The translations under genes were made by a program, and so were the position numbers. DNA of 64,000 nucleotides from Bacteroidota bacterium (GTDB taxonomy: Bacteria > Bacteroidota > Bacteroidia > Chitinophagales > Chitinophagaceae), in the NCBI GenBank assembly GCA_016868585.1, contig VGGR01000007.1, positions 1 through 64,000 on the forward strand, written 5' to 3'. Every line of letters begins with the position of its first letter. Position 1 is the stretch's first letter. The notes under the pieces are model-generated. The model was not told where the DNA came from. It searched no databases and was given only the letters and a program-made list of their open reading frames with translations. Below, one piece after another: positions 1 through 64,000 of this stretch.

Positions 1-50
1 CGACCCTCTGATTAACAGTCAGATGCTCTAACCAACTGAGCTAAGGAGGA
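1..50 (-). tRNA. tRNA-Asn (GTT), partial at window edge
   Basis: Reverse complement TCCTCCTTAGCTCAGTTGGTTAGAGCATCTGACTGTTAATCAGAGGGTCG has tRNA D-arm and anticodon arm with GTT anticodon; 3' part lies outside the window. Confidence 0.9.
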
Positions 51-101
51 GTGTTTCTGTAGAAATGCCACTGTGAATATGGAAACCTTTCAGCGGGGGG
101 G

Positions 102-109
102 CAAAAATA
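102..109 (-). promoter_or_regulatory. Candidate Bacteroidota -7 element TATTTTTG upstream of tRNA-Asn
   Basis: Exact TAnnTTTG match on minus strand, followed by a C7 tract (G7 on plus, 95-101). Confidence 0.45.
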
Positions 110-131
110 AGGAAAATCGTAATAATTAGCC

Positions 132-473
132 TCATTTTCGCAGGCCGATATAGAGTCCATCCGGCCTCATTTCCAAGGGGTATGCGCGCATATCGTATCC
201 TTGTCCGGTACAATTTCTACCGTTAGATAGGCAAAATTTATAGTGGTGAAAGGGGCAAACAATATTTCCTTTTGCATCAATATACCCGTCTTTCAAAGGT
301 GCTCCTGCATGGGGGCAACGAGACTGAAAAGCAAAAACCTTTCCCTCGAATTGTGCCAGGCAAATAGAACGATCGTTAATTGTGATTGATAAAATAGGTT
401 GCTGGTCCCAGGGTAAATTACTGGGATCTCCGGTAAGTAAATACCACTCAAGTTCCTTCGGTATAGTCGACAT
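132..473 (-). CDS. Rieske [2Fe-2S] domain protein
   Basis: CPHAGAPL...CPFHHYKFCL Rieske CxH/CxxH pattern. Confidence 0.85.
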   Translation of the reverse strand: MSTIPKELEWYLLTGDPSNLPWDQQPILSITINDRSICLAQFEGKVFAFQSRCPHAGAPLKDGYIDAKGNIVCPFHHYKFCLSNGRNCTGQGYDMRAYPLEMRPDGLYIGLRK

Positions 474-1662
474 GGGAAAAACAGGCTGTTTTATAGGGAT
501 ACCGTTGGCTGTAAAGTTTTCTTACGTGCTGTAGTAAGTTAGTTCGTAAGGAATCAATCTCTCTTCTTTCAGTTGCAGATATAAACACACTGGCGCCTAG
601 TGTTTCATTTTCCCAACGGTTTTTTAAATCTTTCAAAATTGATTCTTTTACTTCTTCCTCTATCCATTGATCAAAGGTTTGTTTTTCATACACATCCATC
701 TTATTGAAGATAGTCAACGTAGGCTTTTCGGCACATCCTAATTCTGCCAATGTGGTATCCACTACTTTCATTTGGTCCTCGTAATTGGGATGAGATATAT
801 CTACAACGTGTAACAATATATCACTTTCTTTTACCTCGTCAAGTGTACTCTTGAAACTCTCTACTAAGTGGTGGGGGAGTTTTCTAATAAATCCGACCGT
901 ATCACTTAACAGGAATGGTGTATTCTCAAACACTACTTTACTAGTGGTGGTATCCAGCGTGGCAAATAACTTATTTTCAGCAAAAACGTCTCGTTTGCTT
1001 AACAAATTCATGAGTGTGGATTTGCCCACATTGGTATATCCAACTAAAGCAACACGAATAAATTCCCCTCTTTCTTTTCGCTGTGTAAATGCTTGTTTAT
1101 CTATCTCCGCAAGTCTTTTTCGTAATAGCGAAATTTTATCCCGAACAATTCGGCGGTCTGTTTCAATTTCTGTTTCACCGGGTCCTCTGGTACCAATACC
1201 TCCACCCAGACGCTCAAGGTGTTTCCACATTCCTCGTAAGCGGGGTAATATATATTGATATTGTGCTAATTCTACTTGTGCTTTTGCTTGTGCAGTTTTA
1301 GCTCTCCGCGCAAATATGTCCAAAATCAAATCACTTCGATCAATTGTTTTTACTTGTAATACTTTTTCAATGTTGTTGATCTGTGTGCCGCTTAGTTCGT
1401 CATCAAAAATAACTACTCGAATGTCTTTTCCTTTCACATAAGTTGCAATCTCTTCTAATTTTCCTTTTCCAATAAATGTTTTGCTATCGGGATGTGGGAG
1501 TTTTTGTGTAAAGGTTTTTAGGGTAACGGCTCCAGCGGTACTAGCTAAGAAAGCTAGCTCAGTTAAGTAGTCTGAAACCTGAGTTTCGGTTTGTTCTTTT
1601 TGAATAACCCCAACGAGAATGGCCCGTTCCTCTTGTTCAATCTTATTCCGCTTATCAATCAT
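448..1662 (-). CDS. hflX: GTPase HflX
   Basis: GGGIGTRGPGETEIETDRR, GYTNVGKST, DTVGFIRKLP motifs. Confidence 0.95.
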   Translation of the reverse strand: MIDKRNKIEQEERAILVGVIQKEQTETQVSDYLTELAFLASTAGAVTLKTFTQKLPHPDSKTFIGKGKLEEIATYVKGKDIRVVIFDDELSGTQINNIEKVLQVKTIDRSDLILDIFARRAKTAQAKAQVELAQYQYILPRLRGMWKHLERLGGGIGTRGPGETEIETDRRIVRDKISLLRKRLAEIDKQAFTQRKERGEFIRVALVGYTNVGKSTLMNLLSKRDVFAENKLFATLDTTTSKVVFENTPFLLSDTVGFIRKLPHHLVESFKSTLDEVKESDILLHVVDISHPNYEDQMKVVDTTLAELGCAEKPTLTIFNKMDVYEKQTFDQWIEEEVKESILKDLKNRWENETLGASVFISATERREIDSLRTNLLQHVRKLYSQRYPYKTACFSHVDYTEGT

Positions 1663-1671
1663 AGCCTATGC

Positions 1672-2397
1672 TCAAAGACCGCTCAACATCAAGCCAAGGG
1701 TAAAGGGCCTTGCGGTAGTGCCTACGCCATCTTTCAGCGTTGGGTTAAGTTGGTAGCTACTAAAAATGGAGAGGTTGCCATAGCCTAAACGAAATGTTCC
1801 AACAAACCTTGTTTTATTGAAATAGCGAGTGCTTGATTCTTTTACTGAAAATTCATTTAGGAGGTTCCCATTTCTATTTTCCCAATCCACATTTCTTGTA
1901 TGTGCATTGATTAACGCACCTACGCGAACACCTAATCCTAACTTCAGCCCTTTTCCAGTTGCTGGATTTGCACTGTATCGAAGCTCAAGTGGAACCTCTA
2001 CATAGCTGGTTGCCAATTTTGTTTTCTTGTAATGATTGGTATCACGCACATTTGTAAAGCGTAGCGTGCTTCCGATTTCTTTGATACCTATATTAACCTT
2101 GGAAAAGCGAAAATGATCAGTTCCCACACCGAGGCCCACGCCCAGACTCATCTTTTGATTACTCTTGAAAGGGAAATCAAACATGAAGTATAGGTTGAAG
2201 CTTTTTGAAAACCTTCCCATGGCAATGGTGTCAGGAACTCCTGTCCAACTGGTATGGCCAAGTTGGATTACCAGGTGATCGTTAGCTCGCTTGGACAAAT
2301 CGATTTTCTTTTTATCTGCGCTTGTACCATTTTGCTGTGCCACTAACCCATTAATCAGTGTGAAGGATAGAAAGAAAAGGAAGTAAATTTTTTTCAT
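1672..2397 (-). CDS. Outer-membrane beta-barrel (porin-like) protein
   Basis: Signal peptide and alternating beta-strand pattern. Confidence 0.6.
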   Translation of the reverse strand: MKKIYFLFFLSFTLINGLVAQQNGTSADKKKIDLSKRANDHLVIQLGHTSWTGVPDTIAMGRFSKSFNLYFMFDFPFKSNQKMSLGVGLGVGTDHFRFSKVNIGIKEIGSTLRFTNVRDTNHYKKTKLATSYVEVPLELRYSANPATGKGLKLGLGVRVGALINAHTRNVDWENRNGNLLNEFSVKESSTRYFNKTRFVGTFRLGYGNLSIFSSYQLNPTLKDGVGTTARPFTLGLMLSGL

Positions 2398-2451
2398 TAT
2401 GTGTAATTAATTGTAAATCAATTATTTATTTATTGATATTACTTTTACTTG

Positions 2452-2525
2452 TGGACCCTGTAGGATTTGAACCTACGACCCTCTGATTATGAGTCAGATG
2501 CTCTAACCGTCTGAGCTAAGGGTCC
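2452..2525 (-). tRNA. tRNA-Met (CAT)
   Basis: Reverse complement GGACCCTTAGCTCAG...CTGACTCATAATCAG...GGTTCAAATCC...GGGTCCA, full cloverleaf. Confidence 0.95.
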
Positions 2526-2532
2526 GGGAGAG

Positions 2533-2540
2533 CAAAAGTA
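2533..2540 (-). promoter_or_regulatory. -7 element TACTTTTG for tRNA-Met
   Basis: Exact TAnnTTTG match 7 nt upstream of mature tRNA 5' end. Confidence 0.6.
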
Positions 2541-2571
2541 ATTAAAAGATGACAGACGCTTAATTTAGAGT

Positions 2572-3624
2572 ATGAAGAATTCAGTAAAGGCGCTCATCAT
2601 TGTGATCATTTGCTGTTGCATAGCTTGTCAATTGCCCAAAACTCCTTCAACTACCACCATAGGCATTGGCTCCTGTGCTAACCAGGATGTTCCCCAACCA
2701 TTATTAGGATTAGCGGCCTCATACAAACCCGATTATTTTATTTTTCTAGGCGATAATATCTATGGCGATACGGATAACATGGATACGCTACGGGCAAAGT
2801 ATAAACGATGGGGAGCACAACCTTCCTTTCAGGAATTAAAAAGAGCAACTCGTTTTTTTGCAACCTGGGATGATCATGACTTCGGTAGTAATGATGCAGG
2901 CCGTCATTATCCATATAAAAAAGAATCCAAGGAGATCTTTCTATCTTTTTTTGAAGAGCCGGATACCAGTTTGCGTAGAAAACATGATGGTATTTATCAT
3001 GTGGAGTATTTAAAGGAAAAAGAAAAAACCATCCAATTGATCTTGCTGGATAATCGCACATTTAGAGATGACGTTCGACTATTTGATAGTACAGCTCCTA
3101 CTCCTTGTGAACATTATTTTTATACATTAGATTACAGTGTTCATCAAAATTCCGATAGTACTTTATTGGGAAAGGAGCAGTGGAAATGGTTGGAGGAAAT
3201 TTTGAGAGTGCCTGCTGACCTTCGATTAGTTTGCAGTGGTACGCAGTTTGGTATTGAGTATAATGGTTATGAAGCATGGGCCAATTATCCGAACGAACAG
3301 CAACGGTTTATTGACTTAATAAAAAAAACTCGTGCAAGTGGAGTGCTGTTTTTAACAGGTGATGTACATTATGGTGAGCTATCTAAGTTGAACGTTTCTG
3401 ATCTTTATCCATTGTATGATTTTACGTCAAGTGGTATCACCTCTACGTGGAGCTTTGCCACGCCTAATAGTAATCGAATTGAAGGGCCCATCATGGACAA
3501 TAATTTTGGACTTATTACTATTCGCTGGGAAAAAGATCCTGTAATCGATTTGCAGTTAATCGATGCAGCCAACAACAGCAGGGTGCAGTATCAATTTCGA
3601 TTAAGTGAGATCTCATTTAATTAA
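2572..3624 (+). CDS. PhoD-like alkaline phosphatase family lipoprotein
   Basis: Lipobox-like CCCIAC; GDNIYGD, TWDDHDFGSND, LTGDVHYGEL metallophosphoesterase motifs. Confidence 0.85.
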   Translation: MKNSVKALIIVIICCCIACQLPKTPSTTTIGIGSCANQDVPQPLLGLAASYKPDYFIFLGDNIYGDTDNMDTLRAKYKRWGAQPSFQELKRATRFFATWDDHDFGSNDAGRHYPYKKESKEIFLSFFEEPDTSLRRKHDGIYHVEYLKEKEKTIQLILLDNRTFRDDVRLFDSTAPTPCEHYFYTLDYSVHQNSDSTLLGKEQWKWLEEILRVPADLRLVCSGTQFGIEYNGYEAWANYPNEQQRFIDLIKKTRASGVLFLTGDVHYGELSKLNVSDLYPLYDFTSSGITSTWSFATPNSNRIEGPIMDNNFGLITIRWEKDPVIDLQLIDAANNSRVQYQFRLSEISFN

Positions 3625-3625
3625 T

Positions 3626-4423
3626 ATGAAAGCAGTAAAATTATTATCAGTCGTATTGACAATTTTGTTGGCAGGAGGCTGTGTGACCACTCGTGTAAAA
3701 TCTTCTTCTATGCATTTTGCAGCTAATAATGTAATTGCTCATCGGGGGGCTTTTAAAAAAAATAGTTTTCCTGAAAATTCTATCGCTTCTTTACGGGAAG
3801 CTATTCGATTAGGTTGTACGGGTTCAGAGTTTGATGTTAGAATGACCGCCGATGAGGTATTAGTAGTTAATCATGATCCACATCACGGTGGGATGGATAT
3901 TGAAAGTACCTTTTATGCAAAACTGCGAACTAAGTTACTTTCGAACGGTGAGGAAATTCCAACATTGGAAGCGTACTTGAAGGAGGGTATGGTTAATAAT
4001 AAATCTACCCGGCTTGTTTTGGAAATAAAACCCTCTCCTTCAGGCAAAGAGCGGGGACAGCTATTGGCACAACGTGTTTGGGAGCAGGTTAAAAAAGCTA
4101 AAGCGAGTGCCTGGCTGGAGTACATCAGTTTTGACTATGCCATTCTTACTAAATTGCTTTCACTGAATGCTAACTTGGTAACACATTACCTTAATGGCGA
4201 TAAATCACCGATGGAGCTGAAATCTGCCGGCATCAAAGGCCTTGATTATAATTACAAAGTTTATCAACAAAATCCGCAATGGATATCGGAAGCTAAAGCG
4301 CAAGGTCTGGTACTGAATGTGTGGACAGTGAATGAGCCTGCTCAGCTAGAGTGGTGTAATGGTAAGGGGTTTGATTTTATTACTACCAACGAACCGGAGT
4401 ATTTGCTGCAAATCAAAAGATGA
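3626..4423 (+). CDS. Glycerophosphodiester phosphodiesterase lipoprotein
   Basis: IAHRGAFKKNSFPENSIASL, EFDVRMTADEVLVVNHD; lipobox LLAGGC; ATG at 3626 preferred over the ORF-track start. Confidence 0.88.
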   Translation: MKAVKLLSVVLTILLAGGCVTTRVKSSSMHFAANNVIAHRGAFKKNSFPENSIASLREAIRLGCTGSEFDVRMTADEVLVVNHDPHHGGMDIESTFYAKLRTKLLSNGEEIPTLEAYLKEGMVNNKSTRLVLEIKPSPSGKERGQLLAQRVWEQVKKAKASAWLEYISFDYAILTKLLSLNANLVTHYLNGDKSPMELKSAGIKGLDYNYKVYQQNPQWISEAKAQGLVLNVWTVNEPAQLEWCNGKGFDFITTNEPEYLLQIKR

Positions 4424-4696
4424 TCACCCTTCTTTGATCTCTTCAAAATCCAAATAGTCCTCCTTTCGGCTATTAGCGGTAGGGTTGGTTTTGGCAGCTG
4501 AGGGGGACCCACCAGATCTTGAATCGGCTTGCCTATTTGTAAAACCCCCTTGTTGACTGGCCTGCTGTTCCATCTGTTCCTTCATCTGCCGAAAGCCCTT
4601 TCTGAGTGTTTTTCCGGTCAGGAAAAGGGGTACTACCAGCTTGAAAATGAAGTCAAAAGCAAAATAAGCCAGTAAAAAATAAAAGAAGTATTTCAT
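4424..4696 (-). CDS. DUF4834-like small membrane protein
   Basis: 90 aa, N-terminal TM, Gln/Ser-rich tail; family assignment from memory. Confidence 0.6.
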   Translation of the reverse strand: MKYFFYFLLAYFAFDFIFKLVVPLFLTGKTLRKGFRQMKEQMEQQASQQGGFTNRQADSRSGGSPSAAKTNPTANSRKEDYLDFEEIKEG

Positions 4697-4703
4697 AGAC
4701 CGG

Positions 4704-4711
4704 CAAATATA
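4704..4711 (-). promoter_or_regulatory. -7 element TATATTTG, 7 nt from the DUF4834-like start codon
   Basis: Exact TAnnTTTG match. Confidence 0.5.
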
Positions 4712-4756
4712 TGAAAGGGACCTCTATTGTTTTTTGGTCAAAACGGGAGGATTGCT

Positions 4757-4764
4757 TAAATTTG
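4757..4764 (+). promoter_or_regulatory. -7 element TAAATTTG of the rimP-nusA-infB cluster
   Basis: Exact TAnnTTTG with an upstream TTTG about 20 nt away, suitable as -33 element. Confidence 0.55.
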
Positions 4765-4780
4765 CACCCTGAAGGTGATT

Positions 4781-4811
4781 GAAGGGAACGAATTCGTTCC
4801 CTTCTTCTTTT
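4781..4811 (+). promoter_or_regulatory. Terminator/attenuator-like hairpin in rimP leader: GAAGGGAACGAATTCGTTCCCTTC then TTCTTTTT
   Basis: Perfect 24-bp palindrome with T-rich tail, about 15 nt before the rimP ATG. Confidence 0.6.
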
Positions 4812-4818
4812 TAGCTAT

Positions 4819-5289
4819 ATGGATAACAGCGCCCTGATAAGGAATTTGACAGAGAAGGTAAAACGCCTGATTGAGGTGGAAAACGACCTCTTTTTGGTAG
4901 AAATTCGGATTAAACCCACGAACAATATAAAAGTGTATATCGATGGGGATCAAGGAGTTAGCGTGGATAAACTGGTTGCGTATAACCGGAAATTCTATCG
5001 CCAACTGGAAGAGGAGGCACTATTTCCGGAGGGGGATTTTTCACTGGAGTTATCCTCCCCTGGTTTGGACGAACCGCTAAAACTTCATCGACAGTACGTT
5101 AAAAATGTGGGCCGGCCTGTTGAAGTAGTTCAGGAAGATGGCAGAAAAGTAGAAGGGGTGTTGAAAGCTGCTTGTGAAACAACAATAGAGCTGGAGATTA
5201 CAAAAGGAAAAGGGAAAAAGGCGATTGTCAGCTTGTTGACAATTCCTTTACCAAGTATAAAAACAACAAAAGTTCAAATCAGATTTTAA
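4819..5289 (+). CDS. rimP: Ribosome maturation factor RimP
   Basis: SLELSSPGLDEPLK signature and synteny with nusA-infB. Confidence 0.95.
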   Translation: MDNSALIRNLTEKVKRLIEVENDLFLVEIRIKPTNNIKVYIDGDQGVSVDKLVAYNRKFYRQLEEEALFPEGDFSLELSSPGLDEPLKLHRQYVKNVGRPVEVVQEDGRKVEGVLKAACETTIELEITKGKGKKAIVSLLTIPLPSIKTTKVQIRF

Positions 5290-5316
5290 AAACGAAACGG
5301 TTCAAAAATTTGCAGT

Positions 5317-6567
5317 ATGGCCAGTATTAATCTTATCGATGCATTCCAGGATTTTAAAGATGCCGAGAATATCGATCGTCCGACCATGATGAAGGTGGTT
5401 GAGGACGTTTTCAAAACATTGTTACGCAAAAAGTACGGAAGCGACGAAAGCTTTGACGTGATCGTAAACGCAGAAAAAGGCGACTTGGAAATTATCCGTC
5501 GGAGGATGATTGTTGAAGATGGAGAAGTGGAGGATCCCTTAGCGCAAATTGCGTATTCTGATGCTGTTAAAATTGAGCCGGACTTTGAAGTAGGTGAGGA
5601 ATTATATCAAGAGATTGACCTGCTTGACTTTGGTCGTCGTGCAATTTTGGCAGCAAAACAAACCTTAGCCAGTCGCATAGGCGATATCAAGAAAAATGTA
5701 TTGGCAAAAAAATATGGAGATCGTGTTGGGGATATCATCAGTGCGGAAGTTTACCAGGTCTGGAAAAAAGAGATCTTATTACTGGATGAAGAAGGCAATG
5801 AACTTATTCTTCCCAAGAGCGAACAAATTCCTCAGGACTATTTCAAAAAAGGCGAATCTATCCGCGCTGTAATCAGAAGGGTAGACATGAAAAATAATAA
5901 TCCCGTTATCATTCTTTCACGCACCGCTCCGGATTTTTTAGCCAAGTTGCTGGAAATTGAAGTGCCTGAGATCTTTGACGGTTTGATTGTAATCAAAAAG
6001 ATAGTACGTGATCCGGGAGAGCGTGCTAAGGTGGCGGTGGAGTCCTATGATGATCGGATTGATCCAGTAGGTGCTTGCGTAGGTATGAAAGGTAGCCGTA
6101 TTCACGGCATTGTGCGCGAATTGAAAAATGAAAATATTGATGTGATTAACTTCACTACCAATATCCAGCTATTGATTCAGCGCTCACTCACACCGGCTCG
6201 TATTACCAGCATGGAGTTAGATACTGAAAACAAACACGCCAATGTATATCTGGCTCCTGATCAGGTATCGCTGGCAATCGGACGCAGAGGTGTCAACATT
6301 AAATTGGCCTCTGAGTTAACCGGGTATGAGTTGGATGTATACAGAGATAATTTGGATGAAGAGGAAGAAGAGTTTGATATAGATCTGGAAGAGTTTACCG
6401 ACGAGATCGATGAGTGGGTAATTGACGAACTGAAGCGTGTGGGCTGTGATACAGCACGCAGTGTGCTCAAATTATCTGCAGATGAATTGGAGCGCCGTAC
6501 GGATTTGGAGAAGGAAACCATTAACGAGGTTCGTCGGGTGCTCCAAACCGAATTTGAAAATGAATAA
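5317..6567 (+). CDS. nusA: Transcription termination/antitermination factor NusA
   Basis: GACVGMKGSRIHGIVRELKNENIDVI, KH domains, LAIGRRGVNIKLAS. Confidence 0.97.
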   Translation: MASINLIDAFQDFKDAENIDRPTMMKVVEDVFKTLLRKKYGSDESFDVIVNAEKGDLEIIRRRMIVEDGEVEDPLAQIAYSDAVKIEPDFEVGEELYQEIDLLDFGRRAILAAKQTLASRIGDIKKNVLAKKYGDRVGDIISAEVYQVWKKEILLLDEEGNELILPKSEQIPQDYFKKGESIRAVIRRVDMKNNNPVIILSRTAPDFLAKLLEIEVPEIFDGLIVIKKIVRDPGERAKVAVESYDDRIDPVGACVGMKGSRIHGIVRELKNENIDVINFTTNIQLLIQRSLTPARITSMELDTENKHANVYLAPDQVSLAIGRRGVNIKLASELTGYELDVYRDNLDEEEEEFDIDLEEFTDEIDEWVIDELKRVGCDTARSVLKLSADELERRTDLEKETINEVRRVLQTEFENE

Positions 6568-6588
6568 TAAGTTTTTTAAAACAACTGA

Positions 6589-9351
6589 ATGTCAGCATTA
6601 AAACTTCCTCGATTACTGGCAGCGGCCAAAGAGTTCAATATTGGACAAGAAACCCTCATTGATTTTTTGGTAGGAAAGGGTTTTGCCAAGGACGAGCTGA
6701 AGCCAACCTCCAAACTATCGGAGGATATGTACCTTTCGCTCCAACAGGAATTCCAGAGCGACAAGGCCGCTAAAATGAAGAGTGACCAACTGGAACTTCC
6801 TAAAACGGCACTGGGCGATGTGCGTAAGAAAAAAGAGGACGAGGAAATTTCATTTAAGTCTGGAAAAATTGCCAAGAAAAAAGAGGAGCCTGCCCCAGCT
6901 CCGGAAAAGGAAGAGGAAGGGAAAGAGGAGGATGGGGAAGAAGCGTCTATAGTTGAAGGCCCAAAAGTGGTAAAGAAGATTGATCTGGATGCTATTGATT
7001 CGTCGGTTAGACCTAAGAAAAGAGCAAAAGCCAAAAAAGAAGAACCTGCGGCCGTAGCTGAAAAGCCTGCAAAAAAGAAAAAGGAAGCAGCGGCAGCACC
7101 AACAAAACAAGAAACTACACCAGCAGCTGTTGAACCTGTAAAACCTGTTGAAGTAGCTCCGCCAACAATCGAAAATATTGAGGTAGCTAAACTGTCGGGT
7201 CCAATAATTCTTGGGAAAATTGAACTTCCGGTCAACAATAATACACGTCCTGTACGAGAAGAAAAAAGGCCACGCAAACGTATTCCCATCACCAAAAAGG
7301 ATGGAACGCATCGGGAAGTATTTATCAATAAAGACGATAACAACAGAACTGATGGTGGTTTTAACAGAGGTCGTGCGGGTAGTCAGCGTCCGCCGCAACA
7401 ACGTGGTAATGTTCGCCGGGAAGACAAACTGATTGACGAAAAAGAAATTCAACGTAAGATCCAGGAAACACAAGCCAAGCTGGCGGGTGGTACGGGGAAA
7501 GGTAAGGGGGTAAAAACAAAACTTCGTCGTGCCAAACGTGAGGAAATGGCGGAATCCATGGGCGAAGAAACAACAGATAATAAGTTACAATTAACAGAGT
7601 TTATCAGTGTGAGTGAATTAGCGAGTTTGATGGATGTAAACTTTGCGGATGTGATCAGCAAGTGTATGAGTTTGGGGATCATGGTATCGATTAATCAGCG
7701 CTTAGATGCTGAAGTAATTGAACTGGTTGCCAGTGAATTTGGCTTTGTGGTGGAATTCATTGATATGGAAAAACAGGTGGAGATGGAAGAGGAAGGAGAA
7801 GAGGAGGATGGGGAAGAAGAGTTAAAACATCGTTCTCCCATTGTTACTATCATGGGTCACGTTGACCATGGTAAAACTTCCTTACTTGACCATATCCGTA
7901 ATGCCAACGTGGTAGCTGGTGAGGCTGGTGGAATTACCCAGCACATTGGCGCCTATTGTGTGGAGATATCAGGGGGAAAAGAAATTACTTTCTTGGATAC
8001 ACCCGGTCACGAAGCGTTTACTGCCATGCGTGCTCGTGGTGCTAAGGTTACGGATATTGCTGTAATTGTAGTAGCAGCAGACGATGCCATCATGCCTCAA
8101 ACGCGTGAAGCCATCAGCCACGCGCAAGCGGCGGGGGTGCCTATGATCTTTGCGGTCAATAAGATCGATAAGGATGGGGCTAATCCGCAAAAAATATATG
8201 AGCAATTATCGCAGATGAATATTTTAGTAGAGGAATGGGGTGGTAAGTTTCAGAGTCAGGAAATTTCTGCTAAAAAAGGACTGAACATCGATAAATTATT
8301 GGAGAAGATTTTGCTCGAAGCGGAGATGCTTGATCTCAAAGCTAATCCGGATCGTGGCGCGATGGGTACCATCATTGAAGCTTCTCTGGATAAGGGTCGC
8401 GGATTTGTGGCAACACTATTGGTGGAAAACGGAACCTTGCGCCCAGGAGATCTGGTAGTGAGTGGTCAATATTACGGCAGGGTGAAGGCCATGTTCAATG
8501 AGCGGAATAAAAAAGAAAAAGAGGCAGGTCCTTCAGCACCGGCTTTGATATTGGGATTGAATGGTGCACCGCAGGCCGGTGAAAAGTTCAAAGTGTATGA
8601 AGATGAGTCGGAGGCAAAAGAGATTGCTAATCGTCGGGCACAAATTTTACGTGAACAAGGTATTCGTACCAAGAAACATATTACCCTTGATGAGATTGGT
8701 CGTCGATTGGCATTGGGAAGCTTCAAGGAGCTGAATGTAATTATCAAAGGTGATGTGGATGGTTCCGTAGAGGCCTTAAGCGACTCTTTACAGAAACTTT
8801 CTACCGATGAAATTATCGTGAAGGTGATCCACAAAGGAGTGGGTCAAATCAACGAAAGCGATATTGTGTTGGCCGAAGCATCGGATGCGATTGTTATTGC
8901 ATTTAACGTTCGTCCTTCACTTCAGGCTACTAAACTGGCAGAGAATGCGGGTATTGAGATCAAGATGTACTCCATTATCTATAATGCCATTGAAGAAGTC
9001 AAGAGTGCCATGGAGGGGATGCTGGAGCCAAAAACACAGGAGAAGATTGTGGCCAATGTGGAAATTCGTGAAGTGTTCAAATTTGATAAAGCTACCGTGG
9101 CAGGTTGTGCTGTACGCGATGGTAAAATCAAACGGGACTCTAAGATTCGTTTGATTCGGGATGGCATTGTGGTGTATCCTACCGCAGAAGGGGTGGTGGC
9201 CGAGCTGGCATCCTTGAAACGGTTTAAAGATGATGCCAAAGAAGTGGTATCCGGTATGGAGTGCGGGTTGACGATTAAAAACTTTACGGATATCAAAGTG
9301 GGGGATGTGGTTGAGGCATATGAATTGGAGGAAGTAAAGAGAACGCTCTAA
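6589..9351 (+). CDS. infB: Translation initiation factor IF-2
   Basis: [23 protein letters not shown]; long Lys/Glu-rich N-terminal linker. Confidence 0.98.
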
Positions 9352-9399
9352 CTTTTTGTTAAACTCAAGTTGTTTTTGCATACTACTGTAAAGGCCACT

Positions 9400-9407
9400 T
9401 ACTTTTG
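9400..9407 (+). promoter_or_regulatory. -7 element TACTTTTG, 6 nt from the surA-like ATG
   Basis: Exact TAnnTTTG; its TTG is the ORF-track 'start' at 9405, so ATG 9414 is preferred. Confidence 0.55.
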
Positions 9408-9413
9408 AGAACT

Positions 9414-10775
9414 ATGTATAGTGTAATTAGAACCTCATTCCTTTTTTCATCGATCTTGATGGTTTTCACCCTCTGTGCACAACCCAAGAAAGTAGTGGCA
9501 GATAAAATAGCGGCTGTGGTGGGCGATCGGATCATTCTGCAATCTGATATAAAGAACTCCGTAGCGGATATGGTACGCCGGGGCGAAAGTTTGCCTCCGA
9601 ATGCCGAATGCATGATCATGGAGCAGGCGGTGGTCTCCAAAGTAATGATGTTACAGGCTGAAAAGGATTCGTTGCCTGTTACCGACGAGGATGTGGAGGC
9701 AGATTTGGATAATCGCATTCGTACGTACATCAACCAGTTTGGCAGTCAAGAGGCAGTGGAAGAGATAGCGGGCAAAACCATTTATCAAATAAAGGATGAT
9801 GCGCGTGAGTCGGTGCGTGAGCAAAAACTGGCTGCCTCCATGCAACGTAAAATTGTGGAGCATGTACGCATCACACCGGTGGAGGTGAAGGCCTGGTTTG
9901 ATAAAATTCCAAAGGATAGTTTGCCTTTTTACGAATCTGAACTAGAAATAGGACAGATTGTAATTTATCCAAAAGCCTCGCGTGATCTGGAGCAATATAT
10001 AGTAGGGGAAATGAACAACTACCGCCGGCAGATCGAATTGAAACTGACCACCTTTGATCAATTAGCCAAGCGTGTTTCTGAAGATCCGGGAAGTAAGGAT
10101 CGCGGAGGTCAGTATCAACTAAATCGTAATGAAAAAACCTGGGACCCCGTATTTCTTTCTACCTCATTCCGATTAAAAGAGGGGGAGGTCTCTCCGCCTG
10201 TTAAATCAAAATTTGGATTTCATATTATCCAAATGGTCCAGCGTAATGGGGATGATGCTATTGTTCGACATATCCTTCGCATACCTCCTGTAACATTGGA
10301 TGAATTGGATCAGGCCAGGCGTAAACTGGATACCGTTCGTTCTAAAATTATTGCCGGAACACTTACTTTCAGCGGGGCAGCTACCAAGTATAGCGATGAG
10401 GAGTCAGCTAAATACACGGGCCCTTACTTGACCAATCGTGATGGTTCAACATTTGTAACTATCGATCAATTGGATAAAGATATGGTCAACTTGCTGGCAA
10501 AGTTGAAAACGGGCGATTACTCAATGCCCGCTGCCTACGAAAATGAACAAGGTAAAAAAGGTGTTCGTATTGTACATCTTAAATCTCGTTCAGTTCCGCA
10601 TCGGATGAACCTGCACGATGATTATAGCAAGATTGCACAATTTGCGCTGGACGAGAAAAAAGCTAAATTGATGGAGAAGTGGATCCTGGATAAATTGGAA
10701 ACCTATTACGTGAACATTGATCCGGCTACGGCCGAAGAGTGCCCCCAGTTGAAAAAATTCTCAGCTGATAATTGA
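9414..10775 (+). CDS. surA: SurA-like parvulin peptidyl-prolyl isomerase
   Basis: Signal peptide; FDQLAKRVSEDPGSKDRGGQ...FGFHIIQMV rotamase signature plus a second parvulin-like repeat. Confidence 0.85.
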   Translation: MYSVIRTSFLFSSILMVFTLCAQPKKVVADKIAAVVGDRIILQSDIKNSVADMVRRGESLPPNAECMIMEQAVVSKVMMLQAEKDSLPVTDEDVEADLDNRIRTYINQFGSQEAVEEIAGKTIYQIKDDARESVREQKLAASMQRKIVEHVRITPVEVKAWFDKIPKDSLPFYESELEIGQIVIYPKASRDLEQYIVGEMNNYRRQIELKLTTFDQLAKRVSEDPGSKDRGGQYQLNRNEKTWDPVFLSTSFRLKEGEVSPPVKSKFGFHIIQMVQRNGDDAIVRHILRIPPVTLDELDQARRKLDTVRSKIIAGTLTFSGAATKYSDEESAKYTGPYLTNRDGSTFVTIDQLDKDMVNLLAKLKTGDYSMPAAYENEQGKKGVRIVHLKSRSVPHRMNLHDDYSKIAQFALDEKKAKLMEKWILDKLETYYVNIDPATAEECPQLKKFSADN

Positions 10776-10781
10776 TCCTCT

Positions 10782-12629
10782 ATGAGTGACTCAATCAAAC
10801 ATGAATGCGGACTGGCTTTGATTCGTCTGCGTAAATCCTTTTCTTATTATCAGCAACAATACGGCACGTCTCTTTGGGGGTTGAATAAGTTGTACCTCCT
10901 TATGGAAAAGCAGCACAATCGCGGACAGGATGGTGCAGGTGTGGTAGCTGTGAAACTTCACACAGAGCCGGGGTATCCGTTCATGAATCGGATTCGTAGT
11001 AACGCCCCCCAGGCTATTGCTGATATTTTTCATCGCATAGGGGAGCAGATCAATGAATTTGAAAAATACAATCCAGGCGTGCGTAACCATCCTGGATTAT
11101 TAAAAGGGCATATTGATTTCATGGGAGAGATCTTGTTGGGTCATCTCCGGTATGGAACGCAGGGGAAAAATAAGTTGGAGTATTGTCATCCTTTTATCAA
11201 CCGGCACATTATGCCTGCAAGAAATTTGGCGCTGGCCGGAAACTTTAATATTATTAATGCAGAGGAATTATACGCACACATTGGAAAGCAACCAAAGGAG
11301 GATCTTCGTTCCAGTGATTTAGCTGCCTTGCTAGAACTGATCTACCAATTTCTAAATGAGGCGGATGAGAAAGCCCCAGATCAATTGGACATCAAATCGG
11401 TATTGCAGAAAACAATTCCTTTATTGGATGGTGGTTATAATGTAGGTGGTGTAACAGGGAATGGAATTGCATTTGTATTTCGTGATCCTCATGGCATTCG
11501 TCCTTCCTATTATTATATCAACGAGGAAGTAATAGTAGCGGCTTCAGAGCGTGCTGCCATTCGTACTACATTTAATGTTCCGGAGAATCAGGTTCAGGAG
11601 TTAATGCCAGGACAGGGGCTGATTGTGTATGAGGATGGGCGTGTGGCAATTGAACAACTGGTACCGCCTAAGGAAAGAAAGGCCTGTAGTTTTGAACGAA
11701 TATATTTTTCAAGAGGCAGTGACGAAAAAATTTATCGCGAACGTAACCAACTGGGCTTTAGATTGAGCGAGTCCGTATTGGAAGCTATCCAGCATGATTT
11801 GCGCAATACTATCTTTTCCTTTATCCCTAACACTGCTGAAACGGCTTTCTATGGCATGCTCAAAGGAATGGAGCAATACCTTAACCGCATTAAGATAGAA
11901 CGAATATTAAGTTGGGGTAAGGATTTTGATGAAGAGAAGTTGCGGGAGATGATTAACCGCACTATTCGTATCGAAAAGATTGCCATCAAGGATGTAAAAA
12001 TGCGTACGTTCATTACGGAGGATGTGAATCGAAATGAAATGGTACAGCACGTGTACGATATTACCTACGGTACCGTACGCCCGGATGAGGACACTTTGGT
12101 AGTCATTGATGATTCAATTGTACGTGGTACCACACTTAAGGAGAGTATTATTCGAATGTTGGGACGTTTGCGCCCCAAAAAGATCATTGTGGTTTCTTCT
12201 TCTCCACAGATCCGTTATCCGGATTGTTATGGAATTGATATGAGCAAGATGGGTGATTTTATTGCCTTTAACGCGGCGGTTTCTTTGTTGAAAGACGCAG
12301 GGCGAACTGCTTTTCTGCAAGAGTTGATGGATCATTGCCAAAGGATGGAAAAAGAAGGCAGGTTACAAGAGGAAAATGTAGTTCGACAACTCTATAAACA
12401 ATTCACTACTGAACAAATTGCCGCTAAAATTGCTTCGTTAATAACACCGCCTGAATTGAATATTCCGGTGGAAGTGATTTTCCAGCGTATTGAAGACCTG
12501 CACGCTTCTTGTCCTAACAATTTAGGGGATTGGTATTTTACAGGAAATTATCCAACTCCGGGAGGTAATCGGGTTGTCAACAAAGCCTTCATGAATTACA
12601 TGGAAGGGAAAAATGTCAGAGGGTATTAA
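10782..12629 (+). CDS. Long PurF-like amidophosphoribosyltransferase
   Basis: N-terminal HECGLALI (Ntn Cys), HNRGQDGAGV, PRPP loop VVIDDSIVRGTT; 615 aa. Confidence 0.85.
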   Translation: MSDSIKHECGLALIRLRKSFSYYQQQYGTSLWGLNKLYLLMEKQHNRGQDGAGVVAVKLHTEPGYPFMNRIRSNAPQAIADIFHRIGEQINEFEKYNPGVRNHPGLLKGHIDFMGEILLGHLRYGTQGKNKLEYCHPFINRHIMPARNLALAGNFNIINAEELYAHIGKQPKEDLRSSDLAALLELIYQFLNEADEKAPDQLDIKSVLQKTIPLLDGGYNVGGVTGNGIAFVFRDPHGIRPSYYYINEEVIVAASERAAIRTTFNVPENQVQELMPGQGLIVYEDGRVAIEQLVPPKERKACSFERIYFSRGSDEKIYRERNQLGFRLSESVLEAIQHDLRNTIFSFIPNTAETAFYGMLKGMEQYLNRIKIERILSWGKDFDEEKLREMINRTIRIEKIAIKDVKMRTFITEDVNRNEMVQHVYDITYGTVRPDEDTLVVIDDSIVRGTTLKESIIRMLGRLRPKKIIVVSSSPQIRYPDCYGIDMSKMGDFIAFNAAVSLLKDAGRTAFLQELMDHCQRMEKEGRLQEENVVRQLYKQFTTEQIAAKIASLITPPELNIPVEVIFQRIEDLHASCPNNLGDWYFTGNYPTPGGNRVVNKAFMNYMEGKNVRGY

Positions 12630-12644
12630 AGGGGGTGCCTTTAT

Positions 12645-13517
12645 TTATTTTTTACTTACCAGGTAAACGCCACTAAATATAAGCAAGGCAGCTACTGCCT
12701 TCTCAACACTGAATTGTTCTGGCAAGAACAAGGTTGCAATGATGGCAGCAAATACGGGTTGTGTATAGATATAACCTCCGGTGATACTTGCTCCCAGGTG
12801 TTTAAGTCCATAGGTAGTGAAGGAGTACGTAAGAAAAGTTCCAAAGAAAATAAGCACTCCCAATGACACTAGTTGAGAAAAAAGGGCTTGTTCCCAATTG
12901 ATGCGCACTACATCGGACCAACAAAAAGGAAGGATAAGTATAAATCCAAATGTAAATACCCAGCGAATCACATGTAAGGGTGGGTAACGTGTCATCAATG
13001 GTTTAGCCAAAATAAAATAGACGGCATAAGAAATGGCGTTTATCAGGATCAGGACATCACCTGTGATGGAAGAAATGCCACTGCCATCTTTTGATAGAAT
13101 TAATAATATGGCACCTGCCATTCCCAGTGTCAATCCGATCCCTTTAAACCAGGTAAAGGATTCCTGCAGCCAAAGTAGTGCAAACAACGTTATTAGCATG
13201 GGCGTGCTAAGCATTAATAAAGCTGCATGAATCGTTGAGGTGAGGGTAAGTCCCTTGATAAATAACATTTGATTGATAACCACACCCGTCAACGCACATC
13301 CTACAAAACGAGGGATATCTTTTTTATCAATCCCGGCATTTCTGCTTGAGAAAACCCACAGTATCCAAAATAATAATAAGGTGATCCCAACTCGAAAAAA
13401 GTTAACACCAAAGACACCGATCAGAGAAGGTGAAATATGTTTTACCAACCCTAGATTGACGGCAAAGAAAAGATTAGTGAGTAATACGGCAATATGTGCT
13501 TTTCGGGTTGCTGACAT
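12645..13517 (-). CDS. EamA/DMT family transporter
   Basis: About 10 TM segments, two EamA repeats; ATG 13517 preferred over TTG 13526. Confidence 0.85.
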   Translation of the reverse strand: MSATRKAHIAVLLTNLFFAVNLGLVKHISPSLIGVFGVNFFRVGITLLLFWILWVFSSRNAGIDKKDIPRFVGCALTGVVINQMLFIKGLTLTSTIHAALLMLSTPMLITLFALLWLQESFTWFKGIGLTLGMAGAILLILSKDGSGISSITGDVLILINAISYAVYFILAKPLMTRYPPLHVIRWVFTFGFILILPFCWSDVVRINWEQALFSQLVSLGVLIFFGTFLTYSFTTYGLKHLGASITGGYIYTQPVFAAIIATLFLPEQFSVEKAVAALLIFSGVYLVSKK

Positions 13518-13530
13518 GGTACGCAAATTA

Positions 13531-14667
13531 CTAGTTGTTTTTCCCTTGTATGGTTTTAAGCCAGGGACCTAAGGTTTGTTGCAAAGTAAGGGAAGGAGGC
13601 GTATAAGGGTGGTAAGAAAAATGTTCCGCCATCACTATGGCGTTTTTTATTGAAAAATGTTTTTGCGCTAATAGAGGAGCCCAACCTTTTTGTTGGCAAT
13701 AGCTAGCTAAATATTCTTGTTCGGGTTGTCCGGGGGTTGGAACACATACCAGCTTTTTTTGCAGTGGCAACAATTCCATCAACGATGTATATCCGCTCCT
13801 GCAAATAATTAGTGATGCTTTTTCAATTTCGGCCAACAAATCCTCGCTATTCAGGTGTTCATGTACACTACCGCTTGATTTACCATAGAGCAACCGGAGC
13901 AAATCGCCGGTGTCACCGGTACTTCCCTGAAAGATTTCCGGCCTGCCTTTTACCAAGGTAAACGAACCTGTATAGTTGGATAAGGAACGAACTATTAATG
14001 CTTCAAAGATCTCTCGCTGTGGTTCGGGCCCCGAGATTAATAAAAGTATATGTGTTGCAGGAGTGCCTGCACTAATACTACGATTGAATCGATTTAGTAT
14101 TCCTGTATATCGGATGGTAGTAGCTGGCAATTGTATGGGATTGGATAATTCTCCGGCTAAGGCCCAGTTACCCTTATGATCAGGCACCCATAGCTCATCA
14201 AATTTTTTGACTAATCGATACACAATCTGTTGTAACAATCGATCTACCCATATTCCTTGACCTGTTTTAATTAGCAACTGATGCGTGATCAATACGGAGG
14301 ATATGCCCGGGTGGTTCAACCCGTATCTGTTATCAGCAATGACCGCATTCAATTTCCATTGCGCTATTTGTGTTGCCAACCATTTTTTTTCGTCCCTGAT
14401 CTGTTTTAACAAGCTTGGCATTTGCCAGAGTAATAGCAGGAGGAGGAGAGCTTTGTTTTGTGAATAGCGCACCTCTGTTCCCGGAGTTTCAACAAAGGGG
14501 AGGTCAGGGAATTCTTGTTGCAACAACTTTCCTGACCTTCCATTGACCCCTATGATAACCTGGCAATTTTGCTCCAATAGCCAGTTGATGATGGGGATAC
14601 AGCGGGTAGCATGTCCCAATCCCCAGTTTAGAGGCGCTACCAGTACGCGAGGCCATGAAGAATTCAA
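13531..14667 (-). CDS. Glycosyltransferase (GT28/MurG-like fold), TTG start
   Basis: VLVAPLNWGLGHATRCIPI; C-terminal ICRSGYTSLMELLPLQKKLVCVPTPGQPEQEYLA. Confidence 0.8.
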   Translation of the reverse strand: MNSSWPRVLVAPLNWGLGHATRCIPIINWLLEQNCQVIIGVNGRSGKLLQQEFPDLPFVETPGTEVRYSQNKALLLLLLLWQMPSLLKQIRDEKKWLATQIAQWKLNAVIADNRYGLNHPGISSVLITHQLLIKTGQGIWVDRLLQQIVYRLVKKFDELWVPDHKGNWALAGELSNPIQLPATTIRYTGILNRFNRSISAGTPATHILLLISGPEPQREIFEALIVRSLSNYTGSFTLVKGRPEIFQGSTGDTGDLLRLLYGKSSGSVHEHLNSEDLLAEIEKASLIICRSGYTSLMELLPLQKKLVCVPTPGQPEQEYLASYCQQKGWAPLLAQKHFSIKNAIVMAEHFSYHPYTPPSLTLQQTLGPWLKTIQGKNN

Positions 14668-14733
14668 GAAATTTTATTTAGGATTGGGCAATAAATTGCT
14701 TGTAAAATAGTTTTTATTGAGGACTTTTAAGTT

Positions 14734-14859
14734 ATGAAGCAACTTGTTTTAGGAATCTGTCTGCTGGTTTTGTTGAGCTCACTGAGCGCATGTGCACGCA
14801 ACTACTATTCCAGCAAAGCCTCAAAAAATTGTGGTTGTCCCGGTCAACATGTTCGCTAA
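14734..14859 (+). CDS. 41-aa predicted lipoprotein MKQLVLGICLLVLLSSLSACARNYYSSKASKNCGCPGQHVR
   Basis: Signal peptide, lipobox LSAC, CGCP motif; below ORF-track cutoff. Confidence 0.65.
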   Translation: MKQLVLGICLLVLLSSLSACARNYYSSKASKNCGCPGQHVR

Positions 14860-14888
14860 GCCCTGACCAAACCATAAAAGTTAATTGC

Positions 14889-16145
14889 TTACCGAAGTTT
14901 TTCAATAGCCTGCTGCAATTTGCACAGGAACACAGGGATCTCTTCTTCTTTACATGTACCTACACTTAATCTGTACCAGGGAGAGTCAGTTCCGGTTCCA
15001 AATGCATAGAAGGGAACTAAGGCAAGACAGGCTTGATCCAACAAATACCTGGTAACGGCCGATTGGGAATCTAAGATTGTATTTTCTGCTGTTCGCTTTC
15101 CTTTTAAATCAATACGGACAGTGAGGTAAATTGCTGCTTCTGGTGCTATGGAGTCCACTGCTAAACCTGCCTCCTTCATTTTTTGAAATCCATTATGAAT
15201 GGAGCGTAATCTTTTCTCAATTTCTGCCTTAAATCCAATCAAGTAAGTATCGATGGCAGCGGTATTGGCTAAAAATCCTGTTAATGCTTTTTGCTCTGCC
15301 ATAGGTGCCCAAGCTCCGACATGGGAAAGAATCATTTTCATTTTTTGGATCAGGCCAGCGGGGCCCATTGACCAACCCACACGTACTCCGGTAGCGGCAA
15401 ACACCTTGCTGATGGCATCAATGAAAACGGTATACTCCTTCATGGCTGGGCAAATAGAAACGGGATCGTGATGCTGAATGGATCCGTAGGTCAGATGCCA
15501 GTACATCTGGTCATACATCACATATAGTTTTTTCTTCAGGGGGCCTCTACGTTTATTTTCCTCCAGCACTAACTCGCATATGGCCGCCAACTCTTCTTTT
15601 GTAAAAGTGGTACCCGTTGGATTCTGTGGTGAACACAACGCGAGTAAACTGGCATCTTGAATATGCGGCCGAATCATATCGGCCGTAGGCATAAAATTGG
15701 TATCGGCTGTGGTTTCAATCAATACGTGTTGGCCCTCTACAAAATGGGAGTAGTGATGATTATTCCAGGAAGGGGCTGCATAAATTATTTTATCGCCTTT
15801 ATCACATATGGCTCTGAACAAAGTGTAGATGAGCGGTCTTCCACCGGAAGCAATCAATATCTCGCTGGTGTTATAAGAGAGGCCTTGTTTTTGTTGGATG
15901 AAAGTAACCAGCTGTTCTCTTAGATCAAGATTTCCTTCAGCCGCAGGATAGTTGGTATGGTGTTGACGATAAGCTTCAATAATTCCTTGCTCCAATGCCG
16001 CAGGTATGGGAAAAATGGAGGGATCAAAATCACCGACGGTAAAATTATAAATATGAGTTCCTTGTTTGATCTTTTCTTTGATCTCAGCGCCTAGTCGGAC
16101 GATCTCGGAGCCAATAAGGGTCTCTGCTAGTTGGGAAAAAAGCAT
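14889..16145 (-). CDS. Class I/II pyridoxal-phosphate aminotransferase
   Basis: SPQNPTGTTFTKEEL, FIDAISKVFAATGVRVGW (PLP Lys). Confidence 0.9.
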   Translation of the reverse strand: MLFSQLAETLIGSEIVRLGAEIKEKIKQGTHIYNFTVGDFDPSIFPIPAALEQGIIEAYRQHHTNYPAAEGNLDLREQLVTFIQQKQGLSYNTSEILIASGGRPLIYTLFRAICDKGDKIIYAAPSWNNHHYSHFVEGQHVLIETTADTNFMPTADMIRPHIQDASLLALCSPQNPTGTTFTKEELAAICELVLEENKRRGPLKKKLYVMYDQMYWHLTYGSIQHHDPVSICPAMKEYTVFIDAISKVFAATGVRVGWSMGPAGLIQKMKMILSHVGAWAPMAEQKALTGFLANTAAIDTYLIGFKAEIEKRLRSIHNGFQKMKEAGLAVDSIAPEAAIYLTVRIDLKGKRTAENTILDSQSAVTRYLLDQACLALVPFYAFGTGTDSPWYRLSVGTCKEEEIPVFLCKLQQAIEKLR

Positions 16146-16237
16146 CGGTGTTTTTGCTGCTGCGAATGTAGCTTATTTCTTGGGCAGCTTGGGAGTAAAT
16201 TGAAATATTGTTTTGATCAAATGCCATACTGCGGGCT

Positions 16238-16245
16238 TAACTTTG
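16238..16245 (+). promoter_or_regulatory. -7 element TAACTTTG upstream of adk
   Basis: Exact TAnnTTTG; upstream TTTTG about 22 nt away. Confidence 0.5.
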
Positions 16246-16268
16246 CACTTGCTGCAAAACAACTGTTT

Positions 16269-16844
16269 ATGTTCAATTTAATATTGTTTGGGCCTCCGGG
16301 GAGCGGTAAAGGGACGCAATCTGATCGGTTGGGTGAAAAATATGGGCTCAAACACTTGTCAACAGGCAATTTGTTGCGACAAGAGATTAATGACAAAACT
16401 GAGTTGGGGCTTTCTGCCAAAAGCTATATTGACTCCGGGAAATTGGTGCCTGACCAAGTGGTAATTGGCATGGTCGATTCTTTTTTTGAACAACATAAGC
16501 AGGCCAGTGGATTTTTATTTGACGGATTCCCGCGCACGGCGGCACAAGCGGAGGCATTGGACAATTTATTGGCCAGCAAACAAACGTCTATTGCTACAGT
16601 TATTGCGTTGGATGTGAGTGAAGAAGAAGTGGTGAAGCGTTTGCTCAATCGTGGAAAATTGTCTGGCAGAAGCGATGATGCTGACGAAACTGTGATCCGG
16701 AAACGTTTTGCCGTTTATTTAGCAGAAACAAGTCCTGTGGCAGCGCACTATAAGAATGCAGGAAAATTTGAATTGATCCCGGGCGAAGGCACAGTTGATC
16801 AAATCTTTGAATCACTGTGTTTGATCATCGACGCTAAAATCTAA
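16269..16844 (+). CDS. adk: Adenylate kinase
   Basis: LFGPPGSGKGTQ, FDGFPRT, GRSDDADE. Confidence 0.97.
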   Translation: MFNLILFGPPGSGKGTQSDRLGEKYGLKHLSTGNLLRQEINDKTELGLSAKSYIDSGKLVPDQVVIGMVDSFFEQHKQASGFLFDGFPRTAAQAEALDNLLASKQTSIATVIALDVSEEEVVKRLLNRGKLSGRSDDADETVIRKRFAVYLAETSPVAAHYKNAGKFELIPGEGTVDQIFESLCLIIDAKI

Positions 16845-17752
16845 TTATTACCGGCCCTGTTCAAGATCTCCAGCTCTTCTTCATTGAGCGAACCCATTCC
16901 TTTTGCATTGATCTTATCAAGAATGATATCAATACGATCCTCTGATAAATGCGGTGTTCTCTTAAAAAGTCTTCGTGTTGCTTTATAAAATAACTGTTCT
17001 TTTAAAGGAAGTCTAATTTTTTTAGGACTATTAGGATTGAAAAGTTGACCGGCCCAATCAAATAAGCTACTCATCCAGGCACTGGTATCAATTCCACGGC
17101 CAATTAAACGCATAAAAATAAATCCTGTCAACCCTCCTGCCAGGAGTGGTAAATAGCTTAGCGGTTGATCCAAAGGTCGAGTAGTCAGAGTAATAAGGAT
17201 GTATAAACTACTCAATGCCCATAATGGGAACCCACCCAACAGGCTTGGCATTATTCTATACTCAGGTGTAAGTAGCGTCGTTGCCACTGCAATGGCCATA
17301 ACTGCGGCCGTAGATCCCATATCACTACTGGTGCTACCCACAGACGGAAAAAACAGTGATGCTACTACATAAGTGAGACCACCCGCCCAAGCTCCATAGA
17401 GATATAGTGGAATGATTTTTCGATTGCCACTGAGGTCTTGAAAAATAAAACCAAAGGCCCAAAGCCAGAGCATATTGCCTATGACCATCCAAATACCCAG
17501 ATTAGCAAATGGAAATGTAAAAAGGGTCCACCAGTGCGTAAGGATCTCTCCGGCGGAAGAGGGTAGTAAAAACCAGGGAAGAATAGAAGTACGAAAGGTT
17601 GCTTCCAATACAGCTCTGTCCTGATAAAAGAAAAAGAGATAGGCTTTACATAAGGAAAGTGTTATAAATACAATCAGATTGGCTGCTACCAGCTTAATCA
17701 ATGCGTTGCTGGCATCTCCCAACGTTAATCTTCGGCTAGAGGAGTAGTTCAT
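16841..17752 (-). CDS. Rhomboid-fold protein, predicted catalytically inactive
   Basis: Rhomboid TM pattern and NMLWLWAFG, but GASG replaced by GSTA and catalytic His replaced (LLAGGLTG); C-terminal IILDKINAKGMGSLNEEELEIL. Confidence 0.8.
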   Translation of the reverse strand: MNYSSSRRLTLGDASNALIKLVAANLIVFITLSLCKAYLFFFYQDRAVLEATFRTSILPWFLLPSSAGEILTHWWTLFTFPFANLGIWMVIGNMLWLWAFGFIFQDLSGNRKIIPLYLYGAWAGGLTYVVASLFFPSVGSTSSDMGSTAAVMAIAVATTLLTPEYRIMPSLLGGFPLWALSSLYILITLTTRPLDQPLSYLPLLAGGLTGFIFMRLIGRGIDTSAWMSSLFDWAGQLFNPNSPKKIRLPLKEQLFYKATRRLFKRTPHLSEDRIDIILDKINAKGMGSLNEEELEILNRAGNN

Positions 17753-17756
17753 ACTA

Positions 17757-18497
17757 TCAATACAACGAACGGCGATTAGTTTTGTTCCAATAATACACAA
17801 TCAAAAATCCGGTAATAGCACCACCCAGGTGAGCAAAATGAGCAATATTATCTCCGGGTATGGAAGTAACACCTCCGAACAGATCAATGGCTGCTAAACC
17901 CAACATGGCCCATTTGGCTTTAACGGGAAAAGGGATGAACATGATAAATAATTCAGTGTTGGGGAATACGAAGGCAAAAGCTGCCATCACACCCATCACA
18001 GCCCCACTGGCGCCCAAGGCGGGCGAGATGGCGCCAATATTATCTTGAATTGCCTTATAATTATTAGCTTGAAAAAAAGAAAGTAATTCCTCGCAACGAA
18101 CATACTGCATACCCAAGTGTAGTGCTGCTGCTCCTAATCCACATGCCAGATAGAAAAATAAAAAACGCTCTCCTCCCCAAACATTCTCCAACACACGTCC
18201 AAACATCCAAAGAGTAAACATATTGAAGAGAATATGAAAAAAAGTACTGGGCGAATGCGAAAACATGTGTGTTACAATTTGATAGGGCTTGAACTGCTGC
18301 CCAGCTTCCGGGGCGCCTGATTCCACTAATAGTTTATGCAGCTGATCTGGCATGATTGGCCAGAGCATAAACCACTCAGTAATCGAAAAGCGATTTGCCA
18401 ATGTTAATTGTGCAATAAAAACCAGGGCATTGATGATGATCAGGTTTTTTACGATCGGGGGAAACCCATTGGGCCTCGTGAATCGAAAGTCACTCAT
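17757..18497 (-). CDS. Rhomboid family intramembrane serine protease
   Basis: HILFNMFTLWMFG, GASGAVMG, AHLGGAITG. Confidence 0.93.
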   Translation of the reverse strand: MSDFRFTRPNGFPPIVKNLIIINALVFIAQLTLANRFSITEWFMLWPIMPDQLHKLLVESGAPEAGQQFKPYQIVTHMFSHSPSTFFHILFNMFTLWMFGRVLENVWGGERFLFFYLACGLGAAALHLGMQYVRCEELLSFFQANNYKAIQDNIGAISPALGASGAVMGVMAAFAFVFPNTELFIMFIPFPVKAKWAMLGLAAIDLFGGVTSIPGDNIAHFAHLGGAITGFLIVYYWNKTNRRSLY

Positions 18498-18501
18498 GGT
18501 G

Positions 18502-18509
18502 CAAAAGTA
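18502..18509 (-). promoter_or_regulatory. -7 element TACTTTTG, 4 nt from rhomboid ATG
   Basis: Exact TAnnTTTG. Confidence 0.55.
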
Positions 18510-18520
18510 CGCGAATAGCG

Positions 18521-19945
18521 CTATCGTCTTTTTAATTGTACAATATTCTCAATATGATGGGTGTGTGGGAACATGTCCACGGGTTGCACTTTTGTTAATT
18601 GGTAGTGCGCATCCAATAACTGTAAGTCCCTTGCTTGTGTAGCCGGGTTACAACTAACATAAACAAGGGTGGGTGCACCGATTTCAATCAATTTCTCAAT
18701 TAATTTAGGATGCATGCCGGCACGCGGGGGATCTGTTACCACTACATCAGCTTGTCCTTGTGCTTCAAAAAAATCACTGGTACAGATATCAATCACATCG
18801 CCTGCAAAAAAAGAAGTGTTATCCAAATTGTTTAACCGTGCATTTTCTCGAGCATCTTCAATGGCGGCTGCCACCTGTTCCACACCAATAATTTTTTTAG
18901 CACCTGGGCTCATAAAAATGCCAATACTACCTGTTCCGCAATAGAGGTCGTATAAAGTTTCTTGACCGGTTAATCCGGTAGCTTCTTCGGTTAACTGATA
19001 TAATCTTTCCGCCTGCTTAGTGTTGGTTTGAAAAAATGAACGGGGTCCAATCTTGAATCGAAATTTTTTTTGGTAACGCGTGTTGCATAACTCTTCCTCA
19101 ATAAATCCCTGACCGGTGAATGGGATTGATTCGAGATCAAAAATGCTATCGTTCCATTTTAGGTTAACAGTATACAAAAGCGTAGTGATCAAAGGAAATT
19201 CTTTTTGTAAACTCTCCAGCAACGGAAATAGGCGTGTTGGATCATCTTCGCCTACTATCAAATTGACCATTACTTGCCCTGTTTCGCAAATTCGAATCTG
19301 CAGGTTGCGTAAAAAGCCGGTATGCAAACGATAATCATAAAAACTTAACTGGTGCTGTTGTGCGTAGGACTTAATAAATAATCGAAGTTGGTTGGTGGGT
19401 TCGGCTTGTAAATGACAAGTAGTGATATCCACCACCTTATCAAAAAAACCCCGAGCATGAAAACCCACTGCATTGGTGGTAGCGGCAATGGCAGAGTTAC
19501 TTAACTCGCTGGGTAATAAAAAACGTTTACTGCTAAAGGTGTATTCTATTTTATTACGGTATTGAAATGTATGTTGACTTCCTACGATAGGATCCAATGT
19601 AGGTAGTTCAATCTTTCCGATCCGTTTTAAGGTTTGTTCTACTTGTTGTTGTTTGTAGCGCAATTGCCACTCGTAGGGAAGTTCCTGCCACTGACAACCG
19701 CCACAAATACCTGTGTGTGCACAACGTGCAACAACCCGATGAGGTGCGTAGGCATGAAAATGGTAGGCCGTTCCCTCTGCCCAGTCTTTTGTACTCTTAT
19801 GTATCCGTACGTCTACCCGATCTCCGGGAACTGCACCCTCTATGAAAATAACTTTACCATCGATTCTGGCCAGGCATTTTCCTTCCGCTGCGTAATCCTC
19901 TACCAATACCTGAGTAATGATCTTTGGTTTTTTTATTCGCCGCAT
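18521..19945 (-). CDS. rlmD: 23S rRNA (uracil-5)-methyltransferase, RlmD/RumA type
   Basis: TRAM domain, CGGCQWQ, DLYCGTGSIGIF, VTDPPRAGMHP, YVSCNPATQARD. Confidence 0.9.
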   Translation of the reverse strand: MRRIKKPKIITQVLVEDYAAEGKCLARIDGKVIFIEGAVPGDRVDVRIHKSTKDWAEGTAYHFHAYAPHRVVARCAHTGICGGCQWQELPYEWQLRYKQQQVEQTLKRIGKIELPTLDPIVGSQHTFQYRNKIEYTFSSKRFLLPSELSNSAIAATTNAVGFHARGFFDKVVDITTCHLQAEPTNQLRLFIKSYAQQHQLSFYDYRLHTGFLRNLQIRICETGQVMVNLIVGEDDPTRLFPLLESLQKEFPLITTLLYTVNLKWNDSIFDLESIPFTGQGFIEEELCNTRYQKKFRFKIGPRSFFQTNTKQAERLYQLTEEATGLTGQETLYDLYCGTGSIGIFMSPGAKKIIGVEQVAAAIEDARENARLNNLDNTSFFAGDVIDICTSDFFEAQGQADVVVTDPPRAGMHPKLIEKLIEIGAPTLVYVSCNPATQARDLQLLDAHYQLTKVQPVDMFPHTHHIENIVQLKRR

Positions 19946-19949
19946 TTGA

Positions 19950-19957
19950 CAAAGATA
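19950..19957 (-). promoter_or_regulatory. -7 element TATCTTTG, 4 nt from rlmD ATG
   Basis: Exact TAnnTTTG. Confidence 0.55.
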
Positions 19958-19999
19958 AAGGCGCTGTCCTCTTGATTTTTAATAACTTTATCCTTCTAT

Positions 20000-21439
20000 A
20001 TGCGTATTAAAAATTGGTTGACTAGTTGCTTTTGTTTGCTGGGCTTTTATGGGTTGGCACAAACCGGGTATGAGATCAAGGTCACTTTCAGACCCTATAA
20101 AAATCAATACATCTACCTGGGGCATTATTTTGGCAAAACCTATCCTATCATTGACTCTGTCCAGTTAGATAACAATAGTACCGGTATTTTTAAAGGAACA
20201 AAGGCATTGCAAGGCGGGATCTATTTGATAGGATATCCCAATCGATCCGGTTTTTTTGAAATCTTATTAGATAAACAGCAACGTTTTTCAGTGGTAGCGG
20301 ATTCTGCTACAGTGCCCACCGGTATTCAATTTATTGGTTCGCCTGATAATGAGTTGTTCAATACATATCAACGTTCAATGGGAGAAAAAGGGTCGCAGAT
20401 TAATGTGGTACGCGAATCACTGAAGAGTGCCAGCAGCACTGACTCTGTGCACCTAAACCAAGAGTTGATCCGATTGGATCAGGATCTACGTTCTTACAGA
20501 GAAAAAATGATTGTCGAGCACCCGAATACCATACTCAGTGCCCTATTGCTTGCTATGAAAGAGCCTGTGCTTCCGGTTAATTTACAAAAGCCGGCTACAC
20601 GGGAAGATTCTGTAGCTGCTTTTCGCTACTACAAAGAAAATTACTGGGCGGGGGTTAATTTTTGGGATGGTCGTTTAGCCTACACCACTTTTTTTGAGGA
20701 TAAATTGGATCGTTACTTTACCCAACTGGTAGCCCCACATTCAGACTCAGTAAATAAGGAGATGGACTACATGCTGAGTTTTGCAAAAGCTAATGCAGAA
20801 ATGGAGCGATTTTTATTACTTCGTTTTGTCAACCGCTACTATTCTCAGCGATACATGTGGGAGGATGCGGTATTTGTTCATCTCTATGAAAAATATTTTG
20901 CTACCAACCCCCCTTCCTGGCTTAGCGAGCAAGGCAAGAAAACTATTACGGATCGCGCATATAGCTTAATGGCTAATATTTTTGGAAGCCCGGCCGCTGA
21001 AATTCAACTTCCCGATTCCACAGGAAAATCTACATCACTCTATGGGTTGAACAATGAATATACATTGGTGGTGTTTTGGGATCCACTTTGTGGGCACTGT
21101 AAGGAAACCCTGCCTAAAATTGATTCCATCTATCAATTACGCTGGAAAACCCAACACTTGGGTATTTATGCGGTTGCCAAAGAAAACGATGGAACACGCA
21201 AGGATTGGTTGAAATTTATAGGAGATATGAATTTAGGTCACTGGAGTCACGTTTATTATTCAAAGGACGCGGAAAAAGAACGTGTGAATAATAATGTGCC
21301 AGGGTATTCGCAGCTCTATGATGTACAATCCTTTCCTACGCTCTACCTTCTGGATAAGGACAAACGAATTGTCGCAAAGAAACTGTCGGTTGAACAGATC
21401 GACGAAATATTGCAATTGAAGTTGCAGGGAAAGAAGTAG
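20000..21439 (+). CDS. TlpA-like thiol-disulfide oxidoreductase with N-terminal DUF4369-like domain
   Basis: Signal peptide; FWDPLCGHCKETLPKID thioredoxin motif. Confidence 0.85.
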   Translation: MRIKNWLTSCFCLLGFYGLAQTGYEIKVTFRPYKNQYIYLGHYFGKTYPIIDSVQLDNNSTGIFKGTKALQGGIYLIGYPNRSGFFEILLDKQQRFSVVADSATVPTGIQFIGSPDNELFNTYQRSMGEKGSQINVVRESLKSASSTDSVHLNQELIRLDQDLRSYREKMIVEHPNTILSALLLAMKEPVLPVNLQKPATREDSVAAFRYYKENYWAGVNFWDGRLAYTTFFEDKLDRYFTQLVAPHSDSVNKEMDYMLSFAKANAEMERFLLLRFVNRYYSQRYMWEDAVFVHLYEKYFATNPPSWLSEQGKKTITDRAYSLMANIFGSPAAEIQLPDSTGKSTSLYGLNNEYTLVVFWDPLCGHCKETLPKIDSIYQLRWKTQHLGIYAVAKENDGTRKDWLKFIGDMNLGHWSHVYYSKDAEKERVNNNVPGYSQLYDVQSFPTLYLLDKDKRIVAKKLSVEQIDEILQLKLQGKK

Positions 21440-21444
21440 AAAGC

Positions 21445-22395
21445 TTAAATGTCTTTTATCACATCCGCTATCAACAGTGGTCTTCCCAGTGTATAGTAGT
21501 GCAATGCAGGCACTCCCGCCTTTTTTAGTTCACGAGACTGCATCAGCAACCACTCACGTCCTACTTTTTCTACGTCCAGATCTGTTTTGCATCGAAGCAC
21601 TTCATTAGACAAGTCGGTGGGCAGGTCGATATTAAATGTTTTAGGAAGATGGGTCAGTTGTTTTTGGGTATAAATGGGCTTTAGGCCTGGAATAATAGGT
21701 ACCGTTATGCCAATATCCCTGCAGTCTTTTACAAATGCATGGTACTTGGCATTGTCAAAAAACATTTGCGTAATGATATAGTCGGCACCGGCATCCACTT
21801 TTTGTTTCAAATGCTGCAAATCAATTTCTTTATTGGGAGCCTCAAAGTGTTTTTCGGGGTAGCCGGCTACCCCGATACAGAACTTTGTTTTTTGTGTATC
21901 TCTTAGTTCTTCCTCTAAGTAAATACCATCGTTGAGCGCCACAACCTGGCGAAGCAGGTCCACAGCGTAATTATGTCCGTCTGGTTCCGGCTCAAATACA
22001 CTTTCATTTTTTGCGGCATCGCCTCTTAACACCAACACATTATCTATACCCAGGTAATTTAAATTGATCAGGGCATCTTCCGTGTCGTTGACACTAAATC
22101 CACCGCAAATCAAATGGGGAACGGTGTCTACATTGTATTTGTTCATGATGGCCGCACAAATACTTTCCGTGCCGGGCCGTTTACGTACCACTATTTTTTC
22201 AAAACTGCCATCTGTTTTTTTTTTAAACACATGTTCGCTACGATGGTATGTAACATTGATAAAGGAAGGGTTGAAAACCATCAATGGATCCAAGTGTTTG
22301 TATAACGCATCAATACCCCTGCCTTTTAATGGGGGCAATACTTCAAAGGAAATAAGCGTATGTTTGGCTTGATTAATGTGATCGATGACTTTCAT
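21445..22395 (-). CDS. metF: 5,10-methylenetetrahydrofolate reductase
   Basis: [35 protein letters not shown] 22395 ([14 protein letters not shown]). Confidence 0.95.
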
Positions 22396-22409
22396 GGGTA
22401 TGTAATGTA

Positions 22410-22417
22410 CAAACTTA
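22410..22417 (-). promoter_or_regulatory. -7 element TAAGTTTG of metF
   Basis: Exact TAnnTTTG on minus strand. Confidence 0.5.
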
Positions 22418-22419
22418 CA

Positions 22420-22427
22420 TACTTTTG
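22420..22427 (+). promoter_or_regulatory. -7 element TACTTTTG of lptB, 4 nt from ATG
   Basis: Exact TAnnTTTG. Confidence 0.55.
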
Positions 22428-22431
22428 CTTT

Positions 22432-23211
22432 ATGCAGTTGAAGATTCGCACAGAAAACCTCATCAAACAATATGGTACACGAACAGTTGTTAATCAGGTT
22501 TCTTTTGAAGTAGGACAGGGCGAAATTGTTGGTTTGTTGGGTCCCAATGGGGCTGGTAAAACCACGTCCTTTTATCAAGTGGTAGGCTTGATCAAGCCTG
22601 ATGCTGGTAAAGTGTTTATCAATGAGCAGGATATTACCACCTTGCCTATGTATAAAAGAGCGCAAATGGGTATTGGTTACCTGCCCCAAGAGGCCTCGGT
22701 ATTTCGAAAACTTACCGTTGAGGATAATATTGCAGCGGTATTAGAGATGACTCAACTTAGTAAAACTCAACAACGGGAAAGACTCGAATCTTTATTACAG
22801 GAGTTTCGGCTCCAGCACGTAAGAAAAAGTAATGGCGATGTATTGAGTGGTGGAGAAAGGCGCCGTACAGAAATTGCAAGGGCATTGGCTGTGGATCCCA
22901 AGTTTATCTTATTGGATGAACCCTTTGCCGGTATCGATCCTATTGCCGTAGAGGATATTCAAGCTATTGTGGCAAAATTGAAATACAAGAATATTGGGAT
23001 CTTGATCACTGACCATAATGTAACAGAGACCTTGTCTATCTGCGATCGTGCATATCTGTTGATTGAGGGGCGTATTTTTAAACAGGGTACTGCCGAAGAA
23101 TTGGCCGAGGATGAGCAGGTGCGTCACTTATACCTCGGACGCAACTTTGAATTAAAAAGAAAAGATTGGTTGCATGAAGAGGCGGCTCAGTCTTCCTCCA
23201 TTACTAATTGA
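22432..23211 (+). CDS. lptB: LPS export ABC transporter ATPase LptB
   Basis: [48 protein letters not shown]. Confidence 0.95.
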
Positions 23212-23226
23212 TTTCCTTTTTTGCTA

Positions 23227-24216
23227 ATGGACTATCGTCAACTTCCCAAAATTGAATTGCATCTGCATCTGGATTGTAGCTTGAGTTATGAGGTGGTGCA
23301 ACAATTGGATCCGGCCGTAACACGTTTGCAGTTCGAGAATGAATTTATTGCTCCACTTCCTGCCATTAATTTAGTTGAGTATATCAATCGCTCTGCTCGC
23401 GGGTTTCTTTTGATGCAAACGGCTGCTCAACTTCGTTTAGTTACATTAGATGTGTTACGTCAATTAGATTCCGATGGTGTTATTTACACAGAACTTCGCT
23501 TTGCTCCACTTTTGCATACGCAACAAGGACTTACGCCTACGCAGGTAATAGAAGCTGTACAAGAAGCGTTGATCGAAGCAACCTCTTTATATCGGGTTAT
23601 TCCCCGGTTGATACTTTGTACACTTCGGCATTTCTCTGAGATGCAGAGTATGGAAACCGTTCACTTGGTAGAAAACTTTATGGCGCAGGGCTGGGTGGTT
23701 GGGTTTGATATTGCCGGGGATGAAGCCGGATATCCTGTTGTTACCCATCAACAGGCCTTTGATTATGCGCATGCCAAGACTATTCCTGTTACGGCACATG
23801 CTGGTGAAGCATGCGGTCCTTCCAGCATACGGGAAGTATTAAAACATTTCAAGCCCTCGAGAATAGGACATGGCGTTCGTTCAATCGAAGATCCCCAATT
23901 GTTGGATCAATTAAAATTGCAACGTATTCATTTGGAGGTTTGTCCCAGCAGTAACCTGCGCACAAATATCTATCCCTGCTATGCGGAGCATGTTATTGAT
24001 CAGCTGTACAGAAATGGGGTATCCCTTAGTGTAAATACCGATGCCAGAACGGTTACTCCTGTTACATTGAGCGAAGAGTACCAGCAATTGTCAGCAACTT
24101 TTGGATGGACTTTGTCGGATTTTTTACATTGTAATCTGCAAGCCCTAAACTGTTCGTTTGCCACCCCTTCAGTCAAAGATTCCTTACGACCCATTCTGCA
24201 ATTGGCGTATAGCTAA
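23227..24216 (+). CDS. add: Adenosine deaminase family protein
   Basis: LPKIELHLHLD, TAHAGEACGPSSI, RIGHGVRS, SVNTDAR. Confidence 0.9.
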   Translation: MDYRQLPKIELHLHLDCSLSYEVVQQLDPAVTRLQFENEFIAPLPAINLVEYINRSARGFLLMQTAAQLRLVTLDVLRQLDSDGVIYTELRFAPLLHTQQGLTPTQVIEAVQEALIEATSLYRVIPRLILCTLRHFSEMQSMETVHLVENFMAQGWVVGFDIAGDEAGYPVVTHQQAFDYAHAKTIPVTAHAGEACGPSSIREVLKHFKPSRIGHGVRSIEDPQLLDQLKLQRIHLEVCPSSNLRTNIYPCYAEHVIDQLYRNGVSLSVNTDARTVTPVTLSEEYQQLSATFGWTLSDFLHCNLQALNCSFATPSVKDSLRPILQLAYS

Positions 24217-24242
24217 CCGATTTTGATTAATTTTCCCTACCA

Positions 24243-25769
24243 ATGAATCTGCTTTCCCCCGCCATATCCTCATTGGCCCGGATGCGTTCCTGGCGGATAA
24301 ATGCATGGCGAGACAATCCGTTGAATGCACAACGAGAGGTTTTGCAGGACCTGGTTACCTCAGCTCAGTATACAGAATTTGGTCGTAGGTATAATTTTGG
24401 ATCGCTTTTTAATGTTCATTCATTCAAAAAAGCCATACCCATTCATACCTATGAGGATCTAAAGCCCTATATCGATCGAATTGTGGCGGGTGAACAAAAT
24501 ATATTATGGGACACACCCATCAATTGGTTTGCTAAAAGTAGCGGTACTACCAGCGAGAGGAGCAAGTTTATTCCTGTTAGTGAGGAGGCTTTACAGGAAG
24601 GGCACTATAAAGCTTCCAAAGATGTACTCACGCTTTATTACTGTCATCGTCCAGATTCGGCCTTGTTAACCGGCAAAGCATTGGTCATTGGAGGAAGTCA
24701 TACATTGAGTCCGCTCAATCCGGAAGCGCAGGTGGGGGATCTAAGTGCCGTATTGCTACAAAATTCTCCCTTTTGGGGGCATTGGTTTCGCACTCCTGAT
24801 TTGCAGGTGGCGCTTATGGACGAATGGGAGGCAAAAATTGAGAAACTGGCCGAGCAAACTGTTTTAGAAAATGTTACTTCCATATCCGGTGTGCCTACCT
24901 GGACCATGGTATTGTTCAGAAAAATTCTTGCGCTAACCGGAAAGTCAACAATTGCAGAAGTATGGCCTTCGCTTGAATTATATCTACACGGGGGTGTTTC
25001 ATTTGCGCCTTACAAGCAACAATTTTCTGCCTTATTGGGAAAAGAAGTGACTTACCTGAATATGTACAATGCCAGTGAAGGATTTTTTGCTGCACAAGAC
25101 GATCCTGCTCAGAATGGAATGTTACTATTTACAGATCATGGAATTTTTATGGAATTTATGCCAGTTGGTGAATATGGATCTGCCAGTCCAAGAACTATTG
25201 GCTTACAAGACGTGGAAATTGGGCAGCGCTATGCATTGGTGATTAGCACTAATTCAGGTCTATGGCGTTATTTGGTAGGAGATACCATTGAGTTTGTTTC
25301 ATTGCATCCATTTCGCATACATGTAGTAGGTCGGTTAAAACATTATATCAATGCATTTGGCGAAGAAGTGATTGTTGACAATACGGACAATGCCATTGCA
25401 GCTGCCTGTGCTCAAACGGGGGCTGCTGTAGTTGATTATACGGCCGCCCCGATCTATTTTGGAGAACACTCTAACGGCGCTCACGAGTGGCTGATAGAGT
25501 TTGAACAACCGCCTTCCTCATTGGAACTTTTTGCTACCATCCTGGATCAGTCCTTGCAGAAACTCAACAGTGACTACGAAGCAAAGCGATATCGCAGTAT
25601 TGCGTTGCGTGAGCCCGTGGTTTGTCAAGTAGCAAGAGGAACCTTTGCCGCCTGGCTTAAACAAAAGGGAAAATTGGGCGGACAACATAAGGTTCCCCGT
25701 TTAAGTAATGATAGAACTGTTTTGGAGCAAATCTTGCAGCTGAATAACCCTACTTTTGTGACAACTTAA
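24243..25769 (+). CDS. GH3 auxin-responsive-promoter family protein (acyl-adenylate ligase fold)
   Basis: FAKSSGTTSERSKFIPVSEEAL, YNASEGFFA, VGDTIEFVS. Confidence 0.88.
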   Translation: MNLLSPAISSLARMRSWRINAWRDNPLNAQREVLQDLVTSAQYTEFGRRYNFGSLFNVHSFKKAIPIHTYEDLKPYIDRIVAGEQNILWDTPINWFAKSSGTTSERSKFIPVSEEALQEGHYKASKDVLTLYYCHRPDSALLTGKALVIGGSHTLSPLNPEAQVGDLSAVLLQNSPFWGHWFRTPDLQVALMDEWEAKIEKLAEQTVLENVTSISGVPTWTMVLFRKILALTGKSTIAEVWPSLELYLHGGVSFAPYKQQFSALLGKEVTYLNMYNASEGFFAAQDDPAQNGMLLFTDHGIFMEFMPVGEYGSASPRTIGLQDVEIGQRYALVISTNSGLWRYLVGDTIEFVSLHPFRIHVVGRLKHYINAFGEEVIVDNTDNAIAAACAQTGAAVVDYTAAPIYFGEHSNGAHEWLIEFEQPPSSLELFATILDQSLQKLNSDYEAKRYRSIALREPVVCQVARGTFAAWLKQKGKLGGQHKVPRLSNDRTVLEQILQLNNPTFVTT

Positions 25770-25781
25770 TTAATAAAAAGG

Positions 25782-26537
25782 ATGAAACTACTCGAGAATA
25801 AAGTGGCTATCATTACAGGAGCCGCACGTGGTATTGGCGAGGGCATCGCCTTACTTTTTGCAGAACAGGGAGCGCATGTTGCTTTTACCTATGTGAGTGA
25901 AGGAAGTGCCGATAAAGCAAAGCAATTAGAGAGTCGTTTACAGGGAATGGGTGTTAAGGCTAAAGCCTGGAAAAGTAATGCGGGCGATGCGGCGCAATGC
26001 GAACAATTGGTGAGTGAGGTATTGCAGGAGTTTGGCACCATTGATGTTTGTGTAAATAATGCCGGGATCTCAAAAGATAATTTAATAATGCGTCTTACGC
26101 CTGATCAGTGGAATGAGGTCATTCAAGTTAATCTGAACAGTGTTTTCTATATGACCAAGCAAGTAATTAAACCTATGATGAAAGCACGTAGGGGTTCAAT
26201 TATCAATATGAGCTCGGTAATTGGTGAGATGGGCAATGCGGGACAAAGTAGTTATGCGGCCAGCAAGGCTGGTATAATTGGGTTTACCAAATCGGTAGCT
26301 AAGGAATTAGGCAGTAGAAATATTCGTTGTAATGCTATTGCCCCAGGATTTGTAGAAACGGATATGACCAGTTATCTCAAAGAAGGGGAAGCCGGCGAAA
26401 AGTACAAAGCCGGAATTCCGCTGGGGCGTTTTGCATCTGCACGGGATATTGCTAATGTTACTTTGTTCTTGGCTAGCGATCTTTCCTCTTATGTAACAGG
26501 GCAAACCATCAGCGCCTGCGGAGGATTGAATATCTAA
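25782..26537 (+). CDS. fabG: 3-oxoacyl-ACP reductase FabG
   Basis: TGAARGIGEGIA, NNAGISKDNLIMR, SYAASKAGIIGFTKS. Confidence 0.93.
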   Translation: MKLLENKVAIITGAARGIGEGIALLFAEQGAHVAFTYVSEGSADKAKQLESRLQGMGVKAKAWKSNAGDAAQCEQLVSEVLQEFGTIDVCVNNAGISKDNLIMRLTPDQWNEVIQVNLNSVFYMTKQVIKPMMKARRGSIINMSSVIGEMGNAGQSSYAASKAGIIGFTKSVAKELGSRNIRCNAIAPGFVETDMTSYLKEGEAGEKYKAGIPLGRFASARDIANVTLFLASDLSSYVTGQTISACGGLNI

Positions 26538-26601
26538 TCATTTTTTATCAGCCAATCACAAATTCCGGCGCAATTATCAGGGTCTAACTGCCAGGGTTGA
26601 T

Positions 26602-27360
26602 TCACCCCTTTTTGAATGATACCATGGCTTTTTTGCTTGCCTCACTTACTATTAATTTTCCGCTGATGGCGGCACGTTCAATAAATAATTGATCCCAATG
26701 TTCCGTGTTTTGCCAGAAAACCGTTTTGAGTGCACAAAGCGCTTCTTCGCTACTATTTAACAACTGCGTTACTAACCGATTGATGCCTTCGTCCAATCCA
26801 ATTGAATCAGTGTATAACTCTGCAAACAATCCTCTCTCATGGGCCCAGCTGGCACTACGCCATCCCGTTGCGTCTATTGCTAATTGAGAAAATGCAGAAA
26901 GTCCAATTTTTCGTTCTACGGCGGGTCCCACCACAAAGGGGCCAATCCCAACGGCCAACTCACTCAATTTTACTGCAGCGTCTTCTGTGGCCAGGGCATA
27001 GTCCACTGCTGCGGCAAGACCCACGCCTCCTCCCACACATTTTCCCTGAATGCGGCCCACAATAATTTTACCGCAGGTGCGCATGGCATTGATCACCTCC
27101 GCAAATCCACTGAAAAACTGCAGTCCTTCCTGTTGGTTATTCAATTGGGATAATTCATCAAAAGAGGCACCGGCACAAAAAGCTTTTTGTCCCTGACTGC
27201 GTAAAAGAATAAGTCTGCAATCCGCGTTTGTGCCCGCTTCCCGAATGGCCATTGCCAATTCTTGCAATAAGGCACCGGGCAGGGAATTGCTTTGTGGATG
27301 AAAAAATTCAATACTACAAAGTCCGTGTTGCACACTTGATTTTACATAAGCCTTTTCCAT
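26602..27360 (-). CDS. Enoyl-CoA hydratase/isomerase family protein
   Basis: Crotonase fold: AFCAGASFDEL, GKCVGGGVGLAAAVDYALA. Confidence 0.88.
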   Translation of the reverse strand: MEKAYVKSSVQHGLCSIEFFHPQSNSLPGALLQELAMAIREAGTNADCRLILLRSQGQKAFCAGASFDELSQLNNQQEGLQFFSGFAEVINAMRTCGKIIVGRIQGKCVGGGVGLAAAVDYALATEDAAVKLSELAVGIGPFVVGPAVERKIGLSAFSQLAIDATGWRSASWAHERGLFAELYTDSIGLDEGINRLVTQLLNSSEEALCALKTVFWQNTEHWDQLFIERAAISGKLIVSEASKKAMVSFKKG

Positions 27361-27369
27361 AAAACCTAT

Positions 27370-29451
27370 TTAGACAGTTTGTTCTTTTTTAGCAACCATG
27401 GTTAGAATGGTGGCAATACCGGTGATCTCGTTGCTTTCATCTAAAATTTCTACTAACCATTTTACGATTCCTTTATCAATTTCATCTCCGCGTTTGGCAT
27501 CGGCCGGATTTTCCACCACTCTTTTATCCTGAATCAATTTTTCCTTACAAGTAAATCTAATTTTTATTTCACTGCCAGGATAAACGGGTTTGGTAAAGCG
27601 AAGCTCATCTATTCCATAATTTAGCAGCACAGGATTTTTTTCGTAACTGTCTACAAATAATCCGGCAGCTAAGCTCATGATCAGATAACCATGTGCTACT
27701 TGATTTTCAAACATGGTTCCGGAAAAATCGGTTTCACGCAAGTGCGCATAGAAGTGATCGCCACTTAAATCCGCAAATCGGTCAATATCTGCTGTGGTGA
27801 TGGTTCTGGGTGCAGTAAGAAACTGGTCGCCGATCTGTAATTCTTCAAAGTATTTTTTAAAGGGATGCTTGCCCGGATCTTTTCCTTGCGCGTGTGGCTG
27901 ATAGACATTGGTGATGGCGGTAATCATTGTTGGGGATCCCTGTAAGGCGGTACGTTGCAAATAATGTTTTACTCCTCTGATTCCTCCCATTTCTTCTCCT
28001 CCTCCTGCTCTTCCGGGGCCTCCGTGCACTAACAAGGGAAGAGGAGAGCCATGCCCCGTACTTTCCTTTGCGCAATCGCTGTTTAAAATAAGTATACGTC
28101 CATGATGAGAGGCTGTCCCTAACACATATTTTTTTGCCTCCGACTCCTGATTGGTTACAATGGTGGTTACCAGACTTCCCTTTCCCATTTTACTCAGCGA
28201 AATAACTTCTTCAATTCCCTTGTATGGCATCAACGTGCTCACAGGTCCAAAGGCTTCGATTTCGTGGGAGACTGTTTGCGAAAAAGGTTTTGTGTTCAAT
28301 AAAAGCAGCGGGGAAATAAATGCACCCTTTTCCCAATCTGCATCGACCAATTCCACGCTTTCCAAAGATCCGTAGATCAATTGCGAACTGGCTAATAGCT
28401 TAGTTACTTGTTCTATCACTTCTTTACGTTGTGTTTGTCCTGCCAAACTTCCCATGCGTACTTTTTCATGAAGTGGAGAACCGATTATAGTTTGTGACAG
28501 CGCTTTTTGTAGCGAAGCAGCCATGGCTTCAAGATGACGCTCTGGTACAAAAATTCTTCGTACTCCTGTGCATCGCTGACCTGCTTTGAGGGTCATCTCT
28601 TTGCGCACTTCTTTTACAAATAAATCCCATTCCGGATCGCCGGGTTGAACAGTTTCGCCTAAAACAATACAGTTTAGACTGTCTGCCTCCATGGTAAAGG
28701 GTACATTATTTGCTAAGATTGCAGGTGTTTTCTTGAGTAAAGCTCCCGTATGCGCGCTTCCGGTAAAAGTTACAATATCCTGGCTGTCTGTCCAATCCAG
28801 CAAGTTGCCCGCACTACCACAGATTAACTGCAGGGAGCCGGCAGGGAAAAGATTACTTGCTATAATCTCTTTGAATACCGCTTCTGTTAAATATGAGGTT
28901 ACGGTAGCAGGTTTTACGATGGCGGGCACTCCGGCCAATAAATTAACAGCAATTTTTTCAAGCATTCCCCAGACGGGAAAATTGAATGCGTTGATATGAA
29001 TAGCCACTCCTTCTTTGGGAACCAACAAGTGTGTTCCCATAAATGTGTGCTGTTTACCAAGGTTGTGTGATTCTCCGTCAATACAAAAGGTTTCATTGGG
29101 AAAACGTCTGCGCAATGAGGCATTTGCAAATAAATTTCCAATTCCTCCTTCAATGTCTACCCAACTATCTGCCTTGGTAGCGCCGGTTTTGTAACTCAAG
29201 GAATAAAAAGCAGGCAAATGCTTTAGCAAATGAAGAGCCAAAGCCTTCAGACGCAGACCCCGTTCATGAAAAGTGAGAGAACGTAGCGCCGGATTACCCG
29301 TATTACGGGCGTATTCGATCATCGATTTAAAATCAATGCCTTTTGTGCTGGTGGAAGCAATAGGATGGCCAGTTACCGCATCGGTCAATACCTGTCCGGT
29401 TTCAGTACCACTAACCCATTGGCCCCGGACATAATGTTCAAGTAATTTCAT
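27370..29451 (-). CDS. paaZ: PaaZ-like bifunctional aldehyde dehydrogenase / MaoC-type hydratase
   Basis: N-terminal ALDH ([16 protein letters not shown]) fused to hydratase ([16 protein letters not shown]). Confidence 0.92.
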
Positions 29452-29501
29452 AGGGAAAGCTTGCTTGGCGAAGTTACCGTTTCTAATCTTGAAATCACGC
29501 T

Positions 29502-29509
29502 TACCTTTG
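29502..29509 (+). promoter_or_regulatory. -7 element TACCTTTG upstream of the 29528 lipoprotein
   Basis: Exact TAnnTTTG. Confidence 0.5.
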
Positions 29510-29527
29510 CTTTTGCAATATTAATCT

Positions 29528-30007
29528 ATGCGATCAAATTTGCTTGTATTATTGGCTATGTCGGTTGTTTTATTAGGATGCCAGTCTACCACTGAACATC
29601 AACATGAAGGGCATAGTGGTCATAGCAAAATGAATACACCTAAAACACCAGCGGATAGCTTATTTAAGCAAGTAATGGATATCCACGACCAGGTAATGCC
29701 CAAATTAGGTAAGATTCGTGGGGCACAAAAACGGGCGCAACAAGTTCTTGATTCGCTCAGTACACTGTCTGCCCGGCACGCCAAGGAGCTGACTACTTAT
29801 AAACAGGATGTAGAAACATTGATCAATAGTCTTGATTACGCCGATTTTGCAATGGACAAATGGATGATTGAATTTAATATGGACTCTGCCAAGGACAATC
29901 AGGAGTTACGTGTGGCTTATCTCAGGGCTGAACTGGATAAGGTGTCCAACGTAAAAAAGGCCATTTTGGGTAGTTTGTCCAAGGTAGACAGCCTCCTGAA
30001 AGAGTAA
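29528..30007 (+). CDS. His-rich lipoprotein with helical domain
   Basis: Lipobox VLLGC; EHQHEGHSGHSKM. Confidence 0.6.
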   Translation: MRSNLLVLLAMSVVLLGCQSTTEHQHEGHSGHSKMNTPKTPADSLFKQVMDIHDQVMPKLGKIRGAQKRAQQVLDSLSTLSARHAKELTTYKQDVETLINSLDYADFAMDKWMIEFNMDSAKDNQELRVAYLRAELDKVSNVKKAILGSLSKVDSLLKE

Positions 30008-30033
30008 AGAAATTCCTTTCTTATATTGCAGCA

Positions 30034-31158
30034 ATGGCAAGCCGGCTTAGACTTTTTACCAAGCGTTTTTTCATCTATCTCAACTGGCTGGTGGTTTTAT
30101 TATTTCTACTGTCTTGCATGATTCCTCTTTTACACCCACAACAATGGTGGTGGGTATCGATGCTGGGACTTAGCTTTCCTATTTTATTGCTGTTGGTGAT
30201 AGGTTTTTTCTTTGGCTGGTTGTTGCTGTTAAAGTTCAGGCTCATATTTATTTCATTGCTGGCCTTGCTAATGGGGTATAAAAGTATCGCTGTTTTTGTA
30301 GGGTTTAATGCTCCTGTGGCTTTTACCACACAAAAGCAAACGGGTACCATTCGGGTGGTTAGCTGGAATGTGGCTCGCTTCATTGAATTAGCCCGTAACA
30401 ACAATGACGGTAGCAACACACGTAAAAAAATGTTGGCTTTGCTTAACGCGCAAAAGGCCGACATACTTTGTTTACAAGAGTTTCATACTTCCGAAAACCC
30501 CGGCTTCTATAATAATATTAGCGCTATACGAGAAAAATTAGGGCTATCCTATCATTATTTCCCTTATGATAAGGATGGAGACAGAAACTACTATAGCTCT
30601 GTTATTTTCTCCCGTTTCCCAATAGTGGATAGCGCATTATTACGATTTCCCAGGCCTTCCCAACCGGAAGCGTTAGTGCAAGCGGATATACAAATCAACA
30701 AGGATACTATTCGTGTGTTTACCACGCACCTACAGTCCCAACGATTTGATAAGGCAGACTATATCCGAATGCAAAAAATCAAGAGTCGGGAGGATAGTTT
30801 GGTTTATCATTCTATTCCCATTCTGGCCAAACTCAAAAGAGCCATAGTTATTCGTAGTTTACAGGCAGACATCATTGATGAAGTGCGAAATAACTCGCCC
30901 TATCCGGTTCTTTTTACAGGAGACCTCAACGATGTGCCCAATTCTTACACTTATTTTAAAGTGAGGGGAAACATGCGCGATGCCTTCTTAGAAAAAGGGT
31001 ATGGCCTTGGTAGCACTTTTCTTGGATTATCCCCCACGCTTCGAATCGACTATATTTTTACGGATCCACGCCTAGCAGTGACGCAGTATAAGCGTGAAAA
31101 GAAAAATTACTCAGATCATTACATGTTGGTTGCGGATTTACAACTGAATTATCCGTAA
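30034..31158 (+). CDS. Endonuclease/exonuclease/phosphatase family membrane-anchored protein
   Basis: N-terminal TMs; VVSWNVARF, LCLQEFH, TGDLNDVPNS, SDHYML. Confidence 0.88.
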   Translation: MASRLRLFTKRFFIYLNWLVVLLFLLSCMIPLLHPQQWWWVSMLGLSFPILLLLVIGFFFGWLLLLKFRLIFISLLALLMGYKSIAVFVGFNAPVAFTTQKQTGTIRVVSWNVARFIELARNNNDGSNTRKKMLALLNAQKADILCLQEFHTSENPGFYNNISAIREKLGLSYHYFPYDKDGDRNYYSSVIFSRFPIVDSALLRFPRPSQPEALVQADIQINKDTIRVFTTHLQSQRFDKADYIRMQKIKSREDSLVYHSIPILAKLKRAIVIRSLQADIIDEVRNNSPYPVLFTGDLNDVPNSYTYFKVRGNMRDAFLEKGYGLGSTFLGLSPTLRIDYIFTDPRLAVTQYKREKKNYSDHYMLVADLQLNYP

Positions 31159-31170
31159 TGATATTTTGTT

Positions 31171-31178
31171 CATCTTTG
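31171..31178 (+). promoter_or_regulatory. -7-like element CATCTTTG (one mismatch), 4 nt from cysS ATG
   Basis: cAnnTTTG. Confidence 0.35.
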
Positions 31179-31182
31179 CAGC

Positions 31183-32685
31183 ATGCAGTCCCTTTATATT
31201 TATAATTCGCTGACTCGACAAAAAGAAAAGTTTGTTCCTTTAGTGCCAGGATATGTGGGGATGTATGTTTGTGGGCCTACGGTGAGTGGGGAGAGTCATC
31301 TGGGACATGCAAGACCTTATATAACATTTGATGTAGTTTACCGGTATTTACAGCATGCGGGGTATAAAGTGCGTTACGTGCGGAACATTACAGATGCCGG
31401 ACATTTTGAAGAAGAGGGAAGAGACGCAACTGATAAGATTGCCGAGAAAGCACAGTTGGAAAAACTCGAGCCCATGGAGTTGGTTCAGAAGTATACCAAT
31501 CTTTTCCATTGGACTATGGAGCAGTTTAATACGCTGCCTCCCTCCATCGAGCCAACCGCCACGGGACATATTATAGAGCAGATTGCAATGATTGAAGAAA
31601 TCATAAAAGCTGGCTATGCGTATGAGGTCAATGGCTCTGTTTACTTTGATGTAAAAAAATATGCCTCTAATTATGAGTATGGTAAACTAAGTGGCCGGGT
31701 AATTGACGAACTGCTCACCACAACACGTGAACTGGAAGGGCAGGAAGAAAAAAGAGATCGCGCTGATTTTGCTTTATGGAAAGCAGCGGCTCCCGAGCAT
31801 ATCATGCGTTGGAAAAGTCCCTGGGGGGTAGGATATCCAGGTTGGCATATTGAATGCTCGGCCATGGCTACAAAATACTTAGGGGGGCAATTTGATATTC
31901 ATGGCGGAGGTATGGACCTATTATTTCCGCACCATGAAAGTGAAATTGCACAAAGCACTATTTGCAACCATCAGGCTCCGGTTTGTTATTGGATGCACAA
32001 TAATATGATCACCATCAACGGCCGAAAGATGGGAAAGAGTTATAATAATGTAATTAAGTTAACAGAACTCTTTAGCGGACAGCATCCTTTGTTAACAAAG
32101 GCCTTTCATCCGATGACCATTCGCTTTTTTATTTTACAAACGCATTATAGCAGTACACTTGATTTTAGTAATGAAGCGTTGTTAGCTGCTGAAAAAGGAT
32201 TGAAGCGATTGATGGATGCCGTGGAAAGTTTTTATAAAATAGACCCCATACTGGTTGGTGCAAAAGAAATAGGTGCCGATCCCAACTTGGAAGCTAAAGT
32301 CAATGGGTGGTTAGCGCAATTACCAGTTTTAATGAATGACGATTTCAGTACAGCGCGTGTACTGGCCACGATCTTTGAACTTGTCCCTGTGCTTAATTCC
32401 ATCAAAGATGGAATTACTCCAGCCGGTGCTTTATCTGCTTCTATCATTTTGCAAACGCAAGCCACCCTGCGCTTATGGCTGGAAACTATTTTAGGATTAA
32501 GGCTAGTACAAGCAGCTGATCAAGAAAAACTACAGGGTGTTATGGAGCTATTGATCGATATTAGAAAAGAAGCAAAGGGCAGACGTGATTTCATAACCTC
32601 TGATAAGATCCGCGATGGGCTTGCTGCTTTAGGCATTCAACTCAAAGATGAGAAGGGGGGTGGAATGAGTTGGACGCATGATTAG
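31183..32685 (+). CDS. cysS: Cysteinyl-tRNA synthetase
   Basis: YVCGPTVSGESHLGHARPY, GWHIECSAM, RKMGKS. Confidence 0.97.
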   Translation: MQSLYIYNSLTRQKEKFVPLVPGYVGMYVCGPTVSGESHLGHARPYITFDVVYRYLQHAGYKVRYVRNITDAGHFEEEGRDATDKIAEKAQLEKLEPMELVQKYTNLFHWTMEQFNTLPPSIEPTATGHIIEQIAMIEEIIKAGYAYEVNGSVYFDVKKYASNYEYGKLSGRVIDELLTTTRELEGQEEKRDRADFALWKAAAPEHIMRWKSPWGVGYPGWHIECSAMATKYLGGQFDIHGGGMDLLFPHHESEIAQSTICNHQAPVCYWMHNNMITINGRKMGKSYNNVIKLTELFSGQHPLLTKAFHPMTIRFFILQTHYSSTLDFSNEALLAAEKGLKRLMDAVESFYKIDPILVGAKEIGADPNLEAKVNGWLAQLPVLMNDDFSTARVLATIFELVPVLNSIKDGITPAGALSASIILQTQATLRLWLETILGLRLVQAADQEKLQGVMELLIDIRKEAKGRRDFITSDKIRDGLAALGIQLKDEKGGGMSWTHD

Positions 32686-32689
32686 ACTC

Positions 32690-33667
32690 TTATAATGTAA
32701 AAGGTCTCTTTTTAATCAGACCTCCTTTGATTTCTTTAACCGGGTTCATCACTACAAATGCCTCGGGAGCAATTTTTTCAATTTCAGTTTTGAGTTTTCC
32801 AATCTCAAGTCTGGTGATTACAGTGTAAATTATTTCAACTTCGCGGGTTCCACCTCTTTTCCCGTATCCGCTTTTGCCTTCATAAACAGTTACGCCTCTG
32901 CCCATTATACGAGTTATCATTTCTAGCATCTCTTGCCTATGCGAAGTAATAATGGTTACCCCAATGTATTCCTCGATTCCCTCTACTACAAAATCCAACA
33001 TTCGGGAGGCTACCATGTAAGTGATTATTGAATATAGTGCAGTTTCTACGCTCAACAAGTAGGCCGCCAGCGAAAAAATTATGCAATTGATAGCTAGCAC
33101 AATGTCTCCGATGGTAATACTTGCCTTGCGACTTAAGTAAATGGCTAATACCTCTGTTCCGTCAATCACAGATCCTCCACGTATGGCCAGCCCAATTCCC
33201 GCCCCCAGAAATATGCCTCCAAAAACAGCAATCAGCACTTTCTCATTGGTTACCATTGGGAAATTGACAAGAGCAAGGCACAAGGACAATCCTGTTATTG
33301 CCATAGTGGATTTAGCAGCAAAGGGTAGTCCCATGATTTGATAGCCTAGAAATATAAATGGAATATTAACCAGTAAAATAATTTGCCACAGGGGCACCCC
33401 GCTTAGTGAAGTGATAAGCAGCGAAATCCCGGTTACACCTCCATCAATGAACTGATTAGCCAGTAAAAACCCTTTTAAACCAAATCCCGCTGCAAATATT
33501 CCTGCCGTAATTAGTAAAAAATCTTTGAAAAAATTCTTTAAAATAATTTTTCGGATCCGAAAAAGTTTTGCTTTTGTATATCGGGATTGACTGATTTGTT
33601 CAGCAAAAAGATCAAGTCGAAATTGGTAGATGATTTTTTGAATAAAAGTTTTGAGTTTAAACGCCAT
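32690..33667 (-). CDS. YitT family membrane protein with C-terminal DUF2179
   Basis: FLLANQFIDGGVTGISLL, GGSVIDGTEVLAIYLSRK, GRGVTVYEGKSGY. Confidence 0.88.
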   Translation of the reverse strand: MAFKLKTFIQKIIYQFRLDLFAEQISQSRYTKAKLFRIRKIILKNFFKDFLLITAGIFAAGFGLKGFLLANQFIDGGVTGISLLITSLSGVPLWQIILLVNIPFIFLGYQIMGLPFAAKSTMAITGLSLCLALVNFPMVTNEKVLIAVFGGIFLGAGIGLAIRGGSVIDGTEVLAIYLSRKASITIGDIVLAINCIIFSLAAYLLSVETALYSIITYMVASRMLDFVVEGIEEYIGVTIITSHRQEMLEMITRIMGRGVTVYEGKSGYGKRGGTREVEIIYTVITRLEIGKLKTEIEKIAPEAFVVMNPVKEIKGGLIKKRPFTL

Positions 33668-33711
33668 TGTACATAGGTTCTACCAATAAAATTACATCTA
33701 ATTTGCGCTTG

Positions 33712-34818
33712 TTATGAAAAATGGATTTGCTCCATTTGTGCAAGCCAACCTTCTCGAATTCGTGCCCCTAGTCCTGGTGCAGTGGGAACCTGGATCTGTC
33801 CATTTGTAGCATATTGTATTCCCCCTTCAACCGGATCCTCCCGTAACATCAGGGCTGTATCAAAATCGTAGTGTAGAATAGAGGGGCTGCAACAGGCAAA
33901 ATGTGCAAAAGCGGTCATAGCCAACCGGGATTCGATCATGGCTCCTACTTGCAATTGTAAATTTGCTTTTTCAGCCAATGCTACAATTTTGAGTCCGGTA
34001 AATATTCCTCCTGATTTTCCCAACTTAATATTAAAATAATCACAGGCTTGCAGCGAAATCAGCCGAGCTGCATCATGATCAGTGCCACAGGATTCATCGG
34101 CCATGATGGGTATGGGACTTTGCTGGCGAACTTTTGGTAAATCCATGTAGAAATGACGTGAGATGGGTTCTTCGCAATGTTGAATGTCAAAAGGGGCCAG
34201 TGCTTGTAGGGTTTCAATAGCCTCTTGCAGGGTCCATCCTTGATTGGCATCGATACGCAAAGGAATTTGATTCCCCACTGCCTGCCTAATTGATGCAATC
34301 CTTCTTACATCTTCTTCTCCTTTTTTACCCAGTTTAACTTTTATTGCTAGATACCCTTGGTCCTGAATTTTTTTTGCATCCAGGGCCATTTTTTCTGGTG
34401 TTCCGATACTAACCGTGTAATCGGTGTAAATATCTTGCTTATGTTGACCTCCTAAGTATTTCCAAAGCGGTTGATTAGCCTCCTGTGCTGCCAGGTCATA
34501 TAACGCCATATCAAAGGCGCTTTTGATACTATAGTTGGCATAGATAACTTTTTCCATTTCAAGGATGCAAGCTTCTATTTGCAAAGGATCTTTATGTAGC
34601 AATACTTGTGCAAAGTATTGGCCTACCTGATAACAGGTATCCTGACTTTCGCCATTGATAGGCATATAGGGACTGCATTCCCCAAAACCAATAAGGCCCG
34701 AATCAGTCTCTAATTTAACTACAACATTAAGGGCACCCGTCTCCACACCTAATGAAGTACTAAAAGGTTCCTTGAGCGGGATCTTTAGTTTATAGAGACT
34801 GATTCGGCAAATTCTCAT
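33712..34818 (-). CDS. Dipeptide epimerase (enolase superfamily)
   Basis: AIKVKLGKK (KxK), RIDANQGW, EEPIS, ADES, NIKLGKSGG, C-terminal YDFDTALML (DxD). Confidence 0.85.
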   Translation of the reverse strand: MRICRISLYKLKIPLKEPFSTSLGVETGALNVVVKLETDSGLIGFGECSPYMPINGESQDTCYQVGQYFAQVLLHKDPLQIEACILEMEKVIYANYSIKSAFDMALYDLAAQEANQPLWKYLGGQHKQDIYTDYTVSIGTPEKMALDAKKIQDQGYLAIKVKLGKKGEEDVRRIASIRQAVGNQIPLRIDANQGWTLQEAIETLQALAPFDIQHCEEPISRHFYMDLPKVRQQSPIPIMADESCGTDHDAARLISLQACDYFNIKLGKSGGIFTGLKIVALAEKANLQLQVGAMIESRLAMTAFAHFACCSPSILHYDFDTALMLREDPVEGGIQYATNGQIQVPTAPGLGARIREGWLAQMEQIHFS

Positions 34819-36980
34819 TTAGCAAGCGTCAATTCGTTAATCAAGTGTGGAGCGCCACCTAATTTATCTATACACCATAACACATAACGAATATCCACGC
34901 AAATGGTACGATTTAAATCCTTATCAAAAGCCAGTTTGTGGCTAAGTGCTTCATAATTTCCGTCAAAAGCCAGTCCAATTAGTTCGCCCTTGTTGTTTAT
35001 TACTGGCGAACCGGAATTGCCCCCTGTGATATCGTTGGTGGTTATAAAACCAATCACCAGGTCCTTACGAGAAGGGTCCACATATTGGCCAAAATCTTTT
35101 TTCTGTAATAACTCCACCTGTTTTGCAGGTAGATCAAATTCATAATCACCGGCTTTATATTTTTCCAGCAGACCCCGTGAGGTAGTTACAAAATCGTATT
35201 TGACTGCATCGCGTGGCTGATAACTTTTTACGTTTCCATAACTTACACGCATTGTAAAAGTGGCATCCGGATACATCTTTTTAGCTTTTATGGTATCCAT
35301 TTCGATCACCCCTTTCAAATAAATTCTGCCAAACTCAGCATTCTTGGCATTGAATTGCTGTGAAAATATCCCATACTTCGAATTATAATTGGTAATAAAA
35401 GTGCTGGCATAAGCAAAAGCGGGATCAGCTTGTAGCGTAGCCGCATCCGGTTGTGCAATAAAGGCCGCCCATCGTGTATCGTCAAAAATGATGGTCTTGG
35501 CAAATACATCTGCAGCATAGCGACGATACGTTTCATCGTCTTCAAGGCTACCGTATTGTTGTGTTAGGGTAGGGAAAAAGGTAGCAGGCTGTTGTTGTTT
35601 ATCGATTTGCTGGAAATACATCTTAGTAACGGCACCCAGGATCTTTTGGTCTGATACTTTGTTTTCGTGTTCTAAAAATGCTTTTCGACCTTGGTTAACC
35701 GCATCCGCTGCTTTCAGCACGTCTGCTGCCGGAGTGCCCGGGCGGGTAAGCACTGCCTCGAGTTGTAATAAGGAACTTGCAAATGCAATGAGAGGCGAAC
35801 CTAAAATTCCCTCGCGCATGAACATTTGATGTTTGGTATAAGGCCTCCAGGCATCATAAGCTTTACCCCAATCAGCAAATAAATGCTCATAAGCCGGTTT
35901 GCCCTTGGCCCATTGATTGAATTTTTCTTCGTCTTTCTTTTTTTGTCCTATTACATCATACTTCAGTAACTGTTTGGTTTCGCCATCAAAAAATTTCCAA
36001 TAGTTGGCAATACTAGCGTAAGAGGAAGCCAACTGTAATTTTACAGCGGGATCATTCTTCATCTCTTCAAACATATACTTTAACCTAACATCTCTTAATT
36101 CAACCAGCGTTGGGTTATTGATGTCAATGGCCAATCGTATTCCGTAGCTGCTTTCATACCGATTAGTACCTCCCGGATAACCCCAGATCATTGCAAAGTC
36201 ATCGTTTTTCAGCGGCTTTAGTGAAACGGGTAAATACCATTTTGGTTTCAAAGGGATATTAGATGCGTTATATTTTGCAGGTTTGCCCGTTGCGTCCGTG
36301 TATACACGGAATACAGAAAAGTCTCCCGTGTGTCTAGGCCATTCCCAATTGTCTGTATCGCCGCCAAATTTTCCAACGCTCTCAGGAGGCGTACCCACCA
36401 ACCTGATATCCGAGTAACGCTGATAAAAAAAGGCCAGAAATTGATTGCCCTTGAAAAGCGAACTTACTCTGGTTTCAATGCTCTCAGCTGCATTACTCAT
36501 TCTTTTATTGATTGCTGCTAATACGGCCGCTTGCTTTTGTATCCGCTCTGTTCCGGTAAGACCTTGTAGGGAATCCAGCACTTCTTTGGTCACCTCTTCA
36601 ATACGCAATAGAAACTGCACAGAAAGAGAAGTCTGAATCTCCTCCGCTGTTGATTTTGCATAAAATCCATCACGCAGGTAGTTTTTTTCTACACTACTGG
36701 CGCTGGCAATTGCATCATAACCGCAGTGATGATTGGTAAATATGAGCCCTTTTGAACTTACAATTTCTCCTGTGCAACCGCCACCAAAAATGATGATGGC
36801 ATCTTTAAGAGAGGGTTTGTTGATCTGATATAATTGCTCCTTGGTCAACTTTAATCCTTTCTTGACCATATCGTCATATACTTGTTTGCCCAACAATAGT
36901 GGTAGCCACATTCCTTCTTCAGCCATTGTCCGGCCCACTACACTGATCAGCAGTACCGCCGCAAAAAATAGTTTTCTCAT
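34815..36980 (-). CDS. S46 family dipeptidyl-peptidase (DPP7/DPP11-like)
   Basis: GLIFTNHHCGYDAI, ITGGNSGSPVINNKGELIGLAFDGNYEAL. Confidence 0.93.
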   Translation of the reverse strand: MRKLFFAAVLLISVVGRTMAEEGMWLPLLLGKQVYDDMVKKGLKLTKEQLYQINKPSLKDAIIIFGGGCTGEIVSSKGLIFTNHHCGYDAIASASSVEKNYLRDGFYAKSTAEEIQTSLSVQFLLRIEEVTKEVLDSLQGLTGTERIQKQAAVLAAINKRMSNAAESIETRVSSLFKGNQFLAFFYQRYSDIRLVGTPPESVGKFGGDTDNWEWPRHTGDFSVFRVYTDATGKPAKYNASNIPLKPKWYLPVSLKPLKNDDFAMIWGYPGGTNRYESSYGIRLAIDINNPTLVELRDVRLKYMFEEMKNDPAVKLQLASSYASIANYWKFFDGETKQLLKYDVIGQKKKDEEKFNQWAKGKPAYEHLFADWGKAYDAWRPYTKHQMFMREGILGSPLIAFASSLLQLEAVLTRPGTPAADVLKAADAVNQGRKAFLEHENKVSDQKILGAVTKMYFQQIDKQQQPATFFPTLTQQYGSLEDDETYRRYAADVFAKTIIFDDTRWAAFIAQPDAATLQADPAFAYASTFITNYNSKYGIFSQQFNAKNAEFGRIYLKGVIEMDTIKAKKMYPDATFTMRVSYGNVKSYQPRDAVKYDFVTTSRGLLEKYKAGDYEFDLPAKQVELLQKKDFGQYVDPSRKDLVIGFITTNDITGGNSGSPVINNKGELIGLAFDGNYEALSHKLAFDKDLNRTICVDIRYVLWCIDKLGGAPHLINELTLAK

Positions 36981-36999
36981 GGATTAAAAATTTAGAGGT

Positions 37000-37007
37000 C
37001 AAACCTA
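37000..37007 (-). promoter_or_regulatory. -7 element TAGGTTTG of S46 peptidase gene
   Basis: Exact TAnnTTTG. Confidence 0.45.
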
Positions 37008-37043
37008 CGAAAAACGAGTTATTGCCCCTTTACCATTTATCGA

Positions 37044-37051
37044 TAAATTTG
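37044..37051 (+). promoter_or_regulatory. -7 element TAAATTTG of GH18 gene
   Basis: Exact TAnnTTTG, overlapping palindrome TTTATCGATAAA (37036-37047). Confidence 0.5.
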
Positions 37052-37067
37052 AGTACCAACTGTAGTA

Positions 37068-38411
37068 ATGAGAGTTAATCGATTGCTTATTATCGGGTTT
37101 GTCCTTATTTTTTTTAGTACCTGCCGAAAAAAGGACTCCGTTCCTCCGCCACCCACCCCTTCAGTTCCGGGTTGCGCAAATCCTGTGGCACCAGCCAATG
37201 GCGCTTTTGTAACAAATACAAGCGTGCAATTGTCCTGGTCCGCTGTGAGCACGGCCAGTAGTTATGATATTTATCTGGGCACCACGCCTTCTCCCACCAC
37301 CTTAGTGGCTAACGCAGTTATGGGCACTTTTCATACTGTTACGATTCCTGCTACCCCTAATATTACTTATTTCTGGTATGTAGTGCCCCGTAATACAACT
37401 GGTTTCGCTACGGGATGTGAACCAACGGCCCGTTCTTTCACCTATATTGTTATTAGCAATCCCACTTCTCTTGGTTATCATGTAGCGGGGTATTTCCCAT
37501 ACTACAGGCCTATTGCTGATGTGCCCGATGTAAAATTTAGAATGACTAACGTAGTGATATATGCATTCTATCAGGTCAATGCGGCCGGGACTTTGGTTCC
37601 CCCTGGCTCTTCCACTTCAAGTTTAGCTGCCGTGGCTGGCAAAGCGCGTTCCAATAATGCAAAGATTTTACTAGGGATCAACGATGGGGCGGGAGACGGC
37701 AAAACCAATTTTAAGAATATGGCCTCTAGTCCACAGGGGCGTACCAATTTTATTCGGGATATTATGAATGTAGTGCGAACGCAGCAACTAGATGGGGTGG
37801 ATGTGGATTGGGAATTTCCAACTACTTCAGATGGATCGGATGTAACCTTTACCGCATTGATGAGAGAATTAGCTGATTCTTTGCATCGGGATGGTCGTTA
37901 TTATTTATCCTGTGCTATTACCGCAGGTAAATACGCCGGTGGTATTCGTGATGCCATACGCAATGAATTATTTCCCATAGTTGATTTTTTCAACATTATG
38001 GCCTATGATGATTTTAGCACTTCGGTGCCTTATCGTCATCATAGCGATTATGCCCTCGCATCACTTTGTTTGAATTACTGGATTAATACCAGAGGTATGC
38101 CAGCTTCAAAAGCAGTTTTGGGTATTCCCGCTTATGGCAGGCCTTCAGGAATGACACAAACAAATACGGTGCTTTCTTATCGAAATATTCTTGCTCAGGG
38201 CGGAAACGCTCAATTAGATTCAGCCATTGTGAGTGCAGGTAGTTTTACCAATTACACCATCTACTACAACGGGCAATATACGGTAAAGCGTAAGGCAAAA
38301 TTGTCAAAGGATATTGCTGCCGGAGTTATGTTTTGGGAAAAGTGGCAAGATGCGCCTGATGCTAATTCGCTCCTCAAAGCTGCTTGTGATACAGTCGGCA
38401 GAAGTTATTGA
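37068..38411 (+). CDS. GH18 family glycosidase lipoprotein with N-terminal Fn3/Ig-like domain
   Basis: Lipobox-like [16 protein letters not shown] (DGxDxDxE), FNIMAYDDF. Confidence 0.9.
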
Positions 38412-39409
38412 TGGATCGGTTCATTCAAAAGAGTCCACAGCTTGTCTTTTAGTGCCGTGATGCCTTGATGGGTTACCGAGGAAATAAATAGCAGCGGTAC
38501 AGTTTTGGGCATCTCATTTTCGATTGCTTTTTTAAGTTCCTCATCCAACATATCCGCTTTGCTGATAGCAATCAAAAATTGTTTGTGCAATAATTCAGGG
38601 TTGTATTGTTCCAACTCATTGACCAAGATCTGGTATTCCTTGCTATGATCTTTGCTGTCGGCAGGAATTAAAAAAAGCAGAGCTGCATTACGCTCGATAT
38701 GTCGAAGAAAGCGATGTCCTAGCCCACGGCCTTCTGCTGCTCCTTCAATGATCCCCGGTAAATCGGCCATACAAAAACTGCGGCCATCCCGGTAATCTAC
38801 AATACCCAAATTTGGGGTGACTGTTGTAAAAGCATAGTCTGCAATTTTGGGTTTTGCAGCCGTAATTACAGACAAAAGAGTAGACTTACCTGCGTTGGGA
38901 AATCCTACCAAACCAACATCTGCGAGTACCTTCAACTCCAACACTTTCCATCCATCCACTCCTGGCAGACCCGGTTGAGCATGCTCAGGTGTCTGATTGG
39001 TAGGTGTAGCAAAATGCGAATTACCTAATCCTCCTTTACCACCTAGTAACCAAACGATCTCCTGCCCATCTTCTAATATTTCTATTTCCTGCTTGCCGGT
39101 TTCTTCGTCCCTTGCAATGGTTCCCAGTGGAACTTCAATGATAATATCTTTTCCATCACGTCCATGACAATTGTTGGCACCTCCCTTTTCTCCATCCTCT
39201 GCCAACACATTTTTATAATACCGAAGATGTAAAAGAGTCCAAAGGTTTCTATTTCCTTTTAAGATGATATGCGCTCCTCTTCCTCCATCACCGCCATCGG
39301 GCCCACCCATGGCCGTAAATTTATTACGCATGAAATGTTTATTGCCCGCACCCCCGTGGCCACTACGGCAATAAATTCTGATTTGATCTACAAAATTGGA
39401 TTTTTCCAC
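38405..39409 (-). CDS. obgE: Obg-family GTPase, GTG start
   Basis: Obg glycine-rich domain, [35 protein letters not shown]. Confidence 0.97.
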
Positions 39410-39428
39410 AGGTGGTGTTTATGCCTGG

Positions 39429-39436
39429 CAAAGATA
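39429..39436 (-). promoter_or_regulatory. -7 element TATCTTTG of obgE
   Basis: Exact TAnnTTTG. Confidence 0.5.
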
Positions 39437-39442
39437 ACCGGA

Positions 39443-41773
39443 TCAGGATTTCTTCTTGGTACTTGATGTAAGGAGTAATGCGGGTAATAAAATAAGGTTA
39501 GTGAGTGTTGCGGTTATCAGCGTTAATGAAGTTAACCAACCCAATGCCATGGTGCCACCGAATTTACTGAAACAGAAAATGACAAATCCGGCTATCAACA
39601 CCAATGAGGTGTAGAGGATACTGATACCGGTACTATAAATAGTTTGAATAACCGTCCTGCTCACATCCTGCTGATAGTGGGGCAGTTCTTGTTTATAGTT
39701 AACCAAAAAACGAATAGTAACATCAATAGCAATTCCTAATGCTACGCTAAACACCAATACGGTGGATGGTTTAAGTGGCACACCTGTCCAACCCATTACT
39801 CCTGCTGTAATAACCAAGGGAATAATATTGGGGATTAATGAACACAACAGGATCCGCGCTGAACGAAACAGGTACAACATACAAAGACAGATCAGCAAGA
39901 ATGCCCAAAAAATACTTTCCTTGAGTCCGTTGATGATAAATCGGCTTCCCTCTAAAAAGGTAACGCTGGTCCCTGTTAATTCAATAGCCAGTTTTTTCTC
40001 TTGCCCCTCATTGAAAATTAAATCGGCCTGTTGCTGGATGCTATCCAACAGTCCAGGTAGCCTATAGCTTCCAATATCTGCCATGCTCACGCTTATTCGT
40101 GCCTGCTGTTTGTTTTGGTCCATAAAAGAACCTATTAGTTTACCCAATGAATTTTTTTGTGCGGTGGTGTCTTTGAAACTGAGATATTGGGCCAGCGCAG
40201 GTAAGTCATAACTACTTGGTAGTGCGTAACTGGCGGGATCTCCGTCAAAAAAAGCTTGCCTGGCAAACTTTAACCCTTCGGCTACACTCAGCGGACGTGC
40301 AATACCTGGTACAGAAGCCAGATACTTGGATAAGGAGTCTATACCTTCCAGATTACGCAGATTGCGAGTAACACCTTGCTTCTTTTTGGTATCAATCACT
40401 ATTTCTAGTGGCATAACGCCTTTGAAGTGAGTTTCAAAAAATTTCAAATCGGAATAAACTGTATTGGATTTTGGCAAATCATCCACTATAAAAGCTTCGC
40501 TCTTTAATTTGAATATTCCGGTAATTGCCGCCACTACACAAATAGTGGAGATACCATAAATAAAATTCCTGTGATTCAAAGACCAGTTTTCCATTTTGGT
40601 TAGCCACCTGTTTAATCTTGGATTTTCAAGGTAACGGGTATGCCTTGTTTTAGGAGGAGGTAAATAACTAAGAACAGTTGGAATAAAAAGCAATGAAATA
40701 AAAAATAAGGCCATGATATTGATGCCGGCTACCAACCCAAATTCTTTCAGCATTTGACTACTGGTTAGGGCAAACACCGCAAATCCTATTGCAGCGGAGA
40801 CATTGCAAAACAAGGTTACCACCCCCATTTTGTCTACCATGGTTACCAAGGCACGATTCTTATCTCCCGTTTGATTCCAGGCCACATGAAATTTATTCAG
40901 GAAATAGATACAATTGGGAATTCCTATCACCACTACCAACGGCGGAATCAGGGCCGTGAGTAAGCTGATTTTAAATCCAAACAACTCTAATGTGCCTACA
41001 CTCCAAATAACGCCGATGCCCACCACCGCAATAGACAATAACATGGCGCTCACGGAACGGAAAAAGAGTAAAAGTATCAGCGCGGAAAGCACTACGGAAG
41101 CAATCAGGAAAAATTGCATTTCGTCCTGGATCATAAGGGCTACTTTGCTCCGGATGTAGGGTAGTCCGCTCAAATGAATAGTTATCCCTGATTGGTTTTC
41201 GAAATTTTTAGCAATAGATTCTACTTGCTTTACTACTATCTCTCTTTTTTTGGAATTCATCAGATCTTTATTGATCCGAACTCCCATGAGGTAGGCGTTT
41301 GTCTCAGGATTGTACAATAATCCCTGATAAAAAGGGAGCTTTCGAAAACGAAGTATGCTGCTATCAATTTTATCCTGCGCAAAGTTTTGGGTATCAAATA
41401 AGGGGATTACTTTCAGGCGCTCGGTAGCCGCATCTTTGATCAATTCCACAGCTGCAGGAACAGAAAGAATATCCTCTACACCATTCACTTTTTTCAAGTC
41501 CTCTTGTAACTGTACATAGGATTGAAAAGTGCTTGATTCAAAAAGTTGCTCTGTTTGAATACCGATCACCAGCAGATTTCCATCTTCCCCGAATTTTTCA
41601 CGAAAAGCCTGGTAGGATTTGTATTTGGGATTATCCAGCGGAATAGCCCGAGTGAACTCATAACTTAGCTCAACCTTACTTGCCAGGTAGCCCATTCCGA
41701 CGGTGATCGCTAATAGGATTATCAGGGGCGATAGTCGGTATTTTAGAATTAATTGTCCTATCCGTTGCCACAT
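39443..41773 (-). CDS. MMPL/RND-superfamily transporter
   Basis: 12-TM RND topology with two large extracytoplasmic loops. Confidence 0.85.
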   Translation of the reverse strand: MWQRIGQLILKYRLSPLIILLAITVGMGYLASKVELSYEFTRAIPLDNPKYKSYQAFREKFGEDGNLLVIGIQTEQLFESSTFQSYVQLQEDLKKVNGVEDILSVPAAVELIKDAATERLKVIPLFDTQNFAQDKIDSSILRFRKLPFYQGLLYNPETNAYLMGVRINKDLMNSKKREIVVKQVESIAKNFENQSGITIHLSGLPYIRSKVALMIQDEMQFFLIASVVLSALILLLFFRSVSAMLLSIAVVGIGVIWSVGTLELFGFKISLLTALIPPLVVVIGIPNCIYFLNKFHVAWNQTGDKNRALVTMVDKMGVVTLFCNVSAAIGFAVFALTSSQMLKEFGLVAGINIMALFFISLLFIPTVLSYLPPPKTRHTRYLENPRLNRWLTKMENWSLNHRNFIYGISTICVVAAITGIFKLKSEAFIVDDLPKSNTVYSDLKFFETHFKGVMPLEIVIDTKKKQGVTRNLRNLEGIDSLSKYLASVPGIARPLSVAEGLKFARQAFFDGDPASYALPSSYDLPALAQYLSFKDTTAQKNSLGKLIGSFMDQNKQQARISVSMADIGSYRLPGLLDSIQQQADLIFNEGQEKKLAIELTGTSVTFLEGSRFIINGLKESIFWAFLLICLCMLYLFRSARILLCSLIPNIIPLVITAGVMGWTGVPLKPSTVLVFSVALGIAIDVTIRFLVNYKQELPHYQQDVSRTVIQTIYSTGISILYTSLVLIAGFVIFCFSKFGGTMALGWLTSLTLITATLTNLILLPALLLTSSTKKKS

Positions 41774-41848
41774 AAAAGAAATTTAATCCCGTGCAAAGAA
41801 AAGCAAAATTGATCGGGTTCGATTTAATAGGTTTGCTTTCCAAGAAAT

Positions 41849-42598
41849 ATGTCTTCTAAACTATTTAAAACCAAGGGAATTGTATTGCGAACGGTAAAAT
41901 ATGGGGAAACTTCCCTGGTTGTAACCGTCTATACCGAATTATTTGGACTACAATCCTATTTGGTAAATGGCGTTAGGACTGCAACGGGTCGCAACCAAGG
42001 GAGGGCTAATTTGTTTCAACCGGCAGCTTTATTAGATTTAGTCGTGTACCACCAGGATGGGCGCTCGCTTAATAGGATTCGCGAATTTCAGTGGGGGCAT
42101 TTGTATGGGCATATTTTTCAACATGTTACTAAAAATGCAGTAGCCCTATTTATGGTGGAATTGCTCACGCATTGTTTAAAACAGCCCGAGAAAAATCAAT
42201 CCTTATTCCAATTCACCGAGGACTGTTTGCTTCAGTTGGATCAGGCTTCGCCTGCCGTAACGGCCAATCTATCTCTGTTTTTTGCCTTGCACCTCACCCA
42301 TTTCTTTGGTGTTTCTCCGCGAATTGCCGAAACCAAGGAAGGCCCGCTTTATTTTGATTTAATCGATTCTGTAATTACGCATACTTCTCCCTTACACGAA
42401 AATTATCTGGAAGGCAAAATGGCAAGTAGTTGCGTTGAATTGTTAAGAACAAGGCAATTGGAGGAACTGGAAGAAATAAAAATGAATCAGGAAATGCGTC
42501 GTCAGTTACTTCAACATCTGGAAACCTATTTTTTATATCATCTTCAAGACTTTCGGCCATTAAAATCCTTACCCGTTCTGTCTGCCTTACTGCAGTAG
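41849..42598 (+). CDS. recO: DNA repair protein RecO
   Basis: KTKGIVLRTVKYGETSLVVTVYTELFGLQSYLVNGVR. Confidence 0.93.
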   Translation: MSSKLFKTKGIVLRTVKYGETSLVVTVYTELFGLQSYLVNGVRTATGRNQGRANLFQPAALLDLVVYHQDGRSLNRIREFQWGHLYGHIFQHVTKNAVALFMVELLTHCLKQPEKNQSLFQFTEDCLLQLDQASPAVTANLSLFFALHLTHFFGVSPRIAETKEGPLYFDLIDSVITHTSPLHENYLEGKMASSCVELLRTRQLEELEEIKMNQEMRRQLLQHLETYFLYHLQDFRPLKSLPVLSALLQ

Positions 42599-42599
42599 G

Positions 42600-43775
42600 T
42601 TAGACAATACGTTTAGAGAGGCCTGATTCAATATTCAACAAAGTAACTCCGGGTTGTTTCCCTTTTGTAAAGCTTCCCAATTGATCATCCCATTGTAGCG
42701 CCCGGGCACCTGCCGAAGTAGCCCATTGTAAAACTTTTTCAAGCGGCAGGTTTGGAAAATGCTGGCATACCGATTGTATTTCTTTGGCAATACTCAACTG
42801 CCAATTACTGCTATAACTGTCTGTGCCTAACACGATCTCACACTGGTGCGCGTGCAGCAATTCTATGGGGGGAACTTTATTCTCGATATACAAATTTGCA
42901 TTGATACAAAGACAATAGACCAATCGAATGTGGTGTTGGGCCGCCCACTTGTTTGCCCAGCTGATATCTGGATCGGTCATGCAGGTGTTATGAACCAAAA
43001 AAATAGTTTGGCCCTGATTAAAATAAGGTAAAACAGATTGGATGCTATTGAGCCCCGTTATGGGAAAGGGCGAAGAGTCGATCCCAAAAATTTTGAATAA
43101 ACGCAAATAATCTCCACCTCCCGTTTGGTAAAGTTCATTTTCGGCAGCATGTTCCTGATTGTGAATGGAAATAATTTGTCCGGCTGTATGTTGATTGATC
43201 AACTCGAATGTTTTAGGTGAGATACTATAAGGAGCGTGGGGAACTAATGTGGTTCTGGAGGGAGTGGAACGTTGCTCCAATGCTTTTTGCAGGAGCGCTT
43301 GTTGCTTTTGATAGTGCGTGAACTGCTCGGAAGCTGTTTGGTCTGTAAAACTGAGTACTTCCACAAAATTTTGCCAATAAATTTTACTGTTTGCTTTGGT
43401 GGCGGCTGTATCAGCCGTATTCCCAATATCTCCTACGGCCACAATGCCATTTTCCCACATTTCTTTTTCTGCTGCCGCAATACAGGTTTGAACAATGGCC
43501 GGATCAAATCCTCTCTTAGTAACCACTGAACAAAGAAACTCGATCAAACCAGTATGAGGAGGGGTCACTTCTTTTAAGTGGCTCAATTCAAGATGACAAT
43601 GACAATTGATCAATCCGGGCATTAAAATACCATCCAGCCATTCTATTTCTTCCCCGGCTTCCTCGGTTGCAACGATGGCTTCGATGGTGCCATCCTGTTT
43701 TGTAATTAAAACACTATTGTCAATAAATTGTGTGCCATCAAACAGGCGCGAAGCTTTGAATTTGGAAAAGGCCAT
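42600..43775 (-). CDS. Amidohydrolase family protein (aminohydrolase-like)
   Basis: [37 protein letters not shown]. Confidence 0.85.
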
Positions 43776-43779
43776 GTTC

Positions 43780-43787
43780 CAAAATTA
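43780..43787 (-). promoter_or_regulatory. -7 element TAATTTTG, 4 nt from amidohydrolase ATG
   Basis: Exact TAnnTTTG. Confidence 0.55.
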
Positions 43788-43794
43788 TTCTTAT

Positions 43795-43802
43795 TACTTT
43801 TG
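43795..43802 (+). promoter_or_regulatory. -7 element TACTTTTG of prfA
   Basis: Exact TAnnTTTG. Confidence 0.55.
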
Positions 43803-43816
43803 CGCTCCTAATAACT

Positions 43817-44881
43817 ATGCTAGACCGCCTCGAAGCCATAAAAGCCAGATTTGATCAATTGGGTGTAGCCCTGACTAATCCTGAGATTGTAGGGAGCAAT
43901 AAAAAATTTGCCGAAACCAGCAAGGAATACCGAAGTCTGGAAAAAATTGTAAACGCCTATCTATCCTATAAGCTTGTGTTGGAAGACATTGAATTTTATA
44001 AGGAAGCAGTGGCGGGCAGTGATGAAGAGTTACGTGAATTGGCTAAAGAAGAAGCGCCAGGACTGGAAACTAAAAAGGAAGAACTGGAGGCTCAAATTCG
44101 TCAGTTACTGATTCCAAAGGATCCTCAAGACGAGAAGAACGCTATTCTTGAAATCAGAGCCGGTACGGGGGGAGATGAGGCCAGTCTTTTTGCGGGAGAC
44201 CTGTTACGTATGTATATGCGTTATTGCGAAAGAAGAGGATGGAAAACAGCTGTGCTAAGTGAAAACGAAGGCACCGTTGGAGGTTGCAAAGAGGTTCAGC
44301 TTGAGGTGGTAGGGGAGGATGTTTATGGTGTCATGAAATTTGAAAGCGGGGTGCATCGCGTACAACGAGTGCCTGATACCGAAGCTAGTGGGCGTGTACA
44401 TACATCAGCGGCTACTGTTGCTGTAATGCCTGAGGCTGAGGAAGTCGATTTTGAGTTAAACCCGGCAGACGTAAAAATGGAAACAGCCCGAAGCGGAGGA
44501 GCTGGGGGTCAGAACGTAAATAAAGTGGAAACCAAGGTAATGTTAACCCATATCCCCACGGGAACAGTAGTAATCTGTCAAACTGAGCGTTCACAATTGG
44601 GTAATCGGGAAAAAGCCATGCAAATGCTGCGGACAAAGCTTTATGAAGAACAGGTTCGCAAGCAGGAGGACGAAATATCCCTTCATCGTAAAAGCTTGGT
44701 TAGCACGGGTGATCGTAGTGCTAAAATTCGTACCTATAATTTTCCGCAGGGACGCGTAACCGATCATCGGATAGGGTTAACGCTTTATAATCTGGATGCT
44801 GTTTTGAATGGGGATATTCAGGAACTATTAGAAGCACTGCAATTTGCCGAGAATGCAGAAAAGCTTAGCCGGCAGCAATAA
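43817..44881 (+). CDS. prfA: Peptide chain release factor 1
   Basis: [39 protein letters not shown] (GGQ). Confidence 0.97.
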
Positions 44882-44988
44882 CTTTTCATTTCTTTAACAC
44901 TTAACCCGCAACCTGCATCGTAAATTCACGTTATATGAGTGAACGCGATAAATAACGTTCATTTTCTCATAAGCAGTTAGTTTTGGTT

Positions 44989-45020
44989 GCGATCCCTGTT
45001 TCCACAGGGATCGCTTTTTT
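44989..45020 (+). terminator. Rho-independent terminator downstream of prfA
   Basis: GCGATCCCTG-TTTCCA-CAGGGATCGC perfect 10-bp stem followed by TTTTTT. Confidence 0.9.
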
Positions 45021-45454
45021 TACTGTGGGCCTGTCGATTGCATACGACGAGTAAAGAGCAAAGATGCTAATAAAGCCAGACCGCATCCAATGCCATCGGC
45101 AATCATATCCTTGACGTCATAGGATCTTCCATTTTGCAAATACTCTTGGACAAACTCCATGGCAATTCCGTAGAAAAACCAGGTTTGCGCCACAATGATA
45201 AAGAGCAAGAACTGGCTGAGGTAAGAAATTTTTAGTTCAGCTACTGCCCAACACCAAAGGGCCACCAGCACAAAAAAAAGTCCTACATGAATAATTTTAT
45301 CAGCTTCCAAATCTTTTAAATACTCTTCGAGACCAAGGCGATGTAGCCAATGCATTAGTTTTCCAACTTCTCCATCCGAGGGCATTACCAAAAGATAGGT
45401 GGTCAAAAATAGCCAGCTGAGACTCAGCGAAAATGAAATGATCAGTCTTTTCAA
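45020..45454 (-). CDS. VanZ family protein
   Basis: Four TMs; DKIIHVGLFFVLVALW...YDVKDMIADGIGCGLA. Confidence 0.85.
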   Translation of the reverse strand: MKRLIISFSLSLSWLFLTTYLLVMPSDGEVGKLMHWLHRLGLEEYLKDLEADKIIHVGLFFVLVALWCWAVAELKISYLSQFLLFIIVAQTWFFYGIAMEFVQEYLQNGRSYDVKDMIADGIGCGLALLASLLFTRRMQSTGPQ

Positions 45455-45463
45455 AGCAAAAAA

Positions 45464-45841
45464 TTATCCAACCAGCGACTTGTAGCCGGCAGCATCCAAT
45501 AAGGCTTCTACATCAGCAGGGTTATTGACGGTCATTTTGATCATCCAACCCTCATCATATGGAGAACTGTTTACCAGTTCGGGAGCACCATTTAGTGCGG
45601 CATTTAGCTCAATAACAGTTCCACTAACGGGCAGGAAAAGATCAGAAACAGTTTTAACAGCCTCAACCGTGCCAAATATGGCGCCAGCTTCCAGATTTTT
45701 TCCAATGGTGTCAACTTCCACAAATACTATATCACCCAGTTCCCGCTGGGCGTACTCGGTTATGCCAACAGTGGCCACATTGCCATCCGGGCTGATCCAT
45801 TCATGTTCTTTTGTATAGCGAAGGTTAGAGGGGTAACTCAT
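45464..45841 (-). CDS. gcvH: Glycine cleavage system H protein
   Basis: RYTKEHEWI, GTVEAVKTVSDLFLPVSG lipoyl domain; ATG 45841. Confidence 0.96.
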   Translation of the reverse strand: MSYPSNLRYTKEHEWISPDGNVATVGITEYAQRELGDIVFVEVDTIGKNLEAGAIFGTVEAVKTVSDLFLPVSGTVIELNAALNGAPELVNSSPYDEGWMIKMTVNNPADVEALLDAAGYKSLVG

Positions 45842-45861
45842 AGGATGATTTTTTGGGAGCA

Positions 45862-45869
45862 CAAACCTA
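45862..45869 (-). promoter_or_regulatory. -7 element TAGGTTTG of gcvH
   Basis: Exact TAnnTTTG. Confidence 0.45.
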
Positions 45870-45890
45870 CAAATTATGCAGGATATCTAT

Positions 45891-46586
45891 CTAGTGTTTC
45901 TTTCGTGTTGTCAATTTGGCTTTAATGATAGCAACGTCTTGAATAGGACGGTCTTTATCCTGTCCTTTACTGGTCGGAACAGCTGCAATTTTATCAACCA
46001 CTTCCAGCCCTTTTACAATCTCTCCATACACCGTATAGTGCTGATCTAAATGCGGAACACCGCCCAGGGTAGTATACACTTTTCGTTGCTCAAGAGGTAT
46101 TTTACGTTTGAGCCGATAGGTTTCTACCGAATCAAGTCCTGCTTCTGAAAAAACTTTTCCTTGTGTCAGATAAAACTGACTGGCACTGCTGGCTTTCTCG
46201 GGATTACTATCTCTGGCAGCTGCAATCACCCCTTTTTTATGAAAAAGAGTAGAACGAAATTCGGCAGGCACTACATAATTAGGGCCGCCTTCTCCCAACG
46301 GAGTGCCAGGAGCTGCACCTCGACTGTCAGGATCGCCCGATTGGATCATGAAATTCTTTATAACTCTATGAAACAGGAGGCCATCGTAGTAATGCATTTT
46401 TACCAGCTTAAGAAAATTATCCCGGTGTAGTGGAGTGGAATCAGAAAGCCTGATCCAGATATTGCCCATTGCAGTTTCGAGCAGAACATCTTTTTTCCGA
46501 TCTCGCTTTGTAACGGCACTGTCTTTTTGGGCTATGGCATGCAAGGCTAGCGAGCAAGTGAGTGCCAGCAGTAGAACGTGTTTCAT
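45891..46586 (-). CDS. Cyclophilin-type peptidyl-prolyl isomerase
   Basis: Signal peptide; YYDGLLFHRVIKNFMIQSGDP. Confidence 0.93.
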   Translation of the reverse strand: MKHVLLLALTCSLALHAIAQKDSAVTKRDRKKDVLLETAMGNIWIRLSDSTPLHRDNFLKLVKMHYYDGLLFHRVIKNFMIQSGDPDSRGAAPGTPLGEGGPNYVVPAEFRSTLFHKKGVIAAARDSNPEKASSASQFYLTQGKVFSEAGLDSVETYRLKRKIPLEQRKVYTTLGGVPHLDQHYTVYGEIVKGLEVVDKIAAVPTSKGQDKDRPIQDVAIIKAKLTTRKKH

Positions 46587-46589
46587 GGT

Positions 46590-46934
46590 CTAGTATTCAT
46601 TTTTTTCAAAATAGAGTAACACATGGTCCTTGATAAAATTTTCCTGCTCCATCATATTCAACGCTGGTAACGCTTTCAATTGTTTAAAATGCGGCCAGCC
46701 ATCCTCGTCTACTTTTTCTAGTTCGTAATACCCACTTGCTGACAACAATTGACATACCGCAATATGCATCAGCTCTTGCTTTTGTTCTTTGGTGAACTTT
46801 TCACGGATATCGCCAAATTCCTGCACTCCAACCAGAAATAAAATAGTTTCCAGGTCTGGTTTTTTACCAAACCGTTCTATCAATTTGTTCTCTAATTGCC
46901 ACCACCTGGATTGTAAATCGTCTGTTGCCTGCAT
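46590..46934 (-). CDS. Conserved-looking hypothetical protein
   Basis: About 114 aa, MQATDDLQSRWWQLENKLIERFGKKPDLETILFLVGVQEFG; start 46934 supported by -7 element 4 nt upstream. Confidence 0.7.
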   Translation of the reverse strand: MQATDDLQSRWWQLENKLIERFGKKPDLETILFLVGVQEFGDIREKFTKEQKQELMHIAVCQLLSASGYYELEKVDEDGWPHFKQLKALPALNMMEQENFIKDHVLLYFEKNEY

Positions 46935-46938
46935 GGAA

Positions 46939-46946
46939 CAAAGATA
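46939..46946 (-). promoter_or_regulatory. -7 element TATCTTTG, 4 nt from ATG 46934
   Basis: Exact TAnnTTTG. Confidence 0.55.
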
Positions 46947-46989
46947 AGTAAGGGCCGATCCCAACTGACTTTGACATTCAGCCATCAAT

Positions 46990-46997
46990 TATCTTTG
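46990..46997 (+). promoter_or_regulatory. -7 element TATCTTTG of serS
   Basis: Exact TAnnTTTG with upstream TTTG 16 nt away. Confidence 0.55.
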
Positions 46998-47011
46998 CGC
47001 AAATTCTCTTC

Positions 47012-48283
47012 ATGCTTACGTTACGGCAGATTCGACAAAACCCCGAAGCAGTAAAAGCCGGTCTGCTCAAAAAATATTTTGGGCAACCCGAGCTAGTGGA
47101 TGTAATTATTGGGCTGGACGAGCAGCGAAAAAAATTACAACTGGAGTCGGATAATCTGCAAGCGAAGATTAACAGCGCTTCCAAAGAAATTGGCCTATTA
47201 ATGGGGAAGGGACAAAAAAAGGAAGCTGAACAAAAAAAACAAGAGGTAGCCTCTTACAAAGCGGCCTTACAGCCCTTGGCAGAACAACTAGCAAATAGGG
47301 AGCAGGAATTGCATCAGGAATTGGTGCGTTTGCCCAATTTGCCTGCCGCGGAGGTTCCCCATGGAAAAACTGCAGCTGATAATGTAGTGGTTCGTGAAGG
47401 AGGCAATAAACCCAGCCTGGCTGCTGACGCCGTTCCACATTGGGACTTGATCAAAAAATATCAGTTGGTAGATTTTGAAACAGGTGCAAAAATTACAGGA
47501 AGTGGTTTTCCACTTTACAAAGAGAAGGGTGCCAAACTTCAACGTGCCCTGGTACAATATTTTTTAGATTTCAATACGACGTCGGGTTATACGGAATACC
47601 TGCCACCCTTATTGGTCAATGAGGCTTCTGCCTATGGAACGGGTCAACTTCCTGATAAAGAAGGGCAGATGTATCATATGCCTTTGGATAATTTGTATTT
47701 GATTCCCACCTCGGAAGTACCCGTTACCAATATTTACCGGGACGAGATTGTTCCGCTTGCTTCACTTCCCATCCGGATGACCGCTTTTTCGGCTTGTTTT
47801 CGAAGAGAGGCCGGAAGTTTTGGCGCAGATGTTCGTGGCTTAAATCGTGTTCATCAATTTGATAAAGTTGAAATAGTCCAAATTGTGGATCCTGAAAAAA
47901 GTTATGCCGTGTTGGAAGAAATGGTGGCACATGTAGAGCAGTTATTGAAATCGCTGGAATTACCCTACCGAATTCTTCGGTTATGTGGAGGCGATATGAG
48001 TTTTGCCTCCGCGCTGACCTATGATTTTGAGGTGTATAGTGCAGCGCAGCAAAAATGGTTGGAGGTAAGTTCGGTCAGCAACTTTGAGTCCTTTCAGGCC
48101 AATCGATTAAAACTTAGATTTAAGGACGAAAAAGGCAAGTCGCAATTAGCCCACACGCTCAATGGCAGTTCGTTGGCATTGCCTCGAATCATGGCTTCTT
48201 TATTGGAGAATAACCAGCAGGCTGATGGCATAAAGCTACCGGCTTGTTTACATTCCTACATGGGCACGGATAAGATAAGCTAG
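47012..48283 (+). CDS. serS: Seryl-tRNA synthetase
   Basis: N-terminal coiled coil; TSEVPVTNIYRDEI, FRREAGSFG, LNGSSLALPRIMASLLEN. Confidence 0.97.
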   Translation: MLTLRQIRQNPEAVKAGLLKKYFGQPELVDVIIGLDEQRKKLQLESDNLQAKINSASKEIGLLMGKGQKKEAEQKKQEVASYKAALQPLAEQLANREQELHQELVRLPNLPAAEVPHGKTAADNVVVREGGNKPSLAADAVPHWDLIKKYQLVDFETGAKITGSGFPLYKEKGAKLQRALVQYFLDFNTTSGYTEYLPPLLVNEASAYGTGQLPDKEGQMYHMPLDNLYLIPTSEVPVTNIYRDEIVPLASLPIRMTAFSACFRREAGSFGADVRGLNRVHQFDKVEIVQIVDPEKSYAVLEEMVAHVEQLLKSLELPYRILRLCGGDMSFASALTYDFEVYSAAQQKWLEVSSVSNFESFQANRLKLRFKDEKGKSQLAHTLNGSSLALPRIMASLLENNQQADGIKLPACLHSYMGTDKIS

Positions 48284-49341
48284 CTATCTGCTTTAGCTAC
48301 CTGCTTTTCAATAAGGCCATTCATGATGGAAAACCACAAAGGTGGAATCAAAGACAGCAACATCATGCCCGGATAACCCGTTGGCATTTGAGGCGCATTA
48401 TCATGATGACGTAACACTTGATATTTACGACTAGCTAAATAGTGATGATCAGAGTGTCGGCTCAGTTCAAATAACATTAACCGACCCACTACATGATTGC
48501 TATTCCAAGAATGTGCGGGCATGGCGCGTTCGTATCGGCCATTTTCTAGTTGTTCACGCTGCAAGCCATAATGCTCAATATAGTTGACAGTCTCTAAGAG
48601 TAAGATACCCATCAAGGCAGCACTTAAAAAACAAGTCAACACAAAAAATCCAAAAAACCAATAGATCAGCAATAGAAAGGCTGCCTGTATCAATTGAAAT
48701 TGAATCATTTCATTTTTCCAAGATAAAGCCGTTCCATTTTTTTTACGTGATTCATTATTGGCAATTTCCCAGGCACTGACAAATCCCATGAAAATAGTGC
48801 GGAAATAAAACAGATAAACCCATTCTCCCTTCCGCGCACTGCTGGGATCTTCGTGCGTAGCCACACGGGTATGATGTCCTTTATTATGCTCTGTAAAAAA
48901 GTGCATGTAGAGTGAGGTGAGTAGTAAAAATTTTGCGAGCGTTTGCTCATACCTATTTACTCGATGCCCCAACTCATGCGCCACGTTGATACCAAAACTG
49001 CCACAGAGAATGCCCATCACGGCGATTCTTCCCACACGATCCCAGGTGTCAAGTGTAGGATCTAGCATGGATACCAAAAATAGGTATAGCAGCGTGTATT
49101 GAAGTGGCACTACCAGATGTAAAATCCAATCGTAAAAACAATCCTTTTTCACTAACTCCTCCTCGGCAGTCTCCAAATTAGAGGGGTTGGGTTTGAACAC
49201 CAATTCCAATGCCGGCACCAGTATCCAGGCAATAATCATATTAATCCAAACGGTCCATCCTGTTGTGTTGAATGAAATACTGGCTCCAATGAAAAGAATA
49301 AAGGGGGTCAGATATTTCAATGCTTTAATACGATGGTACAT
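48280..49341 (-). CDS. alkB: Alkane 1-monooxygenase (AlkB)-like membrane di-iron enzyme
   Basis: HELGHRVN, EHNKGHHTRVATHEDPSSARKGE, NYIEHYGL, SRHSDHH. Confidence 0.88.
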   Translation of the reverse strand: MYHRIKALKYLTPFILFIGASISFNTTGWTVWINMIIAWILVPALELVFKPNPSNLETAEEELVKKDCFYDWILHLVVPLQYTLLYLFLVSMLDPTLDTWDRVGRIAVMGILCGSFGINVAHELGHRVNRYEQTLAKFLLLTSLYMHFFTEHNKGHHTRVATHEDPSSARKGEWVYLFYFRTIFMGFVSAWEIANNESRKKNGTALSWKNEMIQFQLIQAAFLLLIYWFFGFFVLTCFLSAALMGILLLETVNYIEHYGLQREQLENGRYERAMPAHSWNSNHVVGRLMLFELSRHSDHHYLASRKYQVLRHHDNAPQMPTGYPGMMLLSLIPPLWFSIMNGLIEKQVAKADS

Positions 49342-49361
49342 AGCATAAAGTTTCAAACCTT

Positions 49362-51419
49362 TTACTTCTTGTTGGGTTGCATGGCCACACGATACAGCAA
49401 TAAAGCCATCAGTGCAAAAAAGCCAACGCCCAGCCATTTGTATCCTTCCCCACCTAATTGCTCAACAAGGCCGTGTTCTGCATTCCAGTTGCCAATGGTT
49501 GTGCTAACACTCTCCTTCGAAGACAGGATCGCTACCAATACGCCGGCTAAGGCTCCTCCCGCCACCAGACCTGTGGCAAATAAATTCCCTTTTCCAAGAT
49601 CTTCTTCCTCGGCGCTCACTACAATATTTTTTTGTTTGTGACGCCATTCAACCAGCCCCCGCACGGCTCCACCAATAAAAATAGGGAAGGTAGTAGAGAG
49701 CGGTAAGTAAATTCCAATGGCAAAACTGAGGGCTTTGATACCGCATAGTTCCATTACAATGGCAATGAACACGCCAACTAAAACAAATTGCCAATCGAGG
49801 TTGAAGGATAAAATTCCTTTGATCAGTGTAGCCATCAAGGTTCCCTGTGGTGCCGGATATTTATCAGTTCCAATTGCATGCTGAATTCCTTGTGCCGCCA
49901 TCTCTGCTGTTGGTTGATCCAACACCTTAATTGTTGCACCAATGGCTATGGACGAAACAATAGCACCAATAAATAAAGAGAGCTGTTGAAATTTAGGGGT
50001 AGCGCCTACAATGTAACCGGTTTTTAAATCTTGTGAGGTAGCGCCCGCGTTGGCTGCGGCAATACAGATCATACCACCTACCACCAATGCCATGGGCTCA
50101 TAAAAATGCCCCGTCCATTTTACGGCAATAAAAATCAAGCAGGTTCCCATCAGGGTGGCAATGGTCATTCCGGAAATTGGATTATTGGACGATCCGATCA
50201 GTCCAACAATCCGGGAGGACACCGTTACAAAAAAGGCACCAAAAATTATCACCAGTAAACCCAGCATAAGTTTACTTCCCAAATTGGCGCCAGGGATTAG
50301 TGTATTTGGCATTAAGGCAATAATAGCAATGAGCATGAAGCTACCAATTCCTACTACTTTGATGGAAAGGTCTTGCTCTGTGCGGACAGTAGTTGCGGCT
50401 ACGCCTTCTGATTGTTTAAGTGAACCAATGCTTCCTTTGAAAGAAGAGATTATTGTAGGAATGGTTTTAATAAGCGTTATAAATCCACCCGCTGCAACCG
50501 CACCAGCACCAATTTGCCGGATATAAGCACGGTAAATAGCCGTGGACCAATCTGCAAATTGTCCGGTTGCCGGATCCCAGCCGCCTGGTCCTCCTGCAAT
50601 GGTTACATCCTTCAGGTAACCCAGCTTTGCTAATTGCGTGGCAATAATTATTCCATTTTCATTGAGTAAACTGGCTAGTAAAGGAGTAAATACAAACCAG
50701 CTGAGCACTCCGCCCGCTACCAACACACCGGCAATTTTTGGTCCGATTATATATCCTACCCCCAGGTATTCGGGCGTAATTTCTCCACTCACTTTTGCGG
50801 AAGGAAAAAACTTTTGCGTTTGCTTGGTCATGAATGAAGGCGCTTCAGCGATCACATGAAAAATTTTCTGCAAAAGCGCATAACCAAAGGCAACACGCAA
50901 TCCCAAAAATGCGGTGCGTGCAAAATCACCTCCTTTCTCTCCTGCTTTTAACACCGAGGCACAAGCCGTTCCTTCCGGGTAAGGCAAGGTTTTGTGCTCC
51001 TGTACAATCAGCGAACGTCTCAGCGGGATCATCATCATTGTTCCTAACATCCCTCCAATGATAGCCAAGGTAAGGATGGTGAAATAGTTAAAGTAGCTGG
51101 CGCTTCCTGCTTCGCTCAAAAACAAAAAACCGGGAAGTGTAAACACAACACCGGCCGCAATACTTTCACCTGCAGAACCCGTTGTTTGAATGATATTATT
51201 TTCTAGTATGGTTGTCTTTAAAAACTTTCTTCCCAGGGTGATGGCTAATACGGCAATGGGGATCGAGGCGGAAACCGTTAAGCCGGCTTTGAGTGCGAGG
51301 TAAACAGTGGAGGCGCCGAAAATAATTCCAAATGCAGCGCCCGTTAAAATAGATTTAAGGGTGAACTCAGCCATTTTTGTTTCCGGGGAAACAAAGGGTT
51401 TGAAGGATTGATCAGACAT
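49362..51419 (-). CDS. OPT family oligopeptide transporter
   Basis: About 15 TMs; FTLKSILTGAAFGIIFGASTVYLALKAGLTVSASIP. Confidence 0.92.
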   Translation of the reverse strand: MSDQSFKPFVSPETKMAEFTLKSILTGAAFGIIFGASTVYLALKAGLTVSASIPIAVLAITLGRKFLKTTILENNIIQTTGSAGESIAAGVVFTLPGFLFLSEAGSASYFNYFTILTLAIIGGMLGTMMMIPLRRSLIVQEHKTLPYPEGTACASVLKAGEKGGDFARTAFLGLRVAFGYALLQKIFHVIAEAPSFMTKQTQKFFPSAKVSGEITPEYLGVGYIIGPKIAGVLVAGGVLSWFVFTPLLASLLNENGIIIATQLAKLGYLKDVTIAGGPGGWDPATGQFADWSTAIYRAYIRQIGAGAVAAGGFITLIKTIPTIISSFKGSIGSLKQSEGVAATTVRTEQDLSIKVVGIGSFMLIAIIALMPNTLIPGANLGSKLMLGLLVIIFGAFFVTVSSRIVGLIGSSNNPISGMTIATLMGTCLIFIAVKWTGHFYEPMALVVGGMICIAAANAGATSQDLKTGYIVGATPKFQQLSLFIGAIVSSIAIGATIKVLDQPTAEMAAQGIQHAIGTDKYPAPQGTLMATLIKGILSFNLDWQFVLVGVFIAIVMELCGIKALSFAIGIYLPLSTTFPIFIGGAVRGLVEWRHKQKNIVVSAEEEDLGKGNLFATGLVAGGALAGVLVAILSSKESVSTTIGNWNAEHGLVEQLGGEGYKWLGVGFFALMALLLYRVAMQPNKK

Positions 51420-51454
51420 AGTTTACTTTTTGTATAGGCAATTAATACAAGTTA

Positions 51455-52957
51455 TTAACTGTTCATCAGTTTTTGAAGTTTGCGTGTTAGTATTAATAAC
51501 ATACCCGCAGCAATACCGGACATGACCACAAACAAAAGGAAGAAGTCGTAAAGATTATTCATTTCATAGCCCATGAACGTGGTGGTTTTACCATCGGGGT
51601 ATAAGGCACTAAGTAATCCGGCCAGTTTGTTGGAACCGGCATTTGCTAAAAACCAAATAGCCATTAATAAGGACGCAAATTTCAACGGCGCCAGTTTATT
51701 GACCAGGGAAAGTCCAATTGGAGACAAACAGAGTTCGCCCCAGGTATGTAAGGCATACATGCCCAATAACCAGATCATACTCACTTTTGTTCCCACAGCA
51801 ACATCTTTTACGCCCAAGGCGATCCATAAATAGCCAAGGGAAAGTAGTAAGAGTCCCAATGACATTTTGGTAGGGGAGGAAGGCTCTTTTTTCCCCAACT
51901 TAAGCCATAACCAGGCAAAAATCGGCGCAAACAAGACCACATAAATGGAGTTTAGCGCAGCAAAGAAACTGGCCGGCACTGTATAAAAGCCCAGATCACG
52001 CTGGGTTTGTTCTTCTGCAAAAAAGGTAAGAGAGGCGCCGGCTTGTTCAAATGCACTCCAGAAAAATACTACAAAGAAGGAAACGCTGAATATCACGGCA
52101 ACACGCTGTTTTTCGATTGTGTTCAAGGTCTTATCTGAAAAAATGATATATCCAATCAATACAGGGGAGGCCACTAAAACATAGGCTAAGTAATCCACTA
52201 CGCGGGTATCAATATAGAATGCTGCAATCATGATGGCGGATAGCAAGGTTAAGCCACCTATCATATTTAATGGACGAACCCAGGCAGCGGGTGCATTGGC
52301 AGGCGTAAGTCCCAATATGTTATTGTCCGGGTCCAACACATATTTTTTATGATACACTAGTTGAACCAATACGCTGATCAACATGGCAATTCCTCCAGTT
52401 AGGAATGCCCATTTGAAATCCTCGGGATTGTCGGTGTCTCCTACCAATCCACAAATAATGGGACCCAGGGCTCCTCCTACATTTATTCCCATATAGAAGA
52501 TGGTGTAGGCCGAATCAGTTCTTCTATCTCCTTTTGGATACAGTTGTCCTACCAGTGCTGAAATATTGGGTTTGAAAAACCCGTTACCCGTGATCATCAA
52601 TCCCAGTCCTGTAAAAAACAATAGTGTGGAAAGTTCTGATGAGGTTTGGTAAACAGAGGCGCAGAAAAAAAGCACAAATTCGCCCAATGCCATCAAGATA
52701 CCTCCGGCTATAATCGAACGCTGATTACCCCAATACCTGTCCGCAATATAACCGCCCAACAAAGGGGTCAGATAGATCAGGCTGGTATAACTTCCATAAA
52801 GATGAGAGGCAAAGACTTTGTCAAAAAGCAGGGCCTTTGTTAAAAACAAAACCAAGATGGCTCTCATGCCATAATAGTTAAAGCGTTCCCACATCTCAGT
52901 GACAAATAAAACGGCTAGTCCTTTTGGGTGACCCGTAGCGGTAGTGTTGGCAGGCAT
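51455..52957 (-). CDS. POT/PTR family peptide MFS transporter
   Basis: EMWERFNYYGMRAILVLF, GGYIADRYWGNQRSI, FYMGINVGGALGPIICG. Confidence 0.95.
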   Translation of the reverse strand: MPANTTATGHPKGLAVLFVTEMWERFNYYGMRAILVLFLTKALLFDKVFASHLYGSYTSLIYLTPLLGGYIADRYWGNQRSIIAGGILMALGEFVLFFCASVYQTSSELSTLLFFTGLGLMITGNGFFKPNISALVGQLYPKGDRRTDSAYTIFYMGINVGGALGPIICGLVGDTDNPEDFKWAFLTGGIAMLISVLVQLVYHKKYVLDPDNNILGLTPANAPAAWVRPLNMIGGLTLLSAIMIAAFYIDTRVVDYLAYVLVASPVLIGYIIFSDKTLNTIEKQRVAVIFSVSFFVVFFWSAFEQAGASLTFFAEEQTQRDLGFYTVPASFFAALNSIYVVLFAPIFAWLWLKLGKKEPSSPTKMSLGLLLLSLGYLWIALGVKDVAVGTKVSMIWLLGMYALHTWGELCLSPIGLSLVNKLAPLKFASLLMAIWFLANAGSNKLAGLLSALYPDGKTTTFMGYEMNNLYDFFLLFVVMSGIAAGMLLILTRKLQKLMNS

Positions 52958-53058
52958 AGGGTTATACTCGTTTAAGAGACTCAAAATAAAGATTATTATC
53001 TAACCCTCAATTAACCGAAGGCTAATTACTTTCGCAACTGACTTTTCTGCCCTGTAAC

Positions 53059-54336
53059 ATGAGAATACTTTTATTAGGTTCCGGAGGGAGGGAGCATGCA
53101 TTTGCCTGGAAAATCAGTCAAAGCCCCCTTTGCACAGCCTTATTTATTGCGCCGGGTAATGCAGGTACAAAAGGGTTGGGGCAACATTTTTCATTTAGTG
53201 TTACTGATTTTGAAGCGATCAAAGCTTGTTGTATGCAGCAAGCAATTGATATGGTGATAGTGGGCCCGGAGGAACCACTGGTCAAGGGTCTGGTTGAATT
53301 TTTACGGGCCGAACCACTTCTCCGATCATTATTCATTATTGGTCCCGGGCAACAGGGTGCCGCACTAGAAGGGAGCAAGGCATTTGCCAAAGCTTTTATG
53401 CAGCGGCATGGAATTCCAACCGCTTCTTACCGGGAGTTTACTCAAGAAAATTATCAGGCGGGGTTAGATTATTTACAAATACATTCCTTACCCATTGTAT
53501 TGAAAGCCGATGGGCTGGCAGCGGGTAAGGGGGTTTTAATTTGTGCTACGCATCAAGAAGCCATATTGAGATTTGAAGAAATGATACAGTCTTCCAAATT
53601 TGGAGAAGCCGGAAAAAAAGTAGTAGTAGAAGAATTTTTACAGGGTATAGAGATCTCTGTGTTTGCGCTTACTGATGGCAAAAATTATGTGCTATTGCCC
53701 GAGGCAAAAGATTACAAACGAATTGGGGAGGGCGATTGCGGCTTGAACACAGGCGGAATGGGTGCGGTAAGTCCCGTGCCGTTTGTAGATGCCATTCTCT
53801 GGGAAAAAATAAAATCTCTGGTAGTGGATCCTACCATCATGGGGTTGCAAAAAGATGGTATTCCTTACTGTGGTTTTGTTTTTTTCGGGTTTATGATAGT
53901 TAAAGGCGAACCCTTTGTGATCGAGTATAACTGTAGAATGGGCGACCCTGAAACAGAAGCAGTAATGCCCCGTCTGCAATCTGATCTGGTGGAGCTATTG
54001 GCAGCAGCAGCCACAGGGGAATTGAAAAATTACGTTATTGAAACAGATCCAAGAACTGCATGCACGGTGGTGGCTGTTAGCGGAGGGTATCCCGAAGATT
54101 ATAAAAAAGGATTTTCCATTCAAGGACTGGATCAATTACCAGACTCTGCATTGGTGTTTCATATGGGTACGCAGCAAGAAGGAGATCAGATCATTACCAG
54201 TGGTGGCCGAGTTCTTGCCGTAACCGCATTTGGTAATTCAGTTACTGAAGCAGCTGAGGCCGCTAGCACAACTCAGTCTGTCCTTCAGTTTGAAGGAAAG
54301 TACTATCGACGAGATATAGGATTTGAATTCAAATAA
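53059..54336 (+). CDS. purD: Phosphoribosylamine-glycine ligase
   Basis: ILLLGSGGREHAFAWKI, VGPEEPLVKGL, NCRMGDPETEAVMPRL. Confidence 0.97.
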   Translation: MRILLLGSGGREHAFAWKISQSPLCTALFIAPGNAGTKGLGQHFSFSVTDFEAIKACCMQQAIDMVIVGPEEPLVKGLVEFLRAEPLLRSLFIIGPGQQGAALEGSKAFAKAFMQRHGIPTASYREFTQENYQAGLDYLQIHSLPIVLKADGLAAGKGVLICATHQEAILRFEEMIQSSKFGEAGKKVVVEEFLQGIEISVFALTDGKNYVLLPEAKDYKRIGEGDCGLNTGGMGAVSPVPFVDAILWEKIKSLVVDPTIMGLQKDGIPYCGFVFFGFMIVKGEPFVIEYNCRMGDPETEAVMPRLQSDLVELLAAAATGELKNYVIETDPRTACTVVAVSGGYPEDYKKGFSIQGLDQLPDSALVFHMGTQQEGDQIITSGGRVLAVTAFGNSVTEAAEAASTTQSVLQFEGKYYRRDIGFEFK

Positions 54337-55517
54337 ACCCCTATCCACCCCGCTGCTACTATTGCAGCGAACGATGTGGTAATAAAGGTGGCTATAGCGC
54401 CCCAGGTGACCCAAATAAACCCGGCAAGTATACTTGCTACTAATGCCCCGATACTTTCAGTTGAGCTAAAAAAACCAAGTGCAGTTCCCCGTTCTTCAGG
54501 GGCCGATTGATTACTGACCCACGCTTTGATCAATCCTTCTGTAGCCCCTGCGTAAAGTCCATAACAGCCAAATAAAAAAAGTAACCCATTTATACCCGGA
54601 CTGCTTGCCAATCCGGCATAAACCATTGCATAGAGAAAAAAGCCTCCAATCAGCACCGGTTTGTATCCCAGTTTATCCGCAAGCGTACCTAAAAAAGGAG
54701 CACTGCCAGCATAGACCAGATTGTAAAAAATATATATGGCAAGTGTAGCCGTATCCGCATCCAGTAAAACTTGCCCCCACTTGAAATGTTGCCCATCCAG
54801 CAGCGTTCTGGTAAATAAAATCAGAAATAAGTCAGCACTGTTGAACAGTAGAAAGATCCAAAAACCAGGCATGACCTTTTTAAAAGTAGGGCTGGCTCTT
54901 TTCCAGTAATGGAAATAGGCAAAGAATCCCTTTTGTTGTGCCATCAATGGAACAAATTTTTTCTCACGGATAAAAAAAGTCATTAACACTGAAAGAATTC
55001 CGGGAATAAAAGCCAGCAGGAACAACGCGCGAAATTCCCCAGGATGGGTAGATAGAAAGGCCAAGGCCAGCAAGGGTCCCAAAGCTGCCCCGAATGTGTC
55101 CATTCCTCGATGAAATCCAAAAACCTGTCCTCGATTTTCAGCCCTAACCTCTTGTGCCAACATAGCATCCCGGGCTGCCGTACGTACCCCTTTCCCCAAC
55201 CGATCCGTGGTTCGTGCTAAAAATACTCCAATGACACTACTGGTTAGACCCATGACTGGTTTGGAAACGGCGCTCAATAAGTATCCCCATTGTACAAAGG
55301 GTAGTCGGGAGCCTTTGCGGTCGCTCCAGGCGCCAAAACTTCCCTTGCTGATTCCTGCTATAAAATTTACCACTCCTTCCAAAGTGCCAATCAAAAACAC
55401 GCTGAATCCTATTTGTTTCAGGTAAACCGGGATCACCGGATATAACATTTCGCTGGCCACATCTGCTAACAGACTGACCAGCGATAAGATCCAAATGGTT
55501 CGGGTTAAGATCCGCAT
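54303..55517 (-). CDS. MFS transporter
   Basis: 12 TMs; DRLGKGVRTAARDAMLA; ATG 55517. Confidence 0.88.
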   Translation of the reverse strand: MRILTRTIWILSLVSLLADVASEMLYPVIPVYLKQIGFSVFLIGTLEGVVNFIAGISKGSFGAWSDRKGSRLPFVQWGYLLSAVSKPVMGLTSSVIGVFLARTTDRLGKGVRTAARDAMLAQEVRAENRGQVFGFHRGMDTFGAALGPLLALAFLSTHPGEFRALFLLAFIPGILSVLMTFFIREKKFVPLMAQQKGFFAYFHYWKRASPTFKKVMPGFWIFLLFNSADLFLILFTRTLLDGQHFKWGQVLLDADTATLAIYIFYNLVYAGSAPFLGTLADKLGYKPVLIGGFFLYAMVYAGLASSPGINGLLFLFGCYGLYAGATEGLIKAWVSNQSAPEERGTALGFFSSTESIGALVASILAGFIWVTWGAIATFITTSFAAIVAAGWIGVYLNSNPISRR

Positions 55518-55596
55518 GCTTGAAGTTACAATGAAACGGCTTTGAGAAGTTCTCAATTTCCCGCACCTTTGTCTCTCTAAAAAAGTGCGGTAGCAT

Positions 55597-56622
55597 ATGG
55601 GACTTTTTAATTGGTTTACGCAAGAGATTGCTATTGATTTGGGCACAGCTAATACGCTGATCATTCACAATGACGAAGTGGTGGTGAACGAGCCTAGTAT
55701 AGTTGCTTTGAATAGAAATAATCCAAAGGAAGTATTAGCCGTAGGAAAGAAGGCATTGATGATGCATGAAAAAACTCACGAGAGTATACGCACGGTACGT
55801 CCGTTACGTGATGGAGTAATTGCTGATTTCAACGCAGCAGAGTTAATGATTCGTGAGATGATCAAATTGGTGTATCCTAAACGACCGTTATTGCCGCCAA
55901 GTTGGAGAATGATGATTTGTATTCCTTCTTCCATTACCGAAGTAGAAAAGCGTGCGGTTAGAGACAGCGCAGAACAAGCTGGTGCTAAAGAGGTATACTT
56001 GATTCATGAACCTATGGCTGCTGCATTGGGTATTGGTATTGATGTGGAAGAACCCGTGGGCAATATGATCATTGATATTGGAGGCGGAACAACAGGGATC
56101 TCGGTAATTGCATTGGCGGGTATAGTTTGCGATCAGTCAATTCGTATTGCAGGAGACGAATTCACTGCAGACATTATGGAAGCCTTGCGTCGTTATCACT
56201 CTCTGTTGATTGGTGAACGTACGGCTGAGCAAATTAAAATTCAAGTGGGAGCTGCTTTAAAAGATATAGATAATCCTCCGGATGATTTTGCGGTAAATGG
56301 TCGCGACTTGGTTACCGGTATCCCTAAACAAATCATGGTGAGTTACCAGGAGATTGCTGAGGCGCTGGATAAAAGCATCTTTAAAGTTGAAGAAGCGATC
56401 TTGAAAGCACTTGAGCAAACGCCTCCTGAATTAGCCGCAGATATTTATCGACGTGGTTTATACATCACAGGTGGAGGAGCCTTACTACGTGGTTTAGATC
56501 GAAGACTGAGTAGCAAGATCAAACTTCCTGTACATATTGCAGACGATCCATTGAAAAGCGTAGTGCGCGGCACTGGGATCGGATTGAAAAATTACGATCG
56601 GTATCCATTTATTATGCGTTAA
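55597..56622 (+). CDS. mreB: Rod shape-determining protein MreB
   Basis: EIAIDLGTANTLI, IIDIGGGTTGISVIAL, YITGGGALLRGLD. Confidence 0.97.
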   Translation: MGLFNWFTQEIAIDLGTANTLIIHNDEVVVNEPSIVALNRNNPKEVLAVGKKALMMHEKTHESIRTVRPLRDGVIADFNAAELMIREMIKLVYPKRPLLPPSWRMMICIPSSITEVEKRAVRDSAEQAGAKEVYLIHEPMAAALGIGIDVEEPVGNMIIDIGGGTTGISVIALAGIVCDQSIRIAGDEFTADIMEALRRYHSLLIGERTAEQIKIQVGAALKDIDNPPDDFAVNGRDLVTGIPKQIMVSYQEIAEALDKSIFKVEEAILKALEQTPPELAADIYRRGLYITGGGALLRGLDRRLSSKIKLPVHIADDPLKSVVRGTGIGLKNYDRYPFIMR

Positions 56623-56647
56623 AGGGCGCAATTAAAACGGAACTACG

Positions 56648-57526
56648 TTGCGTAACGTCATCCTATTTATTGGTCGCTATCTAACCTTTTTTACCTTTCT
56701 GTTTTTGCAGACCGTATCACTTTGGTTTTTGTTTAGTTTCAACAAGTTTCATCAAGCGATGTTTTTGCAAACCGCAAATGAAGTAACCGGCGGGATCAAT
56801 AAGCGGTATAAAAATCTGGAGAACTTTTTTTTACAAGGGGAGGAGAATCGTCGTTTACATCTCATGAACGATTCTTTATTAAATCTCTTGTTGCAGCAAA
56901 TAACTTCGCCAGATACTACACGTCAATTAGTAACTGACACCTTATTGATTGATTCCTCCCGTCAATACAGACGCTATTATTTTAGACCGGCCGGCGTTGT
57001 TTATAATTCTACTAATAGTGAAAAGAATTATATCCAGTTAGATCGTGGTTCCATACATGGCGTAGCAGAAAACATGGCTGTGTTAAATGCTGATGGGAGT
57101 GCCGTTGGCATTGTGGTACATGTAAGTCCGCGCTTTTCACAAGTCATGAGTTTACTGCACGTACGTCAAAAAGTAAACGTGTCGCTTCAGAAAACCGGCG
57201 ATTTTGGTACGCTGGAATGGGATGGTAAAGATCCGGGCTTATTATTGTTGAAAGGACTGCCCAAGAGTGTTCCGATCAAATTGGGCGACCCTGTGGTAGT
57301 TAGTCGGTACTCTTTTAATTTTCCTCCCGGTTATCCCGTAGGCACAGTTGCTGAGATTATCAGTGATAAGCGTACAAATTTTTATTTATTGAAAGTAAAG
57401 CCGGCGGCTCGGTTTAATCACCTGCAACATGTATTTGTGGTGGAGAACCTGCAGTTTGCAGAGCAAGCCACCTTGGATCGGGAAACGCGAAAAAAAATTG
57501 ATGATGCTAAAAGGAGTAGTCAATGA
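56648..57526 (+). CDS. mreC: Rod shape-determining protein MreC, TTG start
   Basis: N-terminal TM, YIQLDRGSIHGVAENMAVLN; synteny; no upstream ATG. Confidence 0.93.
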   Translation: MRNVILFIGRYLTFFTFLFLQTVSLWFLFSFNKFHQAMFLQTANEVTGGINKRYKNLENFFLQGEENRRLHLMNDSLLNLLLQQITSPDTTRQLVTDTLLIDSSRQYRRYYFRPAGVVYNSTNSEKNYIQLDRGSIHGVAENMAVLNADGSAVGIVVHVSPRFSQVMSLLHVRQKVNVSLQKTGDFGTLEWDGKDPGLLLLKGLPKSVPIKLGDPVVVSRYSFNFPPGYPVGTVAEIISDKRTNFYLLKVKPAARFNHLQHVFVVENLQFAEQATLDRETRKKIDDAKRSSQ

Positions 57527-58059
57527 GAGAGATAGTTAGAAACCTGCTTCGGGTAGTCCTTTTTTTATTTATTGAAGTATATATACTTCAGCAAATACCC
57601 CATTTGCATCGTTTTATCTCTCCCTCTCTTTATTTCCTGTTTCTGCTTTGGCTGCCTTTTTCGGTTACCCCTCGCACTTTGCTTTGGATAGGCCTTGCAA
57701 CAGGGCTGGTGGTTGACTACTTCTTACAAAGTCCGGGGCTACATGCTTCTGCTTGTCTTTGGCTTTGCTTATTTCGCCCTTTTATGATCGGGATTTTGAC
57801 TCCCCGGGTAAGCAGCGAGTTCAATTATCGTGAACCCTCTCCTCAATCCTTGCTTTGGGCTCCCTACCTTATTTATATATCCCTATTAACGCTGGTGCAC
57901 CATACCTGGTTGGTATTTTTGGAGTGGTTGAGCTTTGGATCTTTCGATGATTTTCTGATCAAAATATTTGCCTCCACGGTCATTTCTCTTTTACTGGTCA
58001 TCCCCATTGAATTGCTATTTCCCCGCAACCTTTCTTTTCGAACCAATGCGGGTCGTTGA
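57523..58059 (+). CDS. mreD: Rod shape-determining protein MreD
   Basis: About 5 TMs, position between mreC and mrdA. Confidence 0.85.
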   Translation: MREIVRNLLRVVLFLFIEVYILQQIPHLHRFISPSLYFLFLLWLPFSVTPRTLLWIGLATGLVVDYFLQSPGLHASACLWLCLFRPFMIGILTPRVSSEFNYREPSPQSLLWAPYLIYISLLTLVHHTWLVFLEWLSFGSFDDFLIKIFASTVISLLLVIPIELLFPRNLSFRTNAGR

Positions 58060-58120
58060 TTTTGAAGCAAATTTGGAAAGCCGTTGCAGCCAACTTATTT
58101 TGCAATTGGTATAGTGATCC

Positions 58121-60226
58121 ATGGCTATCTATAATCAACCCCGAAGCAATACAATACGCCTAATTGTAATTATCACTTTCTTGATAATTGCACTGCAGTT
58201 GTTCTATTTACAATTAGTGGATCGTCGATATGAGCAGCTGGCAATGGATAATGCGGTATATCCTAAAGTCATTTATCCTGAACGCGGAATTATTTATGAT
58301 CGAAAGGGGAAAGCTATTTTAAATAATACTATCATTTTTGATCTGATGGTAACGCCCGCTGAAGCAAAGGGAATTGGTACGCTTGATTTTTGCAGACTGC
58401 TAAAAATGGACACCAGTGAATTTAGAAAGCGAATGGTGGACGCCATTATTAAAAACACCAGTGTTAGACCTTCCGTTTTTAAAGCCATGCTTACCAAAGA
58501 ACTTCAGGCAAGATTTGAAGAAAATAGCTGGCGTTTTCCCGGATTCAATTTGATGGAACGCCCGCTGCGCACCTATCCTTATCATGCAGCTGCTCATATT
58601 CTAGGTTATATCCGTGAGGCAGATAAACGTGACATTGAACGTTCCAATAATTTTTACAGACAAGGGGACTATGTAGGCAAAACCGGTCTGGAGGCGTACT
58701 ACGAATCGGTGTTGATGGGGCAGCGGGGAGTGCAGTATATGATTAAGGATAATAAAAACAGAATAGTGGGTGCGTATGAAGGGGGCGAATATGATACGGC
58801 TGCTATCGCAGGAAGAAGTTTGCATACGCATATCGATATTGAATTACAACAATTGGCAGAGGCATTGATGAGCAATAAAGTGGGTGGTTTGGTTGCCATT
58901 GACCCCAATACAGGAGGGATACTTTCTATGGTATCTGGGCCTAATTACGATCCTAACGATCTATCTGGTTCGGAGGGGAGCAGGAATTTTAGCAGAATGC
59001 AATTAGACGTTTCGGGACCCATGCTCAATCGTGCCATTGCAGGACGTTACGAACCTGGTTCTACTTATAAGCCCTTAGGTGCGTTAATTGCACTAAACGA
59101 AAAAGTAGTGAATGCTGCTTATGGTTATCCTTGTGGAGGCAGATATACCTTGTGTGGACATGGTAAACCAGAGTGTACGCATGCGGGTGGTGGACACGCA
59201 GCTAGTTTACGTTTAGCTATTGCCAATTCCTGTAATGCATACTTTGCGCACATTTATCGGCTGACGGTAGACAATCCAAAGTATACAAATGTCTGCGATG
59301 GGTATATGCATTGGAAGGAATATATGAATGCATTTGGGCTAGGAGTACGATTGGGGGTAGATCTTCCCAACGAGAGCACTGGCGGTATTCCAGACACCAT
59401 GGTTTATAACCGGGAAAATGCAGGACGATGGACTTCTTGCACAAATCTAACGTTAGGGATCGGGCAGGATAAAATGCAAACAACGCCTTTGCAAATGGCC
59501 AATGCCATGTGTATTATTGCTAATAAAGGATTTTATTATACACCCCATTTTGTAAAGGAGATCGAGGGAGAGGGGCCCGCTGATCAAATCCGGTTAAATC
59601 GGTTTCAAAAAAAACATAATGTATTGGCCAATATTCCTGACGCAGTATTCAATGAAGTGATAGAGGGCATGAGTGATGTGGTAAAGGTTGGAACGGCCAG
59701 AGGTGCCCAAATTGAAGGAATAGAAGTGTGTGCCAAAACAGGTACGGCAGAAAATTATACCATACTGGACCGACGTAGGATTAAGCTGCCAGATAATTCA
59801 ATGTTTGTTTGCTTTGCCCCCAAAGAAAATCCAAAGATTGCCATAGCGGTATTTGTGCAGAATGCAGGCTTCGGGGCAACTTGGGCTGCTCCTATTGCTC
59901 GAATGATGATGGAAAAATATTTGGTGGATACGTTAACGGCTAACAGCAAATTGGATTCAGCAAGAATTGCTTCTACCAATTTAATGCCCAGTTATTATAA
60001 ACGCTTACAGTATAAGGAAGATTCTATTCGGGCCTTCAAGTGGTTTCAGGTTACTAAAGACAGTTCTTATATTGATCGATTCTCCATGCAAGATCCGGCA
60101 ATGGGGCCGCAATCTCCATTCCGAAAGAATCCCGCTGAACAGCGGTTGCCTAACTGGGTTATCCTTTTATCAAATAGTAGCTTACCGGAACGGGCACTAA
60201 AGCAAATAAAAATATTTTCGGCATGA
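58121..60226 (+). CDS. mrdA: Penicillin-binding protein 2
   Basis: YEPGSTYKPLGA (SxxK), ANSCNAYF (SxN), CAKTGTAEN (KTG). Confidence 0.95.
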   Translation: MAIYNQPRSNTIRLIVIITFLIIALQLFYLQLVDRRYEQLAMDNAVYPKVIYPERGIIYDRKGKAILNNTIIFDLMVTPAEAKGIGTLDFCRLLKMDTSEFRKRMVDAIIKNTSVRPSVFKAMLTKELQARFEENSWRFPGFNLMERPLRTYPYHAAAHILGYIREADKRDIERSNNFYRQGDYVGKTGLEAYYESVLMGQRGVQYMIKDNKNRIVGAYEGGEYDTAAIAGRSLHTHIDIELQQLAEALMSNKVGGLVAIDPNTGGILSMVSGPNYDPNDLSGSEGSRNFSRMQLDVSGPMLNRAIAGRYEPGSTYKPLGALIALNEKVVNAAYGYPCGGRYTLCGHGKPECTHAGGGHAASLRLAIANSCNAYFAHIYRLTVDNPKYTNVCDGYMHWKEYMNAFGLGVRLGVDLPNESTGGIPDTMVYNRENAGRWTSCTNLTLGIGQDKMQTTPLQMANAMCIIANKGFYYTPHFVKEIEGEGPADQIRLNRFQKKHNVLANIPDAVFNEVIEGMSDVVKVGTARGAQIEGIEVCAKTGTAENYTILDRRRIKLPDNSMFVCFAPKENPKIAIAVFVQNAGFGATWAAPIARMMMEKYLVDTLTANSKLDSARIASTNLMPSYYKRLQYKEDSIRAFKWFQVTKDSSYIDRFSMQDPAMGPQSPFRKNPAEQRLPNWVILLSNSSLPERALKQIKIFSA

Positions 60227-61560
60227 GGAACAATGCTGCGATATCAAAGGGAATTGACTGGAGCTTGGTTTGGATCTATTTTGTTTTAATGGTAATAGGA
60301 TTGTCTGCCATCTTTGCGGCTACTTACCAGGAAGGTGATCCCGTTTTGCAAAGTTTTATTGCTTTTAAAACCGACTATAGTAAGCAGTTTTATTTCTGGG
60401 GTATGGCCTTGATGGTTGGTTTTATTATTCTATTGACCGATAGTAAATTTTTCCCTACCACGGCCAATTTCTGGTATGCAGTAGGGATTATATTATTGCT
60501 CCTGGTATTTCCCTTCCACTCCAGAATTAAAGGAACAGAATCGATCATTCGAATAGGGGCATTTAATTTTCAGCCAGCTGAGTTTTGTAAAATAGTTGTA
60601 GCCTTGGCACTGGCAAAATATTTTTCACGTCCTGAAACAGATTTCAATCGTGCGGGCAGTCAGTTTACTGCAGCGTTACTTGTGTTGATTCCGGCTGGCT
60701 TAGCTATACTACAACGCGAAACGGGATTGGCATTGGTCTATTTCTCCTTTTTCCTTATGATGTATCGAGAAGGATTGCCATCCATCATCCCCACCATTGG
60801 CTTTTCTTTTGCTATATTAATTATTGCCAGCATTCTTATTCCTCCCAATATATTGGCCGTACTGCTATCGGTCATTGCCATACTGTTGATTTATTTTTCC
60901 CGAAGACAGATTCGGAGACGTCGCCAGATTTTAACCTCGGTACTGTTTATCTGGGCCATTGCAGTTGGTATACAGCGATTTGCAGTGCCTTTTATTTTTG
61001 AAAAAGTTTTACAAAAGCATCAGGTAGAACGTATCTACAATCTGTTTGGGAAAGACAATCCTTACGATCCCCAACAACGTGTGTTGTCGGAGGATGCTTC
61101 CAAAAAAAAGAAGGAAAGAGGTAGCAGTTATAATGTTCGTCAGTCCAAGATTGCCATTGGGAGTGGAGGATTTTTTGGAAAAGGGATCTTTAGTGCCACA
61201 CAAACACGTTATGATTTTGTACCTGAACAACGAACCGATTTTATTTTTTGTACCGTTGGTGAAGGATTTGGTTTTCTAGGCAGCATGCTGTTATTGGGTC
61301 TTTATCTAACGCTATTATTAAAAATGATCAATATCGCGGAGCGGCAACGCAGTACATATAGTCGTGTATATGCTTATGGTGTTTTATCTGTTTTCTTTTT
61401 TCACATCGTGGTTAATATGGCCATGACAATTGGATTGGCCCCTGTTATTGGAATACCCCTCCCTTTTATTAGTTATGGGGGCACTGCTCTGCTAACTTTT
61501 ACCGTGTTGCTTGCCATATTAATTCGTCTTGATGCAGATCGTCAGATGGTAATTCGCTAA
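60223..61560 (+). CDS. rodA: Rod shape-determining protein RodA (SEDS)
   Basis: SEDS topology; PLPFISYGGTALLT. Confidence 0.95.
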   Translation: MRNNAAISKGIDWSLVWIYFVLMVIGLSAIFAATYQEGDPVLQSFIAFKTDYSKQFYFWGMALMVGFIILLTDSKFFPTTANFWYAVGIILLLLVFPFHSRIKGTESIIRIGAFNFQPAEFCKIVVALALAKYFSRPETDFNRAGSQFTAALLVLIPAGLAILQRETGLALVYFSFFLMMYREGLPSIIPTIGFSFAILIIASILIPPNILAVLLSVIAILLIYFSRRQIRRRRQILTSVLFIWAIAVGIQRFAVPFIFEKVLQKHQVERIYNLFGKDNPYDPQQRVLSEDASKKKKERGSSYNVRQSKIAIGSGGFFGKGIFSATQTRYDFVPEQRTDFIFCTVGEGFGFLGSMLLLGLYLTLLLKMINIAERQRSTYSRVYAYGVLSVFFFHIVVNMAMTIGLAPVIGIPLPFISYGGTALLTFTVLLAILIRLDADRQMVIR

Positions 61561-61563
61561 TCC

Positions 61564-61571
61564 TACCTTTG
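61564..61571 (+). promoter_or_regulatory. -7 element TACCTTTG, 4 nt from MBL-fold ATG
   Basis: Exact TAnnTTTG. Confidence 0.5.
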
Positions 61572-61575
61572 CCGC

Positions 61576-62319
61576 ATGAAAGTTATTCCCCTGTCAGAAG
61601 GTTGGTTTATTGTTGACAAGACCAAACAATTTGTTCCCTTTCATTCAACGCAGGATCAATTACAGGATTTTCCGGCCGGTAGTTTGTTAGTAGAGATCCA
61701 GCCTTTTGTAGTGTGTACTGCCAGGGAAGTTATTTTACTGGATACCGGGCCGGGTTATCGTGTAGAGGGAATGCTGCAGTTGCATGTTAATTTAGGCAAA
61801 GCGGGCATTGATCCACTTTCGGTTACGAAGGTTATACTTTCTCACTTACATAAGGATCACTGTGGCGGTATGATCGAGATAGAAGGGGATTTAATTAAAC
61901 CAGCTTTCCCCAATGCTACTTATTATGTGCAGGAAGCTGAATTGCAATATGCCGCACAGCATATGGGTTCCTCTTATCCTGCAACCCCCGTTGAATGGAT
62001 ATCCGCTTATAGCAATGTGGTTCGGTTACAGGGAGATCAACAAATAGATGATTTAATAACCTGTGCGCTATCTGGCGGACATGCCCGTTTCCACCAAAGT
62101 ATTTTGATCAGTGAGAACAATAATATAGTTTTTTACGGGGGCGATGAAGCTCCTCAGTTACAACAGATGCGTCATCGGTTTGTGGCTAAGTACGACTTTG
62201 ATGGCAGGCGTGCTATGGAGTTGAGACAGCAATGGTGGATGCAGGGCCAACAAGAAGGTTGGACCTTCCTCTTTTATCACGATGTAAAAAATCCTACTTT
62301 TTCTTTTCAGTTGCCTTAA
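61576..62319 (+). CDS. MBL-fold metallo-hydrolase
   Basis: ILSHLHKDHCGGMI (HxHxDH), LSGGHARFHQSI. Confidence 0.9.
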   Translation: MKVIPLSEGWFIVDKTKQFVPFHSTQDQLQDFPAGSLLVEIQPFVVCTAREVILLDTGPGYRVEGMLQLHVNLGKAGIDPLSVTKVILSHLHKDHCGGMIEIEGDLIKPAFPNATYYVQEAELQYAAQHMGSSYPATPVEWISAYSNVVRLQGDQQIDDLITCALSGGHARFHQSILISENNNIVFYGGDEAPQLQQMRHRFVAKYDFDGRRAMELRQQWWMQGQQEGWTFLFYHDVKNPTFSFQLP

Positions 62320-62732
62320 AATCTTCGCGCCGGTGGGGGTGGCCCCATTTTGCGAGGACCGCTCCTGCCACGCAGCCGTTCTTCCTGTACATCTCGCAGA
62401 ATGTTGATAAAATCCTCCTGCAAATCATAGATCTGTATAGCTCTATTTTCTCCAACGATTGGACTAAATTCTTTTCGATATTTTAGTTGCAATTCAATTA
62501 ACTGATGGCGGGCCAGCAATTTATCCTTCCGATTTTTTACCAAGGTTTCTCTCCATTCTTTTTGATAGCGTGCAAAAATGGGTCCGAATGCTTCTCGCTC
62601 CTCCTGGGTCATCCGCATTCTTTTTTGAATGAACAGATTCATTTTCTCAGGAATTCTATCACCAAGCGGTGGCTGGGCCTGAATGAGCCCTAGCGGAAGT
62701 AAACTGATTAGTGGAAGAAAAAAACATTTCAT
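62316..62732 (-). CDS. Periplasmic helical-hairpin protein (Spy/CnrX-like arrangement)
   Basis: Signal peptide; long amphipathic helices MTQEEREAFGPIFARYQKEW; third gene of ECF cassette. Confidence 0.6.
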   Translation of the reverse strand: MKCFFLPLISLLPLGLIQAQPPLGDRIPEKMNLFIQKRMRMTQEEREAFGPIFARYQKEWRETLVKNRKDKLLARHQLIELQLKYRKEFSPIVGENRAIQIYDLQEDFINILRDVQEERLRGRSGPRKMGPPPPARRF

Positions 62733-63208
62733 GGCATTTCAGTTATGGGAAGATCATTAAGCAATCGTTGAATTTCCTCCTGCCGAATATCCTGAACCAA
62801 TAAAGCTACATCTTTGTTTTCCATTTCCTCTGCAGTAGTTTTCTGTGAAAATGCAGGTGTATGGTCTATGTACACGGAGATATGTTCTGCTGGAACTCCG
62901 TTTATCTCTTGTTTAGCCCATTGGTTAATGGAGTCAACCCCTTCACCGGGTGTAAGGTCAGCAAAATAGTAAAAACTGAAAAAAAGAATACCAATTGTAA
63001 CAGCAGCTGCTACAAAAAATTTCAATTTATGGGGTTGTAATTGAAATAAAGTGGCTCTTTTTTCCGGCGTTGCTTTTGCGATCACAAGTAATTGCGCAGG
63101 TAGTTGTTCAAAATACCCATTGGGTACTTGAATGGTTGGTTGCTGCTGCAGGGGTAGTTCTGGTATTAGCCGCTTAAGTTCGTTCTGAATTTCCTCTTTG
63201 ATTTCCAT
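62729..63208 (-). CDS. Putative single-TM anti-sigma factor
   Basis: Cytosolic N-term, one TM (LKFFVAAAVTIGILFFSFYYFADL), directly downstream of an ECF sigma gene. Confidence 0.55.
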   Translation of the reverse strand: MEIKEEIQNELKRLIPELPLQQQPTIQVPNGYFEQLPAQLLVIAKATPEKRATLFQLQPHKLKFFVAAAVTIGILFFSFYYFADLTPGEGVDSINQWAKQEINGVPAEHISVYIDHTPAFSQKTTAEEMENKDVALLVQDIRQEEIQRLLNDLPITEMP

Positions 63209-63243
63209 GTGTCCTTGTTATGATAAGTTAGGTGGGTAGGGGT

Positions 63244-63792
63244 TTAATGATTCAAGATATATTGTTCAATTTTTTTAGCGGCGTGGTGATAGCTGGCTTT
63301 GAGTGCTCCTTCACTGGTTTCCAACAACTTACTCATTTGTTCGTAGGGCATTTCCTGATAGTATCGCAGTATAAAGACCAATCGTTGTCTTTCCGGCAAT
63401 TGCTGAATGGCCAACTCTAGTTTCCATTCCAGTTTTTGTGCATTAAAATGTGCATCCGCTTTTACGCTCTCTGCCCTTTCCTGGTCCTGCTCGCTCAGCG
63501 AAGTCAGCGATTTTCTTTTTTGTTGTTCCAGAAAGCTTAGGCATTCATTTGTTGCAATGCGGTAGATCCAAGTATACAACTGGCTGTCCTCTCTGAATTT
63601 TCCTAACCCGTTCCATATTCTTACAAATGTATTTTGAACCACATCGTTAGCATCTTCATGTGATACCACCATTCTTCTTGCCAACCAGTAAATTTTTTGC
63701 TGATATTTTTTTACCAATGCAGTAAAAGCTACATCTTTCGTGTTAGGATCACGAAACTCAAGTAAAAGTTGTTGGTCTGTGCAGGGTGTCAT
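63244..63792 (-). CDS. ECF-type RNA polymerase sigma factor
   Basis: DANDVVQNTFVRIWNGL (sigma2), LPERQRLVFILRYYQEMPYEQMSKLLETSEGALKA (sigma4). Confidence 0.93.
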   Translation of the reverse strand: MTPCTDQQLLLEFRDPNTKDVAFTALVKKYQQKIYWLARRMVVSHEDANDVVQNTFVRIWNGLGKFREDSQLYTWIYRIATNECLSFLEQQKRKSLTSLSEQDQERAESVKADAHFNAQKLEWKLELAIQQLPERQRLVFILRYYQEMPYEQMSKLLETSEGALKASYHHAAKKIEQYILNH

Positions 63793-63804
63793 GTACCGGT
63801 TTAC

Positions 63805-63837
63805 GGTTGAACCTTGAAGATACGCTGAGGTTTAACC
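63805..63837. promoter_or_regulatory. Paired GGTTNAACC motifs upstream of the ECF sigma gene
   Basis: GGTTGAACC (63805-63813) and GGTTTAACC (63829-63837), 24 bp between starts. Confidence 0.35.
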
Positions 63838-64000
63838 TTTGCGTTGTAAAGCACGCGCTGCTGCTGCTGCAATATCGGGAATATCCAGTTGGTATTTTTT
63901 TAACAACTGTGCCGGGGTGCCACTTTCGCCGAATGTATCCTTAGTGCCTACGTATTCAATGGGCACCGGACAATGTTTGGCTGCCACTTGCGCAATGGAG
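63832..64000 (-). CDS. Transketolase C-terminal part (truncated by window edge)
   Basis: Minus-strand translation SIAQVAAKHCPVPIEYVGTKDTFGESGTPAQLLKKYQLDIPDIAAAAARALQRKG*. Confidence 0.85.
   Translation of the reverse strand, partial: SIAQVAAKHCPVPIEYVGTKDTFGESGTPAQLLKKYQLDIPDIAAAAARALQRKG

Follow-up and report, generated by a model that had tools for sequence, protein, structure and literature searches.

A conserved terminator-like hairpin as a candidate attenuator in the leader of rimP-nusA-infB in a member of the Chitinophagaceae

The rimP-nusA-infB leader and its hairpin

The window analysed here is the 64,000-nt stretch of contig VGGR01000007.1 from a Bacteroidota bacterium (Chitinophagaceae). 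An earlier note, made from the sequence alone, had read an operon on its forward strand as rimP-nusA-infB, and profile matches identify the three products as RimP, NusA and IF-2 (Table 1). Upstream of rimP lies a 90-aa ORF (4424-4696, minus strand) that had been described as divergent and DUF4834-like; the orientation holds, but the DUF4834 match stays below the cut-off. This ORF has a hydrophobic N-terminal segment and a variable tail, and it adjoins rimP in much of the genus and beyond.

Table 1. Coordinates in the window of the genes of the operon and of the elements of its leader
Feature	Coordinates	Strand	Basis
Probable -33 promoter element TTTTTTGG	4730..4737	+	inferred; sequence
-7 promoter element TAAATTTG (Bacteroidota TAnnTTTG)	4757..4764	+	sequence; consensus from PMC9723704
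Terminator-like hairpin, arms GAAGGGAACG / CGTTCCCTTC, loop AATT	4781..4804	+	sequence, folding; conserved, covarying
U-tract TTCTTTTT, predicted 3' end of the ~43-nt attenuated RNA	4805..4812	+	sequence; tail conserved
rimP, first gene of the operon	4819..5289	+	PF02576 and PF17384 above cut-off; NF002531 best match, below its own cut-off
nusA, 416 aa, proposed feedback effector	5317..6567	+	TIGR01953 above cut-off; NusA_N, S1, KH_5
infB (IF-2)	6589..9351	+	TIGR00487, 770 bits, above cut-off

In the spacer, we observed the perfect 24-bp palindrome GAAGGGAACGAATTCGTTCCCTTC with its T-rich tail, as the earlier note had stated; the hairpin ends 14 nt before the ATG of rimP, where the note had given about 15 nt. 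The two halves of 12 nt each are 100% complementary, and the hairpin has a 10-bp stem closed by a 4-nt loop. Folding of the RNA from 4765 to 4830 gave a minimum free energy of -21.4 kcal/mol (z = -3.3), a value reached by 1 of 200 shuffled sequences, and in the first 20 kb of the window this hairpin is the strongest terminator-like site (10 pairs, with 7-8 in the runner-up). The U-tract contains a C that may weaken termination; a certain leakiness is in any case expected of attenuators.

The -7 element reported earlier is present, and the probable -33 element upstream of it is identical in the closest relatives (L004-L008). We infer that transcription starts near 4769, about 12 nt before the stem; therefore, no space is left for a sensor or for a competing antiterminator hairpin. 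A sensor or competing upstream structure, as would be expected in an attenuator of the riboswitch or antiterminator type, was not found in the leader, and neither an antiterminator nor a NusA-binding motif was identified in it. The leader of about 50 nt had been contrasted with a leaderless pattern elsewhere. This view finds no support in the data from Flavobacterium psychrophilum, in which leaderless mRNAs represent 5.5% and the median 5' UTR is 24 nt (PMC9723704), so that a leader of this length is above the median but not exceptional.

The palindrome is single-copy in the 1.77-Mb genome, even when three mismatches are allowed, which rules out a repeat family or a mobile palindrome. When this genome was searched with a covariance model of the hairpin (R1), rimP scored 45.5 bits and the next locus 22.8. 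In the wider class, R1 also matched generic terminators; therefore, it was dropped as a phylum-wide probe specific for rimP, and the specificity of the stem for rimP is claimed for this genus only. As an additional control, 464 kb of the genome were inspected, and a clean leader terminator was present in 2 of the 125 ORFs with a divergent upstream neighbour: rimP and one gene for a DEAD-box RNA helicase.

The helicase gene (nearest models, CshA/DbpA) carries its own leader terminator (L098:11079-11098; C4:71081-71096 of the same genome, minus strand), formed by the inverse stem CGTTCCC...GGGAACG and a T-tract, with the ATG about 22 nt beyond; conservation extends into its upstream sequence. 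The inverse motif occurs in 13 of the 39 genomes of the genus, mainly the small ones. Among the loci examined, it was located at the helicase gene in this genome and in four relatives; one copy (in genome G205) lies within another gene, and one locus is cut off. The leader of the helicase gene is thus a second candidate attenuator.

Conservation of the hairpin in the genus and across the phylum

The absence of the palindrome from close relatives had been named as an outcome that would count against an attenuator. A motif search for GGGAACG-N2-8-CGTTCCC in the 39 genomes of the genus showed the opposite, since the motif is present in every member with a detectable rimP: it was found in 36 genomes, once in 35 of them and twice in the other, and all matches are located at rimP according to a comparison of coordinates or to tblastn of added regions. 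The three genomes without the motif (G011, G029 and G034) gave no rimP match either; the completeness of G029 and G034 is rated at 98-100%, and the joint absence of a rimP match and of the hairpin in the three would go back to a gap in the assembly or to a genuine loss. Genome G205 has two rimP-like matches, each with a GGGAACG hairpin (C141:1-1200, L202; C128:9000-10700, L203). Its second copy of the motif adjoins the second, diverged rimP match, which could have arisen by duplication or could be a contaminant of the binning.

To compare the leaders within the genus, we used that of the window and those of 29 relatives with RimP proteins sharing 56-90% identity with the RimP of the window. 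The two 10-nt arms were 100% identical in the 30 leaders, including the outer GAA/TTC, which the search pattern did not demand. The tail showed 87% identity; upstream of the hairpin there is no conserved sequence block, with values of 49% and 39% in the adjacent 20-nt blocks and 34% farther upstream. The loop is variable, with 12 different sequences of 3-5 nt. A TAnnTTTG-like element is present 5' of the hairpin in the 30 leaders, which places the hairpin within the leader of rimP itself. Judging by the aligned sequences, this pattern of fixed arms and drifting flanks looks like a structure under selection. The invariance of the stem is greater than a terminator alone needs, and it is just as compatible with recognition by a different RNA-binding protein or by one that binds DNA.

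Of 148 genomes from the phylum, 147 yielded a RimP match; the rimP leaders examined numbered 90 and represent 32 families and about 80 genera. A hairpin of -8 kcal/mol or lower ending at a T-tract was detected in 88 of them, versus 12 of 270 dinucleotide-shuffled leaders. In all 90 the tail contains 5-7 T in 8 positions, a T-rich tail being demanded by the finder itself, and an exact TAnnTTTG occurs within 60 nt upstream in 48. That almost every rimP leader in the phylum has the hairpin and T-tract supports the attenuator proposed in the earlier note.

The clades differ in the sequence of the stem, and the location of the hairpin is the same. GGGAACG is found in most of the family to which the window belongs and GAGGGGAC in several families of the class; other stems are TCGCCC (families f34 and f52), AGTGGG (f35, f46 and f33), GTGAGCG (f41) and ATAGCCCG (f32 and f37). 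The 5' arm is C-rich in 30 of the 90 leaders. The motif AGGGGAC-N2-8-GTCCCCT occurs 32 times in the 148 genomes, 20 of them at rimP. Compensatory changes, whose search in the leaders of relatives had been suggested, were observed in an alignment of 50 sequences of the two stem types GGGAACG and GAGGGGAC: 93% of the cells are paired, and both sides have changed in 7 of the 10 pairs. The covariation score exceeded those of all 500 shuffles and of all slid controls; the shuffle test is inflated by relatedness, a flaw that the slide test does not have.

Proposed mechanism and alternative explanations

Our interpretation, which we consider probable, is that the hairpin and the U-tract act as a transcription attenuator in the leader of rimP-nusA-infB, with NusA as the likeliest effector; here we infer both the termination and the role of NusA. 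The hairpin followed by the U-tract would constitute an intrinsic terminator in the 5' leader. RNA polymerase would initiate at the start proposed above, the hairpin would be complete by the time about 36 nt had been made, and on reaching the U-tract the polymerase would either release an RNA of about 43 nt or read through into the operon. Since neither a sensor nor an antiterminator would fit into this leader, the share of read-through would most likely depend on a protein that acts at the hairpin and the paused polymerase. NusA stimulates hairpin-dependent pausing and termination. It is proposed as the effector because of this activity, because it is encoded in the operon, and because of the precedent in B. 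subtilis; plentiful NusA would increase termination, and the operon would be turned down. A broader version of this idea, which we regard as tentative, would be a phylum-wide homeostasis of NusA through this minimal leader, in which NusA or a partner may specifically recognise the sequence of the stem, and the stem may have co-evolved separately in each clade (GAAGGGAACG for this genus, AGGGGAC for other families, and TCGCCC, AGTGGG and others elsewhere). If true, this would represent a sequence-recognising control of intrinsic termination that operates without an antiterminator.

An attenuator that responds to an effector other than NusA seems unlikely to us. Candidates would include cold-shock (Csp) proteins, which would melt the hairpin, binding of the stem by RimP or by a ribosomal protein, NusG, and nucleotide-sensitive pausing of the polymerase. 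The invariant stem suggests some sequence-specific reader, feedback by RimP was considered by Naville and Gautheret (PMC2965389), and for E. coli, Bae et al. (2000, cited in PMC6511841) proposed that Csp proteins cause antitermination of nusA-infB. However, E. coli gives no sign of the read-through that Csp antitermination would be expected to cause (PMC6511841), and it is for NusA that direct experimental precedent exists in B. subtilis (PMC12288461). We consider it quite improbable that the hairpin is a stabiliser or processing signal of the mRNA 5' end (a barrier to RNases or an RNase III site) and no terminator, even though its position, very close to the 5' end, is one in which hairpins can stabilise an mRNA, and the E. 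coli operon has two RNase III sites. A stabiliser does not need a U-tract, and at the examined sites a T-tract, which the finder favours, directly follows the stem and is kept in clades with unrelated stems; besides, the combination of hairpin and T-tract is rare in shuffled leaders.

The perfect palindrome, its invariance in the genus and its proximity to the promoter would also fit an operator in the DNA, bound by a dimeric protein that regulates the rimP promoter. This explanation is very improbable, since the spacing of the half-sites varies (the loop is 3-5 nt in the genus and larger beyond it), the arms show paired substitutions, and the T-tract is conserved on one side only; the variable spacing and the paired changes led us to disfavour the operator. 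We give almost no credence to the idea that an ordinary terminator, belonging to a transcript from upstream or from the opposite strand, stands before rimP by chance, although the wider class does contain generic terminators that resemble it in sequence. The neighbouring gene upstream is divergent and is separated from the hairpin by a promoter element. Read on the minus strand, the palindrome has no T-tract after it. According to crude ORF calls, the nearest upstream ORF is divergent at 39 loci and co-directional at 19, and the hairpin is kept in both situations; therefore, it does not serve the neighbour. A terminator for the divergent gene is ruled out by these two observations, and the assertion of the earlier note that the hairpin does not simply terminate an upstream gene stands.

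Comparison with known systems

The kind of element described here is already known, both from the rimP-leader of Naville and Gautheret (2010) and from a structured rimP 5' region in Flavobacterium, and the novelty implied by the earlier note is smaller than it suggested. What is new is the survey across the phylum, the layout of about 43 nt that leaves no room for an antiterminator, the invariant stem of the genus, and the failure of the Rfam rimP model. In Bacteroidota, few studies have addressed how transcription termination is controlled. A terminator-like hairpin that almost the whole phylum has kept ahead of nusA, in a leader too short for a riboswitch, offers a simple test case for NusA feedback outside Bacillus and E. 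coli, and the invariant stem raises the testable question of which factor reads the sequence.

The rimP-leader was presented as the most ubiquitous predicted bacterial attenuator, with rimP first among the targets and NusA named as the best candidate (PMC2965389); Bacteroidota are absent from the main text of that study. The leader of the window agrees with this description in having a terminator hairpin and a T-stretch located 4-130 nt before rimP (here 14 nt), a G-rich 5' arm and a C-rich 3' arm (here GAAGGGAACG/CGTTCCCTTC, followed by TTCTTTTT), no visible antiterminator, and a conserved stem sequence. In contrast, their stem is GGGc...gCCC and that of the window is GGGAACG...CGTTCCC; a GGGC..GCCC stem was found in only 8 of the 90 phylum leaders. 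The Rfam family RF01770 (rimP) corresponds to the same operon and position, with a model of 102 positions and a gathering cut-off of 47 bits. This model found nothing in the window at E values up to 1, and it exceeded its cut-off in 0 of the 148 phylum genomes; weak matches in 16 genomes were not located at rimP when coordinates were compared. The RNA element thus goes undetected in the phylum by Rfam's rimP model. As for other Rfam families, two chance matches far below the cut-off were obtained in the window, neither of them credible.

Within the phylum, a structured 5' region upstream of rimP was listed in 2021 for Flavobacterium psychrophilum, with no mechanism (PMC9723704), and for Bacteroides the literature gave no described attenuator at rimP beyond this list. 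The Flavobacterium region resembles the one reported here in being structured, in preceding rimP, in its conservation (there in Flavobacteriaceae) and in having no Rfam match; the difference is that other clades of the phylum have different stems. For B. subtilis, a 2025 review (PMC12288461) describes an autoregulation of NusA through NusA-stimulated intrinsic termination in the leader. A terminator-like hairpin precedes the nusA operon in the window as well, as its anatomy and conservation indicate. Both leaders carry such a hairpin before the NusA operon, which in B. subtilis serves feedback on NusA and here is proposed to do so; the ylxS(rimP)-nusA leader is about 180 nt long versus about 50 nt here, and the stimulation by NusA that is established there is predicted here. 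In E. coli, the transcripts of the operon increase when NusA-dependent termination is reduced (PMC6511841). The terminators t1/t2 of metY-rimP-nusA-infB are likewise located upstream of rimP, and NusA negatively affects the expression of that operon; in contrast to the minimal leader described here, they follow a tRNA gene and several promoters.
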